A stretch of 35,248 nt of DNA from a virus, in IMG/VR virus record IMGVR_UViG_3300025131_000195, positions 1 to 35,248 of that record. One strand, 5' to 3'. Positions 1-35,248 of this stretch are shown here, piece by piece. The stretch's first letter is position 1. Each line of letters begins with the position of its first letter. The position numbers were made by a program, and so were the translations under genes. The notes beneath the pieces were generated by a model. That model searched no databases. It was not told where the DNA came from and saw only the letters and a list, made by a program, of their open reading frames with translations.

Positions 1-189
1 TACCTCATCTAGATTAACTACATTTTCTGCCGTTTCTTCTTGTTCCTCTAACATTTTCTCATCTTCTTTTTGTGCTCTCCAGTCAGCCCACCACCAGTAA
101 ACGGATCCTCCCAGGTGGTTAATCAGATGCCCCAACGCAAAAAAACCTGCGAGCGCAATAAGAAGCGATCCCCATTCAGGTGTGCTCAT
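1..189 (-). CDS. Partial small membrane protein, N-terminal 63 residues
   Basis: The reading frame starts at an ATG two bases past the stop of the preceding gene and runs off the left edge, so only 63 residues are visible. It opens MSTPEWGSLLIALAGFFALG, a probable single membrane-spanning segment at about residues 8-22. A tryptophan-rich stretch (YWWWADW) and a charged, Glu-rich tail follow. This suggests a small membrane-anchored phage protein with a cytoplasmic helix. I do not recognise a family. The tight spacing suggests co-translation with the 98-residue gene upstream. Confidence 0.6.
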   Translation of the reverse strand, partial: MSTPEWGSLLIALAGFFALGHLINHLGGSVYWWWADWRAQKEDEKMLEEQEETAENVVNLDEV

Positions 190-191
190 CG

Positions 192-488
192 TTATGCCCT
201 CAAGCAGGGGATCCCTGCCGGCAGTTCGCCCTCGATCATCCCGCCATGCTTTGCGATGACGAGCGTGACAACGGGGGCCGGAACGTATGGATAAACTGTT
301 TCAGTGGGCTTATCCGAATCCTCTGCAAACTCCAAAAGCAGATCCTCGGAGCGATTCGGAAAACCGATCTCAACCTCGGTGTATCTTTCTGCCCCAGTCT
401 CGCGAGGGTGACAGTATTGCGTTTCTCCTGCCTGCACGGACATCGTAAATCCATCCTTGCAAACTATTTTCTTGTTCAGCTTAAACAC
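192..488 (-). CDS. Hypothetical protein, 98 aa, GTG start
   Basis: The start is GTG at 488, chosen because a GGAG ribosome site lies ten bases upstream in an A-rich leader just after tRNA-Arg. The protein begins MFKLNKKIVCKDGFTMSVQA and contains a short YCHPRETGAE segment and a VEIGFPNRSEDLLLEFAED stretch. It has no membrane segment or catalytic motif that I can name. The composition suggests a small mixed alpha/beta soluble protein. The phage-conserved openings known to me do not match, so function is unknown. Confidence 0.65.
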   Translation of the reverse strand: MFKLNKKIVCKDGFTMSVQAGETQYCHPRETGAERYTEVEIGFPNRSEDLLLEFAEDSDKPTETVYPYVPAPVVTLVIAKHGGMIEGELPAGIPCLRA

Positions 489-511
489 TTTTTTGTTTCT
501 CCTTTTTTTAA

Positions 512-588
512 TGGCACCCTGAGTAGGACTTGAACCTACGACCCTCGGTTTAGAAGACCGATGCTCTATCCAACTGAGCTATCAGGGC
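512..588 (-). tRNA. tRNA-Arg (anticodon TCT)
   Basis: The minus strand reads GCCCTGA at the 5' end and TCAGGGT at the 3' end, a seven-pair acceptor stem with one G-T wobble. A discriminator G and an encoded CCA follow. The D arm (GCTCAGTTGGATAGAGC), the anticodon loop CTTCTAA with anticodon TCT, and the T arm GTAGG-TTCAAGT-CCTAC are all present. It reads AGA codons. Its 5' 23 bases overlap the 3' end of the 87-residue gene upstream. Confidence 0.95.
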
Positions 589-829
589 TAAACATATCGA
601 CCATATCTTTAACAAGATTGTCAAACAGATCGATTTGTTTGTTCTCCAGCGTGTCTTCATATTGTACCACAGGATGATCCCCCGGCACAAGTAAAATCAG
701 ACATTCGCCTTCATTTTCTTTCATTTCGCGCAACTGCGCCCATGCCTTACCTCGATCGTTAGATGCGGTGGCGGTGTATCGAGTGATCTTTCCCTCGCTG
801 TTCTGATATATTGCTGTGTATGGCATCAT
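566..829 (-). CDS. Hypothetical protein, 87 aa, 3' end inside tRNA-Arg
   Basis: The protein begins MMPYTAIYQNSEGKITRYTA and has an alpha/beta look, with DRGKAWAQLREMKENEGECL followed by ILLVPGDHPVVQYED. The family is not recognised. It starts one base past the stop of the 78-residue gene; two adjacent ATGs are possible starts and neither has a strong ribosome site. The last codons (PDSSVG and stop) are read from the 5' part of tRNA-Arg, so tRNA maturation would cut the mRNA within its terminal codons. Confidence 0.65.
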   Translation of the reverse strand: MMPYTAIYQNSEGKITRYTATASNDRGKAWAQLREMKENEGECLILLVPGDHPVVQYEDTLENKQIDLFDNLVKDMVDMFSPDSSVG

Positions 830-1066
830 CTAAATCTTGTCCCATGGGCGCGGCGTGAAGACATGCTCACGCAAAGTGTAGGTGTGGGCAGGATCGGAAA
901 TAGCTGGTGCGTATGTGGAGCGCTCGCTTTTGAATGAGTTTGCGTTCATTCGATCGAAACCGGCTTCAGTAAGGATGGTATTAACCTCCTCCAATGTAAA
1001 ACCAGCATTGATCGCTGATAGTGTGATGAGCCTTTCGGCTTTTGTTTTCTTGATACCTCTCGGCAT
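830..1066 (-). CDS. Hypothetical protein, 78 aa, possible small DNA-binding protein
   Basis: An AAGGAG site lies seven bases before the ATG. The product begins MPRGIKKTKAERLITLSAIN and has a predicted helical N-terminal half (GFTLEEVNTILTEAGFDRMN) that could form a helix-turn-helix-like or UBA-like small bundle. The C-terminal half is extended and ends in PRPWDKI. No family assignment is possible by eye. It sits between tRNA-Met and the 87-residue gene, in the accessory tRNA/small-gene segment. Confidence 0.65.
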   Translation of the reverse strand: MPRGIKKTKAERLITLSAINAGFTLEEVNTILTEAGFDRMNANSFKSERSTYAPAISDPAHTYTLREHVFTPRPWDKI

Positions 1067-1084
1067 TGTTTTCTCCTTGGTTAA

Positions 1085-1161
1085 TGGTGGGCCTTGTAGG
1101 ACTTGAACCTACGACCATCCGGTTATGAGCCGGGTGCTCTGACCAACTGAGCTAAAAGCCC
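1085..1161 (-). tRNA. tRNA with CAT anticodon (Met, or Ile2 if modified)
   Basis: The minus strand gives acceptor halves GGGCTTT and AAGGCCC with one T-G wobble, discriminator A and an encoded CCA. The anticodon loop is CTCATAA and the T arm is GTAGG-TTCAAGT-CCTAC. The first acceptor pair is a normal G-C, so it does not look like an initiator. CAT can be elongator Met or a lysidine-modified Ile tRNA, and sequence alone does not decide this. The anticodon stem has a C-A mismatch at its base. Confidence 0.93.
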
Positions 1162-1171
1162 CTATGTAAAA

Positions 1172-1247
1172 TGGTGGGTCAACTGGGACTCGAACCCAGA
1201 ACCTACGGCTTAAAAGGCCGGTGCTCTACCCGTTGAGCTATTGACCC
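1172..1247 (-). tRNA. tRNA-Lys (anticodon TTT)
   Basis: The minus strand starts GGGTCAA and ends TTGACCC-A-CCA, a perfect seven-pair acceptor stem with encoded CCA. The anticodon loop CTTTTAA gives anticodon TTT on a CGGC/GCCG stem. The T arm is CTGGG-TTCGAGT-CCCAG. It lies ten bases from the CAT tRNA and one base from the stop of the 70-residue gene upstream. Confidence 0.96.
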
Positions 1248-1248
1248 T

Positions 1249-1461
1249 TTAGTCAAACTCGTATGTCGTTTTCTCTGTGTCTTCGCCTTTATCTTCAGGA
1301 ACTAAAACACCCCCCTCTTTGAGGGCAACCAGGAGGGTTGCGACTACTCCCTCAAAATAATGTAATCTCTGCTCTAACTCATCAATCTTTCGTGTCATTC
1401 TCTGGCATTGTTTCGTCAGCAACTCCACCTGATTCTCCCACATATCTGTTCTATTCGTCAT
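1249..1461 (-). CDS. Small coiled-coil protein, 70 aa
   Basis: The start is the ATG at 1461, with GGAG six bases upstream; an in-frame ATG 12 bases earlier overlaps the ribosome site and is rejected. The product begins MTNRTDMWENQVELLTKQCQ and continues with heptad-like leucines (KIDELEQRLHYFEG), consistent with a short coiled coil at about residues 8-40. A hydrophobic VVATLLVALKEGG segment and an acidic tail follow. It could oligomerise. No family is recognised. Confidence 0.6.
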   Translation of the reverse strand: MTNRTDMWENQVELLTKQCQRMTRKIDELEQRLHYFEGVVATLLVALKEGGVLVPEDKGEDTEKTTYEFD

Positions 1462-1463
1462 TT

Positions 1464-1628
1464 TTATCTCCATCGGGACTTGATATTTACAAGCTCTCCC
1501 TTATAAGTATAAACGAATACCTCCAAATCGTTTAACTTTACAATCTCTTCAGCAGTAGTTTGCTTTTTATACTGCTCTTTCTCCCCATCAGATGGTAGGA
1601 GAGGCGGGAGTCGAACCCGCACGCTCAT
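1464..1628 (-). CDS. Doubtful small ORF entering tRNA-Leu, up to 54 aa
   Basis: This open frame ends three bases before the 70-residue gene. Its 3' portion looks protein-like (EEIVKLNDLEVFVYTYKGEL). The only ATG starts in frame lie inside the tRNA-Leu gene, so any ATG-initiated product would begin with translated tRNA sequence. A TTG start inside the frame would give only a very short peptide. It may be a decayed gene or a gene truncated by tRNA insertion. I list it because the 130 bases after the tRNA otherwise hold nothing. Confidence 0.3.
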   Translation of the reverse strand: MSVRVRLPPLLPSDGEKEQYKKQTTAEEIVKLNDLEVFVYTYKGELVNIKSRWR

Positions 1629-1678
1629 CAGAGCAGGAGATTTTAAGTCTCCTGTGTCTACCATTCCACCACTCTCCC
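1593..1678 (-). tRNA. tRNA-Leu (anticodon TAA)
   Basis: The minus strand starts GGGAGAG and ends CTCTCCT-A-CCA, a seven-pair acceptor stem with encoded CCA. It has a class II structure: the variable arm GCTCTGATGAGC forms its own stem. The anticodon loop ACTTAAA gives TAA on a GGAG/CTCC stem, reading TTA codons. It is the first gene after the promoter at 1692-1720 and probably heads the tRNA/small-gene transcript. Confidence 0.95.
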
Positions 1679-1691
1679 TTGTTACTCTCTT

Positions 1692-1720
1692 ATAATACTA
1701 AATCTGATTGCGATTGTCAA
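1692..1720 (-). promoter_or_regulatory. Sigma-70-type promoter for the tRNA/small-gene unit
   Basis: On the minus strand TTGACA (1720-1715) and TATTAT (1697-1692) are separated by exactly 17 bases. The -10 box ends 13 bases before the 5' end of tRNA-Leu, so the transcript would start just upstream of the tRNA. The same architecture recurs at six other sites in the window. Confidence 0.85.
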
Positions 1721-1741
1721 CATATTTATGAGAAAAGATTG

Positions 1742-1981
1742 TCACGATTTGTTGACAAGCCGCAACTCAAACTCCGAATACCACCTCACATAGCCGTCAG
1801 TACAAACAATCTCGTACAGAGCCTCATCGCCCAAAAGAGAGTCGTAAGTAACCAAGACTACTACACCAAGCCATGGTCGAAACAAATCATCATCATCTTC
1901 AAAGTATGGATAGGTGTAAAAATCAAAATAGGAAAATGATACCCTAACTAGATCGCCAATCTTATATCGAGGAGAGCCCAC
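1742..1981 (-). CDS. SH3-like GDLV-family small protein, 79 aa
   Basis: The pattern is KIGDLVRVSF near the N-terminus, then WLGVVVLVTYD and YEIVCTDGYVRWYSEFEL. This is the strand order of small SH3/KOW-like beta-barrel proteins that many phages encode in several copies. The fold is my inference and the function is unknown. The start is GTG at 1981, at the end of a 14-base sequence (TAGTTACTATGTGG) that is repeated exactly at the start of the 77-residue gene at 2933. There is no clear ribosome site. Related small proteins lie at 1989, 2700 and 13821. Confidence 0.65.
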   Translation of the reverse strand: MGSPRYKIGDLVRVSFSYFDFYTYPYFEDDDDLFRPWLGVVVLVTYDSLLGDEALYEIVCTDGYVRWYSEFELRLVNKS

Positions 1982-1988
1982 ATAGTAA

Positions 1989-2357
1989 CTACTTGCTCCT
2001 TACCCAATCTGTAGGATACCACCCTTCCTTCTCGGCCATTCTCCCCTCGTAGGCGCCGGGCTGCTTAAACCATTTGATTCTAACAAATGACTTTTTAGGT
2101 TTCCGGCACCAAGTTTCATTGTACTGAAAAAACAACTTTAAGGACATGGAGTGTGCCTTTTCTTCGCCGCATAGCTCCTCAATCGCGCTTTTCTTCTCCC
2201 AATATGTTCTCCCCTGGGCGTTTTCTGCAATCTGAAACGCAATATCCTCATTAACTCCTGCGTGTTCTAAAATGTTATCTACCTTTTGTAATATAATCCC
2301 CATTCCTGGGGTCTTGCGGCGATAGAAACCCACAAGATCACCAACCTTCACCGGCAT
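1989..2357 (-). CDS. SH3-like GDLV-family protein, 122 aa
   Basis: It begins MPVKVGDLVGFYRRKTPGMG followed by IILQKVDN, the same N-terminal GDLV plus GIIL strand pattern as its small neighbours. A longer helical insertion (residues about 30-75) and an aromatic C-terminal part ending GWYPTDWVRSK follow. AAGGAG lies six bases before the ATG. It is the first gene after the promoter at 2377-2405. Binding of nucleic acid or protein is possible for an SH3-like barrel, but nothing here shows which. Confidence 0.7.
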   Translation of the reverse strand: MPVKVGDLVGFYRRKTPGMGIILQKVDNILEHAGVNEDIAFQIAENAQGRTYWEKKSAIEELCGEEKAHSMSLKLFFQYNETWCRKPKKSFVRIKWFKQPGAYEGRMAEKEGWYPTDWVRSK

Positions 2358-2376
2358 TTGATCTCCTTATGTTCTT

Positions 2377-2405
2377 AATGTACCATCAAATCAAGCTGAT
2401 GTCAA
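2377..2405 (-). promoter_or_regulatory. Sigma-70-type promoter before the 122-aa gene
   Basis: The minus strand reads TTGACA (2405-2400), 17 bases, then TACATT (2382-2377). The AAGGAG ribosome site and ATG of the 122-residue gene follow within about 20 bases. It lies in the 62-base gap after the stop of the 92-residue gene. Confidence 0.8.
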
Positions 2406-2419
2406 CCGCGCGGGTGTCA

Positions 2420-2698
2420 CTATTTGTCACGGTAGAACACATCAATGTGGCCGCGCGGAACTTTAAGCACCACCATACGCCAGCCCATCCACTTCGCCGG
2501 AAACTTTGAACGAAGCTCATCAGACATTAACTCATTAGTGTCTTCAAACTCTAACACCGCCTGAATATGGATACCGCCTCCATCTGTGTGAAAGTTGGCT
2601 GTGAATGTTCCCGCCCAGTTGTCTGCAATATGCTCCATCAGAGCTTTGCGAGCCTCTTCTTTCGATGCTTTCTCTCCACTAAAAAATAGATTTGCCAT
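2420..2698 (-). CDS. Hypothetical protein, 92 aa
   Basis: The product begins MANLFFSGEKASKEEARKAL, with an amphipathic helix followed by an alternating strand region (FTANFHTDGGGIHIQAVLEF) and a C-terminal WRMVVLKVPRGHIDVFYRDK. The appearance is of a small alpha/beta domain. I do not recognise a family. It starts one base past the stop of the 77-residue gene, with a GAGGAA site upstream, so the two are translated together. Confidence 0.65.
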   Translation of the reverse strand: MANLFFSGEKASKEEARKALMEHIADNWAGTFTANFHTDGGGIHIQAVLEFEDTNELMSDELRSKFPAKWMGWRMVVLKVPRGHIDVFYRDK

Positions 2699-2699
2699 T

Positions 2700-2933
2700 T
2701 TATTCTTCCTCGCTGATTATCTCGAAATGGTCTATTGTTGGAGAGAGTAAGACCCAATCCAACATCGTGCAATCATAACAATACGCTATTACGCTGCTAT
2801 TGTCAAGTGCCACGCTGGTAATGATTGCGTGACGGTAGTTAGGATCGTAGCCCTTTACAACCCCTTCCGGGGAAGCCGTGTAAGTATTCCAATCTTCAAT
2901 CCATCGAATAAGTTGCCCTGGTTTATGTTCCAC
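2700..2933 (-). CDS. SH3-like small protein, 77 aa, GTG start
   Basis: The segments KPGQLIRWIEDW, HAIITSVALDN and MLDWVLLSPTIDHFEIISEE follow the strand order of small phage SH3-like proteins, with GQLI in place of GDLV. The start is GTG at 2933. It overlaps an ATG in another frame and is preceded by the same 14 bases found at the start of the 79-residue gene, with no obvious ribosome site. Function is unknown. The gene carries a possible internal promoter at 2778-2806. Confidence 0.65.
   Translation of the reverse strand: MEHKPGQLIRWIEDWNTYTASPEGVVKGYDPNYRHAIITSVALDNSSVIAYCYDCTMLDWVLLSPTIDHFEIISEEE
2778..2806 (-). promoter_or_regulatory. Possible intragenic sigma-70-type promoter
   Basis: TTGACA (2806-2801), a 17-base spacer and TATTGT (2783-2778) match the spacing of the other promoters. 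This site lies inside the 77-residue coding sequence and its -10 box is weaker. It would drive the 92-residue gene. Coincidence with coding sequence is possible. Confidence 0.4.
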
Positions 2934-2943
2934 ATAGTAACTA

Positions 2944-3198
2944 TCAACTCAATGCGCCAGGATTCTTCATATATTCTTTTAGCTGGTTATAGCCGCCGAT
3001 TTTTACAACAACATTGTTTACTTGTCGAATGATAATCGGGAAGGTTGGCCACTCGTATTTATCTTTTAGATGTTCTCGATAACCTCTTGCAAAATCTGTT
3101 TCCACAAAGGCATATTCTATGTCTGCCTCCATCAGATCGGCGCAAGCGCGCAGGCAAGCGGGGCAATCGGTTATTCCATAAACGATATATGTGTTCAT
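2944..3198 (-). CDS. Glutaredoxin-like protein, 84 aa
   Basis: Glutaredoxins reduce disulfides through a CxxC site and commonly serve ribonucleotide reductase. Here YGITDCPACLRA places C12-P-A-C15 after the first beta strand. TFPIII at about residue 52 supplies the cis-proline, and GGYNQL at about 68 the typical glutathione-site glycines. The length (84) fits the short phage/bacterial family. It follows the 87-residue gene by one base with an AAGGAA ribosome site. With the thioredoxin-like protein at 21204 it could recycle the C-terminal cysteine pair of the phage reductase; that partnership is inferred. Confidence 0.85.
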   Translation of the reverse strand: MNTYIVYGITDCPACLRACADLMEADIEYAFVETDFARGYREHLKDKYEWPTFPIIIRQVNNVVVKIGGYNQLKEYMKNPGALS

Positions 3199-3199
3199 T

Positions 3200-3463
3200 T
3201 TATTCCTTCAGTTTTGTTTTGTATATCTTAGCCAGAGCGCCTTCTGAGTAGTATTTAGCCTCGATGTCGCATTTTCCCTTGAAAAAGTTACGCAGCTTGA
3301 CTAGCGAGGGCGCCGTGTAGCCTCCATTGTGCTCCATATATATTTGCGATCTACCCCTTTGACAAACCTTGAGCGCATCTCGATGAACAGCCTTAATAGA
3401 GGAGTACACCCCTAAAAATTGCTCAAATTCCCCGAAGAGACAGTATATATATATTTTAGTCAT
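3200..3463 (-). CDS. Hypothetical protein, 87 aa
   Basis: It begins MTKIYIYCLFGEFEQFLGVY, followed by a helix (SSIKAVHRDALKVCQRGRSQ) and a C-terminal KLRNFFKGKCDIEAKYYSEG segment. The compact alpha/beta pattern resembles small phage proteins whose function is not known. An AAGG site precedes the ATG. It sits six bases from the 87-residue gene upstream and one base from the glutaredoxin gene downstream, so it is part of the same transcript. Confidence 0.65.
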   Translation of the reverse strand: MTKIYIYCLFGEFEQFLGVYSSIKAVHRDALKVCQRGRSQIYMEHNGGYTAPSLVKLRNFFKGKCDIEAKYYSEGALAKIYKTKLKE

Positions 3464-3469
3464 TGTGCC

Positions 3470-3733
3470 TTAACAAGAGTGCTCGTCATTTACAATGCCG
3501 ATGGCAGCAGAATCAAAAACAGTATGAAGAAAATCTAGTTGCATCTTAGCTGTCTTTATCGTCTTCACATCACTTGACGAAAGGGCCGTTTCATATTCGG
3601 CCCGGGCCTCTTCAATCTGCGAGAGGGACTCTTGTAAGAGCGCAATGTAATACAGATTACTACCAAACGCCTCCACATTCTTTTTCGCTTGGGCAAAAGG
3701 GCCCCCTGGCAATCTTTTGTTGTGCTTTTTCAT
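3470..3733 (-). CDS. Hypothetical helical protein, 87 aa
   Basis: The sequence is basic at the N-terminus (MKKHNKRLPGGPFAQAKKNV) and largely helical afterwards (ALLQESLSQIEEARAEYETA), suggesting a coiled-coil hairpin, with a C-terminal IGIVNDEHSC. GGAG precedes the ATG by ten bases. No family is recognised. Neighbouring genes are small and equally uncharacterised, typical of a phage accessory block. Confidence 0.65.
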   Translation of the reverse strand: MKKHNKRLPGGPFAQAKKNVEAFGSNLYYIALLQESLSQIEEARAEYETALSSSDVKTIKTAKMQLDFLHTVFDSAAIGIVNDEHSC

Positions 3734-3758
3734 CGGTGTATTTCTCCTTTGTTTCCAT

Positions 3759-3986
3759 TCAACCTTTACAACTTGAGCATCTCCTCTGATTTCTTTCTTC
3801 CTTGTTCAGCTTTAGCTTCTTAAAGTTCCCCATACGATCTTCAAACATGCGACCATGGCCTAAAGCATTTATCATCTTCTGCTGTTTCTTGAAAGCACCG
3901 CAGATCACAATCTGGCGCGTAGGCATGTGGAGGAGATATTCGCCTGGGTAAATGGTGCTACTTTCGGTGATGTCTGAAAATTCCAT
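3759..3986 (-). CDS. Hypothetical protein, 75 aa
   Basis: It begins MEFSDITESSTIYPGEYLLH, continues MPTRQIVICGAFKKQQKM and ends in a basic segment with a CSSC pair (RRCSSCKG). The two cysteines alone do not make a zinc ribbon. The start lies three bases past the stop of the nucleotidyltransferase gene, next to a GGATAG sequence that may serve as ribosome site. Function unknown. Confidence 0.6.
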   Translation of the reverse strand: MEFSDITESSTIYPGEYLLHMPTRQIVICGAFKKQQKMINALGHGRMFEDRMGNFKKLKLNKEERNQRRCSSCKG

Positions 3987-3989
3987 AAT

Positions 3990-4937
3990 CTATCCTATTG
4001 ACAACAAAGCGTCAAACGCATTATACTGCATTTGGCTTAATTTGTCTAGTGTGTCTTCTCTTCGCAGGATCTTGAAGGCGATATTTTCAGCAGAATATTC
4101 CTGGTCGGGACTGTGTAATCCGGCTTTTCTCATCTTTCTGATCCTTTCTTTTAATCTTTTGATTGATTTTAGGGCAGAGCGCGGCTTTGCATCGGCAAAC
4201 TTTTCGATCAAGTTTGTTTCCGTCTGGATTGAGTCGGCCTTCTTACGAGCGGTAGGGTAGTCAAATCTAATCTCATCAGAAGTAGGTGATGTTACCCAAT
4301 CATCTTCCATTATAGAATATATACCAGAGGAGTGTGTGACGTGGCCCACATTCTCCACGAATATCTCCACCTCGTGACCGTACATAACTATATCGTGTAG
4401 TTCGTTCCAGCGCCATCTGGCTGCATCGAAAAATGATTTAGCTAGCTCAGTGTCATCACTAATTTTTGAAAAGTCTACGACGATATGAAGATCCACATCC
4501 GAATACTTAGACCAGTTATAGTTGGCTAGGCTGCCAGTCAGCCGAATATCACTAATTTGAACGTCCTGTTCTAATCCTTCAACAAATTCATTGGCAATCT
4601 TTATCAAGCGTTTGGCGATTCTGGGATTTAACTTGCCGGTCTTCCAAAAGCGCGGATCGAGTTCCGGCTGTTTTTCAAAACTTTCAGGCTCTACCTCTTC
4701 CTCTAGACCACCGGGCGCGCCAGGAGGGGCAGAGGTATCGTTAAACTTCCGTCGTCGAAAGCTCGGGCGCTTTTTGCCTCCAGGCCAGCCACCCTTTTTC
4801 TGTGGACCTGTGTCGAGAAACCATTTTAACGATCTCTCTAAACCAGGACCGGAGCCTCGGGTGCGCTGCTTCTTGCCTTCCGTTAAACTTTTGTCGTCGT
4901 TTCTGGACTCTTCTACAAATTCTTTCCATTTTTTCAT
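3990..4937 (-). CDS. Nucleotidyltransferase-fold protein, 315 aa
   Basis: Polymerase-beta-type nucleotidyltransferases carry a GS motif followed by DxD and a third acid. Here LTGSLANYNWSKYSDVDLHI gives G135-S136 and D147-x-D149, and VEIFV at about 191 supplies a likely third acidic residue. The first ~100 residues are a basic, Gly/Pro-rich, probably disordered region. The C-terminal ~90 residues are helical and basic. The substrate could be a nucleotide, tRNA or protein; the sequence does not say. It overlaps the upstream 91-residue gene by four bases (ATGA). Its place beside tail-fibre genes suggests expression with virion genes. Confidence 0.75.
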   Translation of the reverse strand: MKKWKEFVEESRNDDKSLTEGKKQRTRGSGPGLERSLKWFLDTGPQKKGGWPGGKKRPSFRRRKFNDTSAPPGAPGGLEEEVEPESFEKQPELDPRFWKTGKLNPRIAKRLIKIANEFVEGLEQDVQISDIRLTGSLANYNWSKYSDVDLHIVVDFSKISDDTELAKSFFDAARWRWNELHDIVMYGHEVEIFVENVGHVTHSSGIYSIMEDDWVTSPTSDEIRFDYPTARKKADSIQTETNLIEKFADAKPRSALKSIKRLKERIRKMRKAGLHSPDQEYSAENIAFKILRREDTLDKLSQMQYNAFDALLSIG

Positions 4938-5209
4938 GATTGATCTTCCACTCCTTCCAACACTTCGATAAAATGTTCTAACACTTGAACGACAGTGATA
5001 TCCGGATCGATGGGGTGCTCCTCTTTAAGTTGCATAATCTGTTCGGGAGACACACTACGCTCACGCAATAGGCGCTCAAATTCTAATTCGTTATTGTTCT
5101 CCCGAGTCTCGCACATCTCAAGCCATGATTCTTGAGAATAAGTAACAAAATCATGGAGAGCGTCTTTGAAAATCTCTATAAGTTTTTGATTAGTTCTCAA
5201 TTTCTGCAT
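4934..5209 (-). CDS. Acidic helical hypothetical protein, 91 aa
   Basis: The protein begins MQKLRTNQKLIEIFKDALHD and is predicted almost wholly helical, rich in Glu, with LRERSVSPEQIMQLKEEHPI and DPDITVVQVLEHFIEVLEG. The last four bases overlap the start of the nucleotidyltransferase, implying translational coupling. No motif is recognised. It could be a small partner of the nucleotidyltransferase or of the fibre protein upstream, on position only. Confidence 0.65.
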   Translation of the reverse strand: MQKLRTNQKLIEIFKDALHDFVTYSQESWLEMCETRENNNELEFERLLRERSVSPEQIMQLKEEHPIDPDITVVQVLEHFIEVLEGVEDQS

Positions 5210-5221
5210 AGCATTTTATCC

Positions 5222-6403
5222 TTATTGCGAGCTATTTTCCACGTTAAAAGCGATCGCATTATATTTTATATCCGCCGTTGGTTCGGGATCGAATGCGACG
5301 AAGCCAGCATTTGTGAGTGTGAGGTCTGAACTCACCCAAAAATCACGCTGGCCGACAATTAGCCAAGTCCCATCATTGTCATAAGCAACATCTTTCATAT
5401 CTTTGTATACACCGTCAGCGGAACTGGTTAAGCGCGTCTCCGTCCAGGTCTCAGCATCATCGGTGCTTACCCAAACATAACCGCTATTTCCACACATTAC
5501 CCACTTGCCGGCCATATCAGTGGCTACTCCAAGCATTGGTCGATTCGCGGCTGGCGCATTTAAGAGACCCCATGTCATCGAACCCTGAGTACCAGATCCC
5601 GTTACGTGATTTTCCTTGGACTGCTGGCCTGCAATAACCCAAACGTTATTACCATAACCTCCGTTTCCTTTATTATTTGCGCCGGAACCACCGGGAGAGT
5701 ACTCCAAGTCCCAATCTCCATTATCTTCAGATCCGGTCCCCTCCACAGAAGAAAATACGGCGCCGGGATTATTCATGGCCATCACAAACATAGACGCAGC
5801 CGGGTTTCGGTTCCAAATAGGGGCTGGCCGGCCACTTCGACCGGTGCCAACGGCGTCAAAGCCCTTCCATTGAACGCACCAAGCACTACTATCTGTAATG
5901 GTCCCAGTCACATAATAGGCATATTCGCTATAGCCAACCGATGTCATCGTCCACGTAGCGAGATCATTGCTGCCGGTAGAACCAAAAGACACCCGATGGC
6001 CCACCCCGTCTAACTCGCGGCCGCCATCAGGCCTAGTGACCACCCAGTTGTCACTTCCAGATGGCACCCAAGCTGGATTGGCATCTTGTACTGCTATATA
6101 CATTGGGTTTGCAGCATTATCACGTATGAGGATCCACACTTCTTTGCCAGATGAATCATATCCCCATGCAATGTCATCATAACCGCCAGAGCCCAGATCA
6201 AGGAGGGTCCAGTTGTCGGCAACCGTAAGATCATCTGCGGTGCAGTACATTATGTGGGCGCTCTCACCCACTGCGATCGCAACGCGAGATCTCCCTGCGG
6301 CGGCAACCGTGGAGTTATCTATCTTTTCAATATTTCCCTTGGCCGTGTTATCGAGCTTGGCTATACCGGAAAGAGCAGTGTTATCAATTTTATTTACGGC
6401 CAT
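5222..6403 (-). CDS. Tail-fibre or virion-surface protein with BNR-like repeats, 393 aa
   Basis: The N-terminus has three short repeats built on KIDNT/KLDNT (residues 5-30), a pattern common at the base of phage fibre proteins. The rest is Gly/Ser/Asp/Trp-rich with repeated strand motifs such as GYVWVSTDDAETWTE and DNDGTWLIVGQRDFWVSSD, which resemble the Asp-box turns of sialidase/BNR beta-propellers. This suggests a propeller-type receptor-binding protein. It follows the 204-residue fibre-like gene directly, with GGAG nine bases before the ATG. Receptor and assembly position are unknown. Confidence 0.75.
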   Translation of the reverse strand: MAVNKIDNTALSGIAKLDNTAKGNIEKIDNSTVAAAGRSRVAIAVGESAHIMYCTADDLTVADNWTLLDLGSGGYDDIAWGYDSSGKEVWILIRDNAANPMYIAVQDANPAWVPSGSDNWVVTRPDGGRELDGVGHRVSFGSTGSNDLATWTMTSVGYSEYAYYVTGTITDSSAWCVQWKGFDAVGTGRSGRPAPIWNRNPAASMFVMAMNNPGAVFSSVEGTGSEDNGDWDLEYSPGGSGANNKGNGGYGNNVWVIAGQQSKENHVTGSGTQGSMTWGLLNAPAANRPMLGVATDMAGKWVMCGNSGYVWVSTDDAETWTETRLTSSADGVYKDMKDVAYDNDGTWLIVGQRDFWVSSDLTLTNAGFVAFDPEPTADIKYNAIAFNVENSSQ

Positions 6404-7018
6404 TTAAGACAGCTCCAATGTGTTCATGCTTGGGTTAAAGTAAATCACATTGGCTGTGGTAGTGCAATAGCCCACAATTCTAATTATATCGCCGCTCGAA
6501 TCAGGAGGAGTCATCGTAACTTTGCCGGCGTTGGCGTCATCAACGTATACGGGCATCCCTTCGTTAAATGTACCGGTAAAGTTTGAATGCATATCAAAGA
6601 ACCCGCGAATCAACATTCCATGTGTGTCGACCGTTGTGCCAAGTGCGATCGCCAATAAGGTGCCGCATGTGCCAATCGCATTGGCTTGGGCTAATTCCCA
6701 CTGACCCTCAGCATCCAAATAATATAACTTGCCTGCGGTCGTTGAGCCGCCACTAGGTCCAGCGCCAAATAGGACTACTTCGCCGCCGCCAGTGTCATCG
6801 CTATAGCCCGTAGGGTTGTGATGGACATCCAGTGTAGCTACCGGGGCAACGGTGCCAATACCTACAGCCGAAGCTGATACGTTCAGAAGTGACGTGCCCC
6901 CTGGCACCATTGAAATAGCATCTTCCTCAAAATTTATGTAGGTGGCATTACCCGTCTTGTCATCTTCATAATATATATCACCGCGTGCAACGCTCCCTGT
7001 CGTCCATTTATAACCCAT
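6404..7018 (-). CDS. Tail-fibre-like structural protein, 204 aa
   Basis: The start is the ATG at 7018, nine bases after GGAGG; an in-frame TTG at 7027 abuts the ribosome site and is rejected. The central AVGIGTVAPVATLDVH matches the GIGT..P...LDV motif recurrent in phage fibre and baseplate surface proteins. Later segments (GGGEVVLFGAGPSGGSTTAG, GMLIRGFFDM, GMPVYVDDANAGKVTMTPP, VGYCTTTANVIYFNPS) are beta-rich and look like a C-terminal trimerisation or decoration domain. It is probably co-translated with the 393-residue fibre gene, which begins immediately after its stop. Confidence 0.75.
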   Translation of the reverse strand: MGYKWTTGSVARGDIYYEDDKTGNATYINFEEDAISMVPGGTSLLNVSASAVGIGTVAPVATLDVHHNPTGYSDDTGGGEVVLFGAGPSGGSTTAGKLYYLDAEGQWELAQANAIGTCGTLLAIALGTTVDTHGMLIRGFFDMHSNFTGTFNEGMPVYVDDANAGKVTMTPPDSSGDIIRIVGYCTTTANVIYFNPSMNTLELS

Positions 7019-7023
7019 ATTAT

Positions 7024-7365
7024 TCAACCTCCATCATAAATAGTCTGCTCTCCATCTTCAAACGTAATAATTGTATGATTTGTAGGATGAGATTTAACGT
7101 GGATTTTGATGAAGTCATCAAAGGCATCAAAAAATGCGATCGATCCGCGCGGAGCGGGCGTGAGCCAATGAATAACGGTGTGCCCTGTGGCAAATGTGGC
7201 GCCCTCAATTACGACACCCTCTCCAGATATCCCAGTCTCGTCATGCTGTCGGCATACCGTGAATGTTCTGATTCCTTCCGGTGCTCGGTTACTAGGCTTT
7301 TTTGGCTTCAGGTCATCTGGCTCGACGGATCCCTCCATCGCCAGGAACACCGTATTGTCGCCCAT
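7024..7365 (-). CDS. Conserved-looking hypothetical protein, 113 aa
   Basis: The core RTFTVCRQHDETGISGEG, GVVIEGATFATGHTVIHWLT and a later IKIHVKSHP segment form a beta-rich pattern. I have seen it in small proteins from phages and actinobacteria, where the function is not known. GGAG precedes the ATG by seven bases, and the start overlaps the previous stop by one base. A basic, Pro-rich linker (LKPKKPSNRAPEG) precedes the core. A tail-associated or accessory role is possible from position alone. Confidence 0.65.
   Translation of the reverse strand: MGDNTVFLAMEGSVEPDDLKPKKPSNRAPEGIRTFTVCRQHDETGISGEGVVIEGATFATGHTVIHWLTPAPRGSIAFFDAFDDFIKIHVKSHPTNHTIITFEDGEQTIYDGG
7036..7044 (-). promoter_or_regulatory. 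ACTATTTAT motif, candidate late-promoter element
   Basis: The minus-strand nonamer lies within the last codons of the 113-residue gene, 17 bases before the ATG of the 204-residue fibre gene, the same distance as at the 1189-residue gene. The sequence also encodes residues TIYD of the 113-residue protein, so it may be coincidental. Confidence 0.25.
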
Positions 7366-7610
7366 CAGGCTTCTCCTTGGGGCTCACTTTCCAATAAGAT
7401 ATTTAAGCACAGTTCGTTAATGGCTTCATGTGCAGCTTCATCTGCTTCGATCTCGTCCATACAAATCTCCTCTTCCTCGGGACATATCTTCATTGTAAGA
7501 TAGTTTTGGAGTTTTTTTAAACTCATTTTCACATCGCAAATTTTAGAATCCATTGATTCAATTTGTTCAACAAGTTCAAGATAGGAGGCTTTATCGTTGG
7601 AGCGTGACAT
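7365..7610 (-). CDS. Acidic coiled-coil protein, 81 aa
   Basis: The N-terminal half (YLELVEQIESMDSKICDVKM followed by SLKKLQNYL) shows heptad spacing. The second half is very acidic (PEEEEICMDEIEADEAAHEA) and ends in a hydrophobic helix. It could be a small chaperone-like or scaffolding helper, but no family is recognised. No strong ribosome site is visible. It follows the trypsin-like gene closely and overlaps the 113-residue gene by one base. Confidence 0.6.
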   Translation of the reverse strand: MSRSNDKASYLELVEQIESMDSKICDVKMSLKKLQNYLTMKICPEEEEICMDEIEADEAAHEAINELCLNILLESEPQGEA

Positions 7611-7613
7611 ATA

Positions 7614-8408
7614 CTAATTAGCTTCTATCGGCGCTATCTCCAATATAGAATCCCAATTTACGTTAAATGCGGGGACCAAAATGACAAAATCCTCAATAAT
7701 TTGGGCGCCTAGGCCAGTAAAGCCCACATCTACCGCCATTACGTGGCCGATTAGCTGGCCATCCTCCGTGAAGACGCCAGAGCCAGACGATCCTGGCCAT
7801 GCATAAGAGTGAAGATAAATATAGTGAGATTTAGAGTGGCCTACTATCTTTCCATCAAAAGTTAACGGACCCATGCTATTCGGAAAACCAGTATAGAAGA
7901 TCTTTTTGTGTATCGAGAGAGCTTCGATCCATTCCTCTTCTTCTGGAATATCTTTCTTTACGTCAACCGGTGCACGATCCTCGATTTCGACCACCTCAAT
8001 AATGGCATAGTCCTCTCGCTCGTTAACTTCGATGAATTGAACACAATCATGACTTGTATCGGCCACCATTATTATTGTGTGCTCGCAACTTCCAACAATA
8101 CCATGCTGTGTGGTAAGTATAAAGTATCTGTCATAGACAGTGACGTAAGTACCGCTAGATAAGGCAGTCCCTCCTGATTCCTCTTGATGCGACAGTATCT
8201 GCACAGAACTGCGTCGGGAAAGATCGATCGCCCTTCTTTCATTAGACGGCAACGATCGCGATATATTATCCAGTTCATAGGCTTCTGGAGGGGGGACCAC
8301 AACAGTCTCCATCTCATTGATTACAGAGAGAGTAACGACAAAGGCAATCGGGGCCACACACAGCACACCAACAAGTATTTGTTTGAATACTTTTAACGCC
8401 CTCTTCAT
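7614..8408 (-). CDS. Membrane-anchored trypsin-like serine protease, 264 aa
   Basis: Trypsin-fold proteases use a His-Asp-Ser triad. The likely residues are H102 (ILTTQHGIVG), D133 (REDYAIIEV) and S208 (WPGSSGSGVF), in the expected order and spacing. Residues 10-30 form one membrane segment after a short basic N-terminus, so the catalytic domain would sit outside the cytoplasmic membrane or in the virion. The S1 region differs from the GDSGG of digestive enzymes. A phage might use it to process virion or envelope proteins; this is inference. No clear ribosome site precedes the ATG. Confidence 0.8.
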   Translation of the reverse strand: MKRALKVFKQILVGVLCVAPIAFVVTLSVINEMETVVVPPPEAYELDNISRSLPSNERRAIDLSRRSSVQILSHQEESGGTALSSGTYVTVYDRYFILTTQHGIVGSCEHTIIMVADTSHDCVQFIEVNEREDYAIIEVVEIEDRAPVDVKKDIPEEEEWIEALSIHKKIFYTGFPNSMGPLTFDGKIVGHSKSHYIYLHSYAWPGSSGSGVFTEDGQLIGHVMAVDVGFTGLGAQIIEDFVILVPAFNVNWDSILEIAPIEAN

Positions 8409-8424
8409 ATAAGTACGTAGGTTG

Positions 8425-11400
8425 CTAAACTTGTTTTTGATAACTTAAAAAGATCGGCAGCTCTTCTAAGCCCGATTTTTTAGCAAACCACACTAAATCT
8501 TCGTTTCCTGTGATCTTGATTCTGCCGTTTTGACCAACCGCCACATATACCGGTGCCGTTGCGCCTGACTTAATAAACTCTTTATACCGTCCTTCAAAAT
8601 CAGCCATATCTCCGCGATAATACCGGTCCATAAATGGAAACAATTCCTCTACCGGCAGCATCACGTGATAACGCATATCGGTGCTGTCCATCGGAACATC
8701 ATATACTTTAACGCTCCCCTCCATCCAGTCTTCTAGAACGCCCTGCAATTGAGGGCGCGGAGTGGGCATTGCAGGAGTATCGGGGCGCCCGACACTACCT
8801 AGTGCCGCGCCCATGCCGCCGAATCCGCCGGCACCAAAGTTACCTATACTACCCTCATCAATGTTTTGAATTGTTTCTCTCACTGTCCTAATAGTTCCTC
8901 GCGTATTGGTACGATGAATCGATGAGGCGCGCAGAACAGTGATCCCTTTGATGCGGCCCAAAGCCGGGATAAGTATACGATCGCGATACTTAACGCGGCT
9001 CGCACTTCCCAATAATTCGAATTTAATTTCTAATGTTGCTAGCGTTGCTGAGCCAGATCCCTTTACAGTGTCTCCAAGCGTTCTAACGGTTGTAACACCG
9101 TCAATACCGCGAATTTCAGTCTGCGTCTCTTGCATTTCGCCGCCTAGGTCCTTGCTAATTGACACATCTATTCGCATGCGATAAATTCGTAGATCATAGG
9201 TCTTGTCATCTTCCGCCAACAGACCCTCTATTCTTGCGATCTGATCTTCGATGCTCTCGTTGACTGGCGTCTCTTTGCTAGCCAACCCAACACCACGACG
9301 AACGCGCTCTTTCTGGACATATTCGTCCCAGTTGCGCGGCTTGCCTGTGTCTGGATCGATTGCGCCAGCCATACTGTGGCCACGGAAAGTGCGCGCTAGC
9401 ATCGGCGTTATGTATATAGCATCTGCCACAAACCGCTCAAGCAAATCCATCTGCTCCCAGTTGTCTCGTAGCCACATCGAGATAAGCATAAAACGCTCGG
9501 ACATATCGTCGCCGGCATCCGCTTGGGCTCCGTATACACTATCCATCTTCTGGAAAAAGTCAGTCACAGTATTGCTTCTTCCTAGGATATGCTTGCGTGC
9601 ATGCACCACGTTGCCCATCTCGCTCATTGGGACGAGGAGGATGTCTCGCGCAGCCTCGCGCACAATGTCTGGGTTGTCGTTGATGTGATGGAGCATCGCC
9701 AGCACGCTATCGATCTCTTCCACATTGTCATCAAAGTCAACGCGCACAAGGAATGTAAAGTCAAACGAAAGGGTTGGAACGCGCTCAAGCTCTCTTACGT
9801 CGTGTCTTATCGTGGGATAAATAATCAACTCAATGTCTTTGGCGAGTTCCATCACGGGTTTTGGCTCATACTGAGGCCCAAAGTCAAACTCCTCTTGGCC
9901 AGTCGCAGCCATTTTTGCTCGCTGCGCGGATCCGTAAGCATCACTAAGGCGGTGCGCCATCTGTGAGTTTAACGATGGGGCGCGGAGTTCGCCTCCCCCT
10001 CTAGTGTTGAGGTTGGGGAACATTCTTTGTATGAGAGAGCGCTCGGATTCTCGCTCGCCCGCAGTCAAGTAGATCATCGTCTCGGTGGGAACGGCTAAAC
10101 CTGTGGGGAGGCGGTAATGACCTTCGCCATCTCTGTCAGCGAGGAATGTGAATTGGGCGCCGGTGTCATCAGCCATGACCTTCCAATGTTTAAGCTCGTT
10201 GATCTTTTCGAGCTTCTCCAGATCTTTAACGTAGGCATTCTCGCGAATGTAGCCTTCAATCTGAAGATGTGCTGTAACAGACTTTACACGCTCGGCATAC
10301 TTCTCTTCAAACTCGTCTCGGATCTCATTAGCGAAATAGCTGTAGTCATGAACGGCGCTCGCGCCGTCAACAGTTTCGCTTCTTCGGAGTGTTGCGATTA
10401 AGTGCGCTGTCTCGGGATACTCTGCGTTGGGAAAGTCCTCGGGGGGCTCCCAATCGTCGGGTATGACACCCTGCATCATCTTCACCTCGATCTCGACGCC
10501 GTTATTGTCTTCGCCAGGAAGCAGATTAGAAACGTCATCAAGCCCTATGTCAGCAACGAAGTCGTTTTGTTCGCTGTAGGTTGTGGGGATCATCTGGAAA
10601 CTAGTGATGATGTTTCCGTCAGCATCCAGGGGCACAATGCCGGTCTTCTGGACCGCGAAATGTGGCCAACCAAGATCGATCTCTAACTTACACTCGGCGC
10701 CCATATCTACATAAATTTCGTTACCATCGTCATAGCTATCCATCCACTCCCACCACACTTGGCAATAATCCATTCCGCTGTATTCATAGTCTATGCCGTT
10801 AAGGTCGCCGGCAATCTCCTCCATTCGGTTCTCGCGACTGCCTTGGAAATTGGCGTTGGTGCGAGACTCTAGAAAATGGTTCATCTCCTCAAAATCTTCA
10901 GGACTGTCAGAATACTCGCCTTGTTCTGTCACCTCCGTCACACCCATGTTGTCTATGAACCATTCGATGTGTGACCACGTTGCTTCAGGTGGTGCGCTGT
11001 TTCCTCTGCCTTTCATTTGGGAGATAGTCTCGCCATCAAACTCAATCGTCACGTATGACTTAGACTTACCGCGCTTGCCTTCGGGCTTGCGGAGAGAGTA
11101 AAGAGTTCCTCCGCTTTGGGCGGCGCCGCAGTGTCCCATTCGCGTGCCTTCCAGGTCGCAATTGCTTGTCTCTAGATCATACCAATACGAACCATCGTCA
11201 AAAGTGTGGTATACCTGATCGGGGCTTTCTTGCTCTGCGATCTCCTCTTCGGCTTTGTTGTCTGCGCCGATCATTGTACTATGCTCGCGAAGGATCCTGA
11301 TGTTATCGGGGTGCATGTTTAAGAACGTGAACACATCATTAAAGCGGCTCTGGAACTGCTTCCACGCTTGCTCGATGGCACTGTCTAACACCTCTTGAAC

Positions 11401-11994
11401 GAACTCTACTGTCTTGCTGTTAAGCCCTAACTTGCTTAATCCCTTCACTGCCTTCTCAAAAGCTTTTCTCCATTTGCCGAGGGCATCATCTTTAATCGTT
11501 CGGTTGATACTCTGGAGTATAAACCTAGTGCGTTTGGCTTTCTCGGTTGTCCAGTTCTCGCCTTCTCTCAGTATGTTCTCAAACTGAACTTCGGGGGCGC
11601 CCTCCGTGAGATTGTGGCGGTCCATGGCAGCAAGGAACTCCTCGGGTGATCCACCAAAGGGATCCTCTTCGGCCGAACCGAAATCGACTTCGGGTTCAGG
11701 AGGATCTAAATCCTCCTGCTTCGCAAACTCTGTCCAATAGTCGAGAGCAGACAGCAGCGGCTCCATCGTATTAAACCGAAACTCTTGTATTCTGTTGCTT
11801 GGGCGCACGAATTGGTGAAGATGAGTTTTCTTCCACATATGCCCTAGCCATGTCTTTGCGCTTTCAGGCGCTTCGTGTAGCGAAGACTCGATAGCATCGG
11901 CTACATATTCGGAGAGCCCTATGTCGCGAAGACCCTCGTCTAATCTAATGTTCTCGTTTATATAACCGAACCAGTTACGTGTAGCAAAATCCAT
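8425..11994 (-). CDS. Very large multidomain phage protein with PcfJ-like GHCG segment, 1189 aa
   Basis: The largest gene of the window encodes a soluble, acidic protein. The N-terminus (GLRDIGLSEYVADAIES) is helical. At 286-343 it has MGHCG, LYSLR, VTIEFD and QMKGRGNS, spaced as in the PcfJ-like domain (HC-G, iysLR, vTIe, Q-kGk-N). A long middle region is unassigned. A Gly/Pro-rich linker (GAGGFGGMGAALG) leads to a C-terminal ~90 residues (APVYVAVGQNGRIKI, then LEELPIFLSY) that resemble a ParB-N-like fold. It lies between virion genes, so a structural or injected protein is plausible. Both domain assignments rest on motif resemblance only. The start is 17 bases after an ACTATTTAT motif. Confidence 0.75.
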   Translation of the reverse strand: MDFATRNWFGYINENIRLDEGLRDIGLSEYVADAIESSLHEAPESAKTWLGHMWKKTHLHQFVRPSNRIQEFRFNTMEPLLSALDYWTEFAKQEDLDPPEPEVDFGSAEEDPFGGSPEEFLAAMDRHNLTEGAPEVQFENILREGENWTTEKAKRTRFILQSINRTIKDDALGKWRKAFEKAVKGLSKLGLNSKTVEFVQEVLDSAIEQAWKQFQSRFNDVFTFLNMHPDNIRILREHSTMIGADNKAEEEIAEQESPDQVYHTFDDGSYWYDLETSNCDLEGTRMGHCGAAQSGGTLYSLRKPEGKRGKSKSYVTIEFDGETISQMKGRGNSAPPEATWSHIEWFIDNMGVTEVTEQGEYSDSPEDFEEMNHFLESRTNANFQGSRENRMEEIAGDLNGIDYEYSGMDYCQVWWEWMDSYDDGNEIYVDMGAECKLEIDLGWPHFAVQKTGIVPLDADGNIITSFQMIPTTYSEQNDFVADIGLDDVSNLLPGEDNNGVEIEVKMMQGVIPDDWEPPEDFPNAEYPETAHLIATLRRSETVDGASAVHDYSYFANEIRDEFEEKYAERVKSVTAHLQIEGYIRENAYVKDLEKLEKINELKHWKVMADDTGAQFTFLADRDGEGHYRLPTGLAVPTETMIYLTAGERESERSLIQRMFPNLNTRGGGELRAPSLNSQMAHRLSDAYGSAQRAKMAATGQEEFDFGPQYEPKPVMELAKDIELIIYPTIRHDVRELERVPTLSFDFTFLVRVDFDDNVEEIDSVLAMLHHINDNPDIVREAARDILLVPMSEMGNVVHARKHILGRSNTVTDFFQKMDSVYGAQADAGDDMSERFMLISMWLRDNWEQMDLLERFVADAIYITPMLARTFRGHSMAGAIDPDTGKPRNWDEYVQKERVRRGVGLASKETPVNESIEDQIARIEGLLAEDDKTYDLRIYRMRIDVSISKDLGGEMQETQTEIRGIDGVTTVRTLGDTVKGSGSATLATLEIKFELLGSASRVKYRDRILIPALGRIKGITVLRASSIHRTNTRGTIRTVRETIQNIDEGSIGNFGAGGFGGMGAALGSVGRPDTPAMPTPRPQLQGVLEDWMEGSVKVYDVPMDSTDMRYHVMLPVEELFPFMDRYYRGDMADFEGRYKEFIKSGATAPVYVAVGQNGRIKITGNEDLVWFAKKSGLEELPIFLSYQKQV

Positions 11995-12011
11995 AAATAT
12001 ACCTCAATATT

Positions 12012-12020
12012 ATAAATAGT
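12012..12020 (-). promoter_or_regulatory. ACTATTTAT motif, candidate late-promoter element
   Basis: The minus strand reads ACTATTTAT and continues AATATTGAGG, 17 bases before the ATG of the 1189-residue gene. The same nonamer occurs on the same strand at 7036-7044 (17 bases before the 204-residue fibre gene) and 19579-19587 (before the acidic 302-residue gene). It overlaps a TATAAT-like sequence here but has no TTGACA partner. Confidence 0.35.
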
Positions 12021-12023
12021 TTG

Positions 12024-12380
12024 CTATCTCCAAAACAGTTGGACGGCCACTATAAGCATGGATAAAAACACGCAAATCATCGTTTTAGTCGTAAACATGC
12101 TTTCGTTGAGAAAATACCACGTCAAAATAGGAAAGGTCAAATATGACATGCTAAAGATTAAAAAGCGGGGGCCCCAAACCTGCCCCATCTCTTCGTAGGC
12201 AAACCTCACACCATACAGGAAACACAAACCGGTAGGAAGTCCATATAGTACAACCGCGAAGATCGGATGTTGTTTCCACCATTCCCATACAAATTGGCTA
12301 TTGATCTGAAACCACGCCATCGTTTGACCCAGCGCAAACAAGGATAGGGCTAGCCAAAGTTTACTAGAAATTTGTAACAA
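12024..12380 (-). CDS. Small four-helix membrane protein, 118 aa, TTG start
   Basis: Four hydrophobic segments (about residues 6-22, 38-58, 70-90 and 97-115) alternate with short loops, giving an integral membrane protein of the size of EmrE/DMT-type half transporters. Family membership is only suggested by appearance (FPILTWYFLNESMF). The start is TTG at 12380 with GAGG six bases upstream, inside the 3' end of the methyltransferase-like gene, so the two overlap by 17 bases and are probably co-translated. The function could be transport, lysis timing or superinfection exclusion; none is shown. Confidence 0.65.
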   Translation of the reverse strand: MLQISSKLWLALSLFALGQTMAWFQINSQFVWEWWKQHPIFAVVLYGLPTGLCFLYGVRFAYEEMGQVWGPRFLIFSMSYLTFPILTWYFLNESMFTTKTMICVFLSMLIVAVQLFWR

Positions 12381-13131
12381 TTGTTTCCTCGCAGCTCTCT
12401 TTATCTTGTGTTGGTCTTCCGTACTTGTCGATCATTGTAATGTTAAATTTTTCGTATAGCTTATACACAGCGTTGTGGTGATTATATATCACAACCCATT
12501 TGCGATCGAGGTTCTTTAATTTGCTGTGCAATTGCCGGTGATTGACTCTAGTTTGTTCAAATCCCATATTTTTTCCCTGCTCCAATAAGTTATAGCTAAA
12601 GTTGCCCATCGGGAGCAATAGATAATCAGCTTCGTTATATTTCTCTACAGACTCAACAACCGTTGCGTTTGTTGTATAATTCAAATGAAAGTTTGCCGGC
12701 CGGAAGCTCTTTAAATAAGATAGTGAAACAGGATTGAGCTTGTCTCTATTAAAATCTCCGGAAGACAACAGGCCAGTTTCTGAACACCTATTTAGCGTGA
12801 AGAACATGGCCGATCTAACATACGGGTCTTTATATTGTGGCCAGTTTTCTTGCAAAATTTGAAAAGATTTTTCGTTTTGAAGCTTTTGAAACTGTTCCGA
12901 AACAACTATCTGATATAAGGTTTCGCAATCATTCGTTGCACAGGTCCAGAATTCATAGATCACATACCTATTTGTATGTGCATTAACAAACCGATCGTCT
13001 TCCGCAAGATTGAACTCAAGCTCGCCCGAAAAAAATACAAAGGAATTTATAACCGATCCCTTTGGAAGTATGCTTTTCAGATAAGACAAACACCCAGCAT
13101 GATCGTGAACATGTTTGATCGGAGATCTCAT
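12364..13131 (-). CDS. Dam/D12-methyltransferase-like protein lacking the DPPY motif, 255 aa
   Basis: Residues 104-128 (YVRSAMFFTLNRCSETGLLS) match the conserved central segment of D12-class N6-adenine DNA methyltransferases. The C-terminal HNAVYKLYEKFNITMIDKYG matches their closing region. The catalytic DPPY motif should lie near 168-178 but reads ADYLLLPMGNF. The SAM-binding glycine-rich motif I is also degenerate (INSFVFFSGELEF). The fold is probably kept while methylation is lost. It overlaps the membrane protein gene by 17 bases, suggesting a joint function. It could be a DNA-binding or immunity-evasion derivative. Confidence 0.7.
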   Translation of the reverse strand: MRSPIKHVHDHAGCLSYLKSILPKGSVINSFVFFSGELEFNLAEDDRFVNAHTNRYVIYEFWTCATNDCETLYQIVVSEQFQKLQNEKSFQILQENWPQYKDPYVRSAMFFTLNRCSETGLLSSGDFNRDKLNPVSLSYLKSFRPANFHLNYTTNATVVESVEKYNEADYLLLPMGNFSYNLLEQGKNMGFEQTRVNHRQLHSKLKNLDRKWVVIYNHHNAVYKLYEKFNITMIDKYGRPTQDKESCEETIVTNF

Positions 13132-13134
13132 TTT

Positions 13135-13539
13135 TTAGCCGGCGTCTGATTCCATTGACTCTTTGAACTTCTCAAGCTTTTCCTTCAGCGCGAACATATC
13201 TTCTGTCGAATGGTTCGACACAGGTACTCCAGCGGCCAAGGCACCCTCTGGTGACCAACCGGGGCTCTCCTCACTCTTCGGTGGTCTCGATTTATAATTT
13301 ACATAGCCGCTTATTATGTTTGCCACATCGCTAAGCACTAAATCCACTTTGGCCATTCTTCGGCGCACATTATCTATTGACTCGCAATTCTTGAAAATTA
13401 GAACATCCTCTTGATCTATTTCATTGCATTCTTTAATCAGCTCTTGCACTTCGTGGAGCCCTTTTAATATTAGTCTCTGTACTTCAAAGTTAAGCTCATC
13501 AAGCTCAACCGAGTAAGAAATGTTTACTCTCTCTGACAT
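13135..13539 (-). CDS. Hypothetical helical phage protein, 134 aa
   Basis: It opens MSERVNISYSVELDELNFEV, followed by long helices (LILKGLHEVQELIKECNEID; RRRMAKVDLVLSDVANIISG) and a disordered Pro/Ser segment before a final helix (FALKEKLEKFKESMESDAG). The opening resembles hypothetical proteins of marine T4-like phages, from memory. GAGG precedes the ATG by five bases. It lies one base after the 96-residue gene and three bases before the methyltransferase-like gene, among virion genes. Confidence 0.7.
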   Translation of the reverse strand: MSERVNISYSVELDELNFEVQRLILKGLHEVQELIKECNEIDQEDVLIFKNCESIDNVRRRMAKVDLVLSDVANIISGYVNYKSRPPKSEESPGWSPEGALAAGVPVSNHSTEDMFALKEKLEKFKESMESDAG

Positions 13540-13540
13540 T

Positions 13541-13831
13541 TTATCCTCTTAGTAGTTGTTTGCCTTTATTTAGAGTGCTCTCTATTGTTTCTGGTGAACC
13601 AACGACAACAATCTCTGTGCCCGACTGGCCTCGGTTAATTGTCAGTTTAGAAAACTGATGAGCGTTATCAAGACCAGTCGCGACCTTTCCTCTTTCATTC
13701 AATTCCTTCATTCTTTTTTCTTCGCGAATCATAATAACGTGCTCAGGATTCACAAATATTTCTCGTAACGAGTAGTGCTTGTTAGTTGTTACAGCGCCAT
13801 TGTTACACACTTCTGTAAGTTTAACGAGCAT
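13541..13831 (-). CDS. Small beta-rich protein, 96 aa, possibly FlbD-like
   Basis: The sequence MLVKLTEVCNNGAVTTNKHY leads to SLREIFVNPEHVIMIREEKR. A central helical spacer and a GTEIVVVGSPETIESTLNKG ending follow. The KLTEV...NPEHVI...TIEE-like order is reminiscent of FlbD-type small proteins seen in flagellar operons and phages; this is only a resemblance. I prefer the ATG at 13831, five bases after AGG, over a GTG six bases upstream. It overlaps the preceding gene by 11 bases. Confidence 0.65.
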   Translation of the reverse strand: MLVKLTEVCNNGAVTTNKHYSLREIFVNPEHVIMIREEKRMKELNERGKVATGLDNAHQFSKLTINRGQSGTEIVVVGSPETIESTLNKGKQLLRG

Positions 13832-14045
13832 ATTCACCTGCCATGGGATATGTGTAGGCTTTGTTTATAGTCCACACGTTTCCATCCATAAAAACATCAT
13901 AGCTTCTATCTTTCTCCTCACAAATCACGGCCGTCCGTGGCGTATCAGTTATCAAATATCGCTTTTCGCTATCTTTACGAAGCCAATGTAAGCGCGTATG
14001 CTGTGGGATCCATACTAAATCTCCTTTTTTCATATTTTCTGTCAT
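13821..14045 (-). CDS. SH3-like GDLV-family protein, 74 aa
   Basis: The start is the ATG at 14045, seven bases after the GGAG that lies across the groEL stop; an upstream in-frame start inside groEL is not needed. The product has KKGDLVWIPQ, then YLITDTPRTAVICEEK and YDVFMDGNVWTINKAY, the same strand order as the small GDLV proteins at 1742, 1989 and 2700, about 12 kb away. It sits directly after groEL and is translationally coupled to it. Function unknown. Confidence 0.65.
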   Translation of the reverse strand: MTENMKKGDLVWIPQHTRLHWLRKDSEKRYLITDTPRTAVICEEKDRSYDVFMDGNVWTINKAYTYPMAGEYAR

Positions 14046-14049
14046 ATAT

Positions 14050-15639
14050 TTACTCCGTTTGTATGATCCCATAGTTAGTGGTGATTAGAGTTCCGGCACA
14101 ACTGGCTGCATTTTGCAAGGCCGTGCGAGTAACTTTAACGGGATCAATAATTCCACCTCTAAATAAATTAACTAGCTCTCCAGTTCTAAAATTCCAGCCA
14201 TAATCTTTACGAGCATCCAAAACTTTGCTGATTATTATATCGGGAGACTCGTTGGCGTTAAGTGCCATCTGGCGCAGTGGCTCTCGGCATGCTTCACTGA
14301 CAACGGATACTCCGTATGCCTGATCGGATTGATTGGATGTGATCGCAATCGAATTACCAGCGTGAAGTAGCGCAATGCCACCACCACAAACAATTCCCTC
14401 TTGTTGCGCCGAGCGCACTGCCTCTAAAGCGTCTTCAACCCGATGCTTTTTCTCCGTCATCTCGACCTCAGTTGCCCCTCCCACTCTAATCACTGCAACG
14501 CCAGAAGATAGGCGAACAATACGCTCTTGGATTCTTTTACAGTCTCTTAGTGTCTGGATGGCATCCGCGCCTTCGGTGTCCTTGATCAGCTGCTTGAGTG
14601 ATTCAATTCTTTCTTCTATTGCTTCGTAGTCGCAACTTCCTCCAACAATTGTGGTATTATATTTGTTGCTCTCAATAGACTTAGCAGTGCCGAGATCCGT
14701 TAGTTGGACTTCCTGTAACTTCATTCCGCTTTCGCGAGTCACAAATGTGGCGCCGGATGATAGAGCAAGATCGTCAAGGATATTTCGACGCTCTTCTCCG
14801 TACATTGGAGCTTTGATTGCAGCAACTTTAAGTGTGCCGCGCATCGCATTCATGATCATTGCCGCTAACGCTTGGCCTTCGATGTCTTCAGCCACCACAA
14901 CCAACGGTCGATTTTCGCGCGCGATCAACTCAAGTATGGGAAGTATTTGTTCAACCGCTGAAATCTTGTGATCCGTCACCAAAAATAACGGCTCGTCATA
15001 GTGCATTACACCACGACGCTCATCGGTTATGAACGCACCCGCGCAGAAGCCGGCACTGAAGCTAAATCCTTCCGAAATGTCCAAAGTTGTTTCGAGCGAT
15101 CTAGACTCTTCAATTGTGATTGAGCCGTCTTGGCCAACTTTATCGACAGCAGTCGCGATTAGCTCTCCAATGGTTCGGTCATTGTTCGCAGAAATAGTGG
15201 CAATGTTTGTGATTTCTTTAACACTCTTAACTGGGCGCGACATTTCCTGCAAATTAGCTACCACTTCCCTAACAGCCAGATCGATGCCACGTTGTAACTC
15301 GATAGGGGAGACACCTGACGCGATAAAACGTTGTGATTCTCGTAGTATGGCTCTGGCGAGTACTGTGGAAGTAGTAGTGCCATCGCCCGCTGAGTTGTTT
15401 GTTTCAACAGCAGCTTGCCGTAAGATTTGAACTCCTGCATTTTCAAATGGATCCTCTAGTGCTACAAAGGCCGCCACCGTAACACCATCTTTTGTGATGA
15501 AGGGCTGCTTGTCTCTTTCTTTTAGCAGAACATTGCGGCCTCGCGGGCCAAGTGTGGAGGCTACGTTGTCTGCCAGTACGTTAGCTCCCTTTATAATTTT
15601 TTGTTGTAGAGTTTGATTGTCATCATAAGCTCTGCTCAT
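14050..15639 (-). CDS. groEL: Phage chaperonin GroEL, 529 aa
   Basis: GroEL folds proteins inside a tetradecameric ATP-driven chamber. The nucleotide site is visible as TLGPRGRN (29-36), TKDGVT with D51, and GDGTTTSTV with D86. The equatorial VEDAL and EGIVCGGG segments follow near residues 400-420. The apical region is recognisable (MYGEERRNILDDLALSSG). Length is close to the bacterial 545-550 but the C-terminal GGM tail is absent. It has its own promoter at 15662-15690 and a GGGGGA ribosome site. A GroES-like gene lies at 31245. It probably folds virion proteins. Confidence 0.95.
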   Translation of the reverse strand: MSRAYDDNQTLQQKIIKGANVLADNVASTLGPRGRNVLLKERDKQPFITKDGVTVAAFVALEDPFENAGVQILRQAAVETNNSAGDGTTTSTVLARAILRESQRFIASGVSPIELQRGIDLAVREVVANLQEMSRPVKSVKEITNIATISANNDRTIGELIATAVDKVGQDGSITIEESRSLETTLDISEGFSFSAGFCAGAFITDERRGVMHYDEPLFLVTDHKISAVEQILPILELIARENRPLVVVAEDIEGQALAAMIMNAMRGTLKVAAIKAPMYGEERRNILDDLALSSGATFVTRESGMKLQEVQLTDLGTAKSIESNKYNTTIVGGSCDYEAIEERIESLKQLIKDTEGADAIQTLRDCKRIQERIVRLSSGVAVIRVGGATEVEMTEKKHRVEDALEAVRSAQQEGIVCGGGIALLHAGNSIAITSNQSDQAYGVSVVSEACREPLRQMALNANESPDIIISKVLDARKDYGWNFRTGELVNLFRGGIIDPVKVTRTALQNAASCAGTLITTNYGIIQTE

Positions 15640-15661
15640 TAGTCCCCCATGGTTATAATAT

Positions 15662-15690
15662 ATTGTAATCTCTTACGAGTATTTTGTCAA
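15662..15690 (-). promoter_or_regulatory. Sigma-70-type promoter for groEL
   Basis: The minus strand reads TTGACA (15690-15685), a 17-base spacer and TACAAT (15667-15662), 22 bases before the groEL start codon. It fills the only gap between the 605-residue gene and groEL, so the chaperonin can be transcribed separately from the virion genes upstream. Confidence 0.85.
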
Positions 15691-15704
15691 GCTATTTGTT
15701 GGAT

Positions 15705-17522
15705 TTATTCTTCAGTAAAGGAGCCATAATCCACCTGGGAGCCTCCCATGGCCTGTGGGCGCTCGGGATCTTCGGCCGCCTCCTTCATGCCGCCGATTGA
15801 TGCGTCAACTGTTCGTTTAAGCTCGGAAGCATTTTGTACGGCCTTGACGCCGGCGGCGTCTTTTCTCTTATAGTCGCGCTTATTACATTTCACCGGCTCT
15901 ACGTCTTCAGCGCCCGTACCACAATCAGTCAAGAAAAATCTTCCAATATTTTCAGACAATTCGGCCATGGCGTTGAACATTTTCGTCATGTCCTCGCCAA
16001 TGTTTTGAGCACCTGCTTTAAAAGATTTGGAAACAGTGTAGTCGTTGACGCTTAAAGTACCAATTGTATTGGCCCTTTTCGTATAATACACTGGACTAAT
16101 GGTAAATTGTTCTCGGTTCTTGAATCCGGGTGGGCCGTACCTGACTGTTTCCATTGTAGTTTTGCCCTTCTTCACCACTTCTTCTTCTTTCGTCTGCGTG
16201 ACGAGCTTCCAAAAATTGGCAGGATCTGTAGCAGCGAGCTTCATCCAGTAGGCTTGTTCCTCCTCATTTCCCCATATTAGTTCGCGCTCCTTATTATTGG
16301 CGCCTCCAATCGTCAACTCAAAATTTGATGCAACTTTAAAGCCACCGACGCCACCAGGAACCGTTTTAGAAATATTTGCCGACCAGCCTACATTCAGGTC
16401 AAGAGGTTCGCCCTCTACAGGAGGTGCGCCGGCGATTAACAGGCCCAGATCCGAGTCAAAGGCACCCGGATCTGGGATCCAGAGGCCTCTCAGAGGGTGA
16501 TCTTTTCTCACTCTGGGAATCTTGGCTATTCTTACCCAAGTTGGCACGGCGGTGCCTCGCGCGATCTTTCCCGTCCTAAGCCATAAGTAATTACCGTCTG
16601 GCATGATCGGAGGGAACTGTATGCCAGTCCGTTCGTCTGGCATCGTCTCGGCGGGGCCCCTTCTTAGCCAAGTCAATTTCTCATTTTTAGCTGGGGTGAA
16701 TTTCACGGGTACAAGTTCAATTTTCTCTTCCCAGGTCTCATGACCAACCCAATCAAAAAAGCTTTCATGTGTAATATCAAACTCATAAAAAGTTACTGCG
16801 CTAACCTTGCTACCTCTTTTTCCTTTTGACATGGACTTGATTGCGACAACATAGCGCATATTAGCCTCTGCGCCATAATTTGCAAAATGCATCGCAAGGT
16901 CGTTAAAGCTGCCCTCCACGGTTCCTTTCTGGCGCAGAACCTTGAGGCTGACCGGGGAGTTCTCTTGTCCTGCGATATTGACTCTGATGTCTGCGATGTC
17001 ATGCTCTCCCGTGGGAATCTGGCGGGATTGCCATGTCGCACCGGAACCAAACAAAGAGGCCATGAGAGGCTCCCAAAGAAACCCGGCCACAGAGGGGTTA
17101 AACTCTCTAATCACAAATATAAACTGATCCAAAAACATAAGATAGGAAAGCGTTTGAGCAACCGGCAATCCTTCCATAGATTTTTCGGGGTTTGCAAAGA
17201 AGTCAGTTATAGCTTTTAATTTGAGAGCGATCTGACTTTGCGAACCATCGGATTCGGCTAGGCCTATCTTAGACATCCATTGCCTGAACAACGAAGAGTC
17301 CTCTGTGCTTGGCTTCTGTCCAACAGAAATTTCTGTAGGCACCAGCGGAGGCAGTCGAAGAGCACGACCGCGCCTTCTACTATCTTCTGTTAATAGTGAT
17401 AACTTGCTTGGATCAAAGGAGTTCATCGCCTCTTGTATTATGCCGATCAAAAGATCTGGGGTTACAATCACCTCTTGCTTCTTTTTGTATTCTTCTTTTA
17501 GTATATTTTTTAAGTCAGACAT
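15705..17522 (-). CDS. Large phage protein with a nuclease-like patch, 605 aa
   Basis: The start is the ATG at 17522, six bases after AGGG; a GTG four codons earlier overlaps the ribosome site. Residues about 150-220 (FLWEPLMASLFG, GEHDIADIRV, SPVSLKVLRQ, TVEGSFNDLAMHF, then YVVAIKSMSKG and YEFDIT) show an acid-D-SLK arrangement like the PD-(D/E)xK nuclease core (D175/D178 and K194). Similar proteins occur in marine T4-like phages, from memory. The C-terminus (SIGGMKEAAEDPERPQAMGG) looks disordered. It follows the ClpP-like gene and may be a virion or packaging protein. Nuclease activity is inference. Confidence 0.7.
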   Translation of the reverse strand: MSDLKNILKEEYKKKQEVIVTPDLLIGIIQEAMNSFDPSKLSLLTEDSRRRGRALRLPPLVPTEISVGQKPSTEDSSLFRQWMSKIGLAESDGSQSQIALKLKAITDFFANPEKSMEGLPVAQTLSYLMFLDQFIFVIREFNPSVAGFLWEPLMASLFGSGATWQSRQIPTGEHDIADIRVNIAGQENSPVSLKVLRQKGTVEGSFNDLAMHFANYGAEANMRYVVAIKSMSKGKRGSKVSAVTFYEFDITHESFFDWVGHETWEEKIELVPVKFTPAKNEKLTWLRRGPAETMPDERTGIQFPPIMPDGNYLWLRTGKIARGTAVPTWVRIAKIPRVRKDHPLRGLWIPDPGAFDSDLGLLIAGAPPVEGEPLDLNVGWSANISKTVPGGVGGFKVASNFELTIGGANNKERELIWGNEEEQAYWMKLAATDPANFWKLVTQTKEEEVVKKGKTTMETVRYGPPGFKNREQFTISPVYYTKRANTIGTLSVNDYTVSKSFKAGAQNIGEDMTKMFNAMAELSENIGRFFLTDCGTGAEDVEPVKCNKRDYKRKDAAGVKAVQNASELKRTVDASIGGMKEAAEDPERPQAMGGSQVDYGSFTEE

Positions 17523-17530
17523 TTGTTCCC

Positions 17531-18160
17531 TCACACAATAATATCAGCAATACCAAATTTAACTGCTTCCTCTGCTGATAAATAGACATTTACATTGCGA
17601 TTAAGCATTTCTTTTATATCAGATTTCGTCATATTTGTTTCCGCTACCAAACATTTCGTGTACATTTTTTGTAGATCGGCAATTGCTTCAAGCTCATTTG
17701 TCAAGTCTTGAAGGTTCCCGTGATTACCTGCTGCTACTGAATGTATCATAATCCTGCAGTTCTTTGCAATTCTTCTTTTTCCTTTTGTGCCGGCCGCGAG
17801 CAGCAGCACACCGGCAGACATTACTTTGCCTAGGCCAAGTGTATGAATCTCGCTTTCCTGTCTCGTAAAGCGCATTACATCATATAGCGCAAACATATCA
17901 TCAGCACTACCACCATAGGTCGAAAGGTAAAAATCAATGGGGCGCCTCTTCTCCATATCCTGCTCCATCTTGTTTATCTCATTTAAATAAAGCATCGCGT
18001 GAATAACTTCCGCAACCTTTTCTTCGTGAATATCACAAAACATCCCAATCGTTCTCAAGTCGGGCTCGGACCGACCCTCCAGGGTGCCGGCATCTACTAG
18101 TAAGATTTTTTGCTCTTCCTGCTCGGAAGATGTGATTTTGTCTAAGAGTTTTTTAATCAT
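17531..18160 (-). CDS. ClpP-like serine peptidase, 209 aa, altered triad
   Basis: The ClpP/crotonase-fold peptidase core is clear: YLSTYGGSADDMFALYDVM (oxyanion and dimer helix), GLGKVMSAGVLLLAAG with S115, and RIMIHSVAAG with H140. In ClpP the triad Asp sits just before the FLSA/YLSA motif; here the residue at that place is N191 (NVNVYLSAEEA). The ending KFGIADIIV is typical. Lying between an acidic putative scaffold gene and large virion genes, it could be a prohead or assembly protease rather than a ClpX partner. It overlaps the membrane protein gene upstream by eight bases. Confidence 0.85.
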   Translation of the reverse strand: MIKKLLDKITSSEQEEQKILLVDAGTLEGRSEPDLRTIGMFCDIHEEKVAEVIHAMLYLNEINKMEQDMEKRRPIDFYLSTYGGSADDMFALYDVMRFTRQESEIHTLGLGKVMSAGVLLLAAGTKGKRRIAKNCRIMIHSVAAGNHGNLQDLTNELEAIADLQKMYTKCLVAETNMTKSDIKEMLNRNVNVYLSAEEAVKFGIADIIV

Positions 18161-18563
18161 TTTTGTCCTGTTTTAAAAGCTGTAGCACAAATTGTTTGTT
18201 GTCGTCCAGATACTTCATTCCTGAACTCCAACTATCAAAGTCTATGATCGGATTATAAAACTTGGGATGCAGATCGAGCATCTCCTTTATTGCCTTATCT
18301 TTATATGAGGCGATCTCCACATTGAAAGAGTGCCTTACATCTTTAACGTCTTTGTCGCTTTGATTGTTTTCTTTCATTTGACGCAAGCGAGCGGTATGAG
18401 AATGATAAAAGTTTTCCATAGATTTGGCCAACACAGCTAGACTAATTAGTTGCGAAACACGTATTAGGCCAATGCTAATCCTAACTGAACGTAAGAAATA
18501 AAATGTTTTATGGGTTAAGTACCCGAACGTAAAAACCAATAAATATAGCCACCATGGCCCCAT
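18153..18563 (-). CDS. Single-span membrane protein, 136 aa
   Basis: The N-terminus MGPWWLYLLVFTFGYLTHKT is a membrane segment, followed by a second moderately hydrophobic helix (ISIGLIRVSQLISLAVLAKS) and a long charged helical domain (HTARLRQMKENNQSDKDVKD) to the C-terminus. The pattern resembles small membrane proteins of marine phages, from memory, without known function. GAGGTGA precedes the ATG. It is the first gene after the promoter/palindrome at 18579-18632 and overlaps the ClpP-like gene by eight bases. Confidence 0.7.
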   Translation of the reverse strand: MGPWWLYLLVFTFGYLTHKTFYFLRSVRISIGLIRVSQLISLAVLAKSMENFYHSHTARLRQMKENNQSDKDVKDVRHSFNVEIASYKDKAIKEMLDLHPKFYNPIIDFDSWSSGMKYLDDNKQFVLQLLKQDKND

Positions 18564-18578
18564 ACTTCACCTCAAAAA

Positions 18579-18604
18579 TTAACCACTGAGATCTCAGTGG
18601 TTAA
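18579..18604. repeat. Perfect 26-base palindrome at a transcription start
   Basis: Two 13-base arms (TTAACCACTGAGA and its exact complement) meet without a spacer. The -10 box of the promoter at 18604-18632 touches the palindrome, so it covers about +1 to +25 of the transcript. As DNA it is a classical operator shape. As RNA it would fold into a hairpin with a GATC loop, followed on the minus strand by TTTTT, the form of an intrinsic terminator or attenuator. Confidence 0.75.
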
Positions 18605-18632
18605 TAATATCATAAGTTTATGTCTCTGTCAA
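18604..18632 (-). promoter_or_regulatory. Sigma-70-type promoter before the membrane/ClpP unit
   Basis: The minus strand reads TTGACA (18632-18627), a 17-base spacer and TATTAT (18609-18604). The -35 box begins directly after the stop of the acidic 302-residue gene. A 26-base palindrome abuts the -10 box. Downstream genes are the 136-residue membrane protein, the ClpP-like peptidase and the 605-residue protein. Confidence 0.85.
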
Positions 18633-18633
18633 G

Positions 18634-19542
18634 TTATTTTGTTAGTCTCTTCATGATGCGCTCAGCTAGCTGATCGACCATCTGCTCTCTACGGCTCTCG
18701 GTCTGCAAACGACTGGCTACGCGCTTCGCGACCTCATTAACTACCTCTTCCATCTCAAATCGACCGCCGCGCACACCCATGGGGCCGCCGGGCTTTTCAT
18801 ATCCGTGGCCTCTACTTCGTCGCCTTCGGGAGCGCTCTAGCTCCTCTTCTTCTGCTGGGTCATAGGGAGTGCCGGGCTCCATCTCCGACTCGTACTCTTC
18901 TTCTTCAGGCTCTCCAAACCCAAGGGGCTCGTCGCCAAGGGGAGACTTGCGAAGGCTTCTAGGATCGCGACGGCCTTTCGAGCCGAAACCATAGTGAACT
19001 TCGTCAAGGTCTTCCTTCTCTTCTTTTTCGTATGGCTTGCCAAAGCCTTTCTCACCCTTACCCTTGGATTTTTTCTCTTCCTTTTCTGCTTGCTCGCGCT
19101 TCTTGCGCTTAGCTGCCATATCTTGGGCGCGGCGCTCCATCATAGGCTCTTCCTCTTCTTCGCCACCTTCTACGCCACCAAGCTCCATCTCCATCTCTTC
19201 TTCTTCGCCACCTTCTACGCCCATCTCTTCTTCTTCTTCGCCGGGCTCTTCGCTGACCTCGACCTCTTCGCCTGTAACTTCCGAAATGGCGCGCTCAAGG
19301 GCGCTCATAAAGTCATCCATGGAGACCATTTCTCCACCGCCTTCCTCTTCGGCGCCCAGATCCATCTCTTCTTCGCCGCCAAGATCTTCCTCTTCGTCGC
19401 CTCCGAGATCCATCTCTTCTTCTTCATCGCGCGCGCCGGGCATGCCGTATTCGCTAAGACGATCCCGACTGATGGGTCGCAAGTTAGCGAGCTTCATAAA
19501 TTGGCGAATCTCGCCTTCTGTTAATAGTTTCTTACGAGCCAT
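18634..19542 (-). CDS. Acidic low-complexity protein, possible scaffold, 302 aa
   Basis: The start is the ATG at 19542 after AAGGAG; an in-frame ATG at 19563 includes the ribosome site. A conserved-looking opening (MARKKLLTEGEIRQFMKLAN) is followed by about 80 residues of Glu/Gly repeats (such as GGEEEEMEMELGGVEGGEEE), a Lys/Glu stretch (REQAEKEEKKSKGKGEKG), more acidic sequence, and a C-terminal helix (VNEVAKRVASRLQTESRR). It lies just upstream of the ClpP-like gene, as scaffolds often do beside prohead proteases. Nucleotide repeats (CTTCTTCGCCACC) at 19155 and 19200 suggest expansion by slippage. The scaffold role is inference. Confidence 0.7.
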   Translation of the reverse strand: MARKKLLTEGEIRQFMKLANLRPISRDRLSEYGMPGARDEEEEMDLGGDEEEDLGGEEEMDLGAEEEGGGEMVSMDDFMSALERAISEVTGEEVEVSEEPGEEEEEMGVEGGEEEEMEMELGGVEGGEEEEEPMMERRAQDMAAKRKKREQAEKEEKKSKGKGEKGFGKPYEKEEKEDLDEVHYGFGSKGRRDPRSLRKSPLGDEPLGFGEPEEEEYESEMEPGTPYDPAEEEELERSRRRRSRGHGYEKPGGPMGVRGGRFEMEEVVNEVAKRVASRLQTESRREQMVDQLAERIMKRLTK

Positions 19543-19578
19543 TGTAAAATCTCCTTGTTTCATGACACAAACTCAAAA

Positions 19579-19587
19579 ATAAATAGT
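19579..19587 (-). promoter_or_regulatory. ACTATTTAT motif, candidate late-promoter element
   Basis: The minus strand nonamer ACTATTTAT lies 36 bases before the start of the acidic 302-residue gene, in a 65-base gap. The same bases include TACTAT, which is 17 bases from a TTGATG sequence, so a weak sigma-70-type promoter is an alternative reading. Confidence 0.35.
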
Positions 19588-19607
19588 AATAACTTTTGGT
19601 AATGGCA

Positions 19608-19868
19608 TCAAAAACGAAAACAACCTATCAAATTTAATGACTTAAGTTTTCTTAGGGCTTTAGTTTCGATTTGTTTTATCCTCGCAAAAGATAAATGTTC
19701 TCTTTCTGCAACCTCTCGGAGAGTCATGGGACCGTGCTCATAAACTGAAACTAGAGTACAATTATATTCCTCTGGAAAGTCTTGCCATAAGCGACACTCT
19801 TTCTCTACGCAGCTTTTCTTTTTGTTTATACATTTGCGAGAACATTCGCGTAATCCGTCAATCTTCAT
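19608..19868 (-). CDS. Sigma-70 region 4-like regulator, 86 aa
   Basis: The C-terminal half is a helix-turn-helix of the sigma-70 region 4 type: MTLREVAEREHLSFARIKQI followed by ETKALRKLKSL. Region 4 recognises -35 DNA when attached to RNA polymerase. The N-terminal half has cysteines at 9, 13, 20, 25 and 37 (CSRKC, CVEKEC, NCTL), a possible metal site. No region 2 is present, so it is not a full sigma factor. It overlaps the 108-residue gene by four bases (ATGA) and lies just before the block of virion genes, suggesting a late-transcription role. Confidence 0.8.
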   Translation of the reverse strand: MKIDGLRECSRKCINKKKSCVEKECRLWQDFPEEYNCTLVSVYEHGPMTLREVAEREHLSFARIKQIETKALRKLKSLNLIGCFRF

Positions 19869-20191
19869 ATTTCTGGACGCTCCTCTTCGATGAGATCAAA
19901 TATGTTCTCTATTTCCCCATCATTCAATCCAAAATCTTTCATCATCTGCTTTCCTTCGTCTCTCAACTTCTTTGATTTTGCTCTCTTTTGTTTGCCTTGC
20001 GGCTTTATTTCATCAATATAGCTTTGTATTCGTTCATCGCCATCAAGGTATCCGGCAATTATTGCTCGGAAGAACTTTGATTGAGTCACCCCGTCGTGTC
20101 GTAACTTTAAAATAAGTTTAGCGTGCTGGTGGGTATTCTCTACGAACGCAACCTTCTTATCCAGGTGCGGATTGGCTACGTCACCAGACAC
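19865..20191 (-). CDS. Hypothetical charged protein, 108 aa, partner of sigma-like gene
   Basis: The segment THQHAKLILKLRHDGVTQSK followed by FFRAIIAGYLDGDERI looks like a compact helical DNA- or RNA-associated domain. A basic linker (QGKQKRAKSKKLRDEGKQMM) and an acidic helix (IENIFDLIEEERPEI) follow. I recall such proteins encoded beside small sigma-like factors in phages, without known function. The start is GTG at 20191 with GAGGAG six bases upstream. It overlaps the IMP dehydrogenase-like gene by one base and the sigma-like gene by four. Confidence 0.7.
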   Translation of the reverse strand: MSGDVANPHLDKKVAFVENTHQHAKLILKLRHDGVTQSKFFRAIIAGYLDGDERIQSYIDEIKPQGKQKRAKSKKLRDEGKQMMKDFGLNDGEIENIFDLIEEERPEI

Positions 20192-21207
20192 TACCAGCTC
20201 CTCGTATTGATATGCGTGCGACTTTCTGAAAGACCTGATGTGGTCTGACAGACAAAGTGCGCGGAGGCGTGGAGCTGTGTTAAATTTCTGGCTCCGCTAT
20301 ATGAAAACCCAGAACGGATCCCCTTTTCTAGATCCTCAAGAATCATTTCTGCGGGCCCTCGATGGGGCACTCGACTAACAACGCCTTCAAAAGATGAATA
20401 TTTTCCGCGCCACTCTATTTGTGCCTCCTTGGAGGCCATTCCTCGATAGGTTTTCCATCGATCGCCTTTGGCGTCCATATATATTTCTCCAGGAGCCTCG
20501 GTTGTTCCTGCGAGCAAGGAGCCAATCATTACAGCGTCTGCTCCTGCCGCAAGAGCCTTCACCATGTCGCCGGAATTTTTAATACCGCCATCGGCTACAA
20601 TTTTAACGTCTCTATCGGTTTTAGCACACTCAATTATAGTTTGTAGGCCTGGGAGACCATGGCCTGTTTGCACGCGCGTGGAACAAATGGATCCTCCTCC
20701 AATGTTACAGCGAACACTATCGGCGCCCCAATCTGCGAGGTCGTTGATGCCCTCAAGCGTTGCAACGTTACCGGCCATTAGATGATAATCGTCACCAAAT
20801 AGCTTTCTGAGTTTGTGCAGCGCCTCCTTCATCATAATGTGGTGTCCGTGAGCAACGTCAACGCACAAGAAATCGGCGCCGCAGTCTGCAAGTGCACTAG
20901 CGCGCTCAAGATAGTCGCCAGAGATGCCGATAGCAGCGCCAATAAGGCGAGGGGAGTTAACCTTGTTGATCTCGCTCGCCTGCTCTTGAATGGTATTGTA
21001 CCGATGAATAATTGCGCTAGCGCCAACATTTCCCATCGCATTTCCCATTGCACCCTCGGAAATAGTATCCATTGGAGATGCAAAGATAGGCAATTGAAGT
21101 ATAACGCCCTTTCCTAAATCAGTCGATATGTCAATCTCCGCGCGTGAACGAATGTCAGAATACTGTGGAACGAGTAACACATCATCGTAAGAATATGTTT
21201 TATTCAT
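20191..21207 (-). CDS. IMP dehydrogenase/GMP reductase family enzyme, CBS-less, 338 aa
   Basis: This TIM-barrel family either oxidises IMP to XMP or reduces GMP to IMP. Visible are YDDVLLVP (7-14), the NAD-site CVDVAHGHH (115-123), the catalytic loop GGGSICSTR with C175, the phosphate site VADGGIK (204-210) and a flap reading YSSFEGVVSR with E284. The CBS pair is absent and the flap is short, as in GMP reductases. The RY pair of IMP dehydrogenases is not obvious, so I do not choose the direction. It is coupled to the thioredoxin-like gene by an ATGA overlap. It would shift purine pools. Confidence 0.85.
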   Translation of the reverse strand: MNKTYSYDDVLLVPQYSDIRSRAEIDISTDLGKGVILQLPIFASPMDTISEGAMGNAMGNVGASAIIHRYNTIQEQASEINKVNSPRLIGAAIGISGDYLERASALADCGADFLCVDVAHGHHIMMKEALHKLRKLFGDDYHLMAGNVATLEGINDLADWGADSVRCNIGGGSICSTRVQTGHGLPGLQTIIECAKTDRDVKIVADGGIKNSGDMVKALAAGADAVMIGSLLAGTTEAPGEIYMDAKGDRWKTYRGMASKEAQIEWRGKYSSFEGVVSRVPHRGPAEMILEDLEKGIRSGFSYSGARNLTQLHASAHFVCQTTSGLSESRTHINTRSW

Positions 21208-21563
21208 CTACTCATCCTATCTATAAAATTCTTGATATATTCAAAAGTATACCACGTTGTTTCGTCGGGCTCTTCGGGATCCGGAAGATTAAACATCTTT
21301 TTGTTTGCGCCCGTCTTAATCAAATAGATGCTCGGAGTTCCATTGACCGGGAGAAGTTTATCAAGCTCATCGTGATCATCAACATTAAATGCGAAAAAAT
21401 AAATATCGTCATAATGGTTTGAAATTTGCTCATACTGATCTTTTAAAGCATGACAAAGGTGGCACTCGTTTGAATAAAACTTAACCACGCAGGTTGCTTC
21501 CTCCTCGATATCGCCCTTCACTAGGCGCTCCAAAGCGGGGCCTGATATTCTTTCAACTGACAT
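21204..21563 (-). CDS. Thioredoxin-like protein, 119 aa
   Basis: Thioredoxins reduce protein disulfides with a CxxC pair. Here VVKFYSNECHLCHALKDQYE places C34-H-L-C37 after a beta strand. FAFNVDDHDELDKLLPVNGT gives the second strand, and P77 in NGTPSIYLI is the cis-proline. The start is the ATG at 21563, after GGAG; a longer in-frame extension lies within the zinc-ribbon gene. The 3' end overlaps the IMP dehydrogenase-like gene. A likely substrate is the C-terminal Cys pair of the phage reductase, by analogy with class II enzymes. Confidence 0.85.
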   Translation of the reverse strand: MSVERISGPALERLVKGDIEEEATCVVKFYSNECHLCHALKDQYEQISNHYDDIYFFAFNVDDHDELDKLLPVNGTPSIYLIKTGANKKMFNLPDPEEPDETTWYTFEYIKNFIDRMSR

Positions 21564-21822
21564 TTTCTTTCTCCTTTTTGTATTGTTGAATAACTTTTTG
21601 TGCTGTGTTCCAACATTCGGGACAATATAGCCGAACGGTGTCCTCATCTCTTACGACAACGTTCCAAGTGCGGGCCATTTCCTTGCTCTTCTTATCAAAC
21701 GGCTTCAAGCAAGCCAAGCACTCGTCAGGCAACTTATCGAACTGGAAAATTTTTTCGGCAAGTTTTTGCGAGTTTTCCTTCCCCACTTTCTTTTGCATCT
21801 CGCGGCGCTGCTTTCTATTCAT
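21553..21822 (-). CDS. Zinc-ribbon phage protein, 89 aa
   Basis: A basic N-terminus (MNRKQRREMQKKVG) leads to DKLPDECLACLKPFDKK, with a CxxC pair, and RLYCPECWNTAQKV, with the second CxxC pair about 30 residues later. This is a four-cysteine zinc ribbon. Similar small proteins are frequent in phages of proteobacteria, from memory, with unknown role. GGAG precedes the ATG by five bases. It overlaps the nuclease-like gene upstream by four bases and the thioredoxin-like gene by eleven. Confidence 0.75.
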   Translation of the reverse strand: MNRKQRREMQKKVGKENSQKLAEKIFQFDKLPDECLACLKPFDKKSKEMARTWNVVVRDEDTVRLYCPECWNTAQKVIQQYKKEKENVS

Positions 21823-22511
21823 GTTATCTCCTGCACGGTCTTATAAAGCCGAGAGAGAGATGCGGAGGCCATCCTAAAGGTGTTGCCGCGGTTCTTGCCA
21901 GTTCTGCACCTCGTCTCAAACCAGATCTTCCTATCTTTTAAGGCATTACAAAACCCCAGGAAGCTAAATCCTTCGCACACCACAAAACTTTTTATCTTGA
22001 TACGATTATTTTCTCCATCCTTCTGGACGTTACATAAGATAAGGTTTTTTAGCTTAGCATTGTAAGCGTCACGAATGGTGTTTAGCGGTAACTCATTAGA
22101 GTGCTGCTCGCCATTATCCACGTGGGTGTATATGAGTTGAACACTATTCTCTGAGAGGAGCAGTTTCGTCTTCCATTTGTATTTTTTGGTATCAGAATCG
22201 CGATCGTAATAAAACTTCTGGTATGCCTCTGTTTTGCCGTCCTCTCTCACCTTTCCAAACCTCAGAAGGCTGTCGGGCTCTATATAACACCCACTTGTAC
22301 ATAAGCTAACTTGACCAGTTGAAACTTTCAATTCATAGCCATGATAATCGGGCTTTACACACCTGTCTCCGCGAATACCAGTTAGACGCTCTTGAATGAT
22401 GTGGCCAATGTCAACATCTTTTAATGTATCATGGTAAGGATTGGGAATCCAGCGGCCCTGGTGATTTTTATTAAAAATCTCTAGGCTCTTGTAGACTTCG
22501 CTGCGATTCAT
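21819..22511 (-). CDS. MvaI/BcnI-like restriction endonuclease, 230 aa
   Basis: MvaI/BcnI-type enzymes cut short GC-rich sites using a PD-ExK centre. Here VDIGHIIQERLTGIRGDRCV precedes KPDYHGYELKVSTG, giving D55, E60 and K62, matching the family's G-E-l-l-g...pD..g-ElK order. SFLGFCNALKDRKIWFETRC forms a C-terminal block. The gene overlaps the stop of the Dam-like methyltransferase by four bases (ATGA), so the pair is translated together like a restriction-modification unit. The site is not predictable. A role in host DNA breakdown is also possible. Confidence 0.7.
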   Translation of the reverse strand: MNRSEVYKSLEIFNKNHQGRWIPNPYHDTLKDVDIGHIIQERLTGIRGDRCVKPDYHGYELKVSTGQVSLCTSGCYIEPDSLLRFGKVREDGKTEAYQKFYYDRDSDTKKYKWKTKLLLSENSVQLIYTHVDNGEQHSNELPLNTIRDAYNAKLKNLILCNVQKDGENNRIKIKSFVVCEGFSFLGFCNALKDRKIWFETRCRTGKNRGNTFRMASASLSRLYKTVQEIT

Positions 22512-22978
22512 CGATTCATTGTCCCAAATATCTGTTGAGAGCCGCTGCTAAACACGACGATAGCTGACGGAAAGGGTGCACTATTTACACTGTCTCCAAA
22601 TTTTAGCCGGCCCTTGAGGAAATATACCTCTGAGGCCTTCATCACATAATTGTGCCAATACTTGGTATCAGTTCTCGCTGGGATTAGCATTACCACCTTA
22701 GAGGCTCCATCTTTAGCAGTATTATATCCCTTTTCAATCCACTTGTCAATGCCTCTTCCATATGGAGGGTTAACGAATGTGGTGTGGCCTGTCCAGTCCT
22801 TAGATAAACCGTCTTCTGCTTCCGTATAAAAATTAGGGCACTTTGTGTTATGTGGTGTTGCGCACGGATCCAAATCAAATGGTCCGAAGCGCCAGTTAAG
22901 TTTATCAAAGAACTCTTGAGGGGTTGCCCACTCGCCGGTTTTTGAACTAAACATTGTCTTCTGTGTGTTTTTATCCAT
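22508..22978 (-). CDS. Phage-type N6-adenine DNA methyltransferase (Dam), 156 aa
   Basis: The sequence fits the short phage Dam family: GEWATPQEFFDKLNWRFGPF, then DLDPCAT (35-41), the catalytic motif FVNPPYGR with N70-P-P-Y73, and a C-terminal target/support segment (GRLKFGDSVNSAPFPSAIVV). It would transfer a methyl group from SAM to adenine N6. The start is the ATG at 22978 with GGAG ten bases upstream; upstream in-frame starts lie inside the neighbouring nuclease gene. It overlaps the second nuclease by eight bases and the MvaI-like gene by four. Confidence 0.85.
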   Translation of the reverse strand: MDKNTQKTMFSSKTGEWATPQEFFDKLNWRFGPFDLDPCATPHNTKCPNFYTEAEDGLSKDWTGHTTFVNPPYGRGIDKWIEKGYNTAKDGASKVVMLIPARTDTKYWHNYVMKASEVYFLKGRLKFGDSVNSAPFPSAIVVFSSGSQQIFGTMNR

Positions 22979-23480
22979 TTTGTAGTTTCTCCTTTTTTCT
23001 TTGTTCAACAAATTTAATAAACTCATCACGCTTCATTACATGAAGCCTCTTTGCGGCTACACAAAAAGTTTCTGGATGCTTGTTCAGCTTGTCGGCAGTT
23101 CTTTTATAAAACTTTACCAATTGGGCGCCACGCGGACGTTCCCAATGGATCCCAGAACATACCAAAACATAGTCATCGCACTCAATTGTCTCAGCCGCAT
23201 TATGAAGTTCTGTGCATCCTTTCTGGTCTGCGGTACCGGGCACTTCCTGATACTTGAACTCCGCGCAGATACCGAGGCTAGCCAAATCACAATCTACCTC
23301 AGAAAGACGTGTTGTTGACCAATTAGATTCATACCGTCGTGGCTTTGGTGCGAGCTTCATCGAACGTAGTTGCTCGTTGATGCTCATCTCGTTCATCGAG
23401 CCAGTATGATTTGCCATGGCTCCTTGTGTATAAATATCACATGCACTAACGCTGGTAAAATTTTCTGTTTGATTAAGCAT
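22971..23480 (-). CDS. PD-(D/E)xK nuclease-like protein, 169 aa
   Basis: The block TRLSEVDCDLASLGICAEFK, then YQEVPGTADQKGC, gives acids at 61/63/65 and E74-x-K76 followed by the YQ..GTAD.K pattern of a PD-(D/E)xK nuclease family found in restriction-like enzymes. The remainder (ETIECDDYVLVCSGIHWERP) continues the fold. The ATG at 23480 overlaps the dUTPase stop by eight bases and has AGGA upstream; a later ATG (MANHTGSMNE) is an alternative. With the methyltransferase and MvaI-like gene it forms a tight three-gene cluster. Confidence 0.7.
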   Translation of the reverse strand: MLNQTENFTSVSACDIYTQGAMANHTGSMNEMSINEQLRSMKLAPKPRRYESNWSTTRLSEVDCDLASLGICAEFKYQEVPGTADQKGCTELHNAAETIECDDYVLVCSGIHWERPRGAQLVKFYKRTADKLNKHPETFCVAAKRLHVMKRDEFIKFVEQRKKEKLQNG

Positions 23481-23931
23481 CTGTGCTTCCTAGGGCTCCT
23501 GTGCCTCTGTTGCTAATTGTTTTAGGATAATCGTATAGCGTGCCGTCTGTGTTTTCTTGCGGCTGGAAGTGTACAACCGGCATCATTACCAGTTGCGCGA
23601 TCTTGTCGCCGTCTTGAATGACGCGACTGTCGCGTCCAATGTTATGGACATTGATGAATACTTCTCCATCGTAGCCCGAATCAATCACACAAGCGCCAAC
23701 CACCAAGTTTAACTTAGCTGCCACGCTTGAACGATTCTTTACCTCCAGCATATAGCCATGAGGCACACCAAAGCGCAAGCCAGTCGGCACTAGCATACTG
23801 GTGTTGGGATGAACCGCAATAATCTCTTGCGGCTCTGTCGCAGAGTAGAACACATCTAGCCCAGCGTCCGATGGATTCGCGCGCTGCGGGCTATGTGCGC
23901 TGTCTCGCGTCTTGGTATACTCAATGATCAC
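23473..23931 (-). CDS. dut: dUTPase (trimeric), 152 aa
   Basis: dUTPase hydrolyses dUTP to dUMP and pyrophosphate, keeping uracil out of DNA and feeding dTMP synthesis. All five motifs are present in order: SDAGLDVF (1), KNRSSVAAK (2), VIDSGYDGEVFI (3), GDKIAQLVMMPV (4) and the C-terminal RGTGALGSTD (5). Length is normal for the trimeric family. The start is GTG at 23931 with AGGAG seven bases upstream, overlapping the preceding gene by four bases. It belongs to the promoter unit starting at 24230 and works with the phage reductase in dNTP supply. Confidence 0.95.
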   Translation of the reverse strand: MIIEYTKTRDSAHSPQRANPSDAGLDVFYSATEPQEIIAVHPNTSMLVPTGLRFGVPHGYMLEVKNRSSVAAKLNLVVGACVIDSGYDGEVFINVHNIGRDSRVIQDGDKIAQLVMMPVVHFQPQENTDGTLYDYPKTISNRGTGALGSTDA

Positions 23932-24176
23932 TCTTCTTCTCCTGAAAACATATTAAAGTTTTCAACAACCTCATCAATGTTTACCTTGCCCTTGTAGAGT
24001 CGATATGCCTTGACAGCAGCACGGATCTCGTCAGTATTGAGCCAGCCATTCTCTCGGAATTCGGAACGAAGCTCTCGCTTCTGCTCCTTATAGGGCTCGA
24101 TGCATTCTTCAATTGCCGCCAACGAACGAATATATTCCTTGACGTAACGCTTTCTCTCTTCATTAGTTGAAGCCAT
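23928..24176 (-). CDS. Hypothetical helical protein, 82 aa
   Basis: The start is the ATG at 24176 behind GGAGGG; in-frame sequence further upstream runs through the promoter and is not coding. The product (MASTNEERKRYVKEYIRSLA, then IEECIEPYKEQKRELRSEFR) is helical and charged, with a coiled-coil-like first half and an AVKAYRLYKGKVNIDEVVEN second half. It could be a small DNA-associated protein. No family is assigned. It is the first gene of the dUTPase/nuclease unit. Confidence 0.7.
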   Translation of the reverse strand: MASTNEERKRYVKEYIRSLAAIEECIEPYKEQKRELRSEFRENGWLNTDEIRAAVKAYRLYKGKVNIDEVVENFNMFSGEEE

Positions 24177-24201
24177 TTTATCCCTCCTTGGATACTTTAT
24201 T

Positions 24202-24230
24202 ATTGTAGCAAATTGTGTTGTGTCTGTCAA
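24202..24230 (-). promoter_or_regulatory. Sigma-70-type promoter for the dUTPase/nuclease unit
   Basis: The minus strand reads TTGACA (24230-24225), a 17-base spacer and TACAAT (24207-24202), then a GGAGGG ribosome site and the ATG at 24176. It occupies the 57-base gap after the second ClpP-like gene. Tight spacing downstream suggests the transcript continues at least to the sigma-like gene. Confidence 0.85.
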
Positions 24231-24233
24231 TGA

Positions 24234-24842
24234 TTATTTAAAATCAAATTCAACTTTTACGCCAATCTTCATCTCGGGAATCTTGAGCTTATTCGCTAGC
24301 TTGTGGCGGCGGCATTCTTTGGCGTCTAGAAACCAATCCGCATGTCCCTTCTCGTGAACAATGTCCAGAAAATAGTTCTCTTCATGTCCACAGTTCGCAG
24401 CCATCATCTTATAGACCTTCTGGTTTAGCCTATCAACTTCTTTGGCGTCAGCTTTAATTTCCTCAACTTTGCCCCAGCCCATTGAACTAACATCGTGAAT
24501 CATAACAGTGGCGTCTGGATCCATATAGCGTCGGCCTTCGACACCAAAGCTAAACAAGATAGCACCGCACGACATGGCTTTTCCTTGAACAATCGTAGCA
24601 ACGGGGACGCGAGAGTGCTGAATATCAGAAATCATAGACATTAGACTGTATACCTGACCTCCGTAGCTATCAATTATAACCGGTACGACGGGCTGGCCTG
24701 TGTTCTGGGCTTTCATTATCTCTTTTGAGAATTCTTTTGCTGCGCTCTCATCAAACTTATTGACTCGAATAACTACGGGAAGATTCTCGCTTCTGAATTT
24801 TACCTCCTTTAAAAGAGGGCTTGGTGTATATATAATGTTCAT
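24234..24842 (-). CDS. ClpP-like serine peptidase with intact triad, 202 aa
   Basis: ClpP-type peptidases degrade unfolded or tagged proteins in ring complexes. Here PVVPVIIDSYGGQVYSLMSM forms the oxyanion/dimer region, QGKAMSCGAILFSFG carries S91, ATVMIHDVSSMGWGK carries H116, and HADWFLDAKEC supplies D149 at the expected FLSA-like motif. The C-terminus is basic and lacks the usual IGF-loop extension. It differs from the paralogue at 17531, which has Asn at the Asp position. It follows Pol III alpha by three bases, so its unit is replication rather than head genes. Confidence 0.85.
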   Translation of the reverse strand: MNIIYTPSPLLKEVKFRSENLPVVIRVNKFDESAAKEFSKEIMKAQNTGQPVVPVIIDSYGGQVYSLMSMISDIQHSRVPVATIVQGKAMSCGAILFSFGVEGRRYMDPDATVMIHDVSSMGWGKVEEIKADAKEVDRLNQKVYKMMAANCGHEENYFLDIVHEKGHADWFLDAKECRRHKLANKLKIPEMKIGVKVEFDFK

Positions 24843-24845
24843 GTT

Positions 24846-27800
24846 TTATCCTAGTAGTCTGAATGTTTTGCCGATGGCATAAGTTGAAAAGCCCCAGTTC
24901 TCGTCATACTTCAAACGAGCCATGTATGGGCGGTTCAAATGAATGCGATCCTTCTCGGGCTTGACGCCCCAGCACCGGATGCGGGTGAGTTCGTTGTTGC
25001 TGTCGATAACCTCAACAATCCAATAGTTCTTCCCGTTCTTTGTCTTTCTGGGGACGATTTTGCGCGGGATAAACCAGCAGACCTGTAGCGCGGGATCGAA
25101 CTCGGAAATCGGCGGGATGAACTTCTCTTGAAGCCTTTGAACGGTTGCTGGCGGGATCACTAGATTGATCGGGAATACTCCAGTCAAATCAGTTTTAAAC
25201 TGGATAATCTCCTCTTCGGTGAAGTCCCCTTCGGGTCGGTAAAGCTCCAAATTCTCAGAAAATCTCTTGGGATTTTTTGGGCGATCTACGATACACGCAG
25301 ACCAGAAGTGCTTTCTGCCAGTAAAGCGATCATCGATGATATCATCGAGGGCGCCCCCTCGACACAAGGCGTCTAGGGACTTCTTGTTTAACTTAGAGTA
25401 TGTAATGCCCTCGTTGAACAAAAGCTCTTCGGCGTTGTTGAGCGGTCGGTTAGCAAGGATCTGATCGATCGCTGCCATGCCCAGTCCCTTAATAGATGTA
25501 AGCGGCTGAATCATTGTCTTACCATCCTCGCTGATCTCCCAGACCGTGCCCGACTTGTTGATGTGAAGCGGCGCAATCTTAAAGCCATACTTCTTGGCGA
25601 TGTTGATTGCCTTCTCCTTTCTAGTCTCGGGCTCCTTGTCAAGGAACGCCGCCATCCACTCCGCAGGGTAGTAATTGAACAACCACGCACACTGGAATGA
25701 GATGATGGAATAGCTGACCGCATGCGACTTGTTAAAGCCATACCCTGAGAAAAACTCAAACTTGTCCCACAGGTCTTGGGCAGCGTCACGGGCTATACCC
25801 TTGTCAACGCATCCTGTGATGAACTTTTTGTGGAGCTTGCCTTTCACGCTGTTCTTTCCGGTTCCCTTCTTCGTCAACACCTTGCGTAGCATATTGCCTT
25901 CGTCAAGAGTTAGGCCACCGAGCTTATGGCCCAACAGCGCGATTTGCTCCTGAAAGATTAGGAAGCCGAATGTCTCTTGTGTAATCTCGCAGGCTTCGTC
26001 TGAAAGGTATGCGATCTGATGTGGGTGCTCCTTGGCTTCCACATAGTCTGCGTCAACACCAGCCGACAACGGACCAGGGCGGAAGATAGAAGTCACAGCA
26101 GAAACATCAATAATGTTTCGTGGCTTGACCTTCGTACAGAACCCTTGTGCTCCTTGCTCTGTGAACTGAAAGACTCCAGCCCACTTGCCTTTGTGAAAGA
26201 TGTTCTCGTATACCTCTTGGTTGTCAAGATCGATCCTGTCAGGGTGTAGGTTTTCATCGTAATACTCTCGCACCTGTGCGAAAGTTGGATTCTCAACGCC
26301 ATGATGCCGGCGGAGGATGTGCTCGATGGCGCCTTCCATCATCTTTAACGTAGACAGGCCCAGCAAATCAAACTTAATGAAGCCCATCGGCTCAAGGTGC
26401 CTGACGTTCTGACCTTCTGCCCACGGTGCTTGTCGCACACCACCAGAGTTAATCAATGGCATGCTCTGGTCTAGATTCTCTGCGATGACCACGCCGCCGG
26501 CGTGGCGCGAGCATGAGCGGACCTGTCCCACAAGCCCCTCAACGTGCGCCTTGACTGCTGGATACTTGTTCAGGTATGCACGCAGTGACGGCGAGAACTC
26601 CATTGTCTCTTCCCACGTGGGCGCATAGATGCCAGCCTTGATACCGTGCTTCTTCTTAGCCTCGGGCGTTGCCTCTCGGATCATCACAGATGTGACCGTG
26701 TTTGCCTCCGTGAATGGCACGTCATAGAACTTTGAGATGTCCTTGATAAGCGAGCGCAGCTGGAGGGTGTTCCAGTTAGAGATTGGAGCAACGCAGTCGG
26801 CGCCCCACATCTCTACAAGCTTCTCCTTCAGTGCCATGCTATCAGATATATCATAGTCAATATCAGGGTAGTCTGTAGCATCGGAGCGCAAGAACCGGGA
26901 GAACAGTAGTCCGTGCCTGATCGGATCGACCTGTGTAATGCCCAGCGCATAAGCCACCAACGAACCTGCGGCAGAACCACGACCGGGGCCGGCCAGCATC
27001 ATTGTGGATGCTACGTCAGCGATAGACTTCATCGTCAAGAAATACTTGGAGAAGCCTCGGTCATCAATAACGTCAAGCTCGTGCTTAAGTCTTTGAATGT
27101 ACTCTGGATTACCTTGGAACCCTCGCTCTTTCAATCCCTCAAGGGAATATTGGACTAGCGCCTGTGTCGCAGTAAATCCAGCCGGGACCACGAAACTTGG
27201 GAGGCGCACCGTGTTGTCTGGGAAGAACTTTTCGATGCGATCAAACGCAATGCGGTGGGACTCTTCGATGCTCTCTCGTACCAAGTCATCGTCGTACTCA
27301 AAGCCGCCCTCAGAGGCGTACTTCTTGTAGCTGTCCCACATCTGATCGCCGTTCTTCGGGTATAGCTCATAGCCAACCTCTTCCACTCCCTCGGGCAGTT
27401 CCGATTCCATATACTCAGGCAGGCCGCCCTTGCCAAGCCAACCTAGACGAGTGTAAAGCTCTCGATCTCGCCAAGCTTCTGGGTCTGGGTAGTGGCTATC
27501 GGCTGTGCTCAAAAGTTTAATGTCATGCTTCTGTGCGGTCTGGATGATGTATTGGTTGAGCTTGTGCTGGTCCTCCACGTTGTTCCATTGAATCTCGGCG
27601 TACCAGCGATCACCAAAGATGTCTACCATCTTCTCGGTTGTCTCGCTCATCGCGCTCAGCACAGCCTCATCGCCTTCCTCTCGGTTCTCCCAATAGTTCC
27701 CGGCATATACGCCACCCAGACAAGCAGACGCAGCGATGATGCCCTCATTGTATTTCTTTAAGAGCGTGTAATCAATGCGAGGATACCTGTAAAAGTTTTC

Positions 27801-28274
27801 TGGCTGGTAAGACTCGGATACCAATTTAAAGAGGTTGTTGAGCCCTGTCTGGTTCTGGGCCAGCAAAACGAGATGTCGGCGACGGCGCAGGATGTCTTGC
27901 GTCTTCTTGCTGCTGCCGGCGTCTTCAACGGTAGCGCCTGATTGATCGGTCTTCTTGATTGATCGTGCTCGCTTCTTGTCTTCCATTGCTGTCTCGTATT
28001 CCTCTCGCCACTCTTCAATAGACGGGATGAAATACGCCTCACACCCATAGATAGGCTTGAAATCCTTGCCTTCTTCCTGCATCTTCTTGGCGTGCAGAAC
28101 CTGATACGCTAGCCCGTTCATGTTTCCATGATCGGTGAGCGCCAGTGCCTCTCCTCCGTTGTCATAGCAAAAATCCATGTGCGCCTGGGGATATCCCAGC
28201 GCGTCAAAAATAGAACCTGCTACACTATGGGCATGAAGGCCCACAAACTTGATCTTCGATGTCTTTCGACTCAT
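24846..28274 (-). CDS. dnaE: DNA polymerase III alpha subunit (C family), 1142 aa
   Basis: This is the replicative polymerase. A PHP domain opens the protein (GLHAHSV with H14/H16; TDHGNM with D48/H49). The catalytic palm follows: GPGRGSAAGSLVAYALG (429-445), YPDIDYDIS with D471/D473, HAGGVVIAE (591-599) and IKFDLLGL with D636. A helix-hairpin-helix (LTSIKGLGMAAIDQILANRP) and an OB-like C-terminus (VCWFIPRKIVPRKTKNGKNY) complete it. Length is close to bacterial DnaE. No proofreading exonuclease is fused. The start is the ATG behind GGAGG; it overlaps the membrane-protein gene by 50 bases. Confidence 0.95.
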   Translation of the reverse strand: MSRKTSKIKFVGLHAHSVAGSIFDALGYPQAHMDFCYDNGGEALALTDHGNMNGLAYQVLHAKKMQEEGKDFKPIYGCEAYFIPSIEEWREEYETAMEDKKRARSIKKTDQSGATVEDAGSSKKTQDILRRRRHLVLLAQNQTGLNNLFKLVSESYQPENFYRYPRIDYTLLKKYNEGIIAASACLGGVYAGNYWENREEGDEAVLSAMSETTEKMVDIFGDRWYAEIQWNNVEDQHKLNQYIIQTAQKHDIKLLSTADSHYPDPEAWRDRELYTRLGWLGKGGLPEYMESELPEGVEEVGYELYPKNGDQMWDSYKKYASEGGFEYDDDLVRESIEESHRIAFDRIEKFFPDNTVRLPSFVVPAGFTATQALVQYSLEGLKERGFQGNPEYIQRLKHELDVIDDRGFSKYFLTMKSIADVASTMMLAGPGRGSAAGSLVAYALGITQVDPIRHGLLFSRFLRSDATDYPDIDYDISDSMALKEKLVEMWGADCVAPISNWNTLQLRSLIKDISKFYDVPFTEANTVTSVMIREATPEAKKKHGIKAGIYAPTWEETMEFSPSLRAYLNKYPAVKAHVEGLVGQVRSCSRHAGGVVIAENLDQSMPLINSGGVRQAPWAEGQNVRHLEPMGFIKFDLLGLSTLKMMEGAIEHILRRHHGVENPTFAQVREYYDENLHPDRIDLDNQEVYENIFHKGKWAGVFQFTEQGAQGFCTKVKPRNIIDVSAVTSIFRPGPLSAGVDADYVEAKEHPHQIAYLSDEACEITQETFGFLIFQEQIALLGHKLGGLTLDEGNMLRKVLTKKGTGKNSVKGKLHKKFITGCVDKGIARDAAQDLWDKFEFFSGYGFNKSHAVSYSIISFQCAWLFNYYPAEWMAAFLDKEPETRKEKAINIAKKYGFKIAPLHINKSGTVWEISEDGKTMIQPLTSIKGLGMAAIDQILANRPLNNAEELLFNEGITYSKLNKKSLDALCRGGALDDIIDDRFTGRKHFWSACIVDRPKNPKRFSENLELYRPEGDFTEEEIIQFKTDLTGVFPINLVIPPATVQRLQEKFIPPISEFDPALQVCWFIPRKIVPRKTKNGKNYWIVEVIDSNNELTRIRCWGVKPEKDRIHLNRPYMARLKYDENWGFSTYAIGKTFRLLG

Positions 28275-28560
28275 TCTTCCTCCTTGAAATTTTAACCCAA
28301 ATTGCCCACATAATAGGCACAGCAATAGGGTGAACGCACAACAACCAACTTATTGGGGCGCCCGTAAGGAACCAGGGGTTGACATTGTTGCCTAGCCATA
28401 TAAATAGCAATGGAAACATGATGTCTTCAATGATTTCCCAGATAATAAATATGACAAGGAACGCCACTCCGTGTTCCCTCAATAGTTTTTTAAAATGAGA
28501 CCACCTAAAATGGTGTAGCTTGTGCGCGAGCCTATGCCACAGACTTTTAAGTATCTTCAT
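28225..28560 (-). CDS. Membrane protein, 111 aa
   Basis: A basic N-terminal helix (WHRLAHKLHHFRWSHFKKLL) is followed by two membrane segments (VAFLVIFIIWEIIEDIMFPL and PISWLLCVHPIAVPIMWAIW) and a charged tail ending CGPSCP. Function is unknown; the topology would fit a small membrane modulator. It starts 14 bases inside the 3' end of the 298-residue gene, has its own consensus promoter at 28584-28612, and its 3' 50 bases overlap the polymerase gene, an unusually long overlap here. Confidence 0.65.
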   Translation of the reverse strand: MKILKSLWHRLAHKLHHFRWSHFKKLLREHGVAFLVIFIIWEIIEDIMFPLLFIWLGNNVNPWFLTGAPISWLLCVHPIAVPIMWAIWVKISRRKNESKDIEDQVCGPSCP

Positions 28561-29443
28561 TCCCTTCCTCGACCCTATATGGTATTATAGCGTGTTTGTG
28601 GGCGACTGTCAATGGGTGTTTTGGTTTATCTATAAGATTTTTTGAGCCGAGATAGGCACAGTAATTATCCCATTTAGATATATCGTAATACCAATCAACG
28701 CTTTTTAGGTTTCTGCTTGTCTCGGATACTTTCTTGAAGATCTTCTTCAGTGGGAAGTGTCGGGCTGACCATCGCTCGTCGTATGGCAGTTTCTGCGTCG
28801 GGAAAGTTTGGCCGGGTGAACGGGGTAAATATTCCCGAGAGGTTGTTTGGTTTATGTGATTTCGGCATGCTTTAAAATCGTCTCCATTAAATGTAAATGC
28901 TATGGGTAGGTCATCTTTAACTGTCTTACCATCGTAAGAAACAAAGAAGTTGGCGTCCTTCGATGCTATTTCTATACGATGAGAACGCAGCGACGGCAGA
29001 TCGTAGACTGATAATGGGAAAGAAACGTAATACTTTTCTGGTAATACCCATTTTGATATTTTTGCTGCTACTAACCACGCACTGTATGCTCCGTAAAGAA
29101 TAGACCACCCGTAGGAATCTCGCTTGTCGCGATCGTTAGGGTGGATAGGGACGTAGTAAATAGGTATTTCTTTGCGGTTTTCCGATGGAAACATTGTTTT
29201 TGTCTCATAATAAACCGGATCGTAAATCCATTCACCAATTGTATCTCGGATAATAGGCGCAAGATCATTGTTGGCAACAATCCAAATCGTCTGGCATCCA
29301 ACCATAGCGCACTCGTAAACTGACTTCTGAATAGCAGAAAAGCCTGCATCCACAGGCATCATAACCTCTGGTATTCGTTGATCAAAATCAGTTTCGATGC
29401 CGGCAACAGGAATGATGCCAGCCATGTGGATGTGCTGTGGCAT
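28547..29443 (-). CDS. Conserved phage protein, nucleotidyltransferase-like N-terminus, 298 aa
   Basis: The N-terminal part (MAGIIPVAGIETDFDQRIPE, VMMPVDAGFSAIQKSVYECA, GCQTIWIVANNDLAPIIRD) resembles the Rossmann-like start of sugar-phosphate nucleotidyltransferases: PV-G-p-i...v-gc-tIwIV-ndd. The usual GG-GTR...K signature is not kept. YDPVYYETKT and IYYVPIHPNDRDKRDSYGW are distinctive. I recall very similar proteins in many marine phages with no assigned function. It follows the 294-residue gene directly after its stop. Its 3' end contains a consensus promoter. Confidence 0.7.
   Translation of the reverse strand: MPQHIHMAGIIPVAGIETDFDQRIPEVMMPVDAGFSAIQKSVYECAMVGCQTIWIVANNDLAPIIRDTIGEWIYDPVYYETKTMFPSENRKEIPIYYVPIHPNDRDKRDSYGWSILYGAYSAWLVAAKISKWVLPEKYYVSFPLSVYDLPSLRSHRIEIASKDANFFVSYDGKTVKDDLPIAFTFNGDDFKACRNHINQTTSREYLPRSPGQTFPTQKLPYDERWSARHFPLKKIFKKVSETSRNLKSVDWYYDISKWDNYCAYLGSKNLIDKPKHPLTVAHKHAIIPYRVEEGNEDT
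28584..28612 (-). promoter_or_regulatory. Perfect-consensus sigma-70-type promoter before membrane protein/Pol III
   Basis: TTGACA (28612-28607), a 17-base spacer and TATAAT (28589-28584) on the minus strand match the bacterial consensus at every position. The promoter lies inside the last codons of the 298-residue gene, 23 bases before the start of the 111-residue membrane protein; the polymerase and ClpP-like genes are downstream. Confidence 0.88.
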
Positions 29444-30328
29444 TTACAGATACTTTAAAAATCTATCGTAGGCGGCACAAGACGCTTCAAGATCCGCAAG
29501 AAGAGATCGCTCCGATACTTTCGGAAGCGATACCCGATCGTCTTTTGATGTAATCTCCACAGGATCTCTGCGCTTTGTTCGTCTGATAGGTGTCGTTCGA
29601 AATTTATAATGTTTGGGGTTTCCGTTGGTTGAGTAGCCATTTTGTCTTCCTTTCATTCCTCTCTTCTCCATCTCGGAGATCATTTTGAAGCGCGCCATCG
29701 TCTCACCATAATCAAACTCAGATAATTGCTCTTGAGTGAGCATCGATACAACGCACGCATCCTTAACCGGAGTGTTACCGCACATACGATCAGATGAATA
29801 GAACCAGATTTCCTTGACGAAATCATCGCCCACCCATATGTGATCGATTTCGTGCTTGCCCCCGCTGTTGAATGCAATCCAATCATAACACGTGTAGCTT
29901 GGATTGGCAAGCTCTTTCTCTCTCACCAGCCCAGAAATATTGTCATCGCCAAAATAAAAGCAATTACTAAAGTTTAACGCACCTATCCTGGAGTATTCGT
30001 TGGAGCAGATCAAATGCTCTCCATCAAATCTCATAGACACGCAAAGATTTGCGAGCGGAACTTTACCATCGAGATTAAGGAGAAAAAGCAATCTCTCCCA
30101 AAGAAGTTCAGCTCGGAGACCCACAACTTTAACATCATTTGTTCTAGTAAGTTCTAGCTCACCTGCGCTAGTAAGTTTAACGCACTCTAAGTCTGTATTC
30201 GACTTAAGGAAGTCGAATCGAAAAGGGCGGTGAGGTTCTGAAAAAAAGATGGGTAGATTATTGTTGAAGGCGAACAATGCCGCCCTTAAATCACTACCAA
30301 CAACTATATCTTGATACTCAAGTATCAA
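29444..30328 (-). CDS. Conserved phage protein of unknown function, 294 aa, TTG start
   Basis: The N-terminus (DIVVGSDLRAALFAFNNNLP) is a beta-strand/GSD-helix pattern reminiscent of a nucleotide-binding fold, followed by IFFSEPHRPFRFDFLK. Later segments (LLWERLLFLLNLDGKVPLAN; YDWIAFNSGGKHEIDHIW; EIWFYSSDRMCGNTPVKDAC) are rich in conserved-looking aromatic and polar residues. I recall such proteins paired with the 298-residue type in marine phages. The start is TTG at 30328, overlapping the amidase stop by four bases (TTGA), with an AAGGA upstream. No function can be assigned. Confidence 0.7.
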   Translation of the reverse strand: MILEYQDIVVGSDLRAALFAFNNNLPIFFSEPHRPFRFDFLKSNTDLECVKLTSAGELELTRTNDVKVVGLRAELLWERLLFLLNLDGKVPLANLCVSMRFDGEHLICSNEYSRIGALNFSNCFYFGDDNISGLVREKELANPSYTCYDWIAFNSGGKHEIDHIWVGDDFVKEIWFYSSDRMCGNTPVKDACVVSMLTQEQLSEFDYGETMARFKMISEMEKRGMKGRQNGYSTNGNPKHYKFRTTPIRRTKRRDPVEITSKDDRVSLPKVSERSLLADLEASCAAYDRFLKYL

Positions 30329-31233
30329 TCGTCCTTCACTTCTTCAAGGAGTTTAAGGATATCTAAGCCGGCACAATCGATCTTGCCCTTGCTCACGTGA
30401 TAGTGACTGATAAACCCAGAGAAGTTACCATACTTTACGCCCTGCTCATACTTGGTGGATGTGGTTCCAAACTGGTTCTTGGGGGCATCATAGGGGATCT
30501 CGGCTGCTTTGTGAATTGCCTTCCAAAGCGCCTTGAGAGCTTCGATCTGAACAGGATAGAAATCTGTATGCTCTCTTAGCTTGTTTCCATGGACCCAGGC
30601 ATCATCAACTAGGGGGCGCAAGCCGAAGCCATTCCTTTCATACCATGCCTGATACTTGGTGTAATATGCGTTTGAGATCTCAACACCAACTGACGCACGG
30701 TTGACTCGCTCGGAGCCCGCATGCCATGCGCCATGCTGTATATCAAGAGTCTGATAAATCGTGCCGTCATTATCGATCAAAAAGTGAACCGATGCCCCTC
30801 TCTTGTCTAATACACGCTGACAAGATCGCGATGACAAACACACATCCCAATGATTAACAAACAATCTAATGTTGCGCTTTGGGCGCCCAGAATAGCTATA
30901 ATAATTACCAGAGGGTGTTTCTAGTCCCCCTTGCTCTGACCACAAGACAACCTTGTCCCACTCAATGGGGGTAAAATTTCCTTGATAAACAATGTAATTA
31001 GAATAATGGCAACTCGCGGGCTTGTGATCATCGATATCAGCTTGGCGCTCAGTCCATAATCGCCGGAAGGTGGCCGGCCCACAAAGACCATCAGCGGCCA
31101 GACCATTTTCCTTTTGCCATTTCTTAACAGCCCTAACAAGCTTGTCATCAAAATACTTCTCACCAAACCAAGTCGGATCCCAGCCAAGCTTTGCAGCAGA
31201 TGATTCATTATAAAAGTTTTTGTCTATTGCCAT
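30325..31233 (-). CDS. N-acetylmuramoyl-L-alanine amidase with peptidoglycan-binding domain, 302 aa
   Basis: The enzyme cleaves the lactyl-peptide bond of peptidoglycan and is probably the endolysin. Residues ~25-60 (FDDKLVRAVKKWQKENGLAA, DGLCGPATFRRLW) form a PGB-1 binding domain. The Amidase_2/T7-lysozyme-like domain follows: LFVNHWDVC with H128, VHFLIDNDGTIYQTLD, GAWHAGSERVNRASVGVEIS, and HYHVSKGKIDCAGLD with H279 and C287. The eight-residue H-C spacing equals that of T7 lysozyme zinc ligands. No signal peptide is present, so a holin would be needed. It follows the GroES-like gene. Confidence 0.92.
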   Translation of the reverse strand: MAIDKNFYNESSAAKLGWDPTWFGEKYFDDKLVRAVKKWQKENGLAADGLCGPATFRRLWTERQADIDDHKPASCHYSNYIVYQGNFTPIEWDKVVLWSEQGGLETPSGNYYSYSGRPKRNIRLFVNHWDVCLSSRSCQRVLDKRGASVHFLIDNDGTIYQTLDIQHGAWHAGSERVNRASVGVEISNAYYTKYQAWYERNGFGLRPLVDDAWVHGNKLREHTDFYPVQIEALKALWKAIHKAAEIPYDAPKNQFGTTSTKYEQGVKYGNFSGFISHYHVSKGKIDCAGLDILKLLEEVKDD

Positions 31234-31244
31234 TGTGATCGTTC

Positions 31245-31523
31245 CTATTGTTTAATAATTCCCACAATATAATTATCTAGAATAATATTTATTTTCTCAT
31301 TATTTACAGTAATTTCTTCGATCATAGATTTGTCGACAATTACAGACGCACCGTATGCTATCTGATCTTTGAACCGAACATCCGAAGCATAACTCATCAC
31401 TTCTGCTATGCCGTATCGTTCCTCTGTCGGCTTAAAATCATCCGGCAGAACAATACCGCTATGCGTTTGTGGTATAACCTCTGGAAGTCCTATTTGAATA
31501 TAGCGATTTACTGGCTTAAACAT
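31245..31523 (-). CDS. GroES-like co-chaperonin, 92 aa
   Basis: GroES/gp31 caps the GroEL chamber. MFKPVNRYIQIGLPEVIPQT with HSGIVLPDDF corresponds to the N-terminal strand and GroES mobile-loop/GIvLP segment. YGIAEVMSYASDVRFKDQIA, GASVIVDK and NIILDNYIVGIIKQ follow the barrel strand order and the family's closing D-IlaII. Length (92) matches GroES (97). The identification rests on this pattern. It overlaps the zinc-ribbon gene by eight bases and is about 16 kb from groEL, in the replication block. Confidence 0.75.
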   Translation of the reverse strand: MFKPVNRYIQIGLPEVIPQTHSGIVLPDDFKPTEERYGIAEVMSYASDVRFKDQIAYGASVIVDKSMIEEITVNNEKINIILDNYIVGIIKQ

Positions 31524-31743
31524 TTCCTACCTCTTGTTCTAAAATCTTTTGTTGTTTTTTATAGAGAGTCTCACTCAGAAATACTTCTTCGCGGCTCTTG
31601 CATTTTTTACAATACATACTCACGTTCACATGACCTCCCACCATCGCGCGGATATTGCCTGTGGGAGCCCAATAGCATTCACCTCCATCTTTTCGACAGC
31701 GACGTTGGAGAGTCTTATTCTCCATTAAATGATTAAAATTCAC
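31516..31743 (-). CDS. Small zinc-ribbon-like protein, 75 aa, GTG start
   Basis: C16 and C23 (RRCRKDGGECYW) and a later MYCKKCKSREEVFL pair could bind zinc as a ribbon; a basic helix (YKKQQKILEQEVGNV) closes the protein. The start is GTG at 31743 with GAGG six bases upstream; an in-frame ATG (MENKTLQRR) seven residues later is an alternative. It lies eight bases after the reductase stop and overlaps the GroES-like gene by eight bases. Function unknown. Confidence 0.65.
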   Translation of the reverse strand: MNFNHLMENKTLQRRCRKDGGECYWAPTGNIRAMVGGHVNVSMYCKKCKSREEVFLSETLYKKQQKILEQEVGNV

Positions 31744-31751
31744 TTCTCACC

Positions 31752-33719
31752 TCAAATTGTACAACTATCATTTGTGCAGAACTTAGTTCCGCTTCCGCCC
31801 TCACTGCTATCAAATCGCTGGATAGGCTTTATACCTTTAATTAGTTTCTCGTAGGTCTCTTTCGCGATGGGCTCGTAGGGAGCCTGCACATAGCCCGTCT
31901 CCTCATACTTGAGGAAAGACACGGCTTTTAATCTCGTCTCATACATCTCTAAAGCATCCTTGAGTTGGCTAGCCTCTTCTGGTTTGAACGTCACCGTAAT
32001 TGACACCGAGTTATCGGCCCAGTAGTGCTGGTATTGTGCTGCCATTTCCAATTGTTCCCACATCGAGACCGATCTCTTTCCTTTTTGGAAATAAGGCTCA
32101 TGGACAGGAAACTCAACGCAAACAGTGTTGGGGGAATATTTATCATCTTCCATATTATAACCTGCTTCAGATAAAGTTTTAAGCAAATCTGAATCTTTTG
32201 AAAACCTTATCCGTCTAATATAGTACTCATCTTCTGGGAAGTGTATGCCCGGTGTCGAGCCATTAAGTAAAGATACAGTTCCGCTGGGCTTAATGCTCGT
32301 CATGCGAATAGACTTGGGAATGCACAGCCAGTTGGAGTATTCTTGATCTAACTCTTGTACGTGTTCATATGCCTTATCGCACCAATTAAGCATCTCGCGC
32401 TTGCCGTGCTTATTGAACGCCTGCACGACTCCCGACTGAGACAATCCAATGCGTCGGTTCTTGAGCATCTTGGCGTTAGTCTCTGGCCAGTGTGTGTTAG
32501 AGAGCGTGATGGTCTTGCCATATAGATACGCAATCTTTAGCGTTCTTACATAATCTTCATAGTCATCGTGCTTTGCTGGAAATGTCTCCACAAGGCAGCA
32601 CAACTCGGCATCTTCAAGCTGTTGCTCAACGCAAGGATTAAAGCCGGCCACGTTAATATCGTCGTAACGGGGGCCATCTTTAAAGCGACCACGTGTGCGA
32701 GCGTTGTCAAGCCAAATGTATCCTGGCTCTCCATTCTTCTGTGACTGTTCTGCGTGCCACGTATAATCCATTCCCACCACAGCGTTAAAGGAGTTGTTCG
32801 ATCCCCATCGGTGGTGGTAAAGCTTCTCTTGATCGTTCTTCATCTCAAGATACTGGCGATCATTGTAGGCTCCCATTGCTAGCGCAGCAGAACGACGAAC
32901 ATTGCCGGCTACCACGCAGCGACCAATCAAGTTTTCCGTATCTACGATATCCACGGACGTGATGGGCTCGCCAACTTTAGCTGTGTATAGCTCTATCAGA
33001 TTTTCATGAAGTTCTTTAAGCGGACCATGACCGCTTGATGTTCCGCCAAAACCTCGAATGGGGGCGCCCGCGGGACGGATAGCCGAATAGTCAAACTTAG
33101 GGACGCGAGAACCAAAAAAGAACCCATCAAGGAGAGTGTGAACTGAATCTACCCAGCCCTCGCGGGAGTCATCAATGACCAGCGTATCGTTGGTAAACTG
33201 TGGCTCTTTGATGGTAACCGAATTGTCTCCCTCAGTATCAAATCCAACTCCGATACCAACCATCAAGGCATCCATCATCCACGCGAAAAGATAGCCCCCC
33301 TTAGTGGCAAGATCACGAGTGGACCGGAAAGCACAGTTGAATAGGCCGGCAGCAGTGCGCTCCTCTACAAACTTGGTTCCCATCATCCACAGCCCTCTAC
33401 CGGGGGGCGTCCACTTTAGATTAAACAAGCGATCATAAGCTTCTTTGGCGGTACGCTGTGCCTTGTTATCGTTCCATTCCAAGCCAAGCATGAATACATG
33501 CTGCTTTTGCATATTGAACATCCCTTCGATAACTCGCCGGCAAGTTTGCCACCACTCTTCAGAGCCCGTAGCTTCTGGATCGAATTCATTCAGGCGCCGA
33601 GCGTAGGTTCTCTTAAAGGTTACGTACCCTAAAGGACCCCACGGCACCTCTTGTTGTTTGTAAGGTTCGATGAATGTGTCTGATAATCTAAATCTGCGGA
33701 TGTTCTCCAAGGTTCTCAT
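31752..33719 (-). CDS. nrdJ: Class II (adenosylcobalamin-dependent) ribonucleotide reductase, 655 aa
   Basis: The enzyme reduces ribonucleotides to deoxyribonucleotides using B12 to make a thiyl radical. Features match the monomeric Lactobacillus RTPR type: PPGRGLWMMGT, FNCAF with C129, FNPCVEQQLEDAELCCLVET with C363, E365 and C374 (the RTPR 408/410/419 spacing), and a C-terminal FCTNDSC pair (C648/C653) reduced by thioredoxin. The shorter distance between the first and second Cys than in RTPR suggests a smaller specificity insertion. It overlaps the helicase stop by four bases. No NrdAB subunits are visible here. Confidence 0.95.
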   Translation of the reverse strand: MRTLENIRRFRLSDTFIEPYKQQEVPWGPLGYVTFKRTYARRLNEFDPEATGSEEWWQTCRRVIEGMFNMQKQHVFMLGLEWNDNKAQRTAKEAYDRLFNLKWTPPGRGLWMMGTKFVEERTAAGLFNCAFRSTRDLATKGGYLFAWMMDALMVGIGVGFDTEGDNSVTIKEPQFTNDTLVIDDSREGWVDSVHTLLDGFFFGSRVPKFDYSAIRPAGAPIRGFGGTSSGHGPLKELHENLIELYTAKVGEPITSVDIVDTENLIGRCVVAGNVRRSAALAMGAYNDRQYLEMKNDQEKLYHHRWGSNNSFNAVVGMDYTWHAEQSQKNGEPGYIWLDNARTRGRFKDGPRYDDINVAGFNPCVEQQLEDAELCCLVETFPAKHDDYEDYVRTLKIAYLYGKTITLSNTHWPETNAKMLKNRRIGLSQSGVVQAFNKHGKREMLNWCDKAYEHVQELDQEYSNWLCIPKSIRMTSIKPSGTVSLLNGSTPGIHFPEDEYYIRRIRFSKDSDLLKTLSEAGYNMEDDKYSPNTVCVEFPVHEPYFQKGKRSVSMWEQLEMAAQYQHYWADNSVSITVTFKPEEASQLKDALEMYETRLKAVSFLKYEETGYVQAPYEPIAKETYEKLIKGIKPIQRFDSSEGGSGTKFCTNDSCTI

Positions 33720-35104
33720 TTGCGTTTTCCTCTTAGTTTTGTATATTTATCTGCTAGCAATTTCTTTTGCGCTGCGGGAGCCAAAGCCACAGGCGCAGTA
33801 ACTACCTGGGTCTGTCCTTGAGCGTTAACAGCTGGGGGCTTAGGTAGGATCTTAATCTTGACGTTTGAAGTGTCCATAAATATCGGATATATCATTCCAT
33901 CGGGCCCGTTTCTATTCTTGGCAATAAAGATCTTGCCTTGGTTATTTTGTTTGTCCTCGATTGTGCGAGAGACCGAGAAGATAAAGTCAGCCACGAAGCA
34001 CTTGTTGAATGCCTCGGAGATTTGCTCCATCGTGATTACTTCTGCGCTCAATCCTGAACGATTTGTCTGCGATGCTGTCCAAATAGGACACTGAAACTCC
34101 GTTGAAAGGGCGCGCAGCTCTTCATAAATAGACTCCAGTTCGTTTCGTTTCTCTTTTCTCACCAGCACAGGCTTGAGGAGATCAGCATAGTCTACAATAA
34201 TCAATCCTGGCTTAATGCCGCGCTTAACAAGGCGAGACAGGTGTGCGCGGAGTGTATTAGTAGATGCTGATTTCGTAGGATATTCCTTGATAATCAGATT
34301 GCCATCAAAGTCCTTGATCTCTTCATAGATTTCCTGCTTGAAATTCTTGATGTCTGATAGGGGATATCCAGTAATACAGCTGTCGTAACGATTTGCGATC
34401 ACTGTGTCCTGTAGTTCTAGAGTATACTGAACTACAGTCTTGCCCTCTCGCAGTGCAGCTGCTCCTAGGTGCACCAGCACCATACTCTTACCTGCGCCAG
34501 TCGGAGCGATTACAACGCCCAACTCGCTCTTACCTAAGCCACCGCCAACGATCGCATCGATGTCTTTCCAGCCGGTTGTGATCGGATTTCTGTGCTTTGG
34601 CATGAACCGCTCTTCGAAATCTGCCATATAATCATAACCAAAATTATTTTCAGATCCAAGTTTAAGGGCTTCGTTGATAACGGTTGAGATCTCGTCAAAA
34701 GAACAAGTTTGAAGTAATCCAACCGACTTCATCATTGCCTCTTTAAGGTTCTGTTTGCGACAAAAGTCTAAGGAAGTTTCCTTAATATAATCGTTCTCTT
34801 CTATTTCTCGGGTATGAATACGAGCAAAATAATCACGCACTTGCTTCTGTGTTACTTCGTCCTCGCTCTCAAGCTCAGTACGCACCATGGCGATCATCGC
34901 CTCCACCGATGGGTGTGTGTTGTACTTTGCCCGGTATACTATGATCTTACGCAAAAAAACCTGAAGGTATTCAAGCTCTAAAAAATTAATGTCCAGCACC
35001 TCTGTGATTTGATCCGCGAACGGTCTATCCTCAAAGATTAACTGAACAAGTCCCTCTTGGAAGGTTTTCCCATACCTCCCGAAGTTTGCTTTTTCTGCGA
35101 TCAT
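33716..35104 (-). CDS. DnaB-like replicative DNA helicase, 462 aa
   Basis: A hexameric RecA-fold helicase unwinds DNA ahead of the polymerase. Walker A is APTGAGKS (200-207). Walker B is LIIVDYADLL with D305, followed by a PIWTASQTNRSGL sensor (H/Q motif) and an FIFSVSRTIEDKQNNQGKIF, AKNRNGPDG arginine-finger region. The N-terminal ~150 residues are helical, as in DnaB or T4 gp41. A Pro/Ala/Gln-rich linker and a basic C-terminus (KYTKLRGKRK) follow. Its own promoter lies just upstream. It overlaps the reductase start by four bases, coupling replication and dNTP genes. Confidence 0.93.
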   Translation of the reverse strand: MIAEKANFGRYGKTFQEGLVQLIFEDRPFADQITEVLDINFLELEYLQVFLRKIIVYRAKYNTHPSVEAMIAMVRTELESEDEVTQKQVRDYFARIHTREIEENDYIKETSLDFCRKQNLKEAMMKSVGLLQTCSFDEISTVINEALKLGSENNFGYDYMADFEERFMPKHRNPITTGWKDIDAIVGGGLGKSELGVVIAPTGAGKSMVLVHLGAAALREGKTVVQYTLELQDTVIANRYDSCITGYPLSDIKNFKQEIYEEIKDFDGNLIIKEYPTKSASTNTLRAHLSRLVKRGIKPGLIIVDYADLLKPVLVRKEKRNELESIYEELRALSTEFQCPIWTASQTNRSGLSAEVITMEQISEAFNKCFVADFIFSVSRTIEDKQNNQGKIFIAKNRNGPDGMIYPIFMDTSNVKIKILPKPPAVNAQGQTQVVTAPVALAPAAQKKLLADKYTKLRGKRK

Positions 35105-35123
35105 TAATGCCCTCTGTCTTATA

Positions 35124-35151
35124 ATTATAGCCGATCCTCCCTGAATGTCAA
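35124..35151 (-). promoter_or_regulatory. Sigma-70-type promoter for the helicase/reductase unit
   Basis: The minus strand reads TTGACA (35151-35146), a 16-base spacer and TATAAT (35129-35124), 19 bases before the helicase start. It follows the stop of the partial gene at the right edge by 14 bases. It is the only one of the set with a 16-base spacer. Confidence 0.83.
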
Positions 35152-35165
35152 GGTAAGATCAAATT

Positions 35166-35248
35166 TTATTCGCTTGCGCCGTCAACGCATTCGTAGTTGA
35201 TCTTGTTTAACTGTGACTTAAGATCTTCCCAATTTAACTCACCAAATC
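35166..35248 (-). CDS. Partial gene, C-terminal 26 residues
   Basis: Only the 3' end is in the window. One frame is open from the right edge to a TAA at 35168-35166 and encodes a tail starting FGELNWEDLKSQLNKINYEC and ending DGASE. The other two frames close at once. The acidic helical tail does not identify a family. It would be the gene upstream of the helicase, separated from it by the promoter. Confidence 0.55.
   Translation of the reverse strand, partial: FGELNWEDLKSQLNKINYECVDGASE

Follow-up and report, generated by a model that had tools for sequence, protein, structure and literature searches.

The internal proteins IPII and IPIII and the Alt protein of bacteriophage T4 carry a capsid-targeting sequence (CTS), are processed by the gp21 protease and are ejected. 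Residues 4 and 7 of the CTS serve targeting and residues 8 and 10 processing, and proteins fused to it, including beta-galactosidase, are packaged and delivered, as described in PMC9026906. The ejection proteins of SPN3US/phiKZ-type giant phages are also head-internal, and PMC5694885 reports several that are trimmed after a glutamate by the prohead protease. PcfJ-like proteins (PF14284) are the other group of interest here. No published function for PcfJ-like domains was found in the literature on PcfJ combined with phage and conjugative or plasmid terms, or on PF14284, judged in part by the titles listed.

The window, a stretch of viral DNA of 35,248 nucleotides, encodes a giant protein of 1189 amino acids (135 kDa, pI 4.7) at 8425..11994 on the minus strand. 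Its ORF has an ATG start, and stops occur throughout frame 1 of the plus strand over this span. The reading frame is kept across 18 relatives with 32–85% identity (alignment A2, 19 rows with the giant protein), and all 19 rows have H288 and C289, so the ORF is not a chance one. Like T4 IPII and IPIII, the protein has an N-terminal aromatic-x-x-aromatic-[ILV]-x-E motif, and a collinear relative of the window has genes for a gp21-type protease and Gp23. The giant protein differs in being multidomain and 6 to 12 times longer, and in having the motif at residues 8–14 rather than 4–10. Furthermore, ejection is known for the T4 proteins, whereas packaging and ejection of the giant protein are inferred. 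The SPN3US/phiKZ-type proteins would share with it a location in the head and trimming after a glutamate, but mostly have longer propeptides and A-x-E type sites. We favor, with a probability of about 0.58, a role as capsid-internal cargo of a T4-type marine phage that is packed in the head, trimmed by a protease and probably ejected, and that carries an exchangeable effector domain. The initial annotation had suggested injection with the DNA without mentioning the N-terminus, whose likeness to a T4-type CTS makes the suggestion more likely.

The N-terminal motif and candidate cleavage sites

Residues 1–14, MDFATRNWFGYINE (11953..11994, minus strand), resemble a capsid-targeting sequence by motif match and N-terminal enrichment. 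Residues 8–14 (WxxYIxE, with W8, Y11, I12 and E14) have the residue classes and spacing of Y4-x-x-F7-I8-x-E10 in T4 IPII/IPIII. W8F9 is present in 19/19 rows of A2, 11 of which were retrieved by C-terminal patterns alone; W8F9 was in the retrieval pattern of some of the others. Position 14 is a glutamate in 70 of the 82 members of a larger relative set. The copy in the collinear genome G001 has an asparagine there, followed by an LTEG site, which counts against head packing.

E14 is one candidate site for gp21-type cleavage. The other is E20 in IRLDEG (residues 16–21; 11932..11949, minus strand), where an L-x-E|G cut would fall. E20 and G21 are invariant in 19/19 rows of A2, and the AlphaFold model has a low-confidence break at residues 15–18. 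L-x-E-G is enriched at the N-termini of G001 proteins (9/7,200 positions versus 14/56,316 internal; p = 6e-4), with no enrichment in the second collinear genome, G002 (3/7,200 versus 26/54,056; p = 0.68), and no clear enrichment in the window (3/1,470 versus 6/9,784; p = 0.10). Because the enrichment is confined to G001, the case for E20|G21 draws on conservation in the giant-protein family only. In the proposed mechanism, the first ~14 residues would recruit the giant protein into the prohead core as a CTS and a gp21-type prohead protease would cut behind a glutamate (E14 or E20). The trimmed product of ~132 kDa would then remain alongside the DNA inside the head until its ejection into the host. 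A cargo of this mass would be unusual next to the T4 internal proteins (95–193 aa), a point against head packing.

Counts of W-x-x-[FY]-[LIVM]-x-E, made on longest non-overlapping ORFs rather than proper gene calls, place this motif at N-termini. Pooled over the window, G001 and G002, it occurs at 18/15,870 N-terminal and 1/118,569 internal positions (Fisher p = 3e-16). The separate counts are 2/1,470 versus 0/9,637 in the window, 11/7,200 versus 0/55,596 in G001 (203 kb) and 5/7,200 versus 1/53,336 in G002 (196 kb). The motif shape was taken from T4 with W as the first aromatic residue and was noticed in G001 before counting, so G002 is the cleaner test. A looser motif starting with [WYF] was found at 0/6,810 N-terminal and 6/40,466 internal positions of bacterial ORFs, and its two N-terminal matches in 20 kb of T4 are IPII and IPIII. 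In G002, internal matches to the looser motif outnumber N-terminal ones (8 versus 5), which again counts against head packing. The second protein of the window with a capsid-targeting-like start (MKKWKEFVEE) is a nucleotidyltransferase (3990..4937, minus strand; NTP_transf_2, E = 3e-5, above the cut-off). Other fast-evolving neighbors of the giant gene (orf609 and an acidic ORF) do not have the W motif, a further point against head packing. If the cargo reading is correct, the N-terminal tag provides a sequence rule for listing the proteins that an uncultured marine phage brings into its host, lists that otherwise come from virion proteomics.

An exchangeable PcfJ-like domain in a fixed slot

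A mostly helical part (residues 21–250; 11245..11934, minus strand) with a variable insert at ~99–148 follows the tag in the AlphaFold model and the alignment. The PcfJ-like domain spans residues 255–380 (10855..11232, minus strand; domain model pLDDT 88). Its motifs are MGHCG at 286–290 (11125..11139, minus strand), LYSLR at 298–302, VTIE at 315–318 and QMKGRGNS at 326–333 of the translation. The initial annotation was thus accurate about the 1189-residue chain and the places of these motifs, the ORF being read on the minus strand (11994..8425). Its proposal of a PcfJ-like segment is also borne out, both by profile-profile comparison with controls and by structure matches. Against 19 bacterial PcfJ (PF14284) proteins, hhalign returned a score of 56.2 (probability 95.8), compared with 9.0 for the reversed profile and at most 17.4 for 60 column-shuffles. 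Furthermore, the domain model matches models of phage ‘PcfJ-like’ proteins in BFVD, a comparison of predicted structures.

Features shared with PcfJ-like proteins, a group that includes phage ‘PcfJ-like protein’ entries (861–915 aa) and gp31 of Salicola phage SCTP-2, are this structural match and an EGxRMxHC ... SLR ... TIE ... QxKGxxN core. The excised segment weakly matches gp31 (E = 0.04), which conserves GHCG and the preceding cysteine and has no clear tag. The domain differs from PcfJ in falling below the Pfam gathering score, in having HCG where bacteria mostly have HCV or NCV, and in its setting, with a capsid-type tag on one side and the conserved chassis of the C-terminus on the other. 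The whole protein had no match to PF14284 at E ≤ 1, and the excised segment scored 14.4 bits (E = 0.034), under the gathering score of 25 bits. Segments of five relatives gave one sub-threshold match (16.7 bits). Among phage records, G001 (15.7 bits) and G002 (13.9 bits) were below the gathering score, and PF14284 had no match in SCTP-2 gp31, in G004 (PcfJ-like subtype), in G003 (the subtype with the alternative domain described below) or in the MAG genome with L142. Searches of the whole giant protein in Pfam, PHROGs, PDB sequences and INPHARED (tblastn) gave no usable match.

H288, C289, S300, L301, R302, Q326, G329 and N332 are invariant in 19/19 rows of A2, whose relatives were retrieved with patterns elsewhere in the protein rather than with the GHCG motif. 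Conservation of the His-Cys pair, suggested earlier as a check, holds for both residues within the PcfJ-like subtype and for the cysteine alone in the 19 bacterial PcfJ proteins (Cys 19/19, His 11/19, Asn in place of His 8/19), in which the later motifs vary.

In 7 of the 20 readable relatives retrieved by C-terminal patterns, several of them near-identical, the place of the PcfJ-like domain is taken by a Cys/His (‘SCH’) domain that is apparently unrelated to it; these form the long subtype. Three SCH sequences (L027, L029 and L032) gave hhalign probabilities of 0.1–1.1 as diverged PcfJ domains, values that offer no support for kinship, though a distant one may exist. The tag persists in this subtype (WFRYLHE, WFKFLQE and WFKYLRE). 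Delivered effectors are expected to vary in this way, by swapping the N-terminal domain at an unchanged gene position while the start motif and the tail persist. The N-terminal part would be the exchangeable effector, PcfJ-like here and SCH in other members. If so, the newly infected cell is the place where the action of PcfJ-like domains could be tested.

The fold of the PcfJ-like domain may have some resemblance to GNAT enzymes. Of the 50 VIA matches listed, 39 fall on the domain with Z-scores of just 5.5–6.7, and most of these appear to be acetyltransferases. Foldseek found no PDB match at E ≤ 0.001, and BFVD gave a NAT_SF match at E = 0.028. GNAT identity by sequence was rejected, since A5 scored 15.7 against 23 PF00583 proteins, inside the range of 30 shuffles (maximum 19.0); fold resemblance only is retained. 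The acetyl-CoA motif is [QR]xxGx[GA]. The giant protein has Q326MKGRG331, but members of the family carry S, Y, A, N or G as the sixth residue. It is a long shot that the domain is a GNAT-like-fold enzyme that uses the conserved cysteine for catalysis at the active site and modifies a host target as the DNA enters. In that speculative scheme, judged as a whole, the giant protein would be the exchangeable-warhead member of a tag-coded, head-packed set in a large group of uncultured marine T4-type phages, alongside a Nudix hydrolase, a nucleotidyltransferase, a ParB/Srx-like protein and others. Under this scheme, plasmid PcfJ proteins would likewise be such enzymes.

The C-terminal region

An unassigned alpha/beta region (residues 400–905; 9280..10797, minus strand), delimited by the AlphaFold model and sequence comparison, shows weak likeness between the two subtypes. 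It is followed by a predicted ferredoxin-like domain (residues 933–1024, or 935–1023 by narrower bounds; 8923..9198, minus strand), consistent with the model, Foldseek and VIA-align matches on 931–1031 with Z up to 10.1. Because ferredoxin-like matches fill the full-model VIA list, missing matches for residues 400–905 mean little. The ~750 residues first described as unassigned are thus accounted for in part by this domain, and the last ~100 residues are probably ParB/sulfiredoxin-like.

The probable ParB/sulfiredoxin-like domain (residues 1083–1189; 8428..8748, minus strand) ends in PVYVAVGQNGRIKITGNEDLVWFAKKSGLEELPIFLSYQKQV. Foldseek with the full model matched 7bm8_A (ParB; E = 0.095) and 6ky4 (sulfiredoxin; E = 0.14), each with probability 1.00, and these matches appear to belong to the C-terminus. 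Against 20 ParB_N (PF02195) proteins, hhalign aligned the PVYVAVG..GNED..AKK.GLEELPIF segment in the expected register with a weak score of 23.4 (probability 19.5%; 40 shuffles ≤17.2, reversed 13.0). The basic GxRR/HR signature of ParB_N is absent from all 59 C-terminally complete members, which have GNED (40), GGED (11), GSED (5), GGID (2) or HGID (1) instead, and for this reason we did not file the C-terminus as ParB. The ‘ParB-N-like’ label thus stands as a likely fold resemblance with weak sequence similarity. The ferredoxin-like and ParB/Srx-like parts would together form the constant chassis of the cargo.

Gene neighborhood and alternative roles

The giant gene has a GroEL cluster on one side and the gene of a trypsin-like protease on the other, and none of 81 partly overlapping loci is out of order. 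A 118-aa protein, a membrane protein by eye (12024..12380, minus strand), is the upstream neighbor in 77/81 loci. The protease (7614..8408, minus strand; Trypsin_2, E = 4.6e-9), which has a hydrophobic N-terminus, lies downstream in 56/56 loci with at least 900 nt beyond a complete giant ORF. Neighboring genes belong to replication, nucleotide metabolism, chaperone and protease classes; GroEL and ClpP have profile support, and PolC, RNR and DnaB were named by eye and have collinear homologues in relatives. Such neighbors would suit an enzyme of host takeover or DNA metabolism that is produced during infection inside the cell, its N-terminal motif being a coincidental helix. We regard this as improbable, for the motif is retained where the adjacent domain is SCH and is shared, at the same positions 8–14, by proteins of these genomes that do not resemble the giant one.

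Gene order in the window is collinear with that of both G001 and G002, and among the genes of G001 are those for a prohead protease (Peptidase_S77, 3e-30), a Gp23 capsid protein (1e-71), a T4-type terminase and a portal. The giant protein is 35% identical to its G001 copy, compared with 80–84% for DnaB, PolC and RNR, as fits a fast-evolving, host-facing protein. Two motif-bearing ORFs of G001 (122477 and 123980) flank the prohead protease gene, which is in favor of the cargo reading. Together with the fixed slot of the giant gene and with T4 core proteins being gp21 substrates as well (PMC9958956), this arrangement could also point to a structural component of the prohead core, targeted by the tag for assembly or size determination and then degraded or retained, never ejected. 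We consider such a role unlikely, if the strongest of the alternatives: the exchange of a whole N-terminal domain and the identity gap suit host-facing cargo better, and the PcfJ-like domain is predicted to be folded, unlike a core peptide bound for degradation.

The initial annotation placed the gene in a virion-gene block, a setting that the non-structural neighbors do not support. No head genes were recognized within the 35-kb window. In G001, the genes recognized as baseplate, terminase, portal, protease, capsid and sheath occupy 75–143 kb, whereas the giant gene is at 183 kb. This distance of ~40–110 kb from recognized head and tail genes weighs against head packing, and also against a tail or baseplate protein, which is very improbable given that Pfam and PHROGs gave no tail-family match. 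The observations on the side of a tail or baseplate role are that the nearby ORFs at 5222–7027 resemble structural repeat proteins by eye and that one of them (6404–7027), which matches phrog_12121 (unknown function) at E = 5e-4, reaches a head-decoration family at just E = 0.083. One relative of the giant protein is on an 8.5-kb contig of an Opitutia MAG and may be misbinned.

The giant protein and its PcfJ-like domain

Translation confirmed that the giant ORF is real: it runs on the minus strand from 11994 down to 8425, starts with ATG and encodes 1189 residues, with every motif at the residue positions reported in the initial annotation. IMG/VR searches with the giant protein, an alignment and the C-terminal 260 residues returned 3, 12 (3 shared) and 23 loci, respectively; none of the three used the GHCG motif as a pattern. 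In a 19-row alignment drawn from these sets (A2), the reading frame was maintained in 18 relatives with 32–85% identity. The residues proposed as a conservation check, H288 and C289, were invariant across all 19 rows, as were C279, E282, R285, S300–R302, Q326, K328–R330, N332 and the W8/F9 pair. W-F belonged to one fetch pattern (the alignment search) and was also present in the 11 rows fetched by C-terminal patterns only. Patterns from the GHCG domain retrieved 119 relatives, 80 of which were retained and, together with one from a bacterial MAG, make up 81 loci that overlap with the first set and among themselves. RMxHCG is encoded in 81/81, partly by construction (fetch pattern and filter used the motif). 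Filtering by 93% identity and length reduced 82 domain sequences to 64, of which 58 were aligned (A5). Complete copies in this larger set span 960–1494 residues (n = 57).

The Pfam PcfJ model did not match the whole giant protein and scored 14.4 bits (E 0.034; cut-off, 25 bits) on the excised segment. Among five relatives' segments it matched one (L022, E 0.0065), with no match in the other four or in gp31, a PcfJ-like protein of Salicola phage SCTP-2. Whole-record scans gave a single match each, in the giant-family gene, for the near-200-kb phage records G001 (E 0.0013) and G002 (E 0.0045) and none for a record of the giant's own subtype (G004), a record of a subtype with a different Cys/His domain (G003) or the MAG genome containing relative L142. 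Profile-profile comparison of an 18-row alignment (A3) with 19 bacterial PcfJ proteins gave a probability of 95.8 and a score of 56.2, aligning MGHCG with the HC motif, SLRK with the I/SLR strand and QMKGRGNSAPPE with the Q..G..N motif. The bacterial proteins came from loci above the Pfam cut-off in 21 of 288 genomes, all of one phylum (two incomplete ones were omitted). As controls, the reversed alignment scored 9.0, 60 column-shuffles scored at most 17.4, and an unrelated alignment (A4) had a probability of 0.2. The cysteine is present in all 19 bacterial proteins and the histidine in 11, asparagine taking its position in the other 8. The predicted model of residues 145–405 (pLDDT 88) had three BFVD matches at E ≤ 0.001: A0A248SJ20 (735 residues; 1.4e-6), which we infer from its equal length to be SCTP-2 gp31, and two entries annotated as PcfJ-like protein. 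Three further entries so annotated were among the best nine (E 0.012–0.035). The profile comparison with its controls and the structure matches thus uphold the proposed PcfJ-like segment, as a divergent relative.

Foldseek returned no PDB match at E ≤ 0.001 for the domain model. Of 50 VIA-align rows, 39 lay on the PcfJ-like domain, with Z scores of 5.5–6.7 in a range (below 8) that the tool itself classes as ambiguous; the other 11 were helical and covered the N-terminal part of the model. Most of the 39 are, by title or presumably, GNAT/MYST acetyltransferases. A NAT_SF protein also appeared among the BFVD matches (E 0.028), and profile comparison with 23 Acetyltransf_1 proteins was negative. 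We treat a GNAT-like topology of the modeled domain as a lead, not a finding.

Domain exchange and the C-terminus

The 23 loci fetched with the C-terminus include 13 with the GHCG domain, 7 with a different Cys/His domain (L027, L029, L031–L034, and L030 with a variant motif) and 3 too short to judge (L016, L026 and L036); L031, L033 and L034 were assigned from equal length, coordinates and the missing GHC rather than from printed sequence. Discounting copies that look near-identical, judging from length, coordinates and scores (L029/L031, L032/L033/L034 and L022/L023) leaves about 4 versus 12. The replacement (SCH) domain, found in a long subtype, has the pattern RMSDIxxI[RT]SCHxEG...CA..E[SA]RGHG.[VI]AY in L027, L029 and L032, and profile comparison with these three sequences found no relation to PcfJ. 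SCH-type genes occupy the giant's slot between the membrane protein and a trypsin-like protease (for L030, the fragment holds the downstream side only). They retain a W-F-x-[YF]-L-x-E start in the three copies read (L027, L029, L032), and their tails are 41–48% identical to that of the window giant.

The full model of the giant has a pLDDT of 73.5 and a pTM of 0.40, so its domain arrangement is unreliable. Structure matching of this prediction points to a ferredoxin-like domain at residues 935–1023. Foldseek listed ParB (7bm8_A, E 0.095) and sulfiredoxin (6ky4, E 0.14), each with probability 1.00 and the covered model range not printed. We place these matches on the last ~100 residues because the C-terminus aligns there, weakly and in the expected register, with 20 ParB_N proteins (score 23.4, against a maximum of 17.2 in 40 shuffles). 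The basic signature of ParB is replaced by GNED or a variant in 59/59 complete tails. We call the region ParB/Srx-like but not ParB.

A conserved gene order away from the head genes

Gene order in the 81 loci was read from tblastn matches to window proteins; many absences there are fragment ends. A single order emerged, with no departures: GroEL (79 loci), genes 13541 (79), 13135 (66) and 12364 (78), a small membrane protein (77), the giant, the trypsin-like protease (59), gene 7024 (58) and a nucleotidyltransferase (43). Where the giant is complete, the protease is present in 56/56 loci with at least 900 nt beyond it and the nucleotidyltransferase in 40/48 with at least 3,000 nt. GroEL (window 14050–15639), which lies upstream of the giant, matches Cpn60_TCP1 at E 4.5e-63. 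The 113-residue protein at 7024–7365 is 85–90% identical in G001 and G002, far more conserved than its neighbors, a sign of constraint. The window also encodes two different ClpP-like proteins, at 17531–18160 (CLP_protease, E 3e-33) and 24234–24842 (by eye only), and a fast-evolving 609-residue protein (15705–17534; 26% identical to its G001 counterpart over 294 residues), which has no Pfam or PHROGs match and, by eye, resembles a PD-(D/E)xK-type core.

The window is collinear with G001 (203 kb) and G002 (196 kb), with 80–84% identity for DnaB, RNR and PolC versus 35% for the giant. G001 is a T4-type phage, with terminase, Peptidase_S77 protease, Gp23, portal, sheath and baseplate genes. Its recognized head and tail genes lie at about 75–143 kb and its giant at 183 kb, contrary to the virion-gene block originally envisaged.

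A capsid-targeting-like tag and candidate head cargo

The motif MKL[LI][LM]E[NH]W..[FY][LIV].E recurs close to the N-terminus in eight ORFs of G001. T4 IPII and IPIII start MKTYQEFIAE, and residues 4 and 7 of their capsid-targeting sequence (CTS) have been reported to function in targeting and 8 and 10 in processing (PMC9026906). Both groups share aromatic-x-x-aromatic-aliphatic-x-E. With tryptophan first, this pattern, noticed in G001 before counting, occurs at 18 of 15,870 positions within the first 30 residues (N-terminal) versus 1 of 118,569 internal ones in G001, G002 and the window. Allowing W, Y or F first, N-terminal versus internal matches number 11 versus 2 in G001, 2 versus 0 in the window and 5 versus 8 in G002 (still 4.6-fold per position). 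The same pattern gave 0/6,810 versus 6/40,466 positions in bacterial ORFs and 2/1,200 (IPII and IPIII) versus 1/4,570 in a 20-kb stretch of T4. The giant's tag, residues 8–14, sits at the matching place in MKLLLENWRxFLNE. Position 14 is glutamate in 70 of 82 sequences of the larger set (2 gaps); the G001 giant has asparagine there and so falls outside that record's 11 matches.

The simplest account is that the giant is tagged at its N-terminus, trimmed by a protease, packed in the head and probably ejected, the steps after the tag being modeled on T4. Its N-terminal domain would then act on the host and be exchanged under host pressure. The giant's location away from the head genes and its size, unusually large for T4-type cargo, count against head packing, and a core structural role is the main rival. 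T4 reportedly packages CTS fusions, beta-galactosidase among them, and delivers them (PMC9026906), so a large cargo is possible in principle. Internal proteins with a CTS and phage proteins of the PcfJ-like type are each of a known kind; the accessible part of the open PMC literature yielded no report of their combination, of fixed-slot domain exchange or of a genome-wide N-terminal tag in this phage group.

Other tagged ORFs lie in G001 (L040 12058–12513 and 18256–18978; L041 1498–2109; L045 10930–11892) and G002 (66996–67592; 77196–77651). They include a Nudix hydrolase in G001 (Pfam E 1.8e-17) and another, by eye, in G002. HAD-like ORFs and one ADP-ribosyltransferase-like ORF were recognized by eye only, those of G001 having no Pfam match, and one tagged ORF has a DGHHR ParB/Srx-like motif (ParBc_2, E 0.058, below cut-off). 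The nucleotidyltransferase-like protein at window 3990–4937 opens with a capsid-targeting-like sequence of its own (MKKWKEFVEE) and has an LTEG farther on; its G001 counterpart (189895–190863) matches NTP_transf_2 and SidM_N below cut-off. It is a candidate second head cargo.
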